NCBI RefSeq assembly: GCF_014077505.1
Contig: NZ_JACGWA010000006.1
Coordinates: forward strand, 62,001 to 126,000
From: Colwellia sp. BRX10-3
Lineage (GTDB): Bacteria; Pseudomonadota; Gammaproteobacteria; Enterobacterales; Alteromonadaceae
Length of the DNA stretch: 64,000 nucleotides
Reading direction: 5' to 3'
The position numbers and the translations under genes are program-made. Position 1 is the stretch's first letter; every line of letters begins with the position of its first letter. The notes below the pieces were generated by a model that saw only the letters and a list, made by a program, of their open reading frames with translations, had not been told where the DNA came from and did no database searches. This document shows positions 1-64,000 of this stretch, piece after piece.

Positions 1-260
1 ATGAAGACGTAGCTGTTTTGTTGGCAAGCACTGACGAAATAGAGCTTTTAGAAGCCCATTGGGAAGTTATTCGTTTTGTTCGAGGGTTTTACTTAACTTA
101 CAATACTTCACCTGCTATTCGCGCCTTAACTAAAGCTATGAAAGCAGAATTTGGTGAAGAAAAAGCGAGCAGTCGATATTTATATCGATTGTTTAAAGAA
201 GGCCCAGCTAAACAAGCCACTAAATATGCTGGCTTACCGAAACCGGCAAGGTGCATTTAG
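1..260 (+). CDS. tusE: Sulfurtransferase TusE (DsrC family), 5'-truncated
   Basis: TusE is the last protein of the TusBCD-TusE sulfur relay, which passes sulfur to MnmA for 2-thiouridylation of tRNA wobble bases in the cytoplasm. The open frame runs in from the left edge (it is already open at base 3), so roughly the first 25 residues are missing; an internal TTG at 18 is not the real start. The visible part has the family core HWEVIRFVR, then [22 protein letters not shown] and the terminal [10 protein letters not shown]. The penultimate Cys is the persulfide-carrying residue. The tail matches E. coli TusE closely. No partner gene lies inside the window. Confidence 0.93.
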
Positions 261-333
261 TTTCAAATAGATTAGAATACAGAATATATTTGTAAAGCCT
301 TAAATGTTTTGAATAGACGATATTCTGAAGATT

Positions 334-534
334 TTATACTTTGATATTAATATTTTGTCCGGTATTACCGACCGCAGGTAAACTGACATTGTCTACAGAG
401 GTTGAAGCAATAAGTGCCAACGCCTGCTGACCTTCTAACTCAGTTTGTGACTTTGCTAAATTTGCACTTTTAAGCGCGAGTATAGTTTCGACATCCATAG
501 ATACAGAATTATTTGCATTCAGTTCAACTGACAT
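334..534 (-). CDS. YjfB-like putative motility protein
   Basis: This is a 66-residue cytoplasmic protein with no signal peptide or membrane segment. It is mostly helical in composition, with a central segment rich in Leu, Ala and Gln, and it ends in GNTGQNINIKV. Short proteins of the YjfB family (named as putative motility proteins, function unknown) have this size and the closing N-x-G-x-N-I-N pattern, which is why I assign it. No flagellar gene is visible nearby, so the context does not support or refute the name. The assignment rests on pattern memory alone. Confidence 0.5.
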   Translation of the reverse strand: MSVELNANNSVSMDVETILALKSANLAKSQTELEGQQALALIASTSVDNVSLPAVGNTGQNINIKV

Positions 535-639
535 TATCTACCCTACTTTTACGTTGATTATTGTAATTAACTAACTTGGTATAACTATAAATGTTATATC
601 GACATCACACCACATAACTTAAGACTTTATTAAAAATTA

Positions 640-690
640 GCTATAAAAAAAGCGCTTACCTAAACAGTAAACGCTTATTTAAATAAACTA
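640..690 (-). terminator. Probable terminator of the extended GAPDH gene
   Basis: An imperfect hairpin (AGCG.TTAC paired with GTAA.CGCT) is flanked by A-rich and T-rich runs just downstream of the minus-strand GAPDH paralogue. On the minus strand it is followed by a U-rich tract. Confidence 0.5.
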
Positions 691-734
691 GATCTACAAT
701 ATGTTTACCATAGTACCGTTCGAGTTAGTTATGC

Positions 735-2183
735 TTATGTTAATGGCAATGTTGGCACATTAATATCGGCCATTGCTAGCATCACACGAACAACCTGACA
801 ACTGTAACCAAACTCATTGTCGTACCATACGTAAAGTACAGCGCGATCACCGTCAACAATTGTTGCTTGCGAATCAACAACACCTGCATAACGTGAACCG
901 ACTAAGTCAGTCGATACAATTTCAGTAGATGCGGTGTAATCAACTTGATTTTGTAATTTAGAGTTCAAAGAAATGTTACGTAAGTAATCATTTAATGTTG
1001 CTTTGTCAGTCTCTTTTTTCAAGTTCAAGTTCATAATAGCCATAGAAACGTTTGGCGTAGGTACGCGAATAGCATTACCTGTTAACAAGCCTTTCAATTC
1101 TGGCAATGCTTTCGCAACCGCTTTTGCAGCACCTGTAGTACTGATAACCATATTCAGTGGTGCACTTCGGCCACGACGCGGCGCAGGATGGTAGTTATCA
1201 ATTAAATTTTGATCATTAGTATATGAATGTACAGTTTCTACATGACCATTGCGAATACCAAACTCATCATTCAATGCTTTAAGAACCGGCGTAATAGCGT
1301 TAGTTGTACAACTTGCGGCAGAAATAATTTTATCATCGGCTAAAATCATGTCATCGTTTACGCCGAATACGATATTTTTAATATCACCTTTAGCCGGTGC
1401 AGTAAGTAAAACTTTAGCAACACCTTTAGATTGTAAATGCTGACCTAAACCTTCTTCATCACTCCAGATACCGGTGTTATCAACAACTAAAGCATTGTTG
1501 ATACCGTAAGCTGTGTAATCAATTTCTGATGGAGACTTGGCATAAATGATTTTGATAAAAGCACCGTTGGCCTTAATAACGTTGTTTTCTTTGTCAATGG
1601 TGATACTACCGTTGAAGGCACCATGAACTGAATCACGACGCAGTAAACTTGCACGTTTTTCTAAATCGTCTTCTTTACCAGGACGAATAACAATAGCGCG
1701 TAGCTTTAATTTAGCGTTTGGTCCGGCACGTTCAATAAGTAAACGCGCTAATAAACGGCCAATGCGACCAAAACCATAAAGTACGACGTCTTTAGATTCT
1801 TGTACGTCGGTACTTTTCGCGATAGAAGATAATTCTTTTTCTAAAAATTGTTCAATTGACAGACCATTTGCTTCACCTTTAAATAAATAACGGTAAGCTA
1901 ATTTACCTACGTCGATACGCGCAGGAGCTAATGGCATGCAGGCCAATGCTTGCATAAATGGAAAGCTTTCGCGTAAACGCAATTTATTTTCTTCATGTAA
2001 AGACACTGATCTGTGTGCTTTAATAATGTCGATAGCAGAAGCATTCACTAGTGGGCGACCATAAATAGAAATTTCGATACCGTCGTTTCTAAATAGTTTT
2101 CCGATAATCGGCTGCATGTTTTCAGCGAATGTTTGACGTTCTTGCCAACTAGTTTGATATTGTTCCTCAAGATGAGAAGTCAT
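735..2183 (-). CDS. Extended glyceraldehyde-3-phosphate dehydrogenase paralogue
   Basis: This is a 482-residue GAPDH with an N-terminal extension of about 130 residues before the Rossmann motif GFGRIGR (137-143). The catalytic cysteine is C292 in SCTTN, and the closing YDNEFGY signature is present. The usual length is about 332 residues. It should interconvert glyceraldehyde-3-phosphate and 1,3-bisphosphoglycerate. After the second Rossmann strand, the NDL of classic NAD-dependent enzymes (D34 in the GapA at 4562) is replaced by VIR. The acidic residue that grips the NAD ribose is therefore absent and an Arg follows, which hints at NADP use; that is inference. Long GAPDH forms of this size occur in marine gammaproteobacteria. 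The function of the extension is unknown to me. Confidence 0.88.
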   Translation of the reverse strand: MTSHLEEQYQTSWQERQTFAENMQPIIGKLFRNDGIEISIYGRPLVNASAIDIIKAHRSVSLHEENKLRLRESFPFMQALACMPLAPARIDVGKLAYRYLFKGEANGLSIEQFLEKELSSIAKSTDVQESKDVVLYGFGRIGRLLARLLIERAGPNAKLKLRAIVIRPGKEDDLEKRASLLRRDSVHGAFNGSITIDKENNVIKANGAFIKIIYAKSPSEIDYTAYGINNALVVDNTGIWSDEEGLGQHLQSKGVAKVLLTAPAKGDIKNIVFGVNDDMILADDKIISAASCTTNAITPVLKALNDEFGIRNGHVETVHSYTNDQNLIDNYHPAPRRGRSAPLNMVISTTGAAKAVAKALPELKGLLTGNAIRVPTPNVSMAIMNLNLKKETDKATLNDYLRNISLNSKLQNQVDYTASTEIVSTDLVGSRYAGVVDSQATIVDGDRAVLYVWYDNEFGYSCQVVRVMLAMADINVPTLPLT

Positions 2184-2234
2184 TGCGTAAACCTTTTATT
2201 TCAGTCAATTAAATGATGGGTTATTAGTAATATC

Positions 2235-2254
2235 GAGATGTAATTAGTAATTAC
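2235..2254. promoter_or_regulatory. Palindromic candidate operator upstream of the GAPDH paralogue
   Basis: About 55-70 bases upstream of the minus-strand GAPDH paralogue lie overlapping perfect palindromes: GTAATTA-G-TAATTAC, and TTAGTAATTACTAA. They resemble a HexR box (TGTAAT-N3-ATTACA) but have a five-base centre instead of three, so I do not call them one. Confidence 0.3.
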
Positions 2255-2336
2255 TAAATTCGGCACATATTGTAATCCAACATGAATTATTTCGCCACCA
2301 GTTACAAACGTTTTTCAGGGATAAATAGATAAAACG

Positions 2337-2716
2337 ATGAAATTTTATAGAATAGCGTCAATTATGCTTTTATTTATATTGCTAGCCTACAAAAAAAGGA
2401 TCTAACTTTGCAGAACTATGTGACCAACATACGAGAATTTATCAGGAATTTCAAGAATACACTGATGTAAACAAGAACGTATTGCGGTAGGTTTTTCTAA
2501 CTTAGTAGATAAAATGGAAGCTAAAGATACTCACAAATTTCAGCAAGTATTTTACCAAAACAATAAAATATATATGTTTCGTACATCAAAAATGGAGTAC
2601 ACAAACTTTAATTCAATAAAATCTTTTATAAAACTTTGCCTAAGTTAATACTGCGATTAAGTAACTGTGTACTAGTTAACTTAGATACAGGTAACCCAGT
2701 TACTAAAAGACGGTGA
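2337..2716 (+). pseudogene. Decayed gene for a small secreted protein
   Basis: An ATG at 2337 opens a signal-peptide-like stretch (MKFYRIASIMLLFILLA). It hits a stop just after a run of seven A's at 2391. Reading continues sensibly one frame over as KKGSNFAELCDQHTRIYQ, shifts again near 2475 to QERIAVGFSNLVDKM and on to NNKIYMF, and shifts a third time near 2640 to RLSNCVLVNLDTGNPVTKRR, stopping at 2716. Protein-like composition carried over three frame changes suggests a recently decayed gene. I do not recognise the family. It is also possible that the open stretches are chance in AT-rich DNA. Confidence 0.45.
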
Positions 2717-2724
2717 TAAAAATA

Positions 2725-2765
2725 ATGATGAACCAATTACAGCAATCTTATAATTGGTTCATCAT
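2725..2765 (-). terminator. Intrinsic terminator of gnd
   Basis: A perfect 15-bp inverted repeat (2725-2739 and 2751-2765, arm ATGATGAACCAATTA) with an 11-base loop sits 12 bases past the gnd stop. On the minus strand it is followed by TATTTTTAT. Confidence 0.75.
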
Positions 2766-2776
2766 AATACCTAAAC

Positions 2777-4306
2777 TTAACTTACCTCTTGTATATCACG
2801 CGCTTCACTTGACCAATTAACGTGATACTTTTTACCTGTAGCTTGATCTATGCGCTCAAACGTATGAGCACCAAAGAAATCACGCTGTGCTTGCAATAAA
2901 TTTGCAGGCAGCACTGCACATCGTATTGAGTCATAATATGACAATGCAGATGAAATAGCGCCGGTTGGGATCCCCATCAATGCAGAAGTTGACACTGATT
3001 TGCGCCAGTTCAATTGATGTTTACTTAATTGCTCAGCAAAGAATTCGTCCAAAAGTAAATTGTCTAAGTCTGAATTACGCTCAAATGCTTGGGTGATTGA
3101 CTGTAAAAATGCCGCGCGGATAATACAGCCAGCACGCCAAATTTTTGCAATACTTGCAAAGTTAAGCTGCCAGTTATGTTCTTTTTCAGCGAGTTTCATT
3201 AATTGAAACCCTTGGGCATAAGCACATATTTTTGCGCTATAAATAGCATCATGTAACTGTTCAATAAACGCCTGCTTTTCTTTACCTTTCAGTATTATAA
3301 CTTCTGGGCCAGACAATATACCTGAAGCCTTCATACGTAAATCTTTAAATGAAGAGATAGAACGAGCAAAAACTGCTTGGGTAATAGTTGGCGCAGGTGT
3401 GCCTAATTCTAAGCTACTAACCGCAGTCCAAAGCCCAGTACCTTTTTGGCCAGCCTTGTCTAATATAAGATCAACTAACGGTGTTTTCTCTTCACCAACT
3501 CGGTGGCGTAAAACTTCGACAGATATTTCCATTAAATAACTTTCTAATGGACCTTTATTCCAAATATCAAAAATATCTGCAATTGCATCACTGGTTAATC
3601 CTAAGCCGTCACGGAGCATTTGATATGCTTCACATATAATTTGCATATCCGCATACTCAATACCGTTATGTACCATTTTGACATAATGTCCAGCACCTGC
3701 AGGACCAATATAAGCAGCACAAGGTTCACCTTCAGTAACTACCTCACCTGGCTTAGTGCGTTCAATTGGCTTACCTGTTTTTGGATCAACTTTCGCAGCA
3801 ATGGCTTGCCAAATAGGTTTTATTCTTGCCCAAGCATAGGGTGAACCACTTGGCATTAATGCTGGACCGAATCGCGCCCCTACTTCTCCACCTGAAACAG
3901 CTGAAGAAAACAAAATAAAATTACTTTTATATTTTTTCTCCCTCGCAACCGTATCAACCCACAAGCTATTACCCGTATCAATAACAATATCGTCAGGTTG
4001 AATACCAGCTCCAATTAAGTTTTCGCAAACCTGATCGACAGGTGCACCCGCAGGAACAGACAATACAATGAGATGCGGTGGTTTTAAGCGAGAAAGTAAT
4101 TCAGTGTATGATGTACAACCAATAACACGAGCGGTTGAAGAACCACTTTCAGCTTTGTCTTGAGCAATGGCATTTTCGACTTTACTAATATCAAGATCAA
4201 AGGCGGCAATACTAAAACCGTTATCAGCTAAGTTAAGCACTAAATTCTTACCCATAACCCCTAAACCAATAAAGCCAATATCACATGTGTTGCTGTTCTG
4301 TATCAT
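2777..4306 (-). CDS. gnd: 6-phosphogluconate dehydrogenase
   Basis: This is the NADP-dependent oxidative decarboxylase that turns 6-phosphogluconate into ribulose-5-phosphate in the oxidative pentose phosphate pathway. The protein has the N-terminal GFIGLGVMGKNL dinucleotide fold, the substrate motif SAVSGGEVGARFGP and the catalytic GAGHYVKMVHNGIEYADMQ segment with its Lys. An insertion near residue 180 (DPKTGKPIERTK) makes it about 509 residues, against about 470 in E. coli. I place the start at the ATG at 4306, which sits after a GTGGAC box. A longer frame to 4339 adds 11 unlikely residues. It is divergent from gapA and shares with zwf the competition for 6-phosphogluconate against Edd. Confidence 0.95.
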   Translation of the reverse strand: MIQNSNTCDIGFIGLGVMGKNLVLNLADNGFSIAAFDLDISKVENAIAQDKAESGSSTARVIGCTSYTELLSRLKPPHLIVLSVPAGAPVDQVCENLIGAGIQPDDIVIDTGNSLWVDTVAREKKYKSNFILFSSAVSGGEVGARFGPALMPSGSPYAWARIKPIWQAIAAKVDPKTGKPIERTKPGEVVTEGEPCAAYIGPAGAGHYVKMVHNGIEYADMQIICEAYQMLRDGLGLTSDAIADIFDIWNKGPLESYLMEISVEVLRHRVGEEKTPLVDLILDKAGQKGTGLWTAVSSLELGTPAPTITQAVFARSISSFKDLRMKASGILSGPEVIILKGKEKQAFIEQLHDAIYSAKICAYAQGFQLMKLAEKEHNWQLNFASIAKIWRAGCIIRAAFLQSITQAFERNSDLDNLLLDEFFAEQLSKHQLNWRKSVSTSALMGIPTGAISSALSYYDSIRCAVLPANLLQAQRDFFGAHTFERIDQATGKKYHVNWSSEARDIQEVS

Positions 4307-4387
4307 AAAAAGTCCACAAAAATTAAAGATAATATGCATTATGCCATTATCAACATAGAAAGATAATAAGGTTATGAAAAGGCCAAT

Positions 4388-4400
4388 ATCTAGCTGTTTT
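4388..4400. repeat. 13-bp motif shared with the zwf-hexR intergenic region
   Basis: ATCTAGCTGTTTT in the gnd-gapA divergent gap also occurs, in the same orientation, at 11913-11925 in the zwf-hexR divergent gap. It may be a shared regulatory element or chance. Confidence 0.3.
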
Positions 4401-4493
4401 AAAAAACCTACGTTTAATTACTGACACTTTAGTAAAAAAACGTAATAAAACAAGAAAAAAATCCATATTTATGGCTTTACATCAATTATTAAC

Positions 4494-4526
4494 TTGTAAT
4501 TCACGTCAATTGGTGTAATTTTACAA
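4494..4526 (+). promoter_or_regulatory. Possible regulatory palindrome in front of gapA
   Basis: Two copies of TGTAATT occur 19 bases apart. The second lies in the palindrome TGTAA-TT-TTACA (4514-4525), 36 bases ahead of the gapA ATG. The half-sites resemble those bound by HexR, but the spacing is shorter than the usual TGTAAT-N3-ATTACA, so assignment to HexR is weak. Confidence 0.3.
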
Positions 4527-4552
4527 CATAAATTATTTTAGTTTGGTTTTAA

Positions 4553-5560
<1,008 letters not shown>

Positions 5561-5591
5561 ATATGTAATTTGAACAACTGATTAGATTAAG

Positions 5592-5616
5592 AGCCAGATT
5601 CAGTCTGGCTTTTTTG
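5592..5616 (+). terminator. Intrinsic terminator of gapA
   Basis: The hairpin AGCCAGA-TTCAG-TCTGGCT is followed by a run of six T's, 32 bases past the gapA stop. Confidence 0.85.
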
Positions 5617-5684
5617 TATATATTGTTCCACGTTCAGTATAATACCCAGCAAATTAAATAAAAGCTTAAACATATAATTTGAGC

Positions 5685-5879
5685 CTACAAGATGAATTAG
5701 AAGATACAATTGACGATGTGAAAAACATAACACCATGATTATAAGTAAAAAATCTACAGTCAGAAGCTCAAGCTATGATAAAAGATGGTAGAGAACTGGT
5801 AGAAACAGGCAGTAACTTCATCCGTAATAGTCAACGAATGAGATTAGAACTTCCATTGTTAACAGAGACAAAAATCTAA
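5685..5879 (+). pseudogene. Possible small gene remnant in the gapA-eda gap
   Basis: The 490-base gap between gapA and eda has no intact gene. Between the terminators, one frame reads SLQDELEDTIDDVKNITP and then stops. After a frame change another reads VKNLQSEAQAMIKDGRELVE and runs on to a stop at 5879. The second part could be a 34-residue peptide from the ATG at 5776. The charged helical composition looks protein-like, but no family is recognised. Confidence 0.3.
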
Positions 5880-5963
5880 CGGTAATTAGTTTATACACTT
5901 CGCTAGAATTTCTAGTTGCCATGCATACCTATGTAACTGTTAGTATAAATTTCAATTTTCACA

Positions 5964-5990
5964 TAAAAAAGCCAGGCTAATGCCTGGCTT
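5964..5990 (-). terminator. Intrinsic terminator of the zwf-eda operon
   Basis: AAGCCAGGC and GCCTGGCTT form a perfect 9-bp stem with a 4-base loop. On the minus strand it is followed by six U's. It lies 60 bases past the eda stop. Confidence 0.85.
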
Positions 5991-6050
5991 TATTGTCAAC
6001 ACGGTGATCAGCAAGTGATTAAACTTATGCTAGATTAATCGCTAAAGATC

Positions 6051-6698
6051 TTATTTTACATGTGCTAGAACTTGCTTTGATAAACGCGTAATTTCTTGCC
6101 AGTTACCTTGTTTAATAATTTCATCTGAGACTAACCAAGAGCCTCCACAACATGAAACATTAGGTAAGGCTAAATAGTCTCGAATGTTATTTAAGTTAAT
6201 ACCGCCAGTTGGACAAAATTTAATATCTGGAAATGGACCACCAATTGACTGCAAGGCTTTTACGCCTCCTGAAGCCTCTGCAGGGAAAAACTTAAGATGA
6301 TCATAACCACAATCAATGCCGTCCATTAATTCAGAAATAGAAGAGATGCCTGGAATTAAAGCGATATTACCTTCTTTTCCGGCTTTTAATAAGTTCTTCG
6401 TTAAACCAGGGCTAATAGCAAACTTAGCTCCAGCATCATAAGACTGTTGTAATAAATCACGGTTGGTTACTGTACCAGCGCCAACAATCGCTTCTGGTAA
6501 ATGTTTAGCTATGATGCTGATCACTTCTAAAGCGGCAGGTGTACGTAATGTCACCTCAAGTACTTTCACATCAGCTGCTAACAATGCTTCTGCAATAGGT
6601 AGCGCATCTTTAACATCTTTTATAACTAAAACGGGAACTATCGGGCCCATCGCAAATAGATCCTTTGGCTGAATTTGCCAATTATTCGATAACGTCAT
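6051..6698 (-). CDS. eda: KDPG aldolase (2-keto-3-deoxy-6-phosphogluconate aldolase)
   Basis: This is the second committed enzyme of the Entner-Doudoroff pathway. It splits KDPG into pyruvate and glyceraldehyde-3-phosphate, and in many bacteria also acts on 4-hydroxy-2-oxoglutarate. Its 215 residues match the family. The catalytic Glu is in VLEVTLRTP and the Schiff-base Lys in HLKFFPAEASGG; GAGTV and PTGGI phosphate-binding loops are present. It is the last gene of zwf-pgl-edd-glk-eda, 8 bases after glk, and is followed by a strong terminator. It is probably under HexR control through the operon promoter. Confidence 0.97.
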   Translation of the reverse strand: MTLSNNWQIQPKDLFAMGPIVPVLVIKDVKDALPIAEALLAADVKVLEVTLRTPAALEVISIIAKHLPEAIVGAGTVTNRDLLQQSYDAGAKFAISPGLTKNLLKAGKEGNIALIPGISSISELMDGIDCGYDHLKFFPAEASGGVKALQSIGGPFPDIKFCPTGGINLNNIRDYLALPNVSCCGGSWLVSDEIIKQGNWQEITRLSKQVLAHVK

Positions 6699-6706
6699 AA
6701 TTCCTC

Positions 6707-7723
6707 TTAATACCTTGTAGTGTTAGTTGTTTGATTTGTGTTAATAACTTTTGATTTTTCTGACATAAATTGGCTAAGGTAAGCTGATGCGCCAAGTAAG
6801 CCGGGTTGTTCTTCAGTGACGACAAATGTTGGGATAGGTTGATTAAAACTAGATAACCGTCCTTTCGCTTCAAATCTTTTTCTAAACTCACTGTTTACAA
6901 AAAATTCGATAAAGCGAGGAACAATGCCGCCAGCAATATAAACACCGCCATAACTGCCGAGTGTTAAAGCTAGGTTACCAGCGAAACTACCTAGGATACG
7001 ACAAAATTGCTCTAAGGTTTCTACAGATAAAGAGCAGTTACCTGATAAAGCTTTTTCGGTTATTTCTTTGGCTGGCAGTATTGAAGTTTCACCGTTTTTT
7101 TCAAAACTCAAGGCTTGATATATTTGTTCAATACCTAAGCCTGACAATAATTGTTCGCTGGAAACACGAGAGTATTTCTTTGAAAGATACTGTAAAATGG
7201 CAATTTCTTGTTGACCAACGGGCGCAAAGTCTACGTGACCACCCTCACCGCTTAAACTATGCCAACCAGAATCTACTGCAATCAAATTTGCAACGCCTAA
7301 GCCAGTACCAGCACCACAAATAGAAATAGGCTTGTTTTCAATAACATCACCAATGCCTATTTGAACTTTTTGATCTTTACCTAAATGTGGAATTGCATGA
7401 GCTATCGCAGTAAAATCGTTAATCAGTACCAATTCATTAAGCTGTAATTGTGCTTTCAACTGTGTTTGAGAAAACTGCCAAGGTAGATTTGTCATCACAA
7501 TAAGATCTTTATCTACTGGGCATGCAATCGCTAAACAGGCATTGATTTTCTTATCTAGCAACTTATGTTTAGTCAGAAAGTCTGTTAAAACAAACGCTAA
7601 ACTCTCGTGTTCTGCACAAGCATAAATGGTGATATTGGCAATGCTTCCTTTTGCGTCGACTTGAGCGACGCGCATATTGGTACCACCAATATCAGCAATA
7701 ATATTTATTTCACTTTGAGCCAT
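6707..7723 (-). CDS. glk: Glucokinase
   Basis: ATP-dependent phosphorylation of free glucose to glucose-6-phosphate feeds Zwf directly. The 338-residue protein has the N-terminal phosphate loop ADIGGTNMRVA, the sugar-binding LVLINDFTAIAHAI segment, the adenosine motif GAGTGLGVA and the GEGGHVDF segment, all typical of the bacterial Glk family rather than the ROK family. The gene sits 2 bases after the edd stop and 8 bases before eda, so it is co-translated within the Entner-Doudoroff operon. The last ~20 residues are polar and less conserved. Confidence 0.95.
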   Translation of the reverse strand: MAQSEINIIADIGGTNMRVAQVDAKGSIANITIYACAEHESLAFVLTDFLTKHKLLDKKINACLAIACPVDKDLIVMTNLPWQFSQTQLKAQLQLNELVLINDFTAIAHAIPHLGKDQKVQIGIGDVIENKPISICGAGTGLGVANLIAVDSGWHSLSGEGGHVDFAPVGQQEIAILQYLSKKYSRVSSEQLLSGLGIEQIYQALSFEKNGETSILPAKEITEKALSGNCSLSVETLEQFCRILGSFAGNLALTLGSYGGVYIAGGIVPRFIEFFVNSEFRKRFEAKGRLSSFNQPIPTFVVTEEQPGLLGASAYLSQFMSEKSKVINTNQTTNTTRY

Positions 7724-7725
7724 AA

Positions 7726-9573
7726 TTATAGCCCGCCTTGAAAGTTCTCATCAAATAGTGAACATGCACCTGTTTCAGCTGAGCTTAAGTTACGACGCAT
7801 AAAACCAAACAGTTCACGACCCATACCTTGATGATGACCATTAACTTCAAAAATAGCATTTTCACGTTTGGCGAGTTCACTTTCTTCAACTAATAAAGTT
7901 AACTCACCAGTTTCACCATCAAGTAAAATCATATCACCGGTTTTAATTTTTGAAATTAAGCCTCCATCTAATGCCTCAGGGCATAAATGAATAGCAGCCG
8001 GCACTTTACCAGAAGCGCCTGACATTCTGCCGTCAGTAACTAATGCAACTTTAAAGCCTTTATCTTGCAAAACCCCTAACGGTGGCGTTAACTTATGTAG
8101 TTCAGGCATACCACGGGCTTTCGGACCTTGGAAACGAACAACCGCAATAAAGTCTTTTTCTAACTCACCAGCGTTAAAAGCAATATCAAGTTCATGTTGG
8201 TCTTCAAAAACTACTGCAGGAGCTTTAATCACAAAACTGCCTTGACGAAGTGATGAGGTTTTCAACACTGAAACACCTAAGTTTCCTTTCATTACTTGTA
8301 AACCACCATGGCTGCTGAAAGGTTTTTCAACGGTAGCAATTATTTCGTCATCGCCTGAGCTAGTTGCCCCGTCGATCCAGACTAATTTGCCATTTTCTAA
8401 TACAGGTCGCTGGGTATAGCGAGTTAAACCGCGGCCACAAATAGTTTCAACATCTTCATGTACCAAACCAGCATCAATCAGTTCTTTGAATAGTAATGCC
8501 ATGCCACCCGCTTCTTGGAATTGGTTAATGTCAGCATGACCATTCGGGTAAATACGCGTAAGTAATGGCACTGCGTCAGATAAATCATTGAAATCTTGGA
8601 AATTAATAATAATACCAGCCGCTTTAGCAAAGGCGATGATGTGCATGGTTAAGTTGGTTGAACCACCGGTTGCTAACAAAGCAACAATGGCATTAACAAT
8701 TGAGCGCTCATCAACCATTTTACCTATTGGCATATAATTGCCAGATTGCTGAGTTAAACGAGTAACTTGGCGTGCTGCGGCTTTAGTTAATTCTTCACGT
8801 AATTGTGTATTAGGTGCGATAAAAGAAGCACCAGGAAGGTGTAAACCCATCACTTCAACCACTAATTGATTGGAGTTGGCCGTACCAAAGAAAGTACAAG
8901 TACCGGCACTGTGATAAGACGCAGATTCAGCTTCTAATAATTCTTCTTTACCAACTTCACCTTTAGCAAACTGCTGCCGTACTCTTGCTTTATCTTTGTT
9001 TGGTAAACCAGATGGCATTGGACCAGCAGGTACAAACACTGTCGGCAAATGTCCAAATGTCATGCTCGCGATCATTAAGCCTGGGACTATTTTATCGCAA
9101 ATACCTAACATTAATGCACCGTCAAACATGTTATGCGACAGAGCAACAGCCGTCGACATGGCAATAACATCACGGCTCATCAAACTTAAATCCATGCCTG
9201 GCTGACCTTGAGTTACACCATCACACATGGCAGGTACGCCACCGGCAAATTGTGCTACGCCACCAGTTTCTTTTACAGCCGCTTTAATAATTTCAGGATA
9301 CGTTTGATATGGTTGATGCGCTGAAAGCATGTCATTGTAAGCAGAAATAATAGCAACATCTGAGTGATTAACACCGCGTAATGTTGCCTTATCATCTGAA
9401 CCACAAGCTGCAAAACCATGAGCTAAGTTGCCACAAGATAAGCTAGCGCGATGCACGGTAGTTGATTTTTCGCCCGCTATCTTATCAAGATAAGCAGCAC
9501 GGGTTGCTTTACTTCGGTCAATGATACGTTGTGTGATCCGTAAAATATTTTTGTTCATAGAAATTTTATTCAT
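7726..9573 (-). CDS. edd: Phosphogluconate dehydratase
   Basis: This [4Fe-4S] dehydratase converts 6-phosphogluconate to KDPG, the entry step of the Entner-Doudoroff pathway. About 615 residues show the IlvD/Edd fold: [13 protein letters not shown], the cysteine segments AMCDGVTQG and [14 protein letters not shown], the [10 protein letters not shown] loop, and [14 protein letters not shown] near the C-terminus. I choose the ATG at 9573, two bases after the pgl stop. A second ATG at 9558 aligns best with the E. coli N-terminus ([16 protein letters not shown]) and is a real alternative. A longer frame to 9588 would overlap pgl and is unlikely. Confidence 0.96.
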
Positions 9574-9575
9574 AA

Positions 9576-10268
9576 TTATAGTGCCCAATAAATGTGTGTA
9601 TTAACGTCTGGTGCTTGTAAAAATGCTCTGATCGGCATTTCTTGGCATTCTTGTCCGGCAATAGCAGTTGCTAACACTTGCTTTTTACTTGCACCGCTTA
9701 TGTGTAAAAAAATATTTTTACTTTGTGCTAAGGCAGCAAAACTAAAACTAATTCGCTGATGTGGTGCCGTTTTTGGTGTTACTTTTAATAGTGCGTCGCT
9801 ATCCTGTGCAAGACACTGGGTTATTTCATCACTGCAAGGAAATAACGAGGCGGTATGGCCATCTTCTCCCATACCCAAAATTAGTACATCTAAAGGCAGT
9901 AATTGCTGTTTAGCGGCTATATTTAAATCCGCTAAAGTTTCATGACAGAGATTTTCACCCTGTTTTAGATAGAAAAATTTAGCATTTACCGCTTCATTTT
10001 GTATCAGGTTTTCATGTACTAGCTTGGTATTACTATCGCTTGATTTAATATCAACCCAACGTTCATCTGCTAAGGTAATAGTAATCGCATGCCACGCTAT
10101 TTTTTTCATCGATAACGCTTGAAAAAAACCTTTAGGTGTTGAACCGCCTGACACCGCAATACTCGCTTTGCCTTTAGTTTCAACCGCGGCAGTTAATATC
10201 TCAGCAACTTTATCAGCTAGCGACTCATCGAGTAATTGACGTTGTTCGAATTCGTTAATTTGATACAT
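9576..10268 (-). CDS. pgl: 6-phosphogluconolactonase
   Basis: It hydrolyses 6-phosphogluconolactone from Zwf to 6-phosphogluconate. About 230 residues of the SOL/DevB type show SGGSTPKGFFQAL, TLADERWV, and LGMGEDGHTASLFP with the catalytic His. The start is the ATG at 10268, whose A is the last base of the zwf stop (TAATG), giving translational coupling. An upstream start at 10280 would extend into zwf without need. It is followed after two bases by edd. Confidence 0.95.
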   Translation of the reverse strand: MYQINEFEQRQLLDESLADKVAEILTAAVETKGKASIAVSGGSTPKGFFQALSMKKIAWHAITITLADERWVDIKSSDSNTKLVHENLIQNEAVNAKFFYLKQGENLCHETLADLNIAAKQQLLPLDVLILGMGEDGHTASLFPCSDEITQCLAQDSDALLKVTPKTAPHQRISFSFAALAQSKNIFLHISGASKKQVLATAIAGQECQEMPIRAFLQAPDVNTHIYWAL

Positions 10269-11737
10269 TATTCTACCCAATGGCGATCATCACGCGCGAT
10301 TAGAGAAATTGATGAAACAGGTCCCCAAGAACCTGCTGCATAAGGTTTAGGCGCTTCGTTAGTAGACTGCCATGCATCAATAATACTATCAGCCCATTCC
10401 CACGCAGCTTCGACTTCATCACGACGAACAAATAAAGATTGGTCGCCTTTAATCACTTCAAGTAACAAGCGTTCATAAGCGTCAACAACACGTTGGTTGT
10501 CGTAAGCTTGAGAAAAACTTAAATCAAGTTTGTTTTCGTGAATTTGCATTTGAGATGCGATACCAGGAATTTTATTCATCATATCGAGTTCAACACCTTC
10601 GTCAGGTTGCAAACGAATGGTCAATTTATTACAAGGTAAATTGGCATAGCTCTCACTGAAAATATTATGAGCTTGTTGTTTAAAATGCACGACAATCTCA
10701 CTGTGTTTTTGCGGCATACGTTTACCTGTTCTAAGGTAAAAAGGTACACCTGCCCAACGCCAATTATCAATTTCGGCTTTGATAGCAACAAAAGTTTCCG
10801 TTTTACTGTTCGCTTTTGCACCTTCTTCGTTTAAATATCCTGGTACAGAGACGCCATTTAAATAGCCGTCTGCATATTGGCCACGCACCGTTTTCTCTTT
10901 AACATTTTGACGAGTAATAGGTTTAAGGGCTCTAATAACTTTTAGCTTTTCATCACGAACACAATCTGCGCTGAGTTCTGCCGGTGGTTCCATTGCCACT
11001 AGCGACAAAACTTGTAATAAATGGTTTTGCACCATGTCTCGCATTTGACCAGCTTCATCATAAAAGCCCCAACGCCCTTCAATACCAACACTTTCTGCAA
11101 CGGTAATTTGCACATGGTCAATACAGTTTCTATCCCAGTTATTGGTAAAAAGAGTATTGGCAAAGCGCAGTACTAAGAGGTTTAATACCGTCTCTTTACC
11201 TAAGTAGTGATCAATTCTGTATATTTGATTTTCTTTAAAGTAACGAGAAACTTGATCATTGATCACTTTAGATGACTCTAGACAGTGGCCAATAGGTTTT
11301 TCCATTACCACTCTGTCTGCATCATTAATTAACTTAGCCGTTTTTAAACCTTGGCTAATATCACCATATATTGCTGGTGGTGTAGAGTAATAATATACCC
11401 TTGCACCCTGTACTGTTGATAATACTTTACCTAACTTGCTGTAAGATTTAACATCTTTAAAATCTAGCTGTTGATAAACAAGTTTAGCTAAAAACTTAGA
11501 TAATTTTTCAGCATCTAATGCTTCAGATATAAACTCATTTAAACTTTCATCAATTTGTTTAGTAAATTGTTCAAGCGTTAGATCATTTCGAGCAACAGCT
11601 ATAATACGGGTATTTTCATTTAATAAACCGGTAAGTTCTAATTGATATAAAGAAGGCAAAAGTTTACGGCGAGATAAGTCTCCCAGTGCACCAAAAATAA
11701 CAATTTCGTTTGCTAAAGGGTAATCTATGTTTTTCAT
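10268..11737 (-). CDS. zwf: Glucose-6-phosphate 1-dehydrogenase
   Basis: The first gene of the operon oxidises glucose-6-phosphate to the lactone with NADP. It has 489 residues from the ATG at 11737. Motifs are the N-terminal FGALGDLSRRKLLPSLYQ dinucleotide loop, the EKPIGH segment and the catalytic RIDHYLGKETVLN. A start at 11752 adds five residues (MRIHA) before the conserved region and is less likely. The gene is divergent from hexR across a 317-base gap that contains a HexR-like box, which fits the known repression of zwf by HexR in Pseudomonas and Shewanella. Confidence 0.96.
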   Translation of the reverse strand: MKNIDYPLANEIVIFGALGDLSRRKLLPSLYQLELTGLLNENTRIIAVARNDLTLEQFTKQIDESLNEFISEALDAEKLSKFLAKLVYQQLDFKDVKSYSKLGKVLSTVQGARVYYYSTPPAIYGDISQGLKTAKLINDADRVVMEKPIGHCLESSKVINDQVSRYFKENQIYRIDHYLGKETVLNLLVLRFANTLFTNNWDRNCIDHVQITVAESVGIEGRWGFYDEAGQMRDMVQNHLLQVLSLVAMEPPAELSADCVRDEKLKVIRALKPITRQNVKEKTVRGQYADGYLNGVSVPGYLNEEGAKANSKTETFVAIKAEIDNWRWAGVPFYLRTGKRMPQKHSEIVVHFKQQAHNIFSESYANLPCNKLTIRLQPDEGVELDMMNKIPGIASQMQIHENKLDLSFSQAYDNQRVVDAYERLLLEVIKGDQSLFVRRDEVEAAWEWADSIIDAWQSTNEAPKPYAAGSWGPVSSISLIARDDRHWVE

Positions 11738-11824
11738 AGCATGTATTCTCAATTATTTATTTATTGTAACTAAACTACATATAAAGCTAATTTATCTGCT
11801 ATAGCTTCATCAGTAAAGCTCTTT

Positions 11825-11841
11825 TTGTAATATTACTACAT
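11825..11841. promoter_or_regulatory. Putative HexR operator between zwf and hexR
   Basis: TGTAAT-ATT-ACTACA at 11826-11840 matches the HexR pattern TGTAAT-N3-ATTACA with one mismatch and keeps T and A at the outer flanks. It lies about 85 bases upstream of the zwf start and 215 bases upstream of hexR. HexR releases such sites when KDPG is bound; that is known of the family and assumed here. Confidence 0.55.
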
Positions 11842-11912
11842 TATTTGTATTTCATTTAAAAATAACGGCTTCAAGGCCAATTTTTCATGATAAAACATTA
11901 AAGGTTTGCAAA

Positions 11913-11925
11913 ATCTAGCTGTTTT
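11913..11925. repeat. 13-bp motif shared with the gnd-gapA gap
   Basis: ATCTAGCTGTTTT is an exact copy, in the same orientation, of 4388-4400. Both copies lie in divergent promoter regions of sugar-phosphate genes. Confidence 0.3.
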
Positions 11926-11940
11926 GTTTTATATTAGCCT

Positions 11941-11967
11941 AAATTATGAAATAAATTTTCATAATTT
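11941..11967. promoter_or_regulatory. Inverted repeat upstream of hexR
   Basis: AAATTATGAAA and TTTCATAATTT form an 11-bp inverted repeat with a 5-base centre. Its core TGAAATAAATTTTCA is of the size and AT-rich symmetry bound by RpiR-family dimers. It could be a HexR autoregulatory site or part of another promoter; it is too AT-rich for a secure call. Confidence 0.35.
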
Positions 11968-12054
11968 CTGTTGTTAAGATAGAAAATAAATTACAGTTAC
12001 TCTTAATTAGGTAAGTATTTAACCAGTTAAGTAACACGCTAAGGCTAATACGTA

Positions 12055-12903
12055 ATGAATATATTAGAAAAGATCGCCAACGAGTTGGATACTTTTAGCA
12101 AATCTGAACGTAAGGTGGCAGAAGTTATATTATCATCACCCAGTACAGTTATTCATGCCAGTATTGCTTCTTTGGCTAAACAAGCCAATATAAGTGAGCC
12201 AACAGTAAATCGCTTTTGTCGACGTCTCGACACCAAAGGTTACCCAGATTTTAAACTTCATTTAGCGCAAAGCTTAGCTAATGGTACACCCTACGTTAAT
12301 CGCCATGTCGATGAAAATGATTCCGCTGAAGAATATACTTCAAAAATTTTCGAATCGACTATGGCCAATTTGGAATTAGCGCGTAAAAGTTTAGACACTT
12401 CAACCATCAATCGCTCTGTTGACCTGTTAACTCAAGCAAATAAAATTTCTTTCTTTGGTTTAGGTGCTTCCGCTGTTGTTGCGCACGACGCGCAAAATAA
12501 GTTTTTTCGCTTTAATGTACCTGTGGTTTATTTTGATGACATATTGATGCAACGTATGAGTGCTATAAATAGTCGACAAGGCGATGTTGTAGTGGTTATA
12601 TCTCATACTGGCAGAACTAAGTCTTTAGTGGATGTTGCAAGCCTAGCACGTGAAAACGATGCCACAGTAATAGGAATAACAACAGCAGGAACACCATTAG
12701 CAAAAGAATGTAACATTGTGCTTTCAGTCGATGTTGCCGAAGACACAGATTTATATATGCCGATGGCTTCACGTATTGCGCAACTTACCTTGATAGATTG
12801 TTTAGCGACTGGATTTACCCTGCGTCGCGGAACAAAATTTAGAGACAACTTGAAAAAAGTTAAAGATAGTTTACGCAGCTCACGCTTTGAACGTAAAGAC
12901 TAA
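12055..12903 (+). CDS. hexR: HexR, RpiR-family regulator of central carbon metabolism
   Basis: This 282-residue regulator has an N-terminal RpiR helix-turn-helix (about 1-77, with ISEPTVNRFCRRLDTKGYPDFK as the recognition region) and a C-terminal SIS sugar-phosphate domain (about 120-260, with GLGASA, ISHTGRTKS and TTAGTPLAKECN). HexR orthologues sense KDPG and control zwf, edd, eda, gap and pyk genes. Its place, divergent from zwf-pgl-edd-glk-eda and directly before pykA, matches that role. The 70-base gap to pykA suggests co-transcription. Confidence 0.95.
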   Translation: MNILEKIANELDTFSKSERKVAEVILSSPSTVIHASIASLAKQANISEPTVNRFCRRLDTKGYPDFKLHLAQSLANGTPYVNRHVDENDSAEEYTSKIFESTMANLELARKSLDTSTINRSVDLLTQANKISFFGLGASAVVAHDAQNKFFRFNVPVVYFDDILMQRMSAINSRQGDVVVVISHTGRTKSLVDVASLARENDATVIGITTAGTPLAKECNIVLSVDVAEDTDLYMPMASRIAQLTLIDCLATGFTLRRGTKFRDNLKKVKDSLRSSRFERKD

Positions 12904-12973
12904 TTAGTTGCTACTGGTGTAATTGCCAATAGTTATAAAACACATAGAATATTGCATAAATTTAAGGATTAAG

Positions 12974-14428
12974 ATGCCTAGAAGAACCAAAATTGTCGCG
13001 ACGTTAGGTCCGGCCACTGACGAAAGATCAGTATTAAAACAAGTACTAGCCGCAGGTGTAAATGTTGTTCGTTTAAATTTCTCACACGGCATTCCACAAG
13101 ATCATATCGACCGCGCAAACACAGTACGTGAGTTATCAAAAGAACTTGGCATATATGTTGGTATATTAGGTGACTTACAAGGACCTAAAATTCGTGTGTC
13201 AACCTTTAAAAATGGCCCGATTAAATTAGCCATTGGCGATAAGTTCGAATTAGATGCATCATTAGCTAAAGGTGAAGGTTGTCAGGAAAAAGTAGGTATT
13301 GATTACAAAAAACTACCTCAAGACGTTATCCCTGGCGATATTTTGTTACTTGATGATGGTCGTGTGCAATTACGCGTGCTTGAAACCAAAGGGCAATCAG
13401 TATTCACTGAAGTAACTGTTGGTGGTCCATTATCAAACAATAAAGGTATTAACCGTCAAGGTGGAGGTCTTACGGCTCCTGCCCTTACTGAAAAAGATAA
13501 AGAAGATATTAAGCTTGCGGCAAAAATTAATGTCGACTTTCTTGCTGTGTCTTTCCCACGTGACGCTGCTGACATGCGCGAAGCGCGTTTATTAGCTCAA
13601 GAAGCCGGTTGTGACGCTCGTTTAGTATCTAAAATTGAACGTGCTGAAGCGGTAAATGACAACGATGTATTAGATGGTATTATTCTAGCCTCTGACGTTG
13701 TTATGGTTGCCCGTGGTGATTTAGGTGTTGAAATTGGTGATGCCGCCTTAGTAGGTAAACAAAAACATATTATTGCTCGTAGCCGCCAGTTAAACCGCGT
13801 AGTTATTACTGCAACACAAATGATGGAAACCATGATTGAACAACCTATGCCAACGCGCGCAGAGGTAATGGATGTTGCTAATGCTGTGCTTGATGGCACA
13901 GATGCGGTGATGCTTTCGGCTGAAACAGCTGCGGGTAAATATCCAATTGAAACGGTAAAAGCGATGGCAAGCGTTTGTATTGGTGCTGAGAAAGAAAGTT
14001 CGGTTACCACTTCGAAACATCGCGTTGAAATGACCTTTACAGAAGTGTCGGAAACTATTGCTATGTCGGCTATGTACGCGGCTAATCATTTAGACGGTGT
14101 TAAAGCAATAATTGCCTTAACTGAGTCTGGCCATACTACGAAAATTATGTCACGAATTTCTTCTGGTTTACCCATATATTCTTTATCTCGTCATGCAAAA
14201 ACTTTAACTAAAACGGCTATTTACCGTGGTGTTTATCCAGTTGCTTATGACTCAACAGATGCAGATAACGCGGAGAAAATGGCACAAGACGTATTGTCTA
14301 CTGTAGTTAAAGGCTCAGAATTAGTCGTTGGCGACAAAGTGATATTAACGCACGGTGATTTAATGGAAACTGTTGGCGCAACTAACACATTAAAAGTATT
14401 AACCTTAACTAAAAAGAACTTTGCATAA
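12974..14428 (+). CDS. pykA: Pyruvate kinase II
   Basis: It transfers phosphate from phosphoenolpyruvate to ADP, the last step of the lower pathway. The 484-residue protein begins [16 protein letters not shown], typical of the PykA type, and shows [15 protein letters not shown], the catalytic SKIERAEA segment, [10 protein letters not shown] and [10 protein letters not shown] choose the ATG at 12974 because it has an AAGGA box six bases upstream and opens at the conserved N-terminus; the longer frame to 12923 is spurious. It lies behind hexR, with a strong terminator downstream. Confidence 0.96.
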
Positions 14429-14450
14429 CATATGTGAACGATAGTTAAAT

Positions 14451-14484
14451 AAAAATAGGTAGCTTTTAGCTACCTATTTTTTTG
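14451..14484 (+). terminator. Intrinsic terminator of pykA
   Basis: Arms AAAAATAGGTAGCT and AGCTACCTATTTTT pair perfectly with a 3-base loop, and T's follow. It lies 23 bases past the pykA stop and may serve both strands. Confidence 0.85.
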
Positions 14485-14535
14485 TTTTTTATACGACCCT
14501 TAACATTTAATAAAAAGAGTTCAGTCGCCTGCCGA

Positions 14536-15384
14536 TCAATCTTCATTGATTAGGTATTCTAAATCCCAAATCACTTTATCGAGCTTTTTATTGATGCGTT
14601 TACGTTGTTTCTCATTTGCGCTGGAGACCATGTACACAAAAATATCAGCAAAAATTTGGTTGTTATTGGCGGCAATAGCATTAAACTTTTCGTCCCGCAA
14701 ACTACGACCAGTGACAAATAATCGATAAAACTCAAATTTAAATTGATGGTCGGGTAAGTCGCCATTTAAAAGTTCAGAAAACTGATGGCTCCAACGTTGC
14801 CGGTAAGCCATACGGTGTTCAAATGAGCGCTGAAAATTTTTGCTAATTAATGTTACTTGCGCTTTTTGCTCAGCGGTTAACTTGCCAAACCACTCTTTAA
14901 GTTGATCTTTTTGGTCATCGCTGCGCTCTTCAAGCCACTCCTGATCAGAAAAATCTTCATTATCATCAAGCTTATCTTGATTGCCCTCTTTTATTGCCTG
15001 CATTAGTTGCTGTTTTTGCTTGGTCGATAAACTGTACGCCAACGGCTGTAATTTAGGCTCTGCAGCGATTAAGAAGTTTTGCCAATGCTCGGTAAATTGC
15101 GCTAAATTATCAATAACCTGTTGTCGTTCTATCTGACCATTAATCGCCAATTGAAGCTTTTTAAGTTGCTGCGCATAAGCCGGCAACTGTGTTTTTCGAT
15201 GCCATAAATGCAGTTGTTCAAATTCATCATCAAAAGCGTGCTGTTGTTGCTCATTTAGCGTGACATAATCATCAAGATACCAATTAGTCCACCAATCTAA
15301 ATGGTTATATACGAAGCGAAAGCTACAACCTGAACCAAGCACCGCCAGCAATATACAAAGCAGCATTGGTTTTATTTTTATCAT
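14536..15384 (-). CDS. DUF6279-type lipoprotein
   Basis: From the ATG at 15384, the protein has a lipoprotein signal (IKPMLLCILLAVLGSGC) with a lipobox Cys near residue 20, then YNHLDWWTNWYLDDYVTLNEQQ, the opening signature of the DUF6279 lipoprotein family. The rest is a long, charged, mostly helical periplasmic domain rich in Gln, Lys and Glu. The function of this family is not established. A longer frame to 15450 would place 22 residues ahead of the signal peptide and is unlikely. It stands alone between pykA and pfkA on the opposite strand. Confidence 0.75.
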   Translation of the reverse strand: MIKIKPMLLCILLAVLGSGCSFRFVYNHLDWWTNWYLDDYVTLNEQQQHAFDDEFEQLHLWHRKTQLPAYAQQLKKLQLAINGQIERQQVIDNLAQFTEHWQNFLIAAEPKLQPLAYSLSTKQKQQLMQAIKEGNQDKLDDNEDFSDQEWLEERSDDQKDQLKEWFGKLTAEQKAQVTLISKNFQRSFEHRMAYRQRWSHQFSELLNGDLPDHQFKFEFYRLFVTGRSLRDEKFNAIAANNNQIFADIFVYMVSSANEKQRKRINKKLDKVIWDLEYLINED

Positions 15385-15593
15385 GCAATACTTTCCTGTT
15401 TGATTGATAAAATAGTTTTCGTACAACAGATAGCCTTCAATACGAAACAAATGAATTTCAACGTTATGATTGACCTACATTAAACTAAACGTACTTTAAT
15501 ACAAAACTATTTCGCTTTTAGATAAATGACTGTTAGTTTAAAGAAAAGTTCCCTCAAATATTCAATCACCTGTAGGTACTACTGGAGGAAAAC

Positions 15594-16637
15594 ATGCAAA
15601 AAGACAGCATACATCCCATCAAAAGAATAGCCATTTTAACTAGCGGTGGTGACGCACCCGGCATGAATGCAGCGATTCGAGCGATTGTTATTGCCGCACA
15701 ACATTACCAAATAACGGTCGTGGGTTTTTGTGCTGGTTTTAATGGTTTGATTGACGATGTGCATGTACTGTTAAATGTAAAGGATGTCTCTCACATTATC
15801 CATAAAGGCGGTACTATTTTAAAAAGTGCCCGTTGTCCCGCGATGACCACAGCATTAGGTATAGCACAAGCAACAAACACCTTATTAAAAGAAAAAATTG
15901 ATGCCTTGATTGTCATTGGTGGTGATGGCTCATTTGCTGGCTTAATTGCCTTGCAAGAACAATGGCCTGGTCAAGTCATTGGCATTCCTGGCACCATTGA
16001 CAATGATATTGATGGCACCGACTTCACCATCGGCTTTTCAACGGCGATCAACACTGCCATAGCAGCAATAGATAAAATTCGCGACACTGCAGAAGCATTT
16101 GAGCGAATTTTTATTGTCGAGTTAATGGGCCGACATAGTGGTCATATTACGTTTAATGTTGGTATTGCTTGCGCTGCTGAGCAAATTATTTCATTTGAAA
16201 ATTTTGCCACTATCAATCAAAGAGTCGCAGAACAAGAAAAATTACTCAGTTTAGCTAAAGAAATAAAACTCGCTCAAACTAATAGACATGCCAGCTATAT
16301 TATTGTCATTGCTGAAAATTTATGGCACGGCGGTGCTGCTACTTTAGCACAGCAGTTGCAAACCGTAGCCAATATCGATTGCACCGCATGTATTCTTGGC
16401 CATATACAACGTGGTGGCTCACCGGTTGCCAAAGATCGAATTTTAGCCACTAAGATGGGGGTTGCTGCAGTGCAAGCAGTTATGGCTGGGCAATCAAATA
16501 TCATGATTGCCGAACAAAACAATACCATTGCCCATATTGCCTTACAAACCGCTATTATGCATCACGAAGGCGTTAGCGAAAGTTTAGTGCAAGCCCAAGA
16601 AAATATTTTAGCATTAACCGCACAACGTCTTTGTTAA
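15594..16637 (+). CDS. pfkA: 6-phosphofructokinase (ATP type)
   Basis: It phosphorylates fructose-6-phosphate at C1. The 347-residue protein has LTSGGDAPGMNAAIRAI (nucleotide loop), IGGDGSFAG, PGTIDNDIDGTD with the catalytic Asp, the substrate-binding VELMGRHSGH and GHIQRGGSP. The Gly in GGDGS and the Gly in PGTIDND are those of ATP-dependent enzymes; pyrophosphate-dependent forms carry Asp and Lys there. A strong GGAGG box precedes the ATG. Its presence means the organism can run both Embden-Meyerhof and Entner-Doudoroff glycolysis. Confidence 0.93.
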   Translation: MQKDSIHPIKRIAILTSGGDAPGMNAAIRAIVIAAQHYQITVVGFCAGFNGLIDDVHVLLNVKDVSHIIHKGGTILKSARCPAMTTALGIAQATNTLLKEKIDALIVIGGDGSFAGLIALQEQWPGQVIGIPGTIDNDIDGTDFTIGFSTAINTAIAAIDKIRDTAEAFERIFIVELMGRHSGHITFNVGIACAAEQIISFENFATINQRVAEQEKLLSLAKEIKLAQTNRHASYIIVIAENLWHGGAATLAQQLQTVANIDCTACILGHIQRGGSPVAKDRILATKMGVAAVQAVMAGQSNIMIAEQNNTIAHIALQTAIMHHEGVSESLVQAQENILALTAQRLC

Positions 16638-16672
16638 TTAGTTTGTGATTGCGTAATAACAAATTATTTGAC

Positions 16673-17587
16673 TTAAGTCGTCACTAAGCTTGCTTGTTGT
16701 TGTGTAAAAAATTGGCTTAGAAAATCAATTAATAACCTTAGTTTTTTAGAATTTGCGGCGCCTGGAGGAAATACGCCATAAACATCAATGGCTTTTAATT
16801 GATAATCATCTAAGACTGATTGTAACCGCCCCGCTTTAATTTTTGGCCAGGCATCGTACGTTGGAATACGTGCTAAACCTTGCCCTCCTTCAACAAAGGC
16901 TGTTCGTGCCGCAGCATTGTTTGTGGCTATTGCCCCTTTAACTTCAATGGTATGTATGCGTCCTGCTTTTTCTAGGGTTAATTTATTACTGGTTAGCTTA
17001 TAGATCACCCATGTGTGCGGTAATAACTCACTTGGATTAGTTGGCCGACCATAACGTTGAAAATAATCAGGAGAGCCGCACAAACAAGTTTCTAATACCG
17101 CAAGTTTTCGGGCTTGTAAACCTGAGTCGGCCAAAGGCGCTCCTCTAATGGCTAAATCAATCCCCTCTTTCACTATATTGACCACTTCATCCGTTAACAT
17201 CAAATCGAACTCAATTTTTGGGTGAATTTTACGAAATTTATCTAATGCCGGCACAATAGTATGCAAGCCAACGCTAACCGGACAAGTAATTTTTAATAGC
17301 CCCTCTGGTTCATTTTTTACATTTTCAATTTGTTGATTTGCCGCGCTGGCCTGCTGAGCAATAATACGGCAGCGCTGATAATAGTCGCTACCCGCTTGCG
17401 TTAACGCAATAGAGCGCGTTGAACGATTTAAAAGCGTAATGCCAAGCTGTTGTTCTAATTTCTTAATATGGTAGCTTACTACAGCTCTAGAAAGTCCAAT
17501 ATGCTTTGCCGCCGCACTAAAATTACCTTGTTCAACAACATGCGAGAAAACCACCATACTTTTAAGTTGATCAAAAGAAATATCCAC
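16673..17587 (-). CDS. LysR-family transcriptional regulator
   Basis: 304 residues. The N-terminal winged helix (about 5-65) reads FSHVVEQGNFSAAAKHIGLSRAVVSYHIKKLEQQLG, followed by a linker helix and a C-terminal effector-binding domain. It has the CrgA-like general pattern (LLNRSTRSIALTQAG). It is divergent from the DJ-1-like gene at 17829 across 241 bases, the usual LysR arrangement for controlling the neighbour, so it probably regulates the DJ-1/oxidoreductase pair. The inducer is unknown. Confidence 0.9.
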   Translation of the reverse strand: MDISFDQLKSMVVFSHVVEQGNFSAAAKHIGLSRAVVSYHIKKLEQQLGITLLNRSTRSIALTQAGSDYYQRCRIIAQQASAANQQIENVKNEPEGLLKITCPVSVGLHTIVPALDKFRKIHPKIEFDLMLTDEVVNIVKEGIDLAIRGAPLADSGLQARKLAVLETCLCGSPDYFQRYGRPTNPSELLPHTWVIYKLTSNKLTLEKAGRIHTIEVKGAIATNNAAARTAFVEGGQGLARIPTYDAWPKIKAGRLQSVLDDYQLKAIDVYGVFPPGAANSKKLRLLIDFLSQFFTQQQASLVTT

Positions 17588-17828
17588 GTAATCACCTGTA
17601 TTAACAAATTATGCCAGTAAACATTATTTACCTACACATTGTATCAATAATTAAAACAAAGATATCGAATTACTCTGCATTGTATTAAAAGTAGTTGAGC
17701 ATATACTTTAGACATACATTGAAGTGCATACATAGCTGATTTCACAATATTTACATTCATAAAAAGTAATTTTTTCAACTTTTACTTTTATAAACAAGTC
17801 GCTTATTAAATAGCATAGGAAAATTAAA

Positions 17829-18524
17829 ATGACTGCAACAAATACAACTAAAGTATTAATGGTATTAACTTCGCATGATAAATTAGGTGACACCGGCGAG
17901 AAAACTGGTTTCTGGCTAGAAGAGTTTGCTGCACCTTATTATCAATTAATTGACGCAGGCTACAGTGTAACATTAGCCTCTCCATTAGGCGGACAACCAC
18001 CGTTAGACCCAAAAAGTGCTGAGGCTGATTTTCAAACAGAGGCTACTCGTCGTTTTGAACAAGACCAAACAAATCAACAAGTATTAGCGACAACCACCAA
18101 GTTAAATCTTGTTAATGCAAATGACTATGCCGCTGTATTTTATCCTGGTGGTCATGGTCCAATGTGGGACTTAACTAACGATCAAGACTCAATTGACTTG
18201 ATCTCAGCATTTATTGAGCAAAATAAGCCAGTAGCTGTAGTTTGTCATTCAACGTCTGTATTGCTTAATGTTAAAGATAAAAATGGCAACCCAATCGTTA
18301 AAGGTAAAAAAGTTGCTGGTTTTACTAACAGCGAAGAAGAAGCTGTGCAGTTAACCGATATAGTGCCTTTTCTACTGGAAGATGAACTAATTAAGCAAGG
18401 CGCAAACTACCAAAAAGGTGACGATTGGGCACCATTCGTAGTTGAAGACAGCGGTATTATCAGTGGTCAAAATCCTGCCAGTTCAAGTGAAGCTGCTGCG
18501 CGTTTAATTAAAAAACTAAGCTAA
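17829..18524 (+). CDS. DJ-1/PfpI superfamily protein (Hsp31-like)
   Basis: 231 residues of a class I glutamine-amidotransferase-like fold. The nucleophile elbow is VVCHSTS with C139 and H140; the family's usual CHG is CHS here. E31/E32 in GFWLEEFAAPYY supply the glutamate expected of Hsp31-type enzymes, and FYPGGHGPMWDL is the conserved loop. Relatives act as glutathione-independent glyoxalases or protein deglycases. No signal peptide is present. A good RBS (AGGAAA) precedes the ATG. It is followed by a CurA-like oxidoreductase and is divergent from a LysR gene, which suggests a carbonyl or electrophile stress unit; the substrate is unproven. Confidence 0.85.
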   Translation: MTATNTTKVLMVLTSHDKLGDTGEKTGFWLEEFAAPYYQLIDAGYSVTLASPLGGQPPLDPKSAEADFQTEATRRFEQDQTNQQVLATTTKLNLVNANDYAAVFYPGGHGPMWDLTNDQDSIDLISAFIEQNKPVAVVCHSTSVLLNVKDKNGNPIVKGKKVAGFTNSEEEAVQLTDIVPFLLEDELIKQGANYQKGDDWAPFVVEDSGIISGQNPASSSEAAARLIKKLS

Positions 18525-18631
18525 TATGTAAAGTCATTACTAACATATCAACATAGTCAAAATATATGGATATAATGCCAGTTTTGGCTATATTTCATTT
18601 AACATTACTGATGTCTAGTTAGGAAAATATA

Positions 18632-19720
18632 ATGACAACTAAATTATCAAACAATGGCAACACCCCTACTTCATTAGAACAAAATTGGCAGCAAAACCGT
18701 CAATTTACTTTAGCTTCTAGGCCTGTAGGCGCACCAACAGCTGAAAATTTCAACCTTATTAATGCTGAAATACCGACACCAAGCCAAGGTGAAGTATTAC
18801 TACGCACAGTATATTTATCGTTAGACCCATACATGCGCGGTCGAATGAGCGATGCTAAGTCATACGCCGACCCCGTTGCAATTGGCGAAGTTATGGTCGG
18901 CGGCGCTGTTTGTCGTGTTGAACAATCATTAAACGACAACTTCCAAGTTGGCGATTTAGTCGTTGCGTATACCGGTTGGCAAGATTACGCACTATCAAAT
19001 GGTGACGATTTATTGATTTTACCAAAAGCGTTAACCACATCATCATATGCGCTTGGTGTGCTGGGCATGCCTGGCTTAACTGCGTATATGGGCTTACTTG
19101 ATATTGGTCAGCCTAAAGCAGGTGAAACCGTTGTTGTGGCAGCAGCAAGTGGCGCTGTAGGTAGTTTAGTCGGTCAAATTGCAAAGTTACAAGGTTGTCG
19201 GGTTATCGGTATTGCCGGCAGCGAAGATAAATGTAATTACGTCACTGACACTTTAGGTTTTGATGCCTGTTTAAATCACAAAGACGCCAATTTAGCACAA
19301 TTACTAGCTAAGCAATGCCCTGATGGTATTGATGTTTATTTTGAAAATGTCGGCGGCGCAGTATTTGACGCGGTAATGCCATTACTAAACTCTAGTGCGC
19401 GTGTGCCTGTTTGTGGCTTGATTTCACAATATAATGCCACTGAGTTGCCTTCAGGGCCTGACAGAATTTCACAATTGATGGGCCTGATATTAGTTAAGCG
19501 CATTAAGATGCAAGGCTTTATAGTATTTGATGATTACGGTCATCGTTATAACGAATTTAGTCAGGCGATGGGTCAATGGCTTGTAGAAGGTAAAATTAAG
19601 TACCGTGAAGATAAAGTTATTGGTTTAGAAGCCGCGGCGAATGCTTTTATTGGCTTATTACAAGGCGAAAACTTCGGTAAATTAGTTGTTGAAGTCGGTC
19701 CGCTCGAATTAGCAAAATAA
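18632..19720 (+). CDS. NADPH-dependent oxidoreductase, CurA/leukotriene-reductase type
   Basis: 362 residues of the zinc-free medium-chain dehydrogenase/reductase family. It shows the signature YLSLDPYMRGRM, the nucleotide motif AASGAVGSLVGQIAKL and YFENVGG, then the PVCGLISQYNA loop. Enzymes of this group reduce alpha,beta-unsaturated ketones and aldehydes with NADPH. No zinc-ligand cysteines are visible, as expected. It lies 107 bases after the DJ-1-like gene on the same strand and is closed by a terminator, so the two probably form one transcription unit under the divergent LysR protein. Confidence 0.9.
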   Translation: MTTKLSNNGNTPTSLEQNWQQNRQFTLASRPVGAPTAENFNLINAEIPTPSQGEVLLRTVYLSLDPYMRGRMSDAKSYADPVAIGEVMVGGAVCRVEQSLNDNFQVGDLVVAYTGWQDYALSNGDDLLILPKALTTSSYALGVLGMPGLTAYMGLLDIGQPKAGETVVVAAASGAVGSLVGQIAKLQGCRVIGIAGSEDKCNYVTDTLGFDACLNHKDANLAQLLAKQCPDGIDVYFENVGGAVFDAVMPLLNSSARVPVCGLISQYNATELPSGPDRISQLMGLILVKRIKMQGFIVFDDYGHRYNEFSQAMGQWLVEGKIKYREDKVIGLEAAANAFIGLLQGENFGKLVVEVGPLELAK

Positions 19721-19765
19721 CCTGAGTCACTGATAACGGCAGAGTTACTAACCGTAGTTAAAAGC

Positions 19766-19799
19766 AAAAAGGGTAAATAATGCATTATTTACCCTTTTT
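19766..19799. terminator. Terminator after the oxidoreductase gene
   Basis: A perfect 34-base palindrome (arms of 17 bases, AAAAAGGGTAAATAATG) with terminal A and T runs can stop transcription from either side. Confidence 0.8.
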
Positions 19800-19945
19800 C
19801 ACATCATTAATATCCGTTTGCTACCAATATTAGCTCACATCCAATAAAGTATCTTTCGTGTTAGTGAGTTTAAGTGACTAAAGTTAACACGACTGAGCTC
19901 GTTTTACTGGCTAGAACTACTAGAGCGATTGGGCTACCTTCGAGA

Positions 19946-20395
19946 TTAAAGCGCGTTAAATCGCCCTAACCATGCACTAAAAGTATCGCCAACTTTAGTA
20001 AAAGTGCGTAAGTCATGATCAAAAAACCATACCGGTATATCTTTGTTGTTACTTGCACAGTCGCTAAGCTTAAAACAAAACATATTGCCCTTACAATCTG
20101 AGGCAAACAAAATATGCCCCTTGGGCATACCACTCATTTCGTATAGTTTCGATAATGAATAAACATCTTCAAGGCTTAAAAAATCTTGAACTTCAGTAAT
20201 ATCGACACCTAAATCACAAATTTTAGTTAGTACATTGGGCGTGTGTACTAAGCCATAATTCGATAGTAAGTATTTATATGAGTCCGGCAATATTGCCGCT
20301 AAGCGTTCTTCAAGCTCGGCAATACCAGCATTATCTATTGGGGTCATGGCTTGTTTGCTAGCCCAGTTCTGCACAAAAAGATCAATACTGTTCAT
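19946..20395 (-). CDS. SMI1/KNR4 (SUKH) family protein
   Basis: A 149-residue cytoplasmic protein with the SUKH pattern: an early helix ELEERLAAILPDSYKYLLSNYG, then LEDVYSLSKLYEM, and FASDCKGNMFCFKLSD, closing with FSAWLGRF. Many bacterial SUKH proteins are immunity proteins for polymorphic or contact-dependent toxins, and others have unknown roles. No toxin, Rhs or CdiA gene is next to it. It is a lone gene between a terminator and the LytTR regulator, so an immunity role is only a possibility. Confidence 0.78.
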   Translation of the reverse strand: MNSIDLFVQNWASKQAMTPIDNAGIAELEERLAAILPDSYKYLLSNYGLVHTPNVLTKICDLGVDITEVQDFLSLEDVYSLSKLYEMSGMPKGHILFASDCKGNMFCFKLSDCASNNKDIPVWFFDHDLRTFTKVGDTFSAWLGRFNAL

Positions 20396-20635
20396 TTAGA
20401 TAAACTCTGGACATCAAAGCCCGTGTAATAAAATAATTAAGCCCAGCAATATTGCTAACCTTCTTCTCGAATGTGATTAAATAAATCAACAACATTTGTT
20501 AAATATGATTCCTTAATATACTTATTATGTATGCACTAGTATCAAAAGCTTAACAGAAAATAGACACACTTTTGGCGATAATGCAGCCAAAATCAGAGCA
20601 TATAGATATGAAATTTTAATTTTATGTTGTTATGG

Positions 20636-21460
20636 TTAGGCAGTTACAGCTTTTTTAACTTTTTCTTTATAACTGCGGCTGACTTTCAGCTCTTTGCCGT
20701 TGGTCATCACTAAATAGTATTCGCCATTGAGTTGGCTGCAAAACTTATCAATGTAACTTTTGTTCACTATGGTGGAGCGATGGCTACGTAAAAAGCGCCT
20801 AGGGTCTAATACTTCTTCAAGTTGTTTCATGGTTTTACGTAATATATGGGTGTTGTCATGGGTATGTACACACATATAATCTCCGGCGGCATCAATCCAT
20901 AAAATATCTTTTACAGGCACCCGACTAACTTCTCCAGCATCTTTTATCGCTAATACATCGGAATAACTAGAAATACTGACAGGTTCGTTATTTTCTAGTT
21001 CTTGTAGAATTTTTTCACAGTCGTTACCCGTAACATCACTCACTAACCGCACTAGTTTTGACTTATGAAGTGCATTAACTTCACTGCTAATACTTTGACG
21101 TATTTTATTTAAGGTTTGTGCTAGGCGTTGTTCATCGGCAGGCTTAAGTAAGTAATCTTGTGCATGCACTTCAAAAGCCTGCAAAGCGTATTGATCATAA
21201 GCGGTAACAAATACTACTCTAGGTAACACTAAGCCCTGCTCAATAATAGCTTCAACCACTTCAAAGCCGTTTAAACCCGGCATTTGAATATCGAGAAATA
21301 TTAAGTCTGGTTGATAGGCTCTTACCGCTTCTAATGCAGCTCGGCCATTGGTACACATCGCGATAATGTCGATGTCTTTGTGCTCTTGCAAGCGAACCGC
21401 AAGGCCTTTTCTGGCAAGGGGTTCATCATCAACAATTATGGTGGTGAGTTGCTTGCTCAT
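20636..21460 (-). CDS. LytTR-type response regulator
   Basis: 274 residues. The N-terminal receiver (about 1-120) has VDDEPLARKGL, the phospho-acceptor Asp in LIFLDIQMPG, the Thr/Lys pair FVTAYDQYALQ and LLKPADE. The C-terminal LytTR DNA-binding domain (about 170-272) carries RVPVKDILWIDAAGDYMCVHT and RFLRSHRSTIVN. The start overlaps the kinase gene by four bases (21457-21460), so the two are translationally coupled. The layout is that of BtsSR/YpdAB-type systems. No obvious target such as a carbon-starvation transporter lies beside it. Confidence 0.93.
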   Translation of the reverse strand: MSKQLTTIIVDDEPLARKGLAVRLQEHKDIDIIAMCTNGRAALEAVRAYQPDLIFLDIQMPGLNGFEVVEAIIEQGLVLPRVVFVTAYDQYALQAFEVHAQDYLLKPADEQRLAQTLNKIRQSISSEVNALHKSKLVRLVSDVTGNDCEKILQELENNEPVSISSYSDVLAIKDAGEVSRVPVKDILWIDAAGDYMCVHTHDNTHILRKTMKQLEEVLDPRRFLRSHRSTIVNKSYIDKFCSQLNGEYYLVMTNGKELKVSRSYKEKVKKAVTA

Positions 21461-22530
21461 ACTCGATGGCCAACTTCATAGGGAATACGTATACTGATTT
21501 TAACACCAGTTGGTGTGTTGTTGGCAACAACTAAAGAAAAATCATCCTGATACAAAGCTTGTAATCTTTCTCGAGTGTTAACTAAACCAACACCATTTTC
21601 ACGAAACAGGTTACCATTTATAATTTCTGCGCCAGGCCCATCATCAGCTAATTCAATCAATAAATCGTTACCAAAACGCTGCACGGACACGTGAATTCCG
21701 CCCCCTTGCTCTTGTACTGCAACCGCATGTTTAATGGCGTTTTCAGCTAACGGTTGCAATATCATGCTAGGTACTAAGGCCAATTTACAATCGTTAGCAA
21801 CATCGAAAGTTACTTGTAAGCGCTCTTCGAAACGCACTTTTTCAATATCTAAATAAAGCCTTAATGCTTGTAGCTCACTGCTGAGTGTCACTCGTTTCAT
21901 TGGATCTTTATCGAGTGAGTAACGTAAAAATTCACTTAACTTAGTTACCATACCATTAGCTGTTTTGTTCTCTTGCACCAAAATTAAGGTTGATATTGCA
22001 TTAAGCGTATTAAACAGAAAGTGGGGATTAAGTTGATAACGTAGCATTTTTAACTGCGCCTGGTGGGCAACAGCATTGGCACTTAATACGTTTTGTTTCT
22101 CTTTTTGCAGCATTTGGTAATATTTAGTACCAAAATATAAACCACTCCAACTTAATATAATGAAGAAGGATAATAGACTATTCTTGGTGTAATAAAGCCA
22201 AAAGTCAGGGCGATAACCGTGCTTATATATTTCCCAATAATTGATATTTTTTACTACTTGCCACAATACACCAGTGCAATAGGAAGCTAATATCACCACA
22301 ATGGCAATTTTTAATGGGGTGAAATTCCAGACACGACGATAAATATATCTGAGCGGTGCGGTAAATAACCAACCGGCATAGGCATTTAATAAGATAATAA
22401 CAAGAAAAATATCACGCAAATCGTGCAGCAATGAACCTAAGTAATGTACTAAGGCAAAACCACACCAGCCGGCGGTATGAACCAACCAAAATAAGCGATT
22501 TCTATTCTCTACAAATTCTTTCCAATTCAC
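21457..22530 (-). CDS. LytS/YehU-type sensor histidine kinase
   Basis: About 357 residues. The N-terminal half has four hydrophobic segments and lacks a recognisable periplasmic domain. It is followed by a coiled segment, the His_kinase box HFLFNTLNAISTLI with the phospho-acceptor His, and an ATPase domain with LQPLAENAIKHAV, DDGPG and GVGLVNTRERL. It is the partner of the LytTR regulator whose gene overlaps its end. The start is uncertain: TTG at 22542, GTG at 22539 and GTG at 22530 are close together without a clear RBS. I took GTG 22530 because NWKEF opens the conserved N-terminus. Confidence 0.9.
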   Translation of the reverse strand: MNWKEFVENRNRLFWLVHTAGWCGFALVHYLGSLLHDLRDIFLVIILLNAYAGWLFTAPLRYIYRRVWNFTPLKIAIVVILASYCTGVLWQVVKNINYWEIYKHGYRPDFWLYYTKNSLLSFFIILSWSGLYFGTKYYQMLQKEKQNVLSANAVAHQAQLKMLRYQLNPHFLFNTLNAISTLILVQENKTANGMVTKLSEFLRYSLDKDPMKRVTLSSELQALRLYLDIEKVRFEERLQVTFDVANDCKLALVPSMILQPLAENAIKHAVAVQEQGGGIHVSVQRFGNDLLIELADDGPGAEIINGNLFRENGVGLVNTRERLQALYQDDFSLVVANNTPTGVKISIRIPYEVGHRV

Positions 22531-22615
22531 ACAAGACACCAATTAGTGAGGTTAGTGTAATTATGCGCTAAGCAAGTTACTCTCGCACTACCATTAATCT
22601 TAAGATTAGTACGCC

Positions 22616-23701
22616 TTATCTCATTTCATCTAAAACAATATTTGCCTGCTGATGCTTATCCGCTAATAACCTGAGTTGCTTTTCAGCCAATTTTTTGTAT
22701 TTTGATTGCTTTCTGCTCTGATATTTAGATATATACCACAAAGCATTGATTATAAGAGATAAATCAAGGTAACACGTAACCAATGAAGTTGATATTTCAA
22801 CTATGTCCTGTGCTTTACTTACTAAATTGTCGACAATTTTCAGTGGTTTTTCGTACTGATTTATCGATATAAACGCTTGCTGATAGAGCGATTTAATTAT
22901 TTCAATTTTACCACTATCAATATCGTTAACGGCCATTAGCATGGCAAGGTCATACTCTATTGATGCTAAACATGCGCACTCAAAATCAATTAATTTATAT
23001 AAATCAATTGAGCTTTTAGTATTATTTTCAAGCTGTATAACATTACTAAAATTGGCGTCACCATGGCAAAAAACCGGCTGAGAGATAGCTACTATTTTAG
23101 ACGTGTTCGCTAAGTTATTCTGTAATATATTTAATAACGATTTTAGGGCTTGTTCTTGACTAGCGTTAAGGACAATATTTTGTAGTAATAGATTAACAGT
23201 TGATGGTATATCAAGATTAGGAATGAATGGCAGTTTTGACATCTGATGAACGGATCTTGATATTACTGATGATAGGTTTTGATGATCGATGTCACTATTT
23301 AGATGCTGAGGCTTATTTTGACTAAGATCACCAATACTATGACAGCGCGCCAACAGTGTTAGCATAACGGCTAATTTTTCATCTTCACTTTGGATGCTAG
23401 TATCAAGCCCCTCCCCGGCAATAAACTCGGTAATTAACCAGTTATAACCAACATAAATTAACTTAGGGGAAATTCCATGAGTAGCAGCAAGCTGGCTCGC
23501 TAAAGGCTCGATACTGTTAGCGTCTAAGTACTTGGCAAAATAGGCTTTATTTTCATACTTAACATGAAAAGAAGGCTGGCTTAGCCCTGAATCAATAACA
23601 CTAATGTTAGCTACTTTGAGTAGATGAAAGCAAGGTAGCTGGCAAAGTTTTACTGCTAACGACTTTTGCTTTTGCTCTATTCTTGATTGATCGAATTCCA
23701 A
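22616..23701 (-). CDS. APH-fold kinase, probable thiamine kinase
   Basis: 361 residues of the aminoglycoside/choline kinase fold. It has an ATP-binding N-lobe with YFAKYLD, the catalytic loop FCHGDANFSNV and the metal-binding LIDFECACLASIEYDLAML. The DFE form is the one seen in choline- and ThiK-type kinases. Because it is the last gene behind a TPP riboswitch, a TonB receptor, a thiamine-binding protein and a PnuT transporter, I infer that it phosphorylates incoming thiamine to trap it. The TTG start at 23701 is supported by an AGGAAG box just upstream. It is longer than E. coli ThiK (about 274 residues). Confidence 0.7.
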   Translation of the reverse strand: MEFDQSRIEQKQKSLAVKLCQLPCFHLLKVANISVIDSGLSQPSFHVKYENKAYFAKYLDANSIEPLASQLAATHGISPKLIYVGYNWLITEFIAGEGLDTSIQSEDEKLAVMLTLLARCHSIGDLSQNKPQHLNSDIDHQNLSSVISRSVHQMSKLPFIPNLDIPSTVNLLLQNIVLNASQEQALKSLLNILQNNLANTSKIVAISQPVFCHGDANFSNVIQLENNTKSSIDLYKLIDFECACLASIEYDLAMLMAVNDIDSGKIEIIKSLYQQAFISINQYEKPLKIVDNLVSKAQDIVEISTSLVTCYLDLSLIINALWYISKYQSRKQSKYKKLAEKQLRLLADKHQQANIVLDEMR

Positions 23702-23801
23702 AAGACTTCCTATTTATTATCAAGTTATCTGCCTTTATGTGCTCACAATCTAAATACTATCTCAAACTATCTGAAAATTGTTCAATACGCTTTTTGGCTA
23801 G

Positions 23802-24476
23802 TTACCCTGCAACAGAGTTATTAATACACATGTTGTCATGTTGTTGGCGAAATTGAAGTTTGTATTGCTTGCGCCACTGCCAATAGCCGTAAGCGGCAAA
23901 GATTACAAAGCTACCAAATAGTGCTGCTGTTGGGATCAAGCCCTTTTCAACATAGAGATATATCGAAACAATATCAATAACAATAAAGTATAACCAATTC
24001 TCTAATACTTTTTGGGTAACTAAATAAGTAGCAAACACCGCAAAAACCGTTGTTGCGCTATCAAGATACGGAAAGTGTGCAGGAGTATAAGTCGCCATTA
24101 ACCAACCTAAAACTAAAGACACTAGGGTTAAAGCGAAAATAATAATGCTATGTCGCTGAAGTGTCCATTGGCTATACAAAAGCACACTCGATTGGGTATT
24201 GGTGCTTAACGTGTTTTTTTTTCGCCAGCAAAACCAACCATATACCGCCATTAGTAAGTAGTACAGCTGCAATAAACTGTCCATCCAAAGATAAACTTTA
24301 TAAAAAATAACGGTATATAACACGGTACTTATTATGGCTGCAGGCCAACACCAAATATTACCTTTTGCGGCTAAAACCACATACAGTATTGAGCTTAAAA
24401 CAGCGATTAGCTCTAATAATGGTAAGGTGGTGAAATAAGTAATAATTTCACTGGTTGCACTGAGTGAGCTGGCCAT
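23802..24476 (-). CDS. pnuT: PnuC-family transporter, probable thiamine permease PnuT
   Basis: 224 residues with about seven hydrophobic segments, in line with the PnuC facilitator family. Family traits are the NIWCWPAAIISTVLY and YLLMAVYGWFCWR segments and a Trp-rich WLYFIVIDIVSIYLY helix. PnuC proteins move vitamin precursors such as nicotinamide riboside, riboflavin or thiamine. The upstream TPP riboswitch and neighbouring thiamine genes identify thiamine as the likely cargo across the inner membrane. The ATG overlaps the stop of the preceding gene (TAATG at 24476), a sign of coupling. Confidence 0.88.
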   Translation of the reverse strand: MASSLSATSEIITYFTTLPLLELIAVLSSILYVVLAAKGNIWCWPAAIISTVLYTVIFYKVYLWMDSLLQLYYLLMAVYGWFCWRKKNTLSTNTQSSVLLYSQWTLQRHSIIIFALTLVSLVLGWLMATYTPAHFPYLDSATTVFAVFATYLVTQKVLENWLYFIVIDIVSIYLYVEKGLIPTAALFGSFVIFAAYGYWQWRKQYKLQFRQQHDNMCINNSVAG

Positions 24477-24742
24477 TATGATTCAGCTTCTACAACGGAG
24501 CGATCGCCGCCTATAAACTTGCAAATAAATACCGCGGCATTAAGTTTTTGATGCACATGTTTGATTTCAGCCATAACATGGTTTGTGGCTAGATCGTAAT
24601 CGCCAAAAACTTGCGTACTCATACCATTGGTTACTACAGTTAAACCTTCAACTAATCGTAAACGTTTAATAAACGCCCAAATTTCAGTTTTAAATTTTTC
24701 TTCGGCTAACGGATATAAACTAATTTCAATTGATATTTTCAT
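24476..24742 (-). CDS. YkoF/MTH1187-like thiamine-binding protein
   Basis: An 88-residue soluble protein that opens with ISIEISLYPLAEE and contains GLTVVTNGMSTQVFGDYD and IGGDRS, the pattern of the thiamine-binding (YkoF/MTH1187) ferredoxin-like family. In Bacillus YkoF binds thiamine and its pyrimidine and sits with an ABC importer; here it sits with a TonB receptor and PnuT. I take the ATG at 24742, since the 17 residues from 24793 lack similarity. It has no signal peptide, so it would bind thiamine in the cytoplasm, perhaps handing it to the kinase. Confidence 0.72.
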   Translation of the reverse strand: MKISIEISLYPLAEEKFKTEIWAFIKRLRLVEGLTVVTNGMSTQVFGDYDLATNHVMAEIKHVHQKLNAAVFICKFIGGDRSVVEAES

Positions 24743-24932
24743 AAATAACTTTCTTATTATTTCGCCAATACAGCGGTGTAGCGTATTAAACACTTGGTCA
24801 AATATACTACACCATCTTTTATAGGTAGAAACTATTTTCTAATACCCAAAAATCACTTCAATCGAGTAGCTAATTTTGGACTCTAAAATTAAGTATCTGT
24901 GTCTCTAGACATAAAAATTTAACTATAACTGC

Positions 24933-27026
24933 CTAAAAGTTATAGTCAAATGTTGCTCCAAAAACAGCAGGTTCAGCTAATTGATAATAGGCTTTTGCCG
25001 TATACTCGTCTCTGGGGTCATTGCCAAAATAAAAGCCACGAGTAGCGTAGGTTTCATCCAACAAATTACGTGCCCATAACTTTACTTGCCAATCATCTTT
25101 TGAATAACTCACTGACATATTAACCACTTCAATAGATTCAGATTTTTCTTGATGAGTATCAGAGAACAGGAACTCGTCTTTACCATCAACAGAAATATTC
25201 ACTAATAAGTGATCAGATAGTTGATAGTTCAAACCGAGATTAAACTGATAGCTAGGTGCGTGTGCTTGCTCGTCACCTGATTTATCATTGCCTTGAGCAT
25301 CAATAAAACCATCATATTCAGTATCTAATAAGCCTATAGCCGCGTAAATTTCGAGTTCAGGGCTGATCTGCCAACCCGCTTCGAGTTCAATACCTAAGTT
25401 ATTACCGGTGGCAGCATTACCTAAATAAGAAACAAATTCAGTGCTGGCGTCTTGACGTACTTTTAAATATGACGTACGCACCTGCACGTCATCTCTATCC
25501 ATATAAAATAAAGCACTACGTATATAAGCTTGATTATCTAATAGGCTAACTTTGTAACCTAGCTCATAATTCCATAAATACTCTGGGGAAAACTCACGTA
25601 GACTGCTTAATAGGCTGCCATCGGTATTGACACCACCAGCCTTATAGCCACGATTTACCGAGCCATAAATTAAATTACTTTCATCCATTTGATAAGACAA
25701 CACCACTTTACCACCCACCATAGTATCGCTAGGGTCAAAGCTAAATTGTTCAGAGTTTGTATAATCTGAGTTTCTGCGCTCTAGTCTTAAGCCCGTGATT
25801 AGACTCAATTTTTGATCAATTTTAGTGTCGAATTGAACAAATGCAGCTATATTTTCGGTATCAAAAGATGAAGTAAAATCACTAGATAAATAAGTGTATT
25901 GGCGTAACAAATCTTCTTTTTCTTGCTTATAGTATAATCCTGTAACCCAGGCGGTACTGCTGTTAAATATTTCACCACCAAGCTCTGAAACTGCTCTTAG
26001 CTCAAGAGTTGCTGAGGTTTTATCACGAAAATAGTGATCCTCTGAGCTATATTCCCAATCTGGACGAATACCCACATAAGCCCAATCTTCGTCATAGCCA
26101 TAGTCTAATGATGAGTCAGCATAACTCATGATACTTTCGACCGTAAAATCGCTAAAACCTTGATAAGTAAATCTCGTGGCTAACGCTTTCGTATCTTGGC
26201 GATCAAACCCTGGTTGGTCTGATAGTGTATGACGTGTATTATCAAGTGAAAAGGCATCGTAGCCATTGTCAAAATCAACTACAAACGCTGTTACATCAAT
26301 GGTTAAGTCATTGCTGGCTTTAATCGCTAACTTACCACGTAGGGTAAATTCATCGCGATTATTAGTGTCATCAATATTTAGAAAGTCATTTTCTATAAAA
26401 CCATCACTATTATACTGCTCAACCGCTAAGCGGTAATTAACCGCATCAGTGGCAGGGCCAGATAAAACCAAACCTGCACTAAAACTGTCGTAGTTACCGG
26501 CAGATAATCTTACTTTACCTTCAAATGAATCAGTAGGTGCGCTTGAAGTCATATTAATCATGCCTGCCATGGCATTAGCACCAAAGCGTGTGCCTTGGGG
26601 TCCACGATAAACTTCAACTTGTTCAACATCAAACGTTGACGCTATGCTACCAATACTGGAAAAATCAATACCATCAATCACTAAACCAACAGATGGATTA
26701 ATAGGTTCTTTAAATTGGCTACGTTCACCAATACCGCGAATTTGATAATATCTCGCGCGCTGAGAGCCACTAGAGAAATTCACATTTGGCGTACGTGCAA
26801 TTATTTCTTCTAAATTCTGAGCATTACGAGCGCTAATTTCATCACTAGCGATAACAGATAAAGAACTTGCGGTTTTTTGTAATGATGTAGAGCGGAAATC
26901 ACCATTAATGGTGATAATTTCTGTTGCTGGTTCGACAGTATTGTTTGGAGTGTCTGCAGCAAAAGTTGTTGAGGCAACAAGGCTGGTTAAAATAGCTAAA
27001 GTAACAGGTGATTTTGTAAATTTCAT
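24933..27026 (-). CDS. TonB-dependent receptor, probable thiamine uptake
   Basis: A 697-residue outer-membrane receptor. Its parts are a signal peptide (MKFTKSPVTLAILTSLVASTTFAA), a TonB box-like TEIITINGD, a plug domain (about 45-155, with VYRGPQGTRFGANAMAGMINM), and a 22-strand-type barrel ending in the aromatic residue F (ATFDYNF). It is the first gene behind a TPP riboswitch, so its cargo is most likely thiamine or a phosphorylated form. It belongs to the thiamine-regulated receptors known in marine Alteromonadales. It draws energy from TonB-ExbBD, which is not in the window. Confidence 0.88.
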   Translation of the reverse strand: MKFTKSPVTLAILTSLVASTTFAADTPNNTVEPATEIITINGDFRSTSLQKTASSLSVIASDEISARNAQNLEEIIARTPNVNFSSGSQRARYYQIRGIGERSQFKEPINPSVGLVIDGIDFSSIGSIASTFDVEQVEVYRGPQGTRFGANAMAGMINMTSSAPTDSFEGKVRLSAGNYDSFSAGLVLSGPATDAVNYRLAVEQYNSDGFIENDFLNIDDTNNRDEFTLRGKLAIKASNDLTIDVTAFVVDFDNGYDAFSLDNTRHTLSDQPGFDRQDTKALATRFTYQGFSDFTVESIMSYADSSLDYGYDEDWAYVGIRPDWEYSSEDHYFRDKTSATLELRAVSELGGEIFNSSTAWVTGLYYKQEKEDLLRQYTYLSSDFTSSFDTENIAAFVQFDTKIDQKLSLITGLRLERRNSDYTNSEQFSFDPSDTMVGGKVVLSYQMDESNLIYGSVNRGYKAGGVNTDGSLLSSLREFSPEYLWNYELGYKVSLLDNQAYIRSALFYMDRDDVQVRTSYLKVRQDASTEFVSYLGNAATGNNLGIELEAGWQISPELEIYAAIGLLDTEYDGFIDAQGNDKSGDEQAHAPSYQFNLGLNYQLSDHLLVNISVDGKDEFLFSDTHQEKSESIEVVNMSVSYSKDDWQVKLWARNLLDETYATRGFYFGNDPRDEYTAKAYYQLAEPAVFGATFDYNF

Positions 27027-27173
27027 TATGATCTCATAAATTCGATTAGGAATACGTTATGGGATCCGGCATGGGGAAATTAGATAGCTGCTCGGTAACT
27101 TTCTGTAAAGTCATAATATTAATACAAATTAATGCAAAAAAATTAAGCTACAGCACGATAATGCGATTAGCGT

Positions 27174-27270
27174 AACCATTCCTACGCCGGTACTATCCGG
27201 TTCAGGTTCTAAGGGTTCGCTTCGCATCTCAGCCTTTAAATCGTAAACAATTCTCAGGCACCCCTTGGTT
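27174..27270 (-). promoter_or_regulatory. TPP riboswitch (THI element)
   Basis: Read on the minus strand, the segment gives GGGGTGCCTGAGA, a variable P3 region, GGCTGAGA, ACCCTT-GAACCTGA, CCGGATAGTACCGG and GCGTAGGAA, which are the conserved blocks of the TPP aptamer in order. The outer AACCA (27270-27266) pairs with TGGTT (27178-27174) to close P1. The distance to the receptor ATG at 27026 is about 148 bases, which must hold the expression platform; I could not resolve it into a clear terminator. High thiamine pyrophosphate should turn the operon off. Confidence 0.95.
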
Positions 27271-27435
27271 CGGTAAGCATACTAACAATATTTACTTAAA
27301 AGTACAGTGTAAAAACTCTAATTTGTTGAATTTTTTAATCTAGTCGAACACAAGTTGTTGTTATTTAGTATCGAAATCACCAAGTAATAGACGATAAGCC
27401 ACTTTATTATTTGTAGCTGTAATTACTTAAGTGTT

Positions 27436-27804
27436 TTACTTAATACTTAGCATTTTGCCTAGGGGTTCACCACCAACTAAGTGCAGATGAATATGATAAA
27501 CCTCTTGGCCACCGTGAAGGTTACAATTCATGATCAAGCGATAGCCGTCTTGTTCTATGCCCTCTTCTTTTGCGAGCTTTTTAGCGACACTGAACATGCG
27601 ACCAATGGTCAACTCATCTTCTTGCTCAATATCATTAGCAGTTGGGATTAATTTATTAGGAATAATTAAAATATGACTTTTTGCTTGCGGGGAAATATCA
27701 CGAAAGGCGGTAACAAGCTCATCTTGAAAAAGTAACGGTGTTGGAATTTCTTGACGAATAATTTTAGAAAATATGGTTTCTTCAGCGGCGTGTTTATCAG
27801 CCAT
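27436..27804 (-). CDS. hinT: HIT-family purine nucleoside phosphoramidase (HinT)
   Basis: A 122-residue cytoplasmic HIT protein with the histidine triad [10 protein letters not shown] at the C-terminus and the N-terminal segment [20 protein letters not shown]. The length and [11 protein letters not shown] pattern are those of HinT, which hydrolyses AMP-N phosphoramidates such as the aminoacyl-AMP of lysyl-tRNA synthetase. It is a single gene between the riboswitch and a strong terminator. The gap 27281-27435 has no further feature that I can see. Confidence 0.93.
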
Positions 27805-27928
27805 AATTTAGCCTTTTTGCTATAGGTATATTTGTTCATTAGTTTAACGGTAAGTTAAACGAATAACAAAGGGAGGGATCCTTCTTTTAACTATTGCTTG
27901 GCTATAAATTAATCAATTTTATATAGCG

Positions 27929-27967
27929 AAAAAGCGCCAATCATGAATTAATTGATTGGCGCTTTTT
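27929..27967. terminator. Bidirectional terminator between hinT and aroG
   Basis: Arms AAAAAGCGCCAATCA (27929-27943) and its exact complement (27953-27967) form a 15-bp stem with a 9-base loop and A/T runs at both ends. On the minus strand it lies 59 bases past the aroG stop. Confidence 0.85.
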
Positions 27968-28025
27968 ATACCCTGACTTTTATTGATATGGGTATTTTTC
28001 TCTGTGACTTATCGCTTACACTGCT

Positions 28026-29081
28026 CTATAAAGCGCGACGCTGAGCTACAGCTTGGTCAAGTTCAGCAAGTAAAGTTTCAGTATCTTGCCAACCGATACA
28101 AGCATCAGTGATACTTTGACCATAGGTTCCTTTTTCACCAACCGCCAAGTCTTGACGACCTTCAACTAAATGGCTTTCTACCATGACACCAAAAATATTT
28201 TTATCGCCGCTACTCATTTGTTCACAAACATCACGACACACTAACATTTGATTTTCAAACTTCTTACTACTGTTAGCATGACTAAAATCGATCATGATAT
28301 TGGTATTTAAACCAGACTTATCTAGTTGTTCAGTTACTGTTTTAACACTTTCAGCGTCAAAGTTAGTTTTTCTCCCACCACGTAAAATAATATGGCAATC
28401 TTCATTACCTGTTGTTTCAACAATGGCAGAATGACCATATTTAGTCACCGAAAGAAAGTGATGTGGAGCACTGGCAGCGCCAATAGCATCGATGGCAACT
28501 TTAATCGTACCATCGGTACCATTTTTAAAGCCAACTGGGCATGACAGCCCTGACGCTAACTCACGATGAACCTGGCTCTCTGTTGTGCGTGCGCCAATTG
28601 CGCCCCAACACATAAAATCTGCCATGTATTGTGGGGTGATCATATCTAAAAACTCACCTGCAGTTGGCAAGCCTAGGTTATTTAAATCGAGTAATAATTT
28701 ACGACCTATACGCAAACCATCGTTAAGTTGGAAGCTATTATCCATATAAGGGTCATTAATAAGCCCCTTCCAGCCTACGGTTGTTCTTGGCTTTTCAAAA
28801 TAGACACGCATAACAATTTCTAGCGTATTTTTATATTTTTCACGTAGCTTAACTAAGCGCTCACCATATTCTAATGCCGCTTTAGGATCATGTATCGAAC
28901 AAGGACCGATAACCACGAGTAAACGATCATCGTGGTTATTAAAAATGTTGCTTATGGCTTGTCTGCCAGAAAAAACCGACTTTGTTGCTTGCTCAGATGA
29001 TGGATATCGCTCAAGTAATGCGATAGGCGGTAAAAGCTCTTTGATATTATTAATACGAACGTCGTCGGTTTGCTCAAACAT
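28026..29081 (-). CDS. aroG: DAHP synthase, AroG type
   Basis: 3-Deoxy-7-phosphoheptulonate synthase condenses phosphoenolpyruvate with erythrose-4-phosphate, the entry to aromatic amino acid synthesis. The 351 residues follow the class I type closely: IKELLPPIALLE, VVIGPCSIHDP, RVYFEKPRTTVGWKGLINDP, GARTTESQVHRELASGLSCPVGFKNGTDGT and DFSHANSSK. The sequence is nearest to the phenylalanine-inhibited AroG in memory; feedback specificity cannot be read with certainty. It is transcribed alone, divergent from add, and its promoter region holds a perfect palindrome. Confidence 0.94.
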   Translation of the reverse strand: MFEQTDDVRINNIKELLPPIALLERYPSSEQATKSVFSGRQAISNIFNNHDDRLLVVIGPCSIHDPKAALEYGERLVKLREKYKNTLEIVMRVYFEKPRTTVGWKGLINDPYMDNSFQLNDGLRIGRKLLLDLNNLGLPTAGEFLDMITPQYMADFMCWGAIGARTTESQVHRELASGLSCPVGFKNGTDGTIKVAIDAIGAASAPHHFLSVTKYGHSAIVETTGNEDCHIILRGGRKTNFDAESVKTVTEQLDKSGLNTNIMIDFSHANSSKKFENQMLVCRDVCEQMSSGDKNIFGVMVESHLVEGRQDLAVGEKGTYGQSITDACIGWQDTETLLAELDQAVAQRRAL

Positions 29082-29121
29082 ATTGTTTCTCTTTATACAG
29101 CGATTCTATTGAATATTTACG

Positions 29122-29135
29122 TCTAGATATCTAGA
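29122..29135. promoter_or_regulatory. Perfect palindrome upstream of aroG
   Basis: TCTAGATATCTAGA is a 14-bp perfect palindrome 41 bases ahead of the aroG start, inside the aroG-add divergent gap. It matches neither the TyrR box (TGTAAA-N6-TTTACA) nor the TrpR box that I know, so the binding protein is unknown. Confidence 0.35.
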
Positions 29136-29305
29136 TTATTGGTCTAAAAATTAACTTATCAGTGTTCCCACACTAATAGCAACATAAAATACGAAAAAGA
29201 CGGTATAATAAAAATATTCGACATAAGAGTAATATAAATACGCTTATTTTAGTTGACTCTGGTCGTATTTTTCATCAAACAAATATATATAGGTTGCCAA
29301 TAACT

Positions 29306-30310
29306 ATGAGCCATTCTTACCTACCATTAATTGATTTACACCGACATTTAGACGGTAATATTCGCCCTAAAACCATTTGGACATTAGCACAACAACATAA
29401 CATTGTTCTGCCTGAAACTGACTTCGAAGCCTTTATTCCACATGTGCAAGTACAAGACAGTGAAAGTGATTTATTAGCTTTCCTCAGCAAACTTGACTGG
29501 GGAGTTGCAGTACTTAAAACTTTAGATGATTGTAAGCGCATAGCCTATGAAAACGTTGAAGATGCTTTTAACGCGGGTATTCATTATGCAGAATTACGCT
29601 TTTCACCTTATTACATGGCGATGAATAATAACCTTGTAGTAGCTGATGTGGTTGCTGCGGTTATAGATGGTGTTAATTCGGCATGTAAAGTATACGATGT
29701 AAAAATTAACCTTATTGGCATTTTAAGTCGCACCTTTGGTATAGAAAAGTGTCAAGCAGAATTAGACGCCCTACTTGCACACAAACAACATTTAGTTGCC
29801 GTTGATTTAGCCGGAGATGAGTACAATTTTCCTGGTGAAATGTTTGTCGAACATTTTAATCAAGTTCAAAAAGCACAACTCCATGCAACCATCCATGCAG
29901 GTGAAGCTGCAGGACCTGAAAGTATATGGCAAGCAATAAACCAATTACATGCTAAACGCATTGGTCATGGTGTTGCATGTCATCGTGATGAAAAGCTTAT
30001 GGATTATATGCGCGAGCATGATATTGCCATAGAGTCTTGCCTTACTTCTAACTTCCAAACAGGCACTATCAAAGACTTAAGCCAACATCCAATCAAAGAC
30101 TTTCTCGCCCGTGGATTATTAGTTTGTTTAAATACTGATGATCCGGCAGTTCAAGGTATTGAGCTAAAAAATGAATTTAACATTGCTCGAAATACTTTAG
30201 GTTTTAATGATAAAGATATACAACAGCTACAAGAGAACTCTCTTAAAGCGAGTTTTTTATCAGACAGTGAAAAATCAGCATTAAAACAAAAAGTATTAAA
30301 TAAAGAATAA
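29306..30310 (+). CDS. add: Adenosine deaminase
   Basis: It deaminates adenosine and deoxyadenosine to (deoxy)inosine with a bound zinc. 334 residues show the metal-binding LHRHLDGNIRP at the N-terminus, the catalytic HAGEAAGP, RIGHGV, and LNTDDPAVQG with the zinc Asp. The sequence opens HSYLPLIDLHRHLDG, near the usual N-terminus. I choose the ATG at 29306 over a TTG at 29294. It is followed by xapX-like and deoD genes on the same strand, forming a purine nucleoside salvage group: the inosine made here is a substrate for DeoD. Confidence 0.94.
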   Translation: MSHSYLPLIDLHRHLDGNIRPKTIWTLAQQHNIVLPETDFEAFIPHVQVQDSESDLLAFLSKLDWGVAVLKTLDDCKRIAYENVEDAFNAGIHYAELRFSPYYMAMNNNLVVADVVAAVIDGVNSACKVYDVKINLIGILSRTFGIEKCQAELDALLAHKQHLVAVDLAGDEYNFPGEMFVEHFNQVQKAQLHATIHAGEAAGPESIWQAINQLHAKRIGHGVACHRDEKLMDYMREHDIAIESCLTSNFQTGTIKDLSQHPIKDFLARGLLVCLNTDDPAVQGIELKNEFNIARNTLGFNDKDIQQLQENSLKASFLSDSEKSALKQKVLNKE

Positions 30311-30375
30311 AGCACATTGTTGAAATTGTTAATGTTAGGTTAAAATATCTGATTAACAATCAACAAGGAGAAAAC

Positions 30376-30546
30376 GTGTTCGAAGTTATAATCGCAATAA
30401 TAACCGGTATCGTTGTTGGCTTGGTTTTTTCATTACTGAAATTACCTATACCTGCACCACCAGTTTTATCAGGTATTGCTGGTATATTCGGCATTTATTT
30501 AGGTGGTATCGGTTATCACTGGATCGCTGAGCGCTTTTTCAGTTAG
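30376..30546 (+). CDS. XapX domain small membrane protein
   Basis: A 56-residue gene begins at GTG 30376 behind a strong AAGGAG box (30365-30370). It encodes FEVIIAIITGIVVGLVFSLL, KLPIPAPPVLSGIAGIFGIY and LGGIGYHWIAERFFS. Two hydrophobic helices flank the Pro-rich PIPAPP turn, the hallmark of the XapX (DUF1427) family, named after proteins near xanthosine phosphorylase genes. Its position between add and deoD fits a link with purine nucleoside use, although the function is unknown. The GTG start and short length make it easy to miss. Confidence 0.85.
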   Translation: MFEVIIAIITGIVVGLVFSLLKLPIPAPPVLSGIAGIFGIYLGGIGYHWIAERFFS

Positions 30547-30670
30547 AATCACACTTTAAACATTAATAGACATATCAGTAAAACACCCTTGATAGCGGCT
30601 GAATGGATACAATATCAGCAATGGCTAGAAACTTACTGTGATTGAACACCACTAAAAAAGGTTAACACTC

Positions 30671-31375
30671 ATGGCAACAGCACACATAGAAGCAAACAAT
30701 GGCGATTTCGCAAAAACGGTTCTTATGCCGGGCGATCCGCTACGCGCAAAATATATTGCAGAAAATTTTCTTGATGACGCAAAATGTGTCACCCGCGTAC
30801 GTAACATGTTTGGTTACACAGGCACCTATAAAGGTAAGCCAGTCTCAGTAATGGGCTCAGGAATGGGTATCCCATCAATATCAATCTACGCAACAGAATT
30901 ATATAAAGACTACGGTGTTGAAAGCATCATACGCATTGGTTCTTGTGGTGCAGTACGTGATGATATAAAAGTACGCGACATCATTGTTGGTATGGCAGCA
31001 AGCACCGATTCAAATGTTAACCGTTCACGTTTAAATGGCTGTGATTTCGCCGTTACAGCTGATTTTGACTTGCTACATAACGTGGTAAAAACAGCAGAAA
31101 AAACAGGTAAAAAAATTCGTGTTGGTAATATTTTCACCTCTGATTTGTTTTATACACCACAACCTGAAATGTTTGCCCTAATGGAAAAATACGGAATTTT
31201 AGCCGTTGAAATGGAAGCTGCAGGTTTATATGGTGTAGCTGCCGAGTACGGCAAAAAAGCCCTAACAGTATTAACAGTGAGCGATCATATTAAAACCGGT
31301 GAGCAAACCACCGCTGATGAACGCGAAACAACTTTCCAAGGTATGATGGAATTGACCCTTGATAGCTTATTATAA
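30671..31375 (+). CDS. deoD: Purine nucleoside phosphorylase, DeoD type
   Basis: Phosphorolysis of purine (deoxy)nucleosides to the base and (deoxy)ribose-1-phosphate. 234 residues, as in E. coli Deo[16 protein letters not shown], the [10 protein letters not shown] and GSCGAV phosphate/ribose segments, EMEAAGLY, and the catalytic SDH in [11 protein letters not shown]. The ATG at 30671 follows an AAAAAGG stretch. Together with Add upstream it converts adenosine through inosine to hypoxanthine. A terminator follows. Confidence 0.96.
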
Positions 31376-31391
31376 ATCCTAAGCTTCATAT

Positions 31392-31424
31392 AAAAAAAAG
31401 CCAGTCTAATGACTGGTTTTTTTT
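31392..31424 (+). terminator. Intrinsic terminator of deoD
   Basis: CCAGTC-TAAT-GACTGG is extended by an A-run/T-run pair. The eight T's after the stem are typical of factor-independent termination. Confidence 0.85.
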
Positions 31425-31497
31425 ATAACTAAACTTCTACAACCATTTATTTCACCAATATGACTCAAAGATGTTCAAGTTGGTTTTATTTAAATAT

Positions 31498-31800
31498 CTA
31501 CAAAGTAATTCTGTCCTTATTACGTAGTAGCATCTTCGCACCTATACCTTTCACATTAAGTAAATCATCAATAGTATTAAATTCCCCATGTAATTCGCGA
31601 TAAGCGACGATTGCTTTTGCTCTTTTTACGCCAACACCTTTCAATGAAGCTAAGGATGCAATATCAGCTTTATTAATATCAACAACTTGTATTTCTTGTG
31701 TAATATTCACTTTGGCTGGTTCATTAAAGCCTGCAGCGCGAAGTGGCAATGACATTACTGTAAATAAGATAATGAGAGAATAACAGATGTACTTTTTCAT
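31498..31800 (-). CDS. ComEA-like helix-hairpin-helix DNA-binding protein
   Basis: 100 residues with a signal peptide (KKYICYSLIILFTVMSLPLRAAG) and a C-terminal tandem helix-hairpin-helix: VDINKADIASLASLKGVGVKRAKAIVAYR and FNTIDDLLNVKGIGAKMLLRN. Periplasmic proteins of this form (ComEA/YbaV) bind double-stranded DNA in natural transformation of Vibrio-like bacteria. No other competence gene is nearby. It lies downstream of pyrF on the same strand with a gap of about 130 bases. Confidence 0.88.
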   Translation of the reverse strand: MKKYICYSLIILFTVMSLPLRAAGFNEPAKVNITQEIQVVDINKADIASLASLKGVGVKRAKAIVAYRELHGEFNTIDDLLNVKGIGAKMLLRNKDRITL

Positions 31801-31934
31801 ATGACTTTCCTTCTAAGTAGAGTTAATTTCCTTATAAGTGAATTATTATAGATAATAATTCACTGCATTAGGTTTAGAAGTATTGTCGTGATTTGTCAAA
31901 TAAACAGAGGTGAAATAATATTTATCCGTTAAAG

Positions 31935-32630
31935 TTAACTAATAGATTGGTTAATTTCTTGTAACACGGCATGTGGATTTTCTGCTTTAGTGATCGGTCT
32001 TCCAATCACTAAATAGTCAACGCCAACTGCTATCGCTTCGCTAGGTGTCATAATACGCTTTTGATCATCCGCATTTGCCCCTGCTGGACGTATACCCGGA
32101 GTAACAAGCTTAAATTCTTTACCCAACAATTGCTTTAATGATTCAGCTTCCATTGCTGAGCAAACAACACCGTCTAAACCGGCTTGTTTAGTCAACGATG
32201 CTAGGTGTAGTACATGCTCAGCGGGTGATTTAGTAATGCCAATTCCAGCAAGGTCTTCTGGCCCCATACTGGTTAATACGGTAACAGCAATCAATAATGG
32301 GGCTTTATCACCATAGGGTAACAAGGCAGCTTTGGCTTTTTCCATCATTTTGAGGCCACCTGAAGCATGAACATTTACCATCCAAACACCTAAATCGGCC
32401 GAAGCAGCAACCGCTTTAGCAACAGTATTTGGGATATCATGAAATTTCAAATCAAGAAAAACATCAAATCCACGATTAACAAGCTCTTTAACAAATTCAG
32501 GTCCAAAGTGGGTGAACATTTCTTTGCCAACTTTTAATCGACAATCACTTGGTTGAATTTTATCTACAAAAGATAATGCCTCATCTTTGTTATCAAAATC
32601 TAAGGCTACGACAACTTTTGCATCTCTCAT
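31935..32630 (-). CDS. pyrF: Orotidine 5'-phosphate decarboxylase
   Basis: It converts OMP to UMP, the last step of de novo pyrimidine synthesis. 231 residues with [13 protein letters not shown] at the start, the catalytic [13 protein letters not shown] (Asp-Lys-x-x-Asp), MVNVHASGG, and the phosphate loop VTPGIRPAG with VIGRPIT. It lies at the end of the lapA-lapB-pyrF order conserved in gammaproteobacteria, separated from lapB by 181 bases. Confidence 0.96.
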
Positions 32631-32811
32631 GCTTTTTTCCTCAATAGGTAAATATTGTAATAATTTTTTTGATAGTAAGCGTTAATATTCCAGAGAATAT
32701 TCTGGCTTCATATATTAACAATTAACATACCAACACTTCGAAATTGTGGAGTTAAAATACTATTTTCTCAACTCTACATTAAAAATACGCAGATAATGAA
32801 CCTACTTGGTA

Positions 32812-33981
32812 TTACTCACCATCTAAGCCTCGAACAGGTTTAAGCTGCTCCCAATCGTGACATGACGGACATGACCAATAATGAGTACTTGAGTTAAAAC
32901 CACAACTTCTACAACTATAACGGTGTTTCACATTTAAATAGGCGGTAACGAGCTCACGGATAGCTTCAAGATTTTCCGATGTATTTTCTGACTCCCCATC
33001 ATTCATTTGCATTTTAACAAAATGCTTAAAGCCACGAATAGTCGGTCGGCGTTTCAATGCTGATAGAATAAATTTTTTCGCTGGATTTACACCCTTAACT
33101 TGCTCAATATGGGTTAAATACTTAATAAGAGCCGATGTAGCCCCCGTTTCCTCATAAACTTTTCTGATAAACTGGAAGAATTCTTTTTCAGCATCAAGTG
33201 CTTGATAACAAATAAACATTTTTTCTATTACGTCGGGAAAAAATTCTTTATCTTGTTCATAAATGGCTTTATAACACTGACAAGCTTCATTGTATTGCTG
33301 ATGGTTTTCATATATTTGTGCCATTAGCCAATTAGCGCGAGATGAATTAGGATCATGGCTCAATGCATTATCTAAGAGCTCAATCACTTCAATAAATTCG
33401 TCTTTCTCTAATGCTAACGTAGCAAGTTCACAATAGAAATTAGCTAAAGTATGTAAGAGTTTTGTATCACGAGTTTTTGCAATAGCTTTTTTAAGTGCAA
33501 GCCCTTGTTGCCAATCTTTCGTTGATTGATAAATTTGCATTAAAGCGCTTAGCGATTTCAAACCGTAGATTTTTGACTTTAACAACTTATGAAACATATC
33601 TTCAGCGCGATCGTATAATCCAGCACTGAGAAAATCTTTAGCAAGTTCAAATACTGCTTGTTGCTTGGCACTATTGGGGAGATGTTTTTGTCGTACTAAA
33701 TGCTCATGCACTTTCAACGCTCTATCAAGCTCGCCACGGCGTCTAAATAAGTTTGCCATAGCAAAATGGGCTTCTACGGTATCATCTTCAACTTTTAACG
33801 CTTCAAGTAGATAATCAATGGCTTTATCTTGTTGATTTGAGAATAAGTAATTTAGTCCTGTAGAATATTTAATTGAAAGCTCTTGTTTAGCAGAGTGATC
33901 GTTTTGTTTAACGCTATTGCGCCCCATAAACCAACCATAGCCCATAGCAACAGGTAACAATAAAAATAATAAACCTAGCAT
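32812..33981 (-). CDS. lapB: LapB, lipopolysaccharide assembly regulator
   Basis: 389 residues. There is an N-terminal membrane anchor (MLGLLFLLLPVAMGYGWFMGRNS), a long series of tetratricopeptide repeats (about 45-340), and a C-terminal rubredoxin-like metal knuckle YSCRSCGF ... WSCPSCHDW with four cysteines. LapB (YciM) brings LpxC to FtsH for degradation and so limits LPS synthesis. The gene starts one base after the lapA stop and belongs to the ihfB-lapA-lapB-pyrF group. Confidence 0.96.
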   Translation of the reverse strand: MLGLLFLLLPVAMGYGWFMGRNSVKQNDHSAKQELSIKYSTGLNYLFSNQQDKAIDYLLEALKVEDDTVEAHFAMANLFRRRGELDRALKVHEHLVRQKHLPNSAKQQAVFELAKDFLSAGLYDRAEDMFHKLLKSKIYGLKSLSALMQIYQSTKDWQQGLALKKAIAKTRDTKLLHTLANFYCELATLALEKDEFIEVIELLDNALSHDPNSSRANWLMAQIYENHQQYNEACQCYKAIYEQDKEFFPDVIEKMFICYQALDAEKEFFQFIRKVYEETGATSALIKYLTHIEQVKGVNPAKKFILSALKRRPTIRGFKHFVKMQMNDGESENTSENLEAIRELVTAYLNVKHRYSCRSCGFNSSTHYWSCPSCHDWEQLKPVRGLDGE

Positions 33982-33982
33982 A

Positions 33983-34234
33983 CTAAGACTTATTTCCTGT
34001 TATCGTTTGAGTTTTTTTATTGGGTTTTACCATGCTAAGTAGCTTCCAAAACAAAACAAATAATAAACCCAGCAAAAAACCAATTGAGGTAAATAACCCT
34101 ACCGCAGTAGCAACTGAAATATTAGTTTTTGCAATCATATAATTTAAGGTAAGCAATTGATCATTTTGACTACCAAAAATAAATGCAATGGCAAGTAAGA
34201 TAAGAAAAAGAATAACTGTAATATAAAGGCGCAT
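33983..34234 (-). CDS. lapA: LapA (YciS, DUF1049) membrane protein
   Basis: 83 residues with two transmembrane helices (about 4-20 and 43-66) around a short NDQLLTLNYMIAKTNISVA loop, the DUF1049/LapA pattern. The charged C-terminal tail (KPNKKTQTITGNKS) is cytoplasmic. LapA works with LapB in LPS assembly. It sits directly before lapB and behind ihfB. Confidence 0.93.
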   Translation of the reverse strand: MRLYITVILFLILLAIAFIFGSQNDQLLTLNYMIAKTNISVATAVGLFTSIGFLLGLLFVLFWKLLSMVKPNKKTQTITGNKS

Positions 34235-34261
34235 AATAATTCATCCAAAACAACACAAAAA

Positions 34262-34285
34262 AAAGGCATGCTCATAGCATGCCGT
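34262..34285 (-). terminator. Intrinsic terminator of ihfB
   Basis: GGCATGCT-CAT-AGCATGCC forms an 8-bp GC-rich stem. On the minus strand it is followed by a run of eight T's, 20 bases past the ihfB stop. Confidence 0.8.
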
Positions 34286-34304
34286 TTATTCATTAATTCT
34301 GCAA

Positions 34305-34595
34305 TTACGCTATTGAAAGATTAACTCTTTCACGCAATTCTTTACCAGGTTTAAAGTGCGGAACATATTTACCATCAAGCTTTACTGACTCGCCAGTTTT
34401 TGGGTTCCGTCCCACGCGAGGAGCACGATAATGCAACGAAAAGCTGCCAAAACCTCTAATTTCAATACGCTCACCTTTTGACAAAGTTTGCGCCATCATT
34501 TCAAGAATTTCTTTAATAGCTTGTTCTACATCTTTCGCAGCTAAATGATTTAATTTATCTGCTAATCTTTCAATGAGTTCTGATTTAGTCATTTG
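34305..34595 (-). CDS. ihfB: Integration host factor, beta subunit
   Basis: 96 residues of the DNABII family. It shows [13 protein letters not shown], a central [28 protein letters not shown] with the DNA-intercalating Pro in the RNPKTG arm, and a C-terminal [12 protein letters not shown] bends DNA at promoters and recombination sites. I take the ATG at 34595; a start at 34610 adds MNTGG, which reads through the RBS region (GGAGG). It lies after rpsA, its usual neighbour. Confidence 0.96.
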
Positions 34596-34640
34596 ACCTC
34601 CAGTGTTCACTATAGCTTCGCGCCATCGGATTTAAACTTT

Positions 34641-34670
34641 AAGAAGAACTGCTTTAATACAGTTCTTCTT
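34641..34670 (-). terminator. Hairpin between rpsA and ihfB
   Basis: AAGAAGAACTG and CAGTTCTTCTT form an 11-bp stem 20 bases past the rpsA stop. No strong U-run follows, so it may be a weak terminator or an mRNA-stabilising or processing hairpin. Confidence 0.5.
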
Positions 34671-34689
34671 CACTTGGTATTACTAGGAA

Positions 34690-36357
34690 TTAAATCTTAG
34701 CGTTTTTAAACGCTTCAGCCATTGCACTTAAACCAGATTCATCTTCTGGAGTTTGGTTCAATGTATCCATAGCTTCACGCTCGTCTGCTTGATCTTTAGC
34801 TTTGATTGATAAGCTGATAGTACGGTTCTTACGATCAACACCAACAAACTTAGTTTCAACGCTGTCATCAACAGATAATTCAGTAGTCGCATCTTCGATA
34901 CGTTCACGTGAAATATCAGCAACACGAAGGTAACCTTCAACGCCTTCAGCTAATTCAATTTTAGCGCCTTTAGCGTCTACTTCAATAACCTTACCTGTAA
35001 CAATAGCACCTTTTTTGTTATCTGCAAGGTATTGATTAAACGGATCATCTTCAGTTTGTTTAACACCTAAAGAGATACGTTCGCGCTCAGGGTCAACTTG
35101 AAGTACTACAGCTGAGATTTCATCACCTTTCTTGTATTCACGAACAGCTTCTTCACCGCCAGCCCATGAAATGTCAGATAAGTGAACAAGACCATCAATA
35201 CCGCCGTCAAGACCAATGAAGATACCAAAGTCAGTGATTGACTTGATCTTACCTGATACTTTGTCACCTTTGTTGAAGTTCTTAGCAAACTCTTCCCAAG
35301 GGTTCGGGATACATTGTTTAAGGCCAAGAGAAATACGACGACGTTCTTCGTCAATTTCAAGTACCATAACTTCAACCGTGTCACCTAAGTTAACAACTTT
35401 AGATGGGTGGATGTTTTTGTTAGTCCAATCCATTTCAGAAACGTGAACAAGACCTTCAACGCCTTCTTGAATTTCAACAAAACAACCGTAGTCAGTTAAG
35501 TTAGTTACGCGACCTGTAAGCTTAGCGCCTTCAGGGTAACGCTTAGCGATAGCAACCCATGGATCTTCGCCTAACTGCTTCATACCTAGAGATACACGAG
35601 TACGCTCACGATCGAATTTCAATACTTTAACTTGAATTTCATCACCAACATTTACGATTTCACTTGGGTGCTTAACACGTTTCCAAGCCATATCTGTGAT
35701 GTGAAGTAGGCCGTCAATGCCGCCTAAGTCTACGAATGCACCGTAGTCAGTAAGGTTCTTAACGATACCTTTAACTTCAATGCCTTCAGCAAGAGAAGCT
35801 AATAGTTCATCACGTTCAACACTGCTTTCTGATTCGATAACAGCACGACGAGATACAACTACGTTATTACGCTTTTGATCAAGCTTAATAACTTTAAATT
35901 CTAAATCTTTACCTTCAAGGTGAGTAGTGTCACGTATAGGACGTACATCTACTAATGAACCAGGTAAGAAAGCACGTATATTGCTAACTTCAACTGTGAA
36001 ACCACCTTTAACTTTACCGTTGATAACACCGATAATAGTTTCTTTTTCTTCGTATGCTTTTTCAAGCACTTGCCACGCTTCATGACGTTTTGCGTCATCA
36101 CGAGAAAGAATAGTTTCACCGAAACCATCGTCTGTAGCTTTAAGCGACACATCTACTTCATCACCAACAGATACTTCAACTTCACCTGTAAGGCTTTTGA
36201 ATTGGTCAATTGAAATAACAGATTCAGATTTTAAGCCAGCGTCTACTAAAACGTTGTCTTTTGTGATGGCAACTACAGTCCCTTTAATGATTGAACCAGG
36301 GCGTGTTTCGATTGTTTTTAAACTTTCTTCAAAAAGTTGTGCAAAATTTTCAGTCAT
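34690..36357 (-). CDS. rpsA: 30S ribosomal protein S1
   Basis: 555 residues, close to E. coli S1 (557). Six S1 RNA-binding repeats are seen: two N-terminal ones that bind the ribosome (from [21 protein letters not shown]), and four typical ones with the VxGxVxxxxxxGxFV pattern, such as [19 protein letters not shown] and [17 protein letters not shown]. It unfolds structured leaders and recruits mRNA. The gene stands between cmk and ihfB, the order seen across gammaproteobacteria. Confidence 0.97.
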
Positions 36358-36470
36358 AATTTGTCTATGAACTCATTTTTTTAATCCAATCAACATACAT
36401 GTTTCATGGGGTTATGAATAAGACCTAACGCATCCTTACCTTAGGTTATTTTGAAGCATTATTGCCTCGT

Positions 36471-37151
36471 TTACATTAATTTTTCATTACTAAATGAAAG
36501 GATTTTACTGACCACTTCATCAATAGAAAGTTCAGTAGAATCAATGATTAATGCTCCTTCTGCAGGGACAAGCGGCGCCACCTTTCGGTTTTGATCTCGC
36601 TCGTCTCTAAGACGTATGTCATCCAAAAGGCGCCCGATTTTAACATCAAAGCCCTTGTCTTTCAACTGATTAAATCTTCTTTGTGCTCTTATTTCTGCGC
36701 TAGCAGTCAAAAACACTTTCACCGGCGCGCGGGTAAAAACCACTGTGCCCATATCTCGGCCATCGGCAACTAAGCCCGGTGCGACTTTAAACGCTCTTTG
36801 ACGACGTAACAGTGCTTCTCTGACACGAGGAAATGCTGCAACCTTTGAGGCTAATGCACCAATTTCTTCTGTTCTAATCGCATTAGAAACATCTTCGCCT
36901 TCTAAAATAACTTTACCTTCACCTGAATTACATATTTGAAACTGCACATCAAGATGGGCTGCAACAGGTAATAAGGAATCTTCGTCATCAACACTAATAT
37001 TATGGTGTTGTGCTGCTACGGCTAATACACGATAAATGGCGCCACTATCTAATAAATGCCAACCCAGTTGCTCAGCAACAATACGCGCAACAGTTCCTTT
37101 GCCCGCACCACTTGGTCCATCAATAGTAATGACTGGAATGCTTTCCTGCAT
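36471..37151 (-). CDS. cmk: Cytidylate kinase
   Basis: It phosphorylates CMP and dCMP with ATP. 226 residues with the P-loop [14 protein letters not shown], the substrate segment [33 protein letters not shown] and the lid region [13 protein letters not shown]. It lies upstream of rpsA with a gap of 113 bases and downstream of aroA. Confidence 0.97.
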
Positions 37152-37237
37152 ACATTTCTCTCCTAATACTCGAAAATCGGCGGCATTATACGGGATTTAC
37201 AGTTTAAAATCGCGTAATAAATTATTCTGTAACACTT

Positions 37238-38518
37238 TTAAAAAGAGACCGTCGATAACTTTTCAAAATAGTCAGGAAATGTTTTAGCCGTACACTTTGG
37301 ATCATTAATAGTTACCGGTGTATCACTTAATGCAACAAGCGAAAAACACATGGCAACTCGGTGATCATTATACGTATCAATCTCCGCATGCTGCAAAACC
37401 GCAGGTGGTGTTATCGAAATATAATCTTCACCTTCTATAACCTCAGCGCCTACTTTTCGTAATTCAGTTGCCATGGCAGTTAAACGATCCGTTTCTTTTA
37501 CTCGCCAGTTGTAGATGTTTCGAATCGTTGTTGTCCCCTTGGCAAAAAGTGCTGTTGTGGCTATGGTCATTGCTGCATCAGGAATATGGTTCATATCCAT
37601 ATCTACTGCGGTAAGCGGCTTACCAATAACGGTTATTGACTCATTGTTCCATATAACTTCTGCGCCCATTTTTTCAAGCACATCAGCAAAATATTTATCA
37701 CCCTGAACACTTAACTTACCTACGCCGTGTACTGTAATTTCACCACCCTTTATGGCACCAGCAGCTAAGAAATATGACGCCGAAGATGCATCACCTTCTA
37801 CCATGTACTTTTCAACGGCTTGATAAGATTGCTTACCTTTTACGGTAAAAGATTGATAATTATTATTTTGAACCGTAACGCCAAACCTAGCCATAATATC
37901 TAGCGTAATATCAATATAAGGCTTGGAGACCAATTCACCTTCAATGTTAATGTTAGTATCAGTTTTTAGTAACGGAGACACCATCAATATAGCGGTTAAA
38001 AACTGACTTGAAATCGAACCATCAATACTGACGGTACTGCCAGTTAACTCTTTACCTTTAATTTTGACGGGTGGGTAATCTTTGTTTTCCAGGTATTCAA
38101 TATCTGCATTGAGCTGAGCTAATGCATCAACCAAGTGACCAATGGGTCTTTCTTTCATTCTTGGCTCACCCGTTAAAACAAACTCACCTTTACTCGCGGC
38201 AAGTGCAGCACATAACGGGCGCATTGCTGTGCCAGCATTGCCTAGATATAACTCTAACGATTCATCAGCATTAAAAAAGCCGTTATTGCCAATTACCGTA
38301 CACTCTGTACCACAATCACTTAAGGTATATTGTATGCCCAAGGTTTTTAATGCACCCAACATATAGTTGATGTCGTCACTAACCAGCAAATTGGTGATTT
38401 TAGTTTCACCATTAGCAAGTGCTGCGATGAGCAATGCACGATTAGATAAACTCTTTGACCCAGGTAAAAACACTTCGCCATTTATTTTAGCGATCGGATT
38501 TAAGGTTAATTGCTCCAT
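37238..38518 (-). CDS. aroA: EPSP synthase (3-phosphoshikimate 1-carboxyvinyltransferase)
   Basis: It joins shikimate-3-phosphate and phosphoenolpyruvate on the way to chorismate. 426 residues show [18 protein letters not shown] at the N-terminus, the [16 protein letters not shown] loop with a Gly (class I, glyphosate-sensitive pattern), [10 protein letters not shown], and the C-terminal [17 protein letters not shown] and [15 protein letters not shown]. It begins one base after serC stops. The serC-aroA-cmk-rpsA order is typical. Confidence 0.97.
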
Positions 38519-38519
38519 C

Positions 38520-39605
38520 TTATTTGGCCTCTACTTCAAATTTTTTCATAAAATCGATCAACGCTTGCACGCCTTCTATTGGCATAGCGTTATAAATACT
38601 CGCACGCATTCCACCCACCATACGATGACCTTTAAGTGCAGTTAAGCCTTGAGCTTCTGCCTGCTTAACAAAGTCAGCAGATAAACTGTCATCGGTTAAC
38701 CAAAAAGGAATATTCATCAAACTTCTGTTTTCTGAAACAATGGTGTTTTTATAAAAAGTACTTTCATCAATATATTGATAAAGTAATTGCGCTTTTTGCT
38801 GATTAATTTCAGCAATAGCGCTTACGCCGCCTTTTGCTAATAACCAGTCAAAAACAAGCCCTGCTAGGTACCAGGCATAAGTGGGTGGTGTATTATACAT
38901 AGAGCCATTATCTGCCAGCACCTGATAATTCATAATTGATGGCGTATCGATATGAGCATTACCTAATAAGTCTTCGCGAACAATAACTAAGGTCAAACCT
39001 GATGGACCAATATTTTTTTGCGCACCAGCGTAAATCAAGCCAAATTGGCTAACATCAAATTCACGTGACAAAATGGTTGACGACATATCAGCAATCAACG
39101 GAATATCACCTGTGTTAGGTACGTCGAAAATTTCGATACCATCTACGGTTTCATTAGGGCAATAATGTACATAGGCTGCATCTTTGCTTATTAGCCACTC
39201 ATTACTTGGTTTTACGCGTTGAGTGCCACCAGTATTATCCATAACATTGATAACATTAATATTACCGTAATTGCTGGCCTCTTCTGCTGCTGATTTAGAC
39301 CAAGCACCCGTTACGATATAATCAGCTTTTTTGTTCTCCCCTAACAGATTTAAGGCAACTGCTGAAAACTGACCGCGGCCTCCACCATGGCAAAAAAGTA
39401 CTTTATAATTTTCAGGAATAGCCATCAGCTTACGTAAATTTGCTTCGGCTTTGTCAGCAACAGCAATGAACTGTTTACTACGATGACTCAATTCCATCAC
39501 TGAGCTACCGGTACCGTCATAATTTAAAAATTCACCTTGTGCTTTTTTCATCACCTCGACAGGCAACATTGCAGGACCTGCGCAAAAATTGTAAACACTA
39601 GACAT
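38520..39605 (-). CDS. serC: Phosphoserine aminotransferase
   Basis: A PLP enzyme making 3-phosphoserine (and 4-phosphohydroxythreonine for vitamin B6) from the keto acid and glutamate. 361 residues with [25 protein letters not shown], the PLP-binding [22 protein letters not shown] with its Lys, and the C-terminal [17 protein letters not shown]. It precedes aroA, one base apart, forming the serC-aroA operon. Confidence 0.97.
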
Positions 39606-39969
39606 CTAACACTACACCCTTATTCATATAACTCGTTAAATTATAATTAGCCTAAAACGAAGCGATTAATAATCGTTTAGTTAATCATCTCTTCACTTTA
39701 TTCTGGCTGCCATACTCATTCGATTAATTAAGTCTTCTATTTTTTATGAGCAAAAAAGATCAATACATCACTTATATTCTAGCCAGTACTAACCCGCTAT
39801 GTTATCGATATTTGTGATAGTTGAAATTGAGCTGTTACTAGCATACCTAATTGGGGCTTAGCATCAATTCAAAAATCAACTTTGATATAACCGTTTTCAT
39901 CCTTATGATTTGATAAATTTTACTCATAAAAAAAGGCGGAAAAACCGCCTTTTTTTAAGTTAACAACGG
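39606..39969. other. Intergenic region between serC and gyrA
   Basis: 364 bases without a supported gene. The right end holds the gyrA terminator; the rest should contain the serC promoter, in which I cannot pick a convincing -35/-10 pair. No repeat or RNA gene is seen. Confidence 0.7.
39928..39956. terminator. Intrinsic terminator of gyrA
   Basis: AAAAAAAGGCGG and CCGCCTTTTTTT form a perfect 12-bp stem with a 5-base loop, 14 bases past the gyrA stop on the minus strand. It can act in both directions. Confidence 0.9.
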
Positions 39970-42708
39970 TTACTCAGGAGTATCGTCATTATTGAGTGTA
40001 GAGTCTTCGCCTTCACTCTCGCTTTCAATATCAGTTTCAGGTGTATCAACTTGCTCACCTTCTACTGCTTGAGTTAGCACTTGTTCGCCATTCTCATCTT
40101 CTTCGAATACTTCAACTTCTTCTATTTCATCGATACGTTGTAAGGCAACAACATGTTCCCCTTCAATCGTACGAATAATACGAACACCTTGAGTATTACG
40201 ACCAATAACACTGACTTCACCTACACGCGTACGTACTAAGGTACCGTTGTCTGTAATCAACATTATTTCGTCTTGTTCTTCAACTTGTACTGCGCCAACT
40301 ACTGGGCCATTACGCTCACTCACTTTAATTGAAACAACACCTTTAGTCGCTCGACTTTTTGCAGGGTATTCTTCCAAAGCAGTACGTTTACCATAGCCAT
40401 TTTCAGTAATGGTCAATATTGGGCCATCGTTTTTCGGTACAATTAAAGACACAACTTTTTGATCGCCCTCTAACTTGATACCACGAACACCTGTACCTGT
40501 ACGACCAATAGGTTTTAATGCCCATAGTTGTTCACCAGTTTCAGGGTCAACTTTTATTTCACCTGTTTCGCTGTCACGTTTTTTCTCGTTAAAGCGTACA
40601 ACTTTACCCGCGTCAGAGAACAACATAATATCATTCTCACCATCGGTAATATCAACACCGATTAAAGTATCGTCATCACGTAAATTCAAGGCAATAATAC
40701 CGTTGGCACGTTGGTTTTTATATGCAGTCAACGCAGTTTTCTTCACGGTACCAGAGGCAGTAGCCATGATAATAAACTTATCTTCTTCATATTCACGAAC
40801 CGGCAGAATTGCTGTAATACGCTCGCCTGCTTCAAGTGGCAGAATATTCACAATTGGACGACCACGTGCTGTACGACTTGCTAATGGTAATTGGAATACT
40901 TTTAACCAATAAAGCTTACCGCGATCTGAGAAACATAAAATAGTATCATGGGTATTAGCAATCAATAAACGTTCAATGAAATCTTCTTCTTTCATCTTCG
41001 TTGCTGCTTTACCTTTACCACCGCGACGTTGCGCTTGGTAATCGCTTAATATTTGATACTTAACATAACCTTCATGTGAAAGCGTAACCACTACGTCTTC
41101 TTCAGTGATCAAGTCTTCCATAGATAAGTCATGTGAAGCATTAGTAATTTCAGTACGACGCTCATCACCAAATTCATCACGAATGGCTTCTAGCTCTTCA
41201 CGAATAACTTCCATTAAACGAGAAGGAGTTGCCAAAATATAAAGTAATTCAGCAATTACATCTAATAAGGCTTTATATTCACTGATAATTTTTTCGTGTT
41301 CTAGACCTGTTAACTTATGTAAGCGTAAGTCTAGAATGGCTTGCGCTTGTGGTGGTGTTAAGAAATACAGACCATCACGAATACCAAATTCTTCTTCAAC
41401 CCATTCAGGGCGTGCAGCGTCGTCACCAGCAGCAGCTAACATGTCAGAAACAAGACCTAAGTCCCAACCCTGTGCTAATAATTGCTCTTTTGCTTCACTA
41501 GGTGTCGGTGAATTTTTAATTAAAGCGATTATTGGGTCAATGTTAGAAAGTGCAATCGACAAACCTTCAAGTAAATGTGCGCGTTCACGTGCTTTGCGCA
41601 ATTCAAAGATGGTTCTGCGTGTTACGACTTCACGACGATGTAAAATAAAGGCATCGAGCATTTCTCGTAAGTTGAATAATTTAGGCTGACCGTTGGTCAA
41701 TGCCACCATATTCAAACCAAATGAAACCTGCATTTGAGTAAGCTTATATAAGTTATTTAAAATAACTTCGCCTACTTCACCACGTTTCACTTCGATTACC
41801 ATACGCATACCGTCTTTATCAGACTCATCACGTAAGGCAGAAATACCTTCTAAGCGTTTTTCTTTTACCAAGTCAGCCATTTTTTCAATCAAACGAGCCT
41901 TGTTAACTTGATAAGGTAATTCGAACACAACTATTGTTTCTTTACCCGATTTTTCATCGACTTCGATTCTAGCTCTTGCACGAATCTTAATTTTACCACG
42001 ACCGGTAAGGTAAGCTTCTTGAATACCCGCACGACCACTGATAATACCCGCTGTTGGGAAATCTGGTCCTGGTATAAACTCTAATAATTCTTCAAAAGTA
42101 ATATCACTATTTTCGATAACAGCTAAACAACCATTAACAACTTCAGTTAAGTTATGAGGTGGTATATTTGTTGCCATACCTACCGCAATACCTGAGGTAC
42201 CATTAACAAGTAGGTTAGGAATTCGCGTTGGCATAACTGCTGGAATCATTTCCGTGCCGTCGTAGTTGGCAACGTAATCAACCGTTTCTTTATCTAAATC
42301 AGCCAAAATAGAATGTGCGATTTTCGACATTCTAATTTCGGTGTAACGCATGGCAGCCGCTGAATCACCATCTACAGAACCGAAGTTACCTTGGCCATCT
42401 ACAAGCATATAGCGTAAAGAGAAATCCTGCGCCATACGAACAATTGTGTCATAAACAGCTGTATCACCATGCGGGTGATACTTACCTATTACATCGCCAA
42501 CAACACGTGCAGATTTTTTATACGGCTTATTGTAGTCGTTACCTAACACGTTCATCGCAAAAAGTACGCGACGATGTACTGGCTTTAAGCCATCACGTAC
42601 ATCTGGTAACGCACGACCTACAATTACACTCATCGCGTAATCTAAATAGGAGCTTTTTAGCTCATCCTCAATATTGACAGGAGCAATATTATTCGCCAAA
42701 TCGGTCAT
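39970..42708 (-). CDS. gyrA: DNA gyrase subunit A
   Basis: 912 residues of a type IIA topoisomerase. It has the breakage domain with the catalytic Y122 in [11 protein letters not shown], the quinolone region [11 protein letters not shown] with Thr at position 83 and Asp at 87 (E. coli has Ser83), the coiled-coil arm, the GyrA box QRRGGKGK and a six-bladed C-terminal domain. The tail is very acidic. Thr83 is the natural residue in some species such as Pseudomonas aeruginosa, so it is not by itself a resistance mutation. The gene is divergent from ubiG, as in many gammaproteobacteria. Confidence 0.98.
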
Positions 42709-43170
42709 AAATTGATGGTATCCCTTAACGTAAATCTAATTCAGAAAATTTCGAAATTATTATTTTTTTAATTAACACGGCATACTAGCATAAATATTTG
42801 TCATGCCCTACCGCTTTGTATTGCTTAATTCTGCCGTTAAAAAGGTAAAGTTTCAAGTAAATGCTGGATATTAAGCATATTCCTAATATACACCTGATTT
42901 TAATAGCATTAATTAGAAAAAACTGCATAAGTAAGTGCTTTAATGTTAGCCATTGCTCGCATTTTAAGCACATGTCATGTTTATGCGTTTATTTTATCTT
43001 GGCTACAAGTAATTTAACGCCGGTTAGTGTCTTACTAGCGCCAGTATTATCATCATAATTTAGCGCCAGAGTTAAAAATCAGCAGAATGGCTTTATTTAA
43101 GGTGGATCTATTTTCACACTAGGCTTGCAGTTATTATTGGTTTAGAATCTCAACTATTAAAAGACCAATA
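42709..43170. other. Divergent promoter region gyrA-ubiG
   Basis: 462 bases without a supported gene. A 65-codon frame at 42861-43058 is rich in Cys, His and Ile and lacks an RBS. The stretch must hold the promoters of both genes; I see no clear operator, repeat or RNA gene. Confidence 0.65.
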
Positions 43171-43890
43171 ATGAAAATAGCTATGTCGAATTCTTTAAAT
43201 GTTAATCCAGATGAAATTGCTAAATTTGAACAAGTTGCCAGCCAATGGTGGGATCTTGACGGTGATTTTAAACCTTTGCACCAAATTAACCCTTTGCGCC
43301 GACAGTTTATTTGCCAGCATGTGGGTGATATTTTTGCTAAAAAAATAATTGATGTTGGTTGTGGTGGTGGTATTTTAGCTGAAAGCCTTGCGCAACTAGG
43401 TGCTGAAGTTACCGGTATTGATATGGGCCAAGCCCCGTTAAATGTGGCTAAGTTGCATGCTTTAGAAACAGGGGTTAGCGTTGATTATCAAAAAATTACT
43501 GCTGAAGAGAAAGCTAATCAGCAACCCCATCACTACGACGTAGTCACGTGTATGGAAATGCTAGAACATGTGCCTGATCCTGAATCAATCGTAAATGCCT
43601 GTGCACAACTGGTGAAGCCCGGTGGATTTGTTTTTTTCTCAACCCTAAATAAGTCTTTAAAATCTTATTTACTGGCAATAGTTGCCGCAGAGAAAATTTT
43701 TAAGCTTGTGCCTAATGGTACACATGATCACAACAGTTTTATTCGTCCATCAACATTAATAGCATGGGCTGAGTCGTTTGATTTAAAATGTATTGATGCT
43801 GCCGGTATTCATTACAATCCGTTAACTGAAAATCATAAGTTAACCTCATCACTTGATGTTAACTATATTCTTTGTTGCCAACGCGTTTAA
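43171..43890 (+). CDS. ubiG: Ubiquinone biosynthesis O-methyltransferase UbiG
   Basis: The SAM-dependent enzyme carries out both O-methylation steps of ubiquinone synthesis. 239 residues show [25 protein letters not shown], the SAM motif [28 protein letters not shown] and the C-terminal NYILCCQRV. The start may be the ATG at 43171 or the one at 43183 (MSNSLNV); the longer is used here. It is divergent from gyrA and followed by a HAD phosphatase. Confidence 0.96.
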
Positions 43891-43986
43891 TAAGTCTTCG
43901 TTGATACAAATTAGGCGTTAATAACTAATGATAACAATTAACGCCGCCTCTTCCTTTAAATACCCACAATACAAAAGAGCGATATT

Positions 43987-44670
43987 ATGCCAACTGTTCA
44001 TAATTCAACAAAGCCACTTGCCAGCGTACTTTTTGATTTAGACGGCACATTACTAGATACCGCGGATGATTTAGGCGCGGCATTAAATCATGTATTAACG
44101 CATTACAACAAACCAATAATAGCGGCTGAAGCTTATCGTCCGATTGCATCTGATGGAGCCTTAGGCTTGTTAAAGCTAGGTTTTGGTGAAGCCATTATAC
44201 AATATGACTATGAAGTTTTGCGTCAACAATTTCTAAGTTACTACCAAGAAAACATTGCTGTACATACACGCCTTTATCCAGGGGTTACAGAACTACTGCA
44301 ACACATAGAGAACCATGATATACCTTGGGGTATTATCACTAACAAGCCAGAAGGCTTAACAAAATTACTTCTGCCTCACTATGCTGAATTTTTCAACTGT
44401 GCGGTTATGGTAGCAGGTGACACCTTATCAAAACGAAAGCCTGATCCAGAGCCCATATTACACGCCTGCCAACAAATCAAAGTTGATAATAAACAATGTT
44501 TTTATGTCGGTGATGCACTGCGTGATATCCAAGCTGGTAATAGTGCACAAATGACCACCTTCGTCGCTAAGTGGGGATATATTCTTAGTGATGAAAATTG
44601 TCAAACTTGGCAAGCAGACCATATTATCGCTAAGCCATTAGACTTGCTCAGCTTCATTAACCAAGACTAA
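43987..44670 (+). CDS. HAD phosphatase, MupP- or Gph-like
   Basis: 227 residues. The HAD nucleophile motif is VLFDLDGTLLDT, the cap domain follows, motif II is GIITNKPEG, and motif III/IV are LSKRKPDPEPILHACQ and YVGDALRDIQAGN. It lies 96 bases downstream of ubiG on the same strand. That is the place of mupP, the MurNAc-6-phosphate phosphatase of peptidoglycan recycling, in Pseudomonas, and the WGIITNKP and KPDPEPIL segments are also like MupP. The classic alternative name is phosphoglycolate phosphatase. Family certain; substrate inferred. Confidence 0.88.
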   Translation: MPTVHNSTKPLASVLFDLDGTLLDTADDLGAALNHVLTHYNKPIIAAEAYRPIASDGALGLLKLGFGEAIIQYDYEVLRQQFLSYYQENIAVHTRLYPGVTELLQHIENHDIPWGIITNKPEGLTKLLLPHYAEFFNCAVMVAGDTLSKRKPDPEPILHACQQIKVDNKQCFYVGDALRDIQAGNSAQMTTFVAKWGYILSDENCQTWQADHIIAKPLDLLSFINQD

Positions 44671-45324
44671 ATAATAACCTGTGCTGCTCTTTTACCTTCA
44701 GCGCAGCTTTGCCGGTTTTATTAGCGACTAGTATGTTTAATGTTTAATAAAGTAAACACCGACAAAACGTCATAATTGTCGTTAATATTCACACTCAAAC
44801 TTTTTATAACTAATAACCCCTGAATATTACTTACCTCGCCAAAATAGAAACAAAACTTCATCATTTAGCGTTGATAAAATAATCACTCGTCAATTCATAA
44901 GTTCAAGAATCAACCAAAAACATAAAGCATTGAATATTAAAGGTTATTACTTTTATATTACCTTTAGATCTATAAACCCTAAAAATTAACTTAAAATAAT
45001 TTAGTCCCTAAAAAAAAGTGAAAATAAGCATTGCGTTTTATAAAAACCAAAATTAAAAAGCACTACTAAGTTAGTTGTCACTAACAGAACTTTTACTCTA
45101 AAAAAATCAACCAAAAATCGATAGTTTTTATCGCTTGCATTGTTACGCAAACCTCACTATCTTGTGATTAGTTTTTAAAAAACCCCAAGATATAGTGCAT
45201 TTTTCATTCACCGGCATTTTGAATGACATACGATATATCTCGTATAATTGTATCTTGAGGCAATTAACATTATAGGCACCTATTTTCGGGTAATTATAAC
45301 AACAACTAGATTTACAGGTCTTTC
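44671..45324. other. Intergenic region upstream of nrdA
   Basis: 654 bases without a supported gene, strongly AT-rich. The right half holds candidate NrdR boxes and presumably the nrdAB promoter. I see no tRNA or small RNA structure that I can defend in the left half. Confidence 0.65.
45152..45198. promoter_or_regulatory. nrdR box: Candidate tandem NrdR boxes
   Basis: Two imperfect 16-base sites, 45152-45167 (CCTCACTATCTTGTGA) and 45183-45198 (CCCCAAGATATAGTGC), match the NrdR pattern ACACWATATATWGTGT at about 11 and 12 of 16 positions. They are exactly 31 bases apart, about three helical turns, the spacing known for NrdR pairs. NrdR represses ribonucleotide reductase genes. The outer bases are weak, so confidence is moderate. 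Confidence 0.5.
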
Positions 45325-47595
45325 ATGAATAACAAACTTTTTGTTACAAAACGCAATGGTTCAAAAGAACCCATCGACTTAGAAAAAATCCATAAAGTAA
45401 TTGCTTGGGCTGCTAATGGCCTAGACAATGTTTCGGTGTCTCAAGTTGAACTGAAATCTCATATTCAGTTTTATGATGGTATTAAAACTGCTGATATTCA
45501 TGAAACCATTATTAAGTCAGCTGCTGATTTAATCTCGGAAGAAACGCCTGATTATCAATACCTATCAGCACGCTTAGCTATATTCCATTTGCGTAAAAAA
45601 GCTTACGGCCAGTTTGAGCCACCTAAGCTTTACCCACATGTAGTAAAATTAGTTGAAGCAGGTAAATACGATCAGCATTTATTAACTGATTACAGCGCTG
45701 AAGAATTCGAACAGTTAGAAGCTTTTATGGATCACGGTCGTGATTTAGATTTCAGTTATGCGGCGGTAAAGCAGTTAGAAGGTAAATACCTTGTACAAAA
45801 CCGTGTAACCGGTGAAATCTATGAAAGTGCACAATTTCTTTATATATTAGTGGCCGCCTGTTTATTCGCCAAATACCCGAAAGAAACCCGTTTAGATTAT
45901 GTTAAAGGTTTTTATAACGCTATTTCTACCTTTAAGCTTTCATTGCCAACACCTATTATGGCAGGTGTTCGTACGCCAACTCGTCAGTTTTCATCTTGTG
46001 TATTAATTGAATGTGGCGATAGCTTAGATTCAATTAACGCTACAACGAGTTCAATTGTTAAATATGTATCTCAGCGTGCGGGTATAGGTATTAATGCCGG
46101 TCGTATTCGCGCCTTAGGCAGTACAATACGTAATGGTGAAGCATTCCATACTGGTTGTATCCCTTTTTACAAGCTCTTTCAAACGGCTGTAAAAAGCTGC
46201 TCGCAAGGTGGTGTTCGTGGTGGTGCAGCTACCCTATTCTATCCGCTTTGGCATTTAGAAGTTGAAAGTTTACTTGTACTTAAAAATAACCGTGGTGTTG
46301 AAGAAAACCGCGTTCGTCATTTAGACTACGGCGTACAGTTTAATAAATTGATGTATCAACGCTTGATCAAAGGTCAATCTATTACCTTATTCAGCCCAAG
46401 TGATGTGCCTGGCTTATACGACGCATTCTTTGAAGATCAAGATAAGTTTGAAGAGCTCTACGTTAAATACGAAGCTGATCCTTCAATTCGTAAAAAATGT
46501 ATTAAAGCGATTGAACTGTTTACTTTATTTGCCCAAGAGCGCGCAAGTACGGGTCGTATTTATTTACAAAATGTTGATCACTGTAATACGCATTCACCGT
46601 TCGATCCAAGTGTTGCCCCGATTCGTCAAAGTAATTTATGTTTAGAAATTGCCTTACCAACGAAGCCAATGAAGGATGTGAACGATCCTGATGGTGAGAT
46701 TGCGCTATGTACATTATCGGCCTTTAACTTAGGCGCGATTGACAGCCTTGACGAATTAGCCGGTTTAGCTGATTTAGCTGTACGAGCATTAGACAGCTTA
46801 TTAGATTATCAAGACTACCCAGTTCCAGCTGCACATACCGCAACAATGGGCCGCCGCACCTTAGGTATAGGTGTTATTAACTACGCTTATTACTTAGCAA
46901 AAAATGGTGTTTTCTACTCAAACGGTAGTGCGAATAACTTAACTCATCGTACTTTTGAAGCTATTCAATACTACTTATTAAAAGCGTCTAACGAATTAGC
47001 GATTGAGCAAGGTGCTTGTCCTAAGTTTAATGAAACGCGTTTATCTCAAGGTATATTACCTATCGATACTTACAAAAAAGAAATCGATAAAATTACCGGT
47101 GAACCTCTTCATTTAGATTGGGAGTCTCTGCGCGCTAGTATTAAAAAGCACGGAGTTAGAAACTCAACCGTATCGGCATTAATGCCGTCAGAAACTTCTT
47201 CTCAAATCTCTAATGCAACCAATGGTATTGAACCGCCTCGTGGCTTAATCAGCATTAAAGCCAGTAAAGACGGTGTGTTAAAGCAAGTAGTACCTGAGTA
47301 TCAACGATTAAAAGATAACTATGAATTACTTTGGAATATTCCAAGTAATGAAGGTTATCTACAGTTAGTTGGTATTATGCAAAAGTTTATTGACCAAACT
47401 ATTTCAGCTAATACCAACTATGACCCTTCTCGTTTTGAAGGTGGCAAAGTACCAATTAAACAAGTGTTAAAAGACATTTTAACCGCCTACAAGCTAGGTA
47501 TTAAAACCATGTATTATCACAATACACGTGATGGTGCAGATGACAATCAAATAGATGTTGATGACGATTGTGCCGGTGGTGCTTGTAAGATATAG
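45325..47595 (+). CDS. nrdA: Class Ia ribonucleotide reductase, alpha subunit
   Basis: It reduces ribonucleoside diphosphates. 756 residues, close to E. coli NrdA (761). An N-terminal ATP cone (LFVTKRNGSKEPIDLEKIHKV) sets activity by ATP/dATP. The active-site cysteines are in QFSSCVLIECGDS and RQSNLCLEIALP (with the catalytic Glu), and the shuttling pair is in the C-terminal CAGGACKI. NrdB supplies the tyrosyl radical. It is the first gene of nrdA-nrdB-yfaE and is followed by a terminator-like hairpin. Confidence 0.98.
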   Translation: MNNKLFVTKRNGSKEPIDLEKIHKVIAWAANGLDNVSVSQVELKSHIQFYDGIKTADIHETIIKSAADLISEETPDYQYLSARLAIFHLRKKAYGQFEPPKLYPHVVKLVEAGKYDQHLLTDYSAEEFEQLEAFMDHGRDLDFSYAAVKQLEGKYLVQNRVTGEIYESAQFLYILVAACLFAKYPKETRLDYVKGFYNAISTFKLSLPTPIMAGVRTPTRQFSSCVLIECGDSLDSINATTSSIVKYVSQRAGIGINAGRIRALGSTIRNGEAFHTGCIPFYKLFQTAVKSCSQGGVRGGAATLFYPLWHLEVESLLVLKNNRGVEENRVRHLDYGVQFNKLMYQRLIKGQSITLFSPSDVPGLYDAFFEDQDKFEELYVKYEADPSIRKKCIKAIELFTLFAQERASTGRIYLQNVDHCNTHSPFDPSVAPIRQSNLCLEIALPTKPMKDVNDPDGEIALCTLSAFNLGAIDSLDELAGLADLAVRALDSLLDYQDYPVPAAHTATMGRRTLGIGVINYAYYLAKNGVFYSNGSANNLTHRTFEAIQYYLLKASNELAIEQGACPKFNETRLSQGILPIDTYKKEIDKITGEPLHLDWESLRASIKKHGVRNSTVSALMPSETSSQISNATNGIEPPRGLISIKASKDGVLKQVVPEYQRLKDNYELLWNIPSNEGYLQLVGIMQKFIDQTISANTNYDPSRFEGGKVPIKQVLKDILTAYKLGIKTMYYHNTRDGADDNQIDVDDDCAGGACKI

Positions 47596-47603
47596 CTAAA
47601 GCC

Positions 47604-47632
47604 AAAGGAAAACTTTAAGTTTTCCTTTTTTT
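47604..47632 (+). terminator. Hairpin terminator between nrdA and nrdB
   Basis: AAAGGAAAACTT and AAGTTTTCCTTT pair and are followed by T's, nine bases past the nrdA stop. Because nrdB is needed in step with nrdA, it may be a partial attenuator, or nrdB may have its own promoter in the 138-base gap. Confidence 0.75.
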
Positions 47633-47733
47633 GCTAAAAAACTTGTATTGCAATAAAACTAATAAAAACTAGATCAATTACCATTAAGTAATGAAATACC
47701 CCCCTCAAACGGCGCTATTTCAAGGAGATATAA

Positions 47734-48864
47734 ATGTCGTACACTACGTTTAACCAAACAGCTAACAATGCTTTGTTAGAGCCAATGTTTTTGGGGAACA
47801 GTGTTAATATTGCACGATACGATCAACAGCGTTATATGGCGTTTGAGAAACTGATTGAGAAACAGTTATCCTTCTTTTGGCGTCCAGAAGAAATTGATGT
47901 ATCAAAAGACCGTGCTGATTGGCAGAGTTTAACTGACTCTGAAAAACATATTTTTATTTCCAACTTAAAATATCAAACACTGCTAGATTCAATGGCCGCT
48001 CGTTCAGTTAACGCGGTATTACTGCCATTGGTTTCATTACCAGAAGTAGAAACATGGGTTGAAACATGGGCATTTAGTGAAACGATACATTCTCGCTCAT
48101 ACACACACATTTTGCGTAATTTATTTACTGATCCGAGCGAAGTGTTTGACGACATCATGGTCAATCCGGCAATTTTAAAGCGTGCTTCAAGCATCGCAAA
48201 ATATTTTGACTCCGTTATTATCACCACACAATTATTACAGTCGCAAGGCCCAGGTACTTATGAGGTTGACGGTAATACCATTGAAGTAAGCGAACGTAAA
48301 TTAAAAGAACGCCTGTTCTTAGCAATATGTTCAGTAAATGCCTTAGAAGCCATTCGTTTTTATGTCAGTTTTGCTTGTTCATTCGCTTTTGCTGAACGTG
48401 AGTTACTTGAAGGTAATGCTAAAATTATTAAGCTGATTGCCCGTGACGAAGCACTACACTTAACTGGAACACAACATATTCTCAATAACTGGATGTCAGG
48501 TAGAGATGACCCTGAAATGAAAGAAATTGCCACTACTTTGCGTGAGCAAGGCAAGCAAATCTTCATGGATGTTGTAGAGCAAGAAAAAGAGTGGGCTGAT
48601 TATCTATTTAAAGATGGCTCAATGATTGGTCTTAACGCTGCAATCTTAAAACAATACATTGAATACATTAGTAATCAACGTTTGAGTGCGATTGGTTTTG
48701 ATGCACCATTTGATATAAAAAGTAATCCACTACCATGGATGAACTCATACCTAGTTAGCGATAATGTACAAGTTGCACCACAAGAAACTGAAATTTCTAG
48801 CTACTTAGTAGGACAAGTTGACTCGTCAGTATCAAGTGACGACTTCGACGACTTCGACTTATAG
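47734..48864 (+). CDS. nrdB: Class Ia ribonucleotide reductase, beta subunit
   Basis: 376 residues carrying the di-iron tyrosyl radical cofactor. The radical Tyr is in [11 protein letters not shown], and the iron ligands are in [10 protein letters not shown] and [14 protein letters not shown]. The acidic C-terminal tail ends DDFDDFDL, which docks to NrdA. An AAGGAG box lies ahead of the ATG. The ferredoxin gene yfaE follows five bases later. Confidence 0.98.
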
Positions 48865-48869
48865 TATTT

Positions 48870-49127
48870 ATGCCTTTTAGAATTAGGGTCGAGGGACGGG
48901 AAATAACGTTCCTCGATGAAGACAAAAACATCCTTAATACCCTAGAAAGAGAAAATATCGAATCACACTTTCATTGTCGTGATGGTTTTTGTGGCGCTTG
49001 TCGCTGTGCGTTAAAAAAAGGCACGGTTGAGTATGATCAATTCCCACTAGCTTTTATCGGCGATAATGAAATTCTCACCTGCTGCTCAACCCCTACCAGC
49101 GATATAGAAATAGATATACACGGTTAA
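48870..49127 (+). CDS. yfaE: 2Fe-2S ferredoxin YfaE, NrdB radical maintenance
   Basis: 85 residues of a plant-type ferredoxin with cluster ligands in FHCRDGFCGACRCAL and the last Cys in ILTCCSTP. In E. coli YfaE reduces the NrdB di-iron centre for radical repair. The start is five bases after the nrdB stop, so the gene is co-transcribed with nrdAB. Confidence 0.95.
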   Translation: MPFRIRVEGREITFLDEDKNILNTLERENIESHFHCRDGFCGACRCALKKGTVEYDQFPLAFIGDNEILTCCSTPTSDIEIDIHG

Positions 49128-49417
49128 CTATCTAAACTAGTTGGTAGATAATTAAAACTACTGATTAAATGACCTGCCACTATTCAACTATTTTATAATT
49201 ATGTTTAGCTAAATATTGTTAAAATTTTTCAATAGTTTAATAGACCCAGTTAACATCGTAGCTTGACTGATTGCATATAATCCAATAGTACAATTAGCAA
49301 GCTGATGTTTAGCTTATACATTAGGTGTCCTGAAATCCTTAATAACTATTTTAGTTTATCTAACATCAACGCTAGGTTCTAAATAAGTCATGATGACTTC
49401 CCGCTAATAGTGGATGT

Positions 49418-49783
49418 TTATTTAACAACAATAGTGCCACTATACATTTTCATTTGACAGTGAAAGGCGTATTCACCTTTCTTCATTGCTGGTAATTGCA
49501 CTGAGAATTCTTTATTTATCGGCAAGTCTGCACTTATTTCTAAATCAGGAAATAACACGGTCGCCGCACATGGGCTCGCATCTTTGCGAATAAAGTTAAT
49601 TGTCAATGGTTTATCCTCTTGCAATGAAATATGCGCAGGTTGATAGGTACCATTTTCCACTATTACAGTTATTTCACTTCTATCTGTATTGTCAGTCACT
49701 TCAGTTGATTGCGGTTTGTATAACCAAAACCACCAAATAATTAAAACAATTAAACCTAAACCAATTAAATTAATTAATAACAT
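49418..49783 (-). CDS. Membrane-anchored cupredoxin-domain protein
   Basis: 121 residues. One N-terminal transmembrane helix (LINLIGLGLIVLIIWWFWLY), then a cupredoxin-like beta domain (about 35-121). Potential copper ligands are the Cys in ASPCAATVLFPDL and the C-terminal FHCQMKMYSG (His, Cys, Met, Met), the layout of the Cupredoxin_1 family seen beside copper ATPases. It is the last gene of the copper cluster, 15 bases after copA, and could bind periplasmic copper for export or storage. Confidence 0.82.
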   Translation of the reverse strand: MLLINLIGLGLIVLIIWWFWLYKPQSTEVTDNTDRSEITVIVENGTYQPAHISLQEDKPLTINFIRKDASPCAATVLFPDLEISADLPINKEFSVQLPAMKKGEYAFHCQMKMYSGTIVVK

Positions 49784-49798
49784 GTTGATCTCCTTTAA

Positions 49799-52063
49799 TT
49801 AATGCTCTTGTGGTTTAAAAAAACGTAACCGATTGGCATTACTAACCACAGTTAATGATGAAAATGCCATCGCAGCTCCCGCAACAACTGGGTTTAGCAT
49901 TAAGCCGAAGAATGGGTATAAAATACCTGCGGCAAATGGTACACCGGCCACGTTATAAATAAAGGCGCCGAAAAGGTTTTGTTTTATGTTACGCAATGTT
50001 GCTTTACTTACTGCAATCGCATCAGCAAGGCCATGTAATGAACCTCGCATCAAGGTAATATCGGCACTTTCAATAGCCACATCAGTACCAGTACCGATAG
50101 CAAATCCAACATTAGCTATGGCTAAAGCTGGTGCATCATTAATGCCGTCTCCTGTCATGCCAACAATTTCTCCTTGCGCTTGAAGTTCGGTAACTTTGTT
50201 AGATTTTTCTTCCGGTAGTACTTCAGCATATACTTCTTTAATACCTACTTTTTTTGCCACGGCATTAGCTGTTGCTCTATTATCGCCGGTTAGCATAACG
50301 ACACGAATGCCACTTGCCTGAAGTCTTTTAATCGCGGCAATTGAATCTTTTTTGATGGGATCAGAAACCGCGATAATTGCCGCGAGTTTGTTATCAATAG
50401 CCAAATACATCGGTGTTTTGGCTTCATCGGCCAACTGTTGCGCTTTTGCAACAAAGTCGTTTAACGCAATGCCATTTTTTAACATTAATTTTTGATTACC
50501 AAACAGTAGTGGCTGACCATTCAACTTTGCTGTCACACCATGACCTGCAATAGCTTGAAAATCAGTTATCTTTTCAAGCTCAAGGCTTTGCTCAGTTGCT
50601 GAATCAACAATGGCTTGGGCAAGTGGATGTTCAGAGCCACTCTCAATACTGCCTGCTATGATTAAAATATTTTGTTCAGTATAGTTTTCGTCCGCGACGA
50701 TAATATCGGTTACTTTTGGCGCGCCCTCGGTAATTGTGCCTGTTTTATCTAAAATCATGGCGGTAATTTTTGATGCGGTTTGTAATGCTTCACCATTACG
50801 GATCAAAACCCCTGCTTCAGCGGCTTTTCCAACGCCAACCATCACCGACATCGGCGTCGCTAAGCCAAGCGCACAAGGACAGGCGATGATTAAAACAGTG
50901 GTTGCTGAGACAACGGCATAAGCAAGTACAGGATCAGGACCAAAGTTAAGCCATACTAAGGCACTAACAATCGAAATTATCATAATAACAGGGACAAAAT
51001 ACGCTGAAATAATATCAGCTAAACGACCAATGGGTGGCTTAGAGTTTTGTGCTCTTTTAACCATATTAATAATTTGTGCTATCGCGGTGTCTTTGCCTAC
51101 TCGAGTGGCTTTAGATAAAATCGAACCTGATTTATTTAATGTACCCGCGACAATTTCATCACCTTCACCCTTTTCAACAGGCATAGGCTCACCAGTTAAC
51201 ATCGACTCATCGATTGCAGTATGACCTTGGGTTACAACGCCATCTACTGGCACTTTTTCACCTGGCCTTATTCGTACAATGTCATTGAGCAATACTTGTT
51301 CTATAGCGATATCAATTTCTTTATTGTCACGCACAACACGAGCTGTTTTAGCTTGTAAGCCAATTAAACGCTTTATTGCTTCACTTGTTTTCCCTCTTGC
51401 TTTAACTTCAAGCGCTAGACCTAGATTGATTAACCCAATAATCATAGCTGTAGCTTCAAAATAAACATGCCGAGCCATCTCTGGCAATACCATAGGAAAG
51501 AATACAACGATCATGGAATAGAACCAAGCTGTACCGGTTCCTAATGCAATTAAGGTATCCATGTTCGCTGAGTGATTAACTAATGATTTCCAAGCGCCAA
51601 TGTAAAAATGCTTACCAGCGAAATACATAATGGCGGCGCATGCTATGCCGATAATTAACCAAACACCACGCTCTAACGATGTTTCAACAGTCATTGGCCC
51701 GCCAAAGAGGCTATAAATCATTAATGGAATACCTAAACCTAAGGCAACCCACATTTGCTTCATTAAACTAGCGTAATATTTTTCATCAGCCACTTCTTTT
51801 TCATCTAACAGCTTATCATCACTGCTGTCATTTGAACTTTTTGCGTTGTAACCTATATTTTCAATAGCTTTTATAAGTTTTTCCGATGCAACATTTCCAC
51901 TGATTGATACCGTGCGTAAGGCAAAATTCATTTCTGCACTGTCTACACCATTAATATTTTTTAGCGCTGCTTCTATTTTGCCAACACAACTTGCACAACC
52001 AGCGCCCTCAATAATCAACTCTTGAGTATTATTGCTAGGCTTGCTGTCTGTTAATATATCCAT
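49799..52063 (-). CDS. copA: Copper-exporting P1B-type ATPase CopA
   Basis: About 754 residues. One N-terminal metal-binding domain with the CxxC motif GAGCASC (C23, C26); membrane segments with the Cu+ channel motif CPC (395-397); the phosphorylation site DKTGT (439-443); the SEHPLAQAI motif; and the GDGINDAPAL hinge. The last helices carry the N and MxxSS residues of Cu+ ATPases (NPVVAGAAMAFSS). It pumps Cu+ or Ag+ from cytoplasm to periplasm. The ATG at 52063 follows an AAGGAG box. A start at 52117 would add 18 residues inside the upstream frame and is unlikely. Confidence 0.96.
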   Translation of the reverse strand: MDILTDSKPSNNTQELIIEGAGCASCVGKIEAALKNINGVDSAEMNFALRTVSISGNVASEKLIKAIENIGYNAKSSNDSSDDKLLDEKEVADEKYYASLMKQMWVALGLGIPLMIYSLFGGPMTVETSLERGVWLIIGIACAAIMYFAGKHFYIGAWKSLVNHSANMDTLIALGTGTAWFYSMIVVFFPMVLPEMARHVYFEATAMIIGLINLGLALEVKARGKTSEAIKRLIGLQAKTARVVRDNKEIDIAIEQVLLNDIVRIRPGEKVPVDGVVTQGHTAIDESMLTGEPMPVEKGEGDEIVAGTLNKSGSILSKATRVGKDTAIAQIINMVKRAQNSKPPIGRLADIISAYFVPVIMIISIVSALVWLNFGPDPVLAYAVVSATTVLIIACPCALGLATPMSVMVGVGKAAEAGVLIRNGEALQTASKITAMILDKTGTITEGAPKVTDIIVADENYTEQNILIIAGSIESGSEHPLAQAIVDSATEQSLELEKITDFQAIAGHGVTAKLNGQPLLFGNQKLMLKNGIALNDFVAKAQQLADEAKTPMYLAIDNKLAAIIAVSDPIKKDSIAAIKRLQASGIRVVMLTGDNRATANAVAKKVGIKEVYAEVLPEEKSNKVTELQAQGEIVGMTGDGINDAPALAIANVGFAIGTGTDVAIESADITLMRGSLHGLADAIAVSKATLRNIKQNLFGAFIYNVAGVPFAAGILYPFFGLMLNPVVAGAAMAFSSLTVVSNANRLRFFKPQEH

Positions 52064-52268
52064 GATTATCTCCTTGGTTCGCTGCACCTGCACTACCACC
52101 TTGACTCTCACCTTCAATGAGGTGACATATCATGTGTCCTGTATGTACTTTATCTGGTTTATTTAGCCAATCGTTAATAGCACTTCTTAATTTTTCACGC
52201 AATAATAGCGCTGCTTGAAACTGCTTTTCGGGTTCAGCTAAATGATGTTCAATAATCTTTCTAACCAA
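52035..52268 (-). pseudogene. MerR-like C-terminal fragment overlapping copA
   Basis: A 77-codon frame whose HHLAEPEKQFQAALLLREKL segment and GHMICHLIE end resemble the dimerisation helix and C-terminus of MerR-family regulators. The helix-turn-helix part is missing: an in-frame stop lies directly upstream, and the next gene fills that space. Its last 29 bases overlap the copA start, so it could still act as a translational coupler. It is probably the stump of a former CueR-like or related regulator gene. The only candidate start is TTG at 52268. I am unsure whether it is translated. Confidence 0.45.
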
Positions 52269-52274
52269 TAACCA

Positions 52275-52778
52275 TTAATGCTTATGTACTTCTTTAGGTT
52301 TGTAGTCACGACTAGATGAATGGCTGTGTACTACTTTCCAAAAACCATCAATTTTTCTCAAAAGAAAGGTTTGAAAACCACTTTTGTCGAACTCTTTGCC
52401 ACTTTTGTTCACCTTACCTTTTACACGCGTGTCGGCAATTGCCCATGCAAAGTCTTTGGCTTCACCTTCAAAGTGAATTTCAATTTCACTAAAATCTAGC
52501 TTTAAGTACTCTAATGCATCTTTTTCTGGTTCAACATGGTGCTCAACTAAAGAGTTTAACCCCAAATTTTGACCACCACTCTCAACATATCGAGCACCTT
52601 TAAAATCAAGAAAGTTTTTTCTAAAAGGTGCGCCATCACCATTTTCCCAGCCATATTTAATACTACTGATGATATCAGTGATAGCTTTTCTATCTTCACT
52701 AATATGGTCTTTATCACCATGAGCCATTGACGAAAAACTTATCACTAGTACTAAAATTGCCGTAATATATTTATTCAT
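52275..52778 (-). CDS. Secreted NTF2-like (SnoaL/DUF4440) protein, second of a pair
   Basis: 167 residues with a signal peptide ([18 protein letters not shown]), a cone-shaped NTF2-like fold pattern (from [17 protein letters not shown] to [18 protein letters not shown]), and a His/Lys-rich tail [10 protein letters not shown]. The [11 protein letters not shown] close parallels GKWKIVHIHWS of the neighbour at 52802, so the two are tandem paralogues. It sits in the copper cluster between a cytochrome c and copA and is periplasmic. Its role is unknown; histidines at both ends could bind copper. Confidence 0.78.
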
Positions 52779-52801
52779 TTTTAATCCTATTAATAGTTAA
52801 C

Positions 52802-53287
52802 TTAGTTTGACCAATGGATATGGACAATTTTCCACTTACCTGCTGTTTTTTGAAGCACCATAGTTTCCATGCCCTCACTATTGATGTCTTTGCCTCGAAA
52901 TTGCCCTGTCGATTTACTTCTCGACATAGCGTAAGCAAGATCTCCAATAACTTTGACTTGATATTCTATTAGTTCAGTGTTGATAGCTGCCAAATATTTC
53001 ATGTCAGCAATCATATGATGCTGCGCATATTCATCAGCTGATTTTTCTACACCTCCACCTTCGAAAATCAGTACATCATCTGCTAATAATGATCTAGCTG
53101 TAACCTTGTCGCCTGATTTCAACGCTTGATGAAATTGAGCAATGGCTTTACCCGCTTCGGTTTCTATTACAGAAATTTCGGTCTCAATTTTAGCTACATT
53201 TTTGTCGTTCTTATGAGCGTGTAAGTTAAAGCTCATTGATGCGCTCAACACTAAGGTTGTGATTAATATACTTTCAATTACTTTCAT
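52802..53287 (-). CDS. Secreted NTF2-like (SnoaL/DUF4440) protein, first of a pair
   Basis: 161 residues. A signal peptide (ESILITTLVLSASMSFNLHA) is followed by an NTF2-like domain with AIAQFHQALKSGDKVTARSLLADDVLIFEGGG and the closing AGKWKIVHIHWSN. Proteins of this fold bind small ligands or act as enzymes; no catalytic residues are obvious. It is 32 bases after the cytochrome c gene and 23 bases before its paralogue, so all are probably co-transcribed with cusCBA. Its periplasmic location suggests a role in metal handling, which is unproven. Confidence 0.78.
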   Translation of the reverse strand: MKVIESILITTLVLSASMSFNLHAHKNDKNVAKIETEISVIETEAGKAIAQFHQALKSGDKVTARSLLADDVLIFEGGGVEKSADEYAQHHMIADMKYLAAINTELIEYQVKVIGDLAYAMSRSKSTGQFRGKDINSEGMETMVLQKTAGKWKIVHIHWSN

Positions 53288-53319
53288 ATTTGTCTCTTTA
53301 TAGTTTTTCTCGTTAATAT

Positions 53320-53832
53320 TTATTCGACTGCAGTAAGCACTTGATATTGATCAGGTGTTAAAGTTGGAAGGCGTTTTATAAATGCCACCATCGCCCATAT
53401 ACGTTGATCATCATGTGTTTTACCCCAAGCCGGCATTCCTGAAGCTTTAATGCCATGCTTGATCACCCAGAAATTGTTACGTTCAACTTGTATATCATCG
53501 TTATTATCAGGCACAGTTAAATTAGGTGGTGCGGGATATAAACCTAAGCTCATATCACTCTCGCGCTGTCCAGGCTTTAAATGGCAACTAGCGCACATAA
53601 ATTCGTAGTCAACACCACCAGATAACAATAATTCTGGGTCGGTTAAATCTGGCACTTTAATATTTGCAGCCGCCTTTTTTATCGAATTTTTTCTTGTTTC
53701 TTCTAAAATCCAATATACAAAGTCGCTATGGGGTTCGTCTGCAGCCACATTAACAACGCCTGAATACATAACTGCGGCAGTAGTACCAACGCCTAATACT
53801 GCCAACAATAATATTAATTTAATCATTTTCAT
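53320..53832 (-). CDS. Periplasmic monohaem cytochrome c
   Basis: About 170 residues. There is an N-terminal signal or anchor (MIKLILLLAVLGVGTTAAVMY), one haem-binding motif CASCH in YEFMCASCHLKPG, and the distal ligand Met in ASGMPAWGKT. The closing QRIWAMVAFIKRLPTL is typical of class I c-type domains. I choose the ATG at 53832; the frame to 53868 adds residues before the signal. It lies inside the copper cluster, so it may pass electrons in periplasmic Cu+/Cu2+ chemistry; this is inference. Confidence 0.85.
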   Translation of the reverse strand: MKMIKLILLLAVLGVGTTAAVMYSGVVNVAADEPHSDFVYWILEETRKNSIKKAAANIKVPDLTDPELLLSGGVDYEFMCASCHLKPGQRESDMSLGLYPAPPNLTVPDNNDDIQVERNNFWVIKHGIKASGMPAWGKTHDDQRIWAMVAFIKRLPTLTPDQYQVLTAVE

Positions 53833-53910
53833 GACGGTTCCTTTTGATTGAAAGTCACTGATTTCCAATGTATGTACACATATTTGTAGTCAGCGACCAT
53901 TCAAATTTAA

Positions 53911-54231
53911 TTAATGATTATTGTGATCATCTTTGTTCATGTTTTTTTTATCTACTTTTTTCATTTTGCTGTGGTCCATTTGTTTATCCATTTTACTATG
54001 GTCCATCATGTCTTTTGATTTTTTAGCTTGTTTCATACATTTTTTCATCATCGCGATAGCAACAGGATCCTTCATATCCATCTTGCTATGATCCATTTTA
54101 CTGCAATCTGCTTTTTTAGCTTTTTTTACATGCAAACTTGGGTCGTGTGCTGTTGCTGTCATCGATAATGTAATGGCTGGTATTAATACCAAAGCGATTT
54201 TACTGACTGTTTTCATTAAGTTTTTTTTCAT
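53911..54231 (-). CDS. Secreted His/Met-repeat (MDHSKM) copper-binding protein
   Basis: 106 residues. A signal peptide (about 1-28, ending TATA) is followed by a low-complexity region with four copies of DHSKM (KMDHSKMDMKD, MMDHSKMDKQ, MDHSKMKK) and a DDHNNH tail. Met and His in this pattern bind Cu+ or Ag+ in periplasmic scavengers. Two cysteines (DCSKM and MKKCMKQ) add possible ligands. It lies 89 bases after cusA. It has no named family that I can recognise beyond Met/His-rich metal binders. Confidence 0.8.
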   Translation of the reverse strand: MKKNLMKTVSKIALVLIPAITLSMTATAHDPSLHVKKAKKADCSKMDHSKMDMKDPVAIAMMKKCMKQAKKSKDMMDHSKMDKQMDHSKMKKVDKKNMNKDDHNNH

Positions 54232-54320
54232 GATTTACTCCTACGTAAATAGTTAAGGTTTTCTAGGTAAATTTATTAAATGCAATATTATTTGCTTCAA
54301 CATTTTTGTTATTAATAGCT

Positions 54321-57300
54321 TCATATCTTGGTTGCTGTAATTTTTATCGATGACGAACGCCATAAATAAAATAATGTCGGTAAAACTAGCAAGGTTAGTA
54401 TCACCGCACTCAACATGCCGCCAACCATAGGGGCTGCAATACGGCTCATCACTTCAGAACCTGTGCCAGTGCCATATAAAATAGGTAATAATCCAACAAT
54501 TATAGCTGCAGCCGTCATCATCACTGGGCGCACACGCATACCCGCGCCATGCAACACGGCTTGAAATAAGTCTTCTTTGGTCGTGGTAATATCTTTTAAG
54601 CTATGTTCATCTAACATCGCTTTATAAGCTTGGTTTAAATACACCAACATAATAACGCCAATTTCTACCGCCACTCCTGCCAGCGCGATAAAACCGACAC
54701 CTACCGCCACAGAGAAGTTAAAACCTTCTAAATACATCAACCAAATACTGCCAACCATAGCTAACGGCAGAGTACCCATAATCATTGCCACTTCAATTAC
54801 ATTTCTAAAGTTAAGGTAAAGTAGTATCACGATAATAAATAAGGTTAATGGCACCACATAAGCTAACTTGGCTTTTGCGCGCTGCATATATTCGTATTGT
54901 CCTGCCCAAGTAATTGAGTAACCCGCGGGTAGCACTAATTGATCAGTGACCACTTTCTGTGCGGCTTCAACATAAGTGCCGACATCAACACCTTCAATAT
55001 CAACAAAAGCCCAACCATTTAAACGGGCATTTTCAGATTTGATACCCGGAGGTCCATCTTCAATATAAATATTGGCAACATCGCCTAAGGCAATACGTTG
55101 GCCATTTGGCGTAACTATCGGTAATAATGATAACTGCTCTGGAGAGTCACGATAGTCTTGTGGGTAACGCACATTGACTGGATAACGCTCTAAACCCTCA
55201 ACGGTTTGAGTAACGTTCATGCCACCAACAGCGGTTGCTACTACTTGTTGAATTTCAGCGATATTCAAACCATAACGAGCCGCTTTCGCGCGCTGAATAT
55301 CCACTTTTATATATCGACCACCCGCTACACGTTCTGAATAAACTGATGCTGTACCTGGTACGACTTTTAATATCACTTCTAACTGTTGACCAATATCTTG
55401 AATAACCGATAAATCAGGCCCCGCCACTTTTATGCCAACTGGGGTTTTTATACCTGTTGCTAGCATATCAATACGGGTTTTTATTGGCATAACCCAAGCA
55501 TTAGTCACCCCAGGGAGTTTCACTAAAGCGTCGAGTTCTTGTTTCAAACTTTCAGGTGTTACACCTTCACGCCATTGATCATGAGGCTTAAACTGAATAA
55601 AGGTTTCTATCATGGTTAAGGGCGCAGGATCCGTTGCGGTTTCAGCACGGCCTACTTTACCAAATACAGTTTTTACTTCTGGCACTGTTTTAATCAGTTT
55701 GTCAGTTTGTTGTAGCAGTTGACGAGCCTGACCAATCGATATACCAGGATATGTTGTTGGCATGTACATCAGATCGCCTTCATCGAGTGGGGGTATAAAC
55801 TCACTACCAATCTTATTAATTGGATATATACCAATACCCAGTACGATTAATGCTGCTAGTAGTGTTATTTTAGGGAAGTTCAATACGGTTTTAAGTGCAG
55901 GCATATAGATAAATGTCAAAAATCTATTGACCGGATTTTTATGCTCCGGCAGTACTTTACCGCGAATAAAATAGCCCATTAATACCGGTACTAAGGTTAT
56001 AGCTAATGCAGCTGATGCTGCCATAGCATAAGTTTTAGTAAATGCTAACGGAGCAAACATACGCCCTTCTTGTGCTTCTAGGGTAAATACTGGTATAAAG
56101 CTTACGGTAATAATTAATAAACTAAAGAATAATGCCGGGCCTACTTCACTGGCTGACTCAGCCACTATTTGCCAGCGATTTTCTTTCGTTAACGGGGTTT
56201 TTTCCATATGCTTATGCATGTTTTCTATCATAACAATAGCACCATCGATCATCGCCCCTATCGCAATGGCAATACCGCCTAACGACATGATATTGGCGTT
56301 AAGACCTTGCAGGTGCATGATAATAAAAGCCGTTAAAATCCCAATAGGTAAACTGATTATTGCGACTAAAGATGAACGGACATGGAATAAGAAAATAATG
56401 CAAACTAAGGCAACCACACCAAATTCTTCCAACAACTTATAAGCCAAGTTATCGACTGCTCGTTCTATCAATGCTGAACGGTCATAAACTGGCACTATTT
56501 CTACGCCATCAGGTAAGCCTTTTTTAAGCTTTTCAAGCTTGGCTTTTACGCCGTTAATCACTTGCTGAGCGTTTTCGCCAAAGCGCATTACAACAATGCC
56601 GCCAACCGTTTCGCCTTCGCCATTGAGTTCTGCAATGCCTCTGCGCATTTGCGGTCCAGTACCAATATTTGCAACATCTTTTAACAGTAACGGGGTACCA
56701 TTTTGGTTTACACCCAGCGGAATGTTTTCAAGATCGTCAACGCCTGTTATATAGCCTGTAGCTCTGACCATATACTCAGCTTCAGCCATTTCAACGACTG
56801 AGGCACCGATTTCCTGATTACCTTGTTTAATGGCAGTTTGAATAAGTGATAGTGGAATACCATAGGCACGTAGTTTTTCTGGATCTACGTTGACTTGATA
56901 TTGTTTAACCATTCCACCCAGTGCAGTAACTTCTGAGACGCCAGGCACAGTTTGTAATTCAAACTTCAAAAACCAGTCTTGTATACTGCGCAGTTGGCTT
57001 AAATCATGTTGGCCTGTTGTATCGGTAAGCGCATATAAATATACCCAACCAACGCCCGTGGCATCAGGACCCAGTTGCGGCCGTGCATCACTGGGTAAGT
57101 TAGGCGCAACTTGGCTTAAATATTCAAGTACCCGAGAACGTGCCCAGTAAAGGTCGGTATCTTCATCGAAAATAACGTAAACATAGGAATCACCAAAGAA
57201 TGAATAACCACGAACGGTCACAGCGCCTGGCACTGATAACATGGCGGTAGTCATCGGATAAGTTACTTGATCTTCAACCACTTGTGGCGCTTGGCCTGGA

Positions 57301-57458
57301 TAGCTTGTTTTAATTATCACTTGCACGTCTGAAAGATCAGGTAGTGCATCAATCGGTGTTTTGCTAACTGAATATAAACCCGCGCCTACTAAAAGCATGG
57401 TTGCTAGCAAGACAAAGAAACGGTTACCAATCGACCATCGAATAATAGCAGTAATCAT
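54321..57458 (-). CDS. cusA: CusA-type Cu(I)/Ag(I) RND efflux pump
   Basis: 1045 residues, 12 transmembrane helices and two large periplasmic loops. The methionines that bind and relay Cu+ in E. coli CusA (M573, M623, M672) are all present, each offset by seven: M566 in YMPTTYPG, M616 in APLTMIETF and M665 in RIDMLATG. The proton-relay Asp is D405 in GAMIDGAIVM. The SEFIPPLDEGD segment is characteristic of heavy-metal RND pumps. It exports monovalent copper or silver from periplasm to outside with CusB and CusC, and starts 17 bases after cusB. Confidence 0.96.
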   Translation of the reverse strand: MITAIIRWSIGNRFFVLLATMLLVGAGLYSVSKTPIDALPDLSDVQVIIKTSYPGQAPQVVEDQVTYPMTTAMLSVPGAVTVRGYSFFGDSYVYVIFDEDTDLYWARSRVLEYLSQVAPNLPSDARPQLGPDATGVGWVYLYALTDTTGQHDLSQLRSIQDWFLKFELQTVPGVSEVTALGGMVKQYQVNVDPEKLRAYGIPLSLIQTAIKQGNQEIGASVVEMAEAEYMVRATGYITGVDDLENIPLGVNQNGTPLLLKDVANIGTGPQMRRGIAELNGEGETVGGIVVMRFGENAQQVINGVKAKLEKLKKGLPDGVEIVPVYDRSALIERAVDNLAYKLLEEFGVVALVCIIFLFHVRSSLVAIISLPIGILTAFIIMHLQGLNANIMSLGGIAIAIGAMIDGAIVMIENMHKHMEKTPLTKENRWQIVAESASEVGPALFFSLLIITVSFIPVFTLEAQEGRMFAPLAFTKTYAMAASAALAITLVPVLMGYFIRGKVLPEHKNPVNRFLTFIYMPALKTVLNFPKITLLAALIVLGIGIYPINKIGSEFIPPLDEGDLMYMPTTYPGISIGQARQLLQQTDKLIKTVPEVKTVFGKVGRAETATDPAPLTMIETFIQFKPHDQWREGVTPESLKQELDALVKLPGVTNAWVMPIKTRIDMLATGIKTPVGIKVAGPDLSVIQDIGQQLEVILKVVPGTASVYSERVAGGRYIKVDIQRAKAARYGLNIAEIQQVVATAVGGMNVTQTVEGLERYPVNVRYPQDYRDSPEQLSLLPIVTPNGQRIALGDVANIYIEDGPPGIKSENARLNGWAFVDIEGVDVGTYVEAAQKVVTDQLVLPAGYSITWAGQYEYMQRAKAKLAYVVPLTLFIIVILLYLNFRNVIEVAMIMGTLPLAMVGSIWLMYLEGFNFSVAVGVGFIALAGVAVEIGVIMLVYLNQAYKAMLDEHSLKDITTTKEDLFQAVLHGAGMRVRPVMMTAAAIIVGLLPILYGTGTGSEVMSRIAAPMVGGMLSAVILTLLVLPTLFYLWRSSSIKITATKI

Positions 57459-57475
57459 ATTTTATTTACTCCTAA

Positions 57476-59296
57476 TTAGTGGTTTGAGTGGTCAACAGGC
57501 GATTCTTCAACAGAAGATTCAACACTTGATTTATCACCATCTAACAATGGCGAAATGTCAGTAATAATGAAATTTCCATCACGTATTTCAAAAGTAAATG
57601 TCACCTCCATGCCTTTGTTGAAACTAGCTAAACTCACGCTTTCATCGGTAATAAAATCTACTGTTGCAGCCGGTCTATTCCATTTTGCTATCGCTGAACG
57701 ACTGATATTAATCATGCCATGGTCAACCATAAGTGAATTTATTGTGCCTGTTACTGTTGCAGAACTTACTTCGTCAACTTGCGGTTTGTCCATTGCCATT
57801 GAAGTGCTTTGATCAGGAATGTGAATGTTAGTGATTATATAATCGGCTTCGGCCGTTTTACTCACTTCAACATGTAAACTTAGTCCTACTTTGAGGAGCG
57901 AAAAGTCGATAGTATCAATGGCAATAAAGTCCATCACCATTTCAGGCCAACTCCATTCAGGAATAGCTTCATGCGAAAGTGATAACATCTTATGTTCTGC
58001 CATTAAACTTTCTACTTTAGCTTGCACCCAAACCGATACGGGTGCTAATTGCTCATCATCTGATTTATTACTATACATGCGTTTAAAATCAGAAGACTTA
58101 CTCGACTCTGAATCCAATAAAAATTGCGCCGAACTCACAACTTTTTCGCCTGCTCTAAGTCCGGTAAGTATTTCAACGCTTTCACTGTCATATCGGCCAA
58201 CAGTTACGGCAATAGACTTAAAGCTGCCCTCACCTAATGCCAGCACAACTCGGTCTTGTTTACCTGTTCTGATCAATGCTTCAGTTGGGATCAGTAGTGC
58301 TTTTTCATCACCTGAAGTATGAATGACTATTTGCGCAAACATATTAGGTTTAAAGGCACCATCTTCATTACTAAAACGTGAACGCACTTTAACCGTGCGA
58401 GTTTTAGCATCAAGCGTTGGGTAGATAAAATCTACTTGTCCTTGCCATGTTTTGCCGGGCAAATAATCTAAAGTCATGGTAACCTCTGTGCCCTTTTTAA
58501 CTTGATTGGCTTGTCTTTCAAATACTTCTGTTTCAAGCCAAACTTCAGACAGGTCGCCAATGGACAATAACGTTGTACCTGGCTTAACAAAAAAACCTTC
58601 TCGTATATTTAAGGTTTCTACAACACCATTTTGCGGCGCATAAAAGGTGATTTTTTGCTGAACTTTCTTAGTTTTAATCAGTTTTTCGATAGCCGAACTG
58701 GGAAGTAGCAACGCCTTTAATCTATTTTCGGCGGCATTGATTAGCTGACGATTATCACGGCTTAATGCCAATAACAATTCTTCTTGAGCATTGACTAACT
58801 CTGGCGAATAAATATCATAAAGGGGGTCATTTTTCTTCACCGTATCACCAACGGCTTTTACATATAGCTTTTCTACCCAACCCTCTACGCGCGGATGTAT
58901 ATGCACGAGTTTTTCTTGATCAAAACTGACATAGCCAACTGTATTTATTTCAAAGTGCAGTGGTTTATATCTTGCTATAACCGTTCTTACTCCTAGGTTA
59001 TTCACTACATCTGGAGAAATACGAATAGTGCCTTCGCCTTCATCAGGTCCCTTACCACCATCATCATAAACAGGCACTAAGTCCATACCCATGGGTGACT
59101 TACCGGCTTTATCTCTTCTATAGTTAGCATCCATGGGTGCAACCCAATAGAGTGGTTTTTCTTCTACTTCGGCAGTCACTGTTTGGTCAGACCCAACTGG
59201 CGCCATAAAAGTATAAGCACCAAATGTCAGTATCGAACCAATCACCATACCGACAATTAATGGCTTTATGGGTTTATTTGTCGTATTTGTACTCAT
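57476..59296 (-). CDS. cusB: CusB adaptor fused to two CusF-like domains
   Basis: 606 residues, against about 407 for E. coli CusB. Order: an N-terminal membrane helix (12-32); a degenerate heavy-metal-binding segment YWVAPMDANYRR...SPMGMDLVPVY (50-77); the adaptor core with lipoyl, alpha-hairpin and barrel parts (about 90-395); and then two CusF-like domains, at about 424-493 and 514-582. The first keeps the ligands H442, W450, M453, M455 of the copper chaperone CusF; the second has R533, R541, A544, V546 at the same places and should not bind copper. An acidic tail ends VDHSNH. It overlaps the cusC stop codon (TAATG). Confidence 0.94.
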   Translation of the reverse strand: MSTNTTNKPIKPLIVGMVIGSILTFGAYTFMAPVGSDQTVTAEVEEKPLYWVAPMDANYRRDKAGKSPMGMDLVPVYDDGGKGPDEGEGTIRISPDVVNNLGVRTVIARYKPLHFEINTVGYVSFDQEKLVHIHPRVEGWVEKLYVKAVGDTVKKNDPLYDIYSPELVNAQEELLLALSRDNRQLINAAENRLKALLLPSSAIEKLIKTKKVQQKITFYAPQNGVVETLNIREGFFVKPGTTLLSIGDLSEVWLETEVFERQANQVKKGTEVTMTLDYLPGKTWQGQVDFIYPTLDAKTRTVKVRSRFSNEDGAFKPNMFAQIVIHTSGDEKALLIPTEALIRTGKQDRVVLALGEGSFKSIAVTVGRYDSESVEILTGLRAGEKVVSSAQFLLDSESSKSSDFKRMYSNKSDDEQLAPVSVWVQAKVESLMAEHKMLSLSHEAIPEWSWPEMVMDFIAIDTIDFSLLKVGLSLHVEVSKTAEADYIITNIHIPDQSTSMAMDKPQVDEVSSATVTGTINSLMVDHGMINISRSAIAKWNRPAATVDFITDESVSLASFNKGMEVTFTFEIRDGNFIITDISPLLDGDKSSVESSVEESPVDHSNH

Positions 59297-60753
59297 TATT
59301 TATTTCCCGGAACAACAGCAGTTAGCACGCTATTGTTTACATTTATGTTGTTTAGTGTGGTTGCAGTATTGAGACTGCCGATAAAAAGATAATTAAGTTC
59401 TAAACGTATTTTTTGCTCTTCAACATTGAGTGTTAACTCGTCTATTTCGATATTTAGTACGGCAATACGTGAACGAACGACTTCAGAGAAATCGCCAACG
59501 TCGTTGGTATAGGCCGATAAAGAAGCTTCAGCTTGGTCATGAATTTGCGGCAGTAATCTTGTTGTATAAAGGTTTTGTCGCTCTTTTAAACGCAGTAATC
59601 TACCTTTTGCACTTGAGTAAGCGCCTAGTAATTCCCTGAGTAATAAAATCTTTTCTGTTTTCACCGCTTCTGTTGCAGATACAGCTGATTTAAGCTCATT
59701 ATCTTGCCTATTATCGGTAAACAGTGGCACATCGAAAGTTACACCGACAGAGAACAAGTCTGCTCTACTGCTTCCCATAGCATCATCGCTGCGATAGCCA
59801 TAACTTGCGTTTACGCCCCATTCAGGCTTGTATTTTTGCTGCGCTAAATTGATACCTGTTTTAGTCGCATGTATTTTTTTTTCTATCGCCAAAACCGCAG
59901 GATGATTAGCAAAGTACTGAACCAATGCCATTGGCTTAAGCCAAGTTTTCTTGGCCACTACATCACCATTAAGTAAGTCAATTTCTGGAAGTTGATGAGT
60001 AAGTTCTATGTTATGCAGAGCAAAGTCAGATGCTAATATTGCTTCTTCTACTGAGCTATTTTCGTTAGAAAATTTAGTTAACCATTGAGAAAGCATGCCT
60101 TCATAGCGATTTTGCTGTTGTGCCAATAGGCTTAACCTATCTTCTAAACGGGTTAATTCCAGTTGTGCTCGCACAATATCTTGCTGACGAGTTTTACCTA
60201 ATGCTGATGAATAGCTTACTGTTGCTACATCGACTAACTGCACAAATAGCGACCTGTTCTTTTCAATTAAAGCAATACTTTGCTGAACTCGGTAGGCGTC
60301 TAACCATAAACTGCCTACCGTAACCGCAACTTTTGATTCACGGTCTTTTCTTTGAAAGGGAAACCCCTCGCTTTGAATTTTTAGCTGCTGGCTTTTAATA
60401 TCTAAGCTATCTCCGCGAGGAAACATTTGTGAAATACCTACTTTAGCCTGCGTCATGCCTTCTTGACCAAAGTCAAAGCCATTTAACGGTAGATTTGCCA
60501 AACCAATTGACACCTTAGGGTTGGGTAATGTGTTTACTGCATTACTCATCGACTCAATTGCTCTTTGTTTATGCAAATTTCCGGTTAACCAAGGATCATT
60601 TTTTTGAGCAGCTTTAATCGCCTTCTCGAAAGATAAAGCTTTGATGTTATTCTTCGCTGGCAATTGTGCAGCACTAACATAAAAAACAGAAATAGCTAAA
60701 ATTCCAGCACCAAACTTGATATGAAATTTACTATTATCGTTTTGTTTATTCAT
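59296..60753 (-). CDS. cusC: CusC-like outer-membrane efflux protein (TolC family)
   Basis: 485 residues with an N-terminal signal (GAGILAISVFYVSAAQ) and two TolC-type repeats of long helices. Landmarks are LSFEKAIKAAQKNDPWLTG, NTLPNPKVSIGLANLPL and the C-terminal half with WGVNASYGYRSDD and GVTFDVPLF. Unlike E. coli CusC, there is no lipobox Cys behind the signal. It is the outer-membrane exit channel for the CusCBA pump. Its ATG overlaps the stop of the DUF411 gene and its own stop overlaps the cusB ATG, both as TAATG. Confidence 0.9.
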   Translation of the reverse strand: MNKQNDNSKFHIKFGAGILAISVFYVSAAQLPAKNNIKALSFEKAIKAAQKNDPWLTGNLHKQRAIESMSNAVNTLPNPKVSIGLANLPLNGFDFGQEGMTQAKVGISQMFPRGDSLDIKSQQLKIQSEGFPFQRKDRESKVAVTVGSLWLDAYRVQQSIALIEKNRSLFVQLVDVATVSYSSALGKTRQQDIVRAQLELTRLEDRLSLLAQQQNRYEGMLSQWLTKFSNENSSVEEAILASDFALHNIELTHQLPEIDLLNGDVVAKKTWLKPMALVQYFANHPAVLAIEKKIHATKTGINLAQQKYKPEWGVNASYGYRSDDAMGSSRADLFSVGVTFDVPLFTDNRQDNELKSAVSATEAVKTEKILLLRELLGAYSSAKGRLLRLKERQNLYTTRLLPQIHDQAEASLSAYTNDVGDFSEVVRSRIAVLNIEIDELTLNVEEQKIRLELNYLFIGSLNTATTLNNINVNNSVLTAVVPGNK

Positions 60754-61277
60754 TAAAACTGTTCCTCATAAGATTGAACATTGGCATAAGTTTCATAGCT
60801 GCCATTTTGCTTTAAAAGTAAAACTTTATAGGGCTGAAACTTGTTTTCAACTTCCATACCTGGTGTGCCTACAGGCATAGCCGGAACTGACAAACCGATA
60901 ACATCATCCTTGTGTGTTTCTTGCATAAATTGGTGAATAAATTTTGCTGGTACATGTCCTTCAAAGACGTATCCTTCATTTGAAATTGCGGTATGACAAG
61001 AGCGGTATCTCGGCTCTATGCCTTTCTCGTCTTTAATCGCTGGAAAATCATCAAAGCTGTGAACTTTTGATGCAAAGCCATTATCATTAATGTGACTGAT
61101 CCATTTTTTACAGCAACCACAAGAAGGACTTTTATATACATCGAGAACAACTTTTTGCGGCATCACTTTTGGTGGTTCAATAACCTGAGTAATAGCTTGG
61201 TCGTCTGAGCAACTGGCAAGTGAAAATACTACAACAAAGGTAGTGATAACTTTTAACGTAAATTTATTTGAAAACAT
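60753..61277 (-). CDS. DUF411 lipoprotein, metal-binding
   Basis: 174 residues. The signal peptide ends in a lipobox LASC, so it is lipidated. The DUF411 domain follows with SPSCGCCKKWISHI (three Cys in CGCC), RYRSCHTA, EGHVPAKFI and GTPGMEV. Proteins of this family lie in copper and silver resistance loci and presumably bind metal through the cysteines; the mechanism is not established. It is the first gene of the group directly coupled to cusCBA by a TAATG overlap. Confidence 0.9.
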   Translation of the reverse strand: MFSNKFTLKVITTFVVVFSLASCSDDQAITQVIEPPKVMPQKVVLDVYKSPSCGCCKKWISHINDNGFASKVHSFDDFPAIKDEKGIEPRYRSCHTAISNEGYVFEGHVPAKFIHQFMQETHKDDVIGLSVPAMPVGTPGMEVENKFQPYKVLLLKQNGSYETYANVQSYEEQF

Positions 61278-61426
61278 AACCCACCCAATTGGATGTTAAA
61301 CTTTTAATTAATTAGGTTTTTATTGATTAGGTTAGATAAGTATTTTCTACAAATGCGAACTCAAAAAAGCCTAATACAGAGTGTAAAATATAAATGAGCC
61401 AAATTTTGGGCGCACTTATTCTGTAG

Positions 61427-61852
61427 TTAGCTTAATATTGGAGGACGATATAGTGAGGTCAGTTTCTGGCTTAGCGCCAAACGAGAATGGGAAAGTATTT
61501 TAGCTGAATTATCAAGGATTGGGCTATTACTTACATGCTTGATTAACGCAGCAATACTTGAACAACCACCGGCAAAACAGTTACATATTTTATTACAACA
61601 CTCTTCAGTTGCATCAGTTGAGTCAGTTAAACTATCATCAGATTCGCTGGCCATATTATGGTTACTGTGATCCATCATGGACATATTTTGTGACAGTGAT
61701 TGTACTTCTACTTGGCTACTCATACTCTTCATACCACTCATTCCAGCCATACCCATCATGTGGTAAGACATAATAGTAGACGCCATTGCTTGGCCCACGA
61801 AGGACAAACATATAAGCAATACCATTATTGTTTTAGAGTAGTTTAAAGTCAC
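61427..61852 (-). CDS. CopL-like Met/Cys-rich secreted protein
   Basis: 141 residues with a signal peptide (MVLLICLSFVGQAMA), a Met-rich stretch (YHMMGMAGMSGMKSM), then MSMMDHSNHNM, a cysteine cluster EECCNKICNCFAGGC, and the close SLYRPPI. Signal, Met/His patch, CC-x-C-x-C cluster and terminal (L)-x-RPP resemble CopL-type proteins of copper loci, for which a regulatory or metal-binding role has been proposed. It lies upstream of the DUF411 gene with a 149-base gap and may have its own promoter. Assignment is by pattern, not by search. Confidence 0.6.
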   Translation of the reverse strand: MTLNYSKTIMVLLICLSFVGQAMASTIMSYHMMGMAGMSGMKSMSSQVEVQSLSQNMSMMDHSNHNMASESDDSLTDSTDATEECCNKICNCFAGGCSSIAALIKHVSNSPILDNSAKILSHSRLALSQKLTSLYRPPILS

Positions 61853-62173
61853 GCGTAACTAATAAAATATTATAATCAGCCTGAATAATCGCATACCTAC
61901 TGCTTATATTCAATGATCAAGATCAAAGCTTGTCGGATAAAATTCAATAACTTCATTTATTTAAGCTTTACTGTAGATATGTACGAATAGATAAATAGAT
62001 TGCTCTATAGCTTGTCACCTTTATTTAGCAATTTATTCACCATCAAATTATATAAAAAGTAACTGGCATTAAATTTAGGTATTAAACAAACAACAAATTA
62101 AGTGAAAAATCAGCAAATCTTAAGTTTGGTCTGTTATCTTGTCATTATTACATTTGTATATTGCAGGTTACTC
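61853..62173. other. Divergent region between copper cluster and two-component genes
   Basis: 321 bases without a supported gene. This is the likely promoter region for the copL-like gene on the minus strand and the regulator pair on the plus strand. I found no clean CusR/CopR-type palindrome or CueR-type spacing. Confidence 0.6.
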
Positions 62174-62839
62174 TTGAAAGTTTTAATAATAGAGGATTCA
62201 ACTTCTCTGCGAAGAAGCTTAAAAATTGGCTTATCAAACTTAGGCTATACCGTTGATGACACCGGAGACGGTTCTGAGGGGTTAAGCATGGCGTTAGCTG
62301 GAGACTATTCTCTACTTATTCTTGATTTAATGCTCCCTTCTGTTGATGGTACTGCCATATTAAAAGCTATTCGAAAAGCCAATAAAGATCTTCGGGTGTT
62401 AATTCTATCGGCACGAGATCTCACCGAAGATAAAGTTCAAGGCCTACTTAACGGCGCTGACGATTACCTCACTAAACCTTTTTCATTTGATGAGTTACAT
62501 GTTCGTTTACTTTGCTTAATGCGCAGAGGGTCTTTAAAAGTCAGTGATAGTAAAATTAATATTGGCTTGTTTTCATTAGACCTGCACTTAAAGCAATTGT
62601 TTTGTGATGGCGTAGATGCCAATTTAACGCCCAATGAGTATAAGTTGGTTGAGTGTTTATTCACCAATCAAGCTAAAGTAATATCGCCTGAAAAGTTAAG
62701 TGAATATTTAGCCGGTCAATATGATGCCGTTGCGAAAAATTCCATCGAAGCACATTTATCTACGGCGAGAAAAAAAGTTAAATTACTCGGGCATGATTTG
62801 CCCATTAAAACCAAGCGTGGCTTCGGCTATTTTTGTTGA
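62174..62839 (+). CDS. OmpR-family response regulator, probable copper sensor partner
   Basis: 221 residues from a TTG start at 62174, with an AGG box seven bases upstream. The start is chosen because the frame from there (LKVLIIEDSTSLRRSL) aligns with the receiver N-terminus; an upstream GTG at 62102 would add 24 hydrophobic residues that do not belong. It has a receiver domain with DxxED-type acidic residues, the phospho-acceptor Asp in LLILDLMLPSVDG and the Lys in YLTKPFS. The C-terminal winged helix has LTPNEYKLVECLFTNQAKVIS and SIEAHLSTARKKVKL. Its position beside cus genes suggests a CusR/CopR-like role. Confidence 0.88.
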   Translation: MKVLIIEDSTSLRRSLKIGLSNLGYTVDDTGDGSEGLSMALAGDYSLLILDLMLPSVDGTAILKAIRKANKDLRVLILSARDLTEDKVQGLLNGADDYLTKPFSFDELHVRLLCLMRRGSLKVSDSKINIGLFSLDLHLKQLFCDGVDANLTPNEYKLVECLFTNQAKVISPEKLSEYLAGQYDAVAKNSIEAHLSTARKKVKLLGHDLPIKTKRGFGYFC

Positions 62840-62848
62840 GACCCATCA

Positions 62849-64000
62849 ATGATTTCGATTAAGAAAAAATTAAGCCGTTATTTATCAATTTCAGTGTCTA
62901 TTTTATTGGTGTCCATTTTTTTGCTCACTGACATTGCTGTAGATACTTGGATCAGTGGCGAATTTGATCGTGCTATGGTCAACAAAGTAGGATTACTCAC
63001 CACATTAGTCAGCGAAGATACCCACGAGATTGACTTTGATTTTGCCGATGAATTTATGCCTGAATTTTCTGGTGTAAATGATCCTGAATATTTTCAATTA
63101 TGGCTAGATAATAAGATATTTGAACGTTCTAAAACGCTTGAACTTTTTGATATTAATGAATTACCGAAAGTAGAACTTGGCAAAAAACACTCACTAATTA
63201 CTGACATAACCTTACCTGACGGTCGCTCAGGGAAAATGCTTTTTACAAAATTCAAACCACAAATAGATAGCGATGTTCGAGAAGATAATGGCATTGCCAT
63301 AGCGCAGTTTTCTAAAGAGCAAAAAACGATGGAGCTAGCGTATGCCATTAGCACCGAAGGTTTAAATCAAATACTATGGTTTGTAGATATAATTTTTATA
63401 TTTACCTCAATTACCGCTATTATCGCGGTCAGGATCATTGTATTTAATGTCGTTGAACGTGGTTTAAAACCTATAGAACAACTTAATCGTGAACTTAAGC
63501 AAATTAATTTAAATTCTGAAGTCAGCAAGATAAATACCAATAACTTGCCAGAAGAACTCATTACCATTGCCCATGGCATTAACCACTTTATCAGTGAAAA
63601 CAAAGTGCTTTATTCCAGAGAAAAAAGAATTACCTCAGATATAGCTCACGAATTAAAAACCCCAATTGCAGAATTATTAAACTTAAGTGAAGTAGCGATA
63701 AAATTTCCTCATGAAAAACAATTATCGGAAAGCTTTAAGGTAGATGTACTTGCGATTACTGAACGTTTACGCAACATTGTAAATGGCATATTGCTACTGC
63801 AAAAAAGCACAAACAAAGCTACGTTAGAAAAACAACCAGTCGACTTGGAAATACTGTTCAGCTCAGTAATTGTAATGGAAAACAAAGCGAATAGAGCCAT
63901 TAACTTTAACTTTGATAAAACCTGTGGGATGGTTAATACCAATGATTTTGCCTTAACTACCGTATTATCAAACCTTATCAACAATGCCTTGTACTATAGC
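62849..64000 (+). CDS. Sensor histidine kinase, 3'-truncated by the window edge
   Basis: The ATG at 62849 lies ten bases after the regulator stop. 384 codons are visible before the edge. The protein has a first membrane helix (LSISVSILLVSIFLLTDIAV), a periplasmic domain of about 130 residues (acidic, with few Met or His), a second helix (WFVDIIFIFTSITAIIAVRI), a HAMP-like linker, and the H-box SDIAHELKTPIAELL with the phospho-acceptor His. The N-box begins at the edge in SNLINNALYYS. It is the partner of the adjacent OmpR-type regulator. The ATPase domain is cut. The periplasmic part is not an obvious Met-rich copper sensor. Confidence 0.88.
   Translation, partial: MISIKKKLSRYLSISVSILLVSIFLLTDIAVDTWISGEFDRAMVNKVGLLTTLVSEDTHEIDFDFADEFMPEFSGVNDPEYFQLWLDNKIFERSKTLELFDINELPKVELGKKHSLITDITLPDGRSGKMLFTKFKPQIDSDVREDNGIAIAQFSKEQKTMELAYAISTEGLNQILWFVDIIFIFTSITAIIAVRIIVFNVVERGLKPIEQLNRELKQINLNSEVSKINTNNLPEELITIAHGINHFISENKVLYSREKRITSDIAHELKTPIAELLNLSEVAIKFPHEKQLSESFKVDVLAITERLRNIVNGILLLQKSTNKATLEKQPVDLEILFSSVIVMENKANRAINFNFDKTCGMVNTNDFALTTVLSNLINNALYYS

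What the first reader, a model, noticed from the sequence alone, without database searches (positions are those of the whole stretch)
57476..59296. CusB fused to two CusF-like domains, one intact and one with all copper ligands lost
Classical CusCBA uses a separate periplasmic chaperone, CusF, to hand Cu+ to CusB. Here two CusF-like domains are fused to the C-terminus of CusB. The first keeps H442, W450, M453 and M455, equal to the E. coli CusF ligands H36, W44, M47 and M49. The second has R533, R541, A544 and V546 at the same register (offset of 91 residues). I infer a tethered chaperone with one dead copy that may be structural, may regulate the pump, or may bind something else.
Basis: partly seen in the sequence, partly recalled or inferred. 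Interest (0 to 1): 0.72.

Follow-up and report, generated by a model that had tools for sequence, protein, structure and literature searches.

The report
Copper-pump adaptor with Arg-pair CusF domain
A marine bacterium's copper-export adaptor carries two built-in copies of a copper chaperone; the second has swapped two of its usual copper-binding residues for a strictly kept pair of arginines, and some relatives keep that odd copy after losing the copper-binding one, so it looks like a re-purposed part rather than a dead one.

Summary

"Dead copy" is not supported. In 91 distinct proteins (window included) the H36 position is always R, and the W44 position R in 89 and K in 2. The type is consistent with one lineage, is under purifying selection, and is last in every tandem seen. 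In 28 of the 91 it is the only CusF-like domain; in 8 of 8 such genomes rechecked it is the only CusF match over the cut-off. Wherever readable, the pumps keep the Cu+ methionines.

"All copper ligands lost" holds for the canonical site only: M523-x-x-H526-x-M528 and M500/M502 could still bind Cu+.

Best reading, inferred: a CusF-derived docking cap beside a tethered Cu+ catcher. Fused CusF itself is known (SilB); the Arg-pair subfamily is a new variant, partner unknown.

The parts
57476..59296 (-). CusB-type periplasmic adaptor, 606 aa, with C-terminal CusF-type tandem
   Evidence: ORF; PRK09783 CusB 253 bits (under its own 390 cut-off), HlyD_D23 285 bits; PDB CusB 3ne5_B E 4e-63
59069..59149 (-). 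HMBD (residues 50-76) with M55, M69, M71 = CusB N-terminal Met triad
   Evidence: PF19335; Met triad MMM in 63/63 Cu+RR and 28/28 RR-only proteins
57821..58033 (-). CusF domain 1 (residues 422-492), canonical Cu+ ligands H442, W450, M453, M455
   Evidence: PF11604 67.6 bits; residues read
57548..57760 (-). CusF-type domain 2 (residues 513-583), Arg-pair ('RR') subfamily: R533, R541 at H36/W44; A544, V546 at M47/M49
57713..57730 (-). M523-x-x-H526-x-M528 in the beta1-beta2 turn of domain 2: possible alternative Cu+ site
   Evidence: residues; motif survey: 27/63 RR of tandem, 20/28 RR alone, 52/63 D1, 1/36 stand-alone CusF
57986..58003 (-). M432-x-x-H435-x-M437 in the same turn of domain 1
57791..57799 (-). 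M500-A-M502 in the linker between the two domains
   Evidence: linker read and counted; positions
57479..57493 (-). C-terminal tail D-H-S-N-H; His near the end in most Cu+RR proteins
   Evidence: alignment A1; H in the last 8 residues after the domain in 54/63 Cu+RR and 12/28 RR-only
54321..57458 (-). CusA-type RND pump with Met triad M566, M616, M665 (= E. coli M573, M623, M672; E. coli numbers recalled)
   Evidence: TIGR00914 1269 bits; alignment to 3t51_A
59296..60753 (-). TolC/CusC-type outer membrane factor
   Evidence: PF02321
60753..61277 (-). DUF411 protein at the head of the operon
   Evidence: PF04214; same order DUF411-TolC-adaptor-pump on two Alteromonas and one Salinimonas plasmids

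Best explanation
The protein is a CusB adaptor that carries its own Cu+ chaperone. Domain 1 (canonical CusF ligands) is a tethered Cu+ catcher that hands Cu+ to the CusB N-terminal Met triad and so to CusA; this step is inferred from published CusF-CusB chemistry and intact ligands. Domain 2 belongs to a conserved CusF-derived subfamily in which an Arg pair replaces the His and Trp of the metal site; this is shown. I infer that it no longer works as a canonical Cu+ chaperone and that its Arg-bearing pole is a metal-independent docking or capping surface. It would hold the C-terminal arm, and the acidic, Met-containing Cu+ catcher next to it (domain 1, or a Met-rich linker in many proteins without domain 1), against a partner in the pump or adaptor. 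What the Arg pair touches is not shown.
For: Fold and register. Arg pair kept over 63 tandem and 28 lone distinct domains; in tandem domains also K538 63, W539 62, T545 63, D547 60, F548 63, and F-T-F-E 62/60/63/59 of 63; looser in lone domains (K 20, T545 17, E 22 of 28). Consistent with one lineage when ligand columns are masked: SH-aLRT 100 on the branch of 93 rows that holds all 91 RR, one clade not rejected, p-AU 0.525. Kept without domain 1: 28 of 91 RR proteins; on the core tree the RR-only label needs 13 changes, at least 8 forced by well-supported branches; Cu-type-domain presence needs 14 changes against 8 for RR. RR is the only CusF match over cut-off in 8 of 8 RR-only genomes rechecked. 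The pump is still Cu+-type: CusA Met triad in 42 of 42 readable Cu+RR loci (of 63) and 20 of 20 readable RR-only loci (of 28); CusB Met triad 63/63 and 28/28. RR is last in all 63 tandems and in three plasmid proteins, one of them Cu+Cu+RR. Net charge of the former metal loop: median 0 (tandem RR) and +1 (lone RR) against -4 in domain 1 and -2 in fused Cu-alone domains. MxM in the linker before RR: 19/28 RR-only, 12/63 Cu+RR. Median dN/dS of tandem RR 0.148.
Against: No partner was identified, and no coordinates were available to place the Arg side chains. The loop is only neutral to slightly positive and the whole RR domain is acidic (median net -5), so a strongly basic docking patch is not shown. 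The full-length model is poor (pTM 0.41) and the two-domain model has pTM 0.42, so domain placement is unknown. RR evolves faster than domain 1 (dN/dS 0.148 against 0.071; dN lower in RR in only 22 of 97 pairs). RR was also lost or never gained in several lineages inside the clade (the no-RR label needs 8 changes). In 4 of 13 surveyed genomes with an RR-only adaptor a Cu+RR adaptor is present as well. Two rows nested in the RR clade carry HMMM and HKMM. The MxxHxM turn leaves room for metal binding in domain 2.
Confidence: 0.45

Rival explanations
1. Domain 2 is a second Cu+ site of a different kind: it binds Cu+ away from the old site through M523-x-x-H526-x-M528 (two Met and one His), with the MxM linker as a stepping stone.
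For: The motif is in 27/63 RR domains of tandem proteins and 20/28 RR-only, also in 52/63 D1, 11/72 fused Cu-alone domains, but only 1/36 stand-alone CusF. MxM in the linker next to RR in 19/28 RR-only.
Against: 36 of 63 RR domains of tandem proteins lack the motif although their Arg pair is kept, so it cannot be what the Arg pair is for. The motif is more common in domain 1.
Confidence: 0.2
2. Structural salt bridge: the Arg pair replaces the metal as an internal tie that keeps the barrel folded, and the domain is only a spacer that sets the length of the C-terminal arm.
For: E570 of the F-T-F-E strand is largely conserved with the Arg pair (59/63 and 22/28); both barrels are predicted with high confidence.
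Against: Apo CusF is folded without metal (1zeq is titled an apo structure), so no tie is needed. A mere spacer would not be expected to keep the Arg pair and W539 so strictly, also after loss of domain 1. Geometry was not testable.
Confidence: 0.15
3. Dead copy on its way out: the second domain is a decaying duplicate of domain 1.
For: Canonical ligands are lost; dN/dS is about twice that of domain 1; the no-RR label needs 8 changes on the core tree.
Against: Strictly kept Arg pair and other columns over 91 distinct domains, consistent with one lineage, dN/dS far below 1, retention where the Cu-type copy is gone.
Confidence: 0.05
4. The Arg pair binds a periplasmic anion or another non-metal ligand, making domain 2 a sensor that regulates the pump.
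Against: Those fold matches are general to OB barrels; no ligand or co-occurring gene pointing to one was found, and none was systematically sought.
Confidence: 0.1

Closest known systems
SilB of Cupriavidus metallidurans CH34 (CusB-type adaptor with a C-terminal CusF-like domain, PDB 2l55)
   Different: One such domain is described, as metal-binding; the window has a second, Arg-pair domain
E. coli CusF (PDB 2qcp, 2vb2, 1zeq) and SilF (8bwv)
   Same: Fold of window domain 2 and profile of both domains; ligands of domain 1
   Different: Separate protein; domain 2 lacks H36, W44, M47, M49
E. coli CusB and CusA (3ne5, 3t51)
   Same: Core, N-terminal Met triad, pump Met triad
   Different: The E. 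coli CusB chain (407-413 residues) ends after the core; no fused chaperone
   Same: Tandem whose second domain lost M47 (HWGM, HWGL, HWGQ, HWGI, YWGM)
   Different: Keeps His (Tyr once) and Trp, forms its own clade, no Arg pair

Membership tests
CusB adaptor (HME-RND) | Barrel-sandwich/HlyD core similar to CusB | tested here: met
   HlyD_D23 285 bits; 3ne5_B E 4e-63. NCBIfam CusB model PRK09783 253 bits is under its own 390 cut-off
CusB adaptor (HME-RND) | N-terminal three-Met Cu+ site | tested here: met
   M55, M69, M71
CusA-type Cu+/Ag+ pump next door | Periplasmic Met triad | tested here: met
   M566, M616, M665 aligned to E. coli CusA
CusF chaperone, domain 1 | CusF profile and HWMM ligands | tested here: met
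   67.6 bits; H442, W450, M453, M455. Structural rows fell on domain 2, so domain 1's fold rests on the profile and the shared predicted strands
CusF chaperone, domain 2 | CusF fold/profile | tested here: met
CusF chaperone, domain 2 | His, Trp/Met, Met, Met ligand set (HWMM or HMMM) | tested here: not met
   R533, R541, A544, V546; Arg pair in all genus relatives. Domain 2 is CusF-derived but not a CusF chaperone by ligands
CusF chaperone, domain 2 | Cu+/Ag+ binding | not testable with these tools
   needs purified domain; alternative MxxHxM turn present

The most novel reading that the evidence does not exclude
The Arg-pair domain is a metal-mimic pseudochaperone. Its guanidinium groups sit where Cu+ sat, so the domain docks permanently, as metal-loaded CusF does transiently, on the adaptor or pump. 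This keeps the pump in its engaged state and presents the neighbouring Cu+ catcher (CusF domain or MxM linker) without needing metal to trigger docking.
Probability: 0.15. Interest if true: 0.75.

Novelty: new variant of a known kind. Interest (0 to 1): 0.5.

Why it matters
In the passages I read, CusF is treated as a Cu+/Ag+ chaperone (PMC6769254, suspects another role in species without the RND pump). A CusF-derived domain that keeps the fold, trades two ligands for a strictly kept Arg pair, and in some lineages outlasts the metal-binding copy would separate a docking role of CusF from its metal-carrying role. It offers a natural separation-of-function variant for asking how CusF-type domains engage CusB/CusA. 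It also points to a modular adaptor C-terminus (core, Cu+ catcher, Arg-pair cap), seen mainly in marine Alteromonadales and on some of their plasmids.

Tried and rejected
Substrate switch: not supported, since the CusA Met triad is kept in every readable RR-only locus (20 of 20; 8 of the 28 loci did not reach it).

Sequence error: rejected by relatives.

A CopA-docking role through the CusF electropositive residues K23, K30, K31, H35, R50 named in PMC5552934: by the +497 register these are N520, G527, M528, S532, D547 in domain 2, so that patch is not conserved. This does not exclude another docking surface.

One search shows the loop neutral to +1 and the whole domain acidic, so I now say Arg-bearing and lowered the docking odds from 0.5 to 0.45.

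Order of loss (Arg first, Met later): the three RRMM domains keep both Met, but they nest inside the RR clade rather than at its base, so the order cannot be told.

Met-rich linker as a full replacement of domain 1: my first count (MxM 18/28 against 0/63) compared unlike linkers. With matched boundaries the linker just before RR has MxM in 19/28 RR-only and 12/63 Cu+RR, and 10/27 in the tandem proteins whose RR carries the turn motif, so it is enrichment, not an exclusive replacement.

Full-length model: pTM 0.41 with low-confidence linkers; not used. No coordinates were found in the Python box, so no geometry of the Arg pair.

OB-fold matches to SSB/PriB are taken as a general fold likeness only.

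Literature: in six searches of the held library and the passages read, I saw no mention of a tandem CusF fused to CusB or of an Arg-pair CusF. Most hits were seen as listings only. Bersch 2011 (cited) and Kim 2010 (cited) were not read.

Full report
WHAT IS THERE. The reported frame is real: window 57476-59296, minus strand, 606 aa, no internal stop. It is a CusB-type adaptor: HlyD_D23 285 bits, HMBD at residues 50-76, best solved relative E. coli CusB 3ne5_B, E 4e-63. After the core come two CusF_Ec domains, residues 422-492 and 513-583, scoring 67.6 and 63.3 bits over a 27-bit cut-off; no other CusF in the genome passes the cut-off. In operon order come a DUF411 protein, a TolC-type outer membrane factor, this adaptor and a CusA-type pump. 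Nearby are a CopA-type ATPase, two SnoaL/DUF4440-type proteins, a cytochrome c and a response regulator, and a frame with a HisKA match just under its cut-off (26.3 against 26.9 bits). The pump keeps the three methionines M566, M616, M665 that align with E. coli M573, M623, M672 (the E. coli numbers are recalled and were matched by counting in the alignment).

IS IT DEAD. I collected CusF-bearing proteins from 17 genomes of the genus, 148 of the order, 369 of the class, the 80 of 445 relatives kept by the contig search, and regions of up to 18 kb around hits. All 54 order genomes with a match were read. In the class survey the short frames outside the 30 loci and outside the fetched regions, and two long frames (in G404 and G472), were not read. 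Of 306 open frames with CusF domains in 292 loci, 231 are distinct by domain sequence: 195 fused to a CusB-length core and 36 short. Fused architectures: Cu alone 72, Cu+RR 63, RR alone 28, HMMM alone 9, Cu+Cu 7, Cu+HWG-type 10, Cu+Cu+Cu 1, HMMM+HMMM 1, four odd singles. 'RR' means R or K at both the H36 and W44 positions. The 36 short proteins are HMMM (19) or HWMM (17); none is RR. RR domains were found in 28 of the numbered genomes: 17 of 17 of the genus, 10 of 148 order genomes (54 with any CusF) and, among what was read, 4 of 369 class genomes. Named relatives with RR are mainly Colwellia, Thalassotalea, Pseudoalteromonas and other Alteromonadales, with a few Oceanospirillales and one Methylophaga record.

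The RR domain is conserved in its own way. Position 36 is R in 63/63 and 28/28; position 44 is R in 62/63 and 27/28, K in the other two. In the 63 tandem RR domains K538 is 63, W539 62, T545 63, D547 60, F548 63, and F-T-F-E is F 62, T 60, F 63, E 59. In the 28 lone RR domains W is 28, F548 28 and F-T-F-E is 28/27/28/22, but K is 20 and T545 17, so those two are less strict. Median dN/dS, over the 97 of 1953 tandem pairs that met the distance limits in all three parts, is 0.042 for the core, 0.071 for D1 and 0.148 for RR: RR evolves faster than D1 but far below neutrality. With the four ligand columns masked, a quick tree of 314 rows and 77 columns puts all 91 RR rows on a branch of SH-aLRT 100 that also holds two non-RR rows (L169 HMMM, L283 HKMM); one clade is not rejected, p-AU 0.525.

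RETENTION WITHOUT THE COPPER DOMAIN. On a careful tree of 108 adaptor cores (five as outgroup), RR-only needs 13 changes (at least 8 forced by well-supported branches) and no-RR needs 8 (at least 5); presence of a Cu-type domain (HWMM or HMMM) needs 14 changes, presence of RR 8. Changes do not tell gain from loss, and transfer or conversion could add to them. Of 13 numbered genomes with an RR-only adaptor, 4 also have a Cu+RR adaptor and 9 have only RR. Eight of those nine were rechecked at E up to 1, and in 8 of 8 the RR domain is the only CusF match over the cut-off; the other matches are at most 14.2 bits. The ninth, G015, is 66% complete. In RR-only systems the CusB N-terminal Met triad is kept in 28/28 and the CusA triad in 20/20 readable loci, 8 not readable. 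So these still look like Cu+/Ag+ pumps, and the domain that stayed is the one without canonical ligands.

WHAT ELSE COULD BIND COPPER. Two features qualify 'all copper ligands lost'. First, the beta1-beta2 turn of both window domains has M-x-x-H-x-M (432/435/437 and 523/526/528). A motif of this kind is in 52/63 D1, 27/63 RR of tandem proteins, 20/28 RR alone, 11/72 fused Cu-alone domains and 1/36 short CusF. It is an enrichment of fused domains in related proteins and has not been tested for binding. Second, the linker before the RR domain is often Met-rich: MxM in 19/28 RR-only (6.0 expected by within-segment shuffles) and 12/63 Cu+RR (6.1), including the window's M500-A-M502. Some RR-only linkers read M-D-M-D-M repeats. 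Most Cu+RR proteins also have His in the last residues (54/63), in the window D-H-S-N-H.

MECHANISM. Shown: fold, register, conservation, retention, intact Met sites in CusB and CusA. From published work (PMC6235853, abstract and introduction read): CusF forms a complex with CusB, passes Cu+ to its Met site, and the active CusB conformer binds and activates CusA. PMC10656224 (passages) suggests that metal binding in SilF may stabilise a docking site. Inferred: domain 1 does the catching and passing; domain 2 supplies a docking or capping surface that no longer depends on metal. The former metal loop has median net charge 0 or +1 in RR against -4 in D1 and -2 in fused Cu-alone domains, though the RR domain as a whole stays acidic at -5. 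I put 0.45 on a docking/cap module, 0.2 on an alternative Cu+ site, 0.15 on a structural tie, 0.1 on anion sensing and 0.05 on a decaying copy.

KNOWN AND NEW. A CusF-like domain at the C-terminus of a CusB-type adaptor is known from SilB of C. metallidurans (review passages PMC4446572; PDB 2l55). C. metallidurans CusF is reported to lack the E. coli site (PMC10304878, passages), and HWMM and HMMM are the motifs used in an earlier survey (Kim 2010, as told in PMC5552934, passages). Passages of PMC8277102 (less than half of its text is held), PMC8478169, PMC6769254 and PMC7463520 do not describe an Arg-type domain. Six searches of the held library showed no description; key subscription papers were not read. 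Longer chains also exist: Cu+Cu+RR on a Salinimonas plasmid, three Cu domains on an Alteromonas plasmid, and four CusF domains in Leisingera and Roseibium plasmid adaptors.

VERDICT. Observation confirmed; tethered chaperone supported by sequence; dead copy not supported. The find is a conserved Arg-pair variant of a known fused-chaperone architecture, with unknown partner.

Noticed in passing
window 57713-57730 and 57986-58003: M-x-x-H-x-M in the beta1-beta2 turn of both CusF domains, found in 52/63 D1 of Cu+RR proteins but 1 of 36 stand-alone CusF: a possible second Cu+ site.
   Followed up: partly
L130, L208, L210, L118, L124, L140, L127, L138, L136, L220; L297, L298: Adaptors with Cu + HWG-type second domain (M47 to G): a second, separate case of a last CusF domain with altered ligands; L297 and L298 are Vibrio plasmids.
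   Followed up: partly
L299 and L300 (Leisingera, Roseibium plasmids): CusB-type adaptors with four C-terminal CusF domains: HWMS or HWMT, HWMM, HMMM, HMMM.
   Followed up: no
L058 7189-7992: Linker between D1 and RR expanded into a repeat with seven copies of M-D-H-S-Q-H-Q-M in a Thalassomonas adaptor.
   Followed up: no
L014, L017, L018, L031: RR-only adaptors in which the place of D1 holds alternating Met and acidic residues of varying length (long M-D-M-D-M in L014, L017, L031; short M-E-M-D-M in L018).
   Followed up: partly
window 53911-54231 and 61427-61852: Small Met/His-rich proteins flanking the pump operon (M-D-H-S-K-M repeats; M-x-G-M runs), without a Pfam match over cut-off; possible periplasmic copper sponges.
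   Followed up: no
L169, L283: Single CusF domains with HMMM and HKMM that nest inside the RR clade, perhaps a return of ligands or a long-branch effect.
   Followed up: no
window 52275-53868: Two neighbouring SnoaL/DUF4440-type proteins and a cytochrome c between the pump and a CopA-type ATPase.
   Followed up: no
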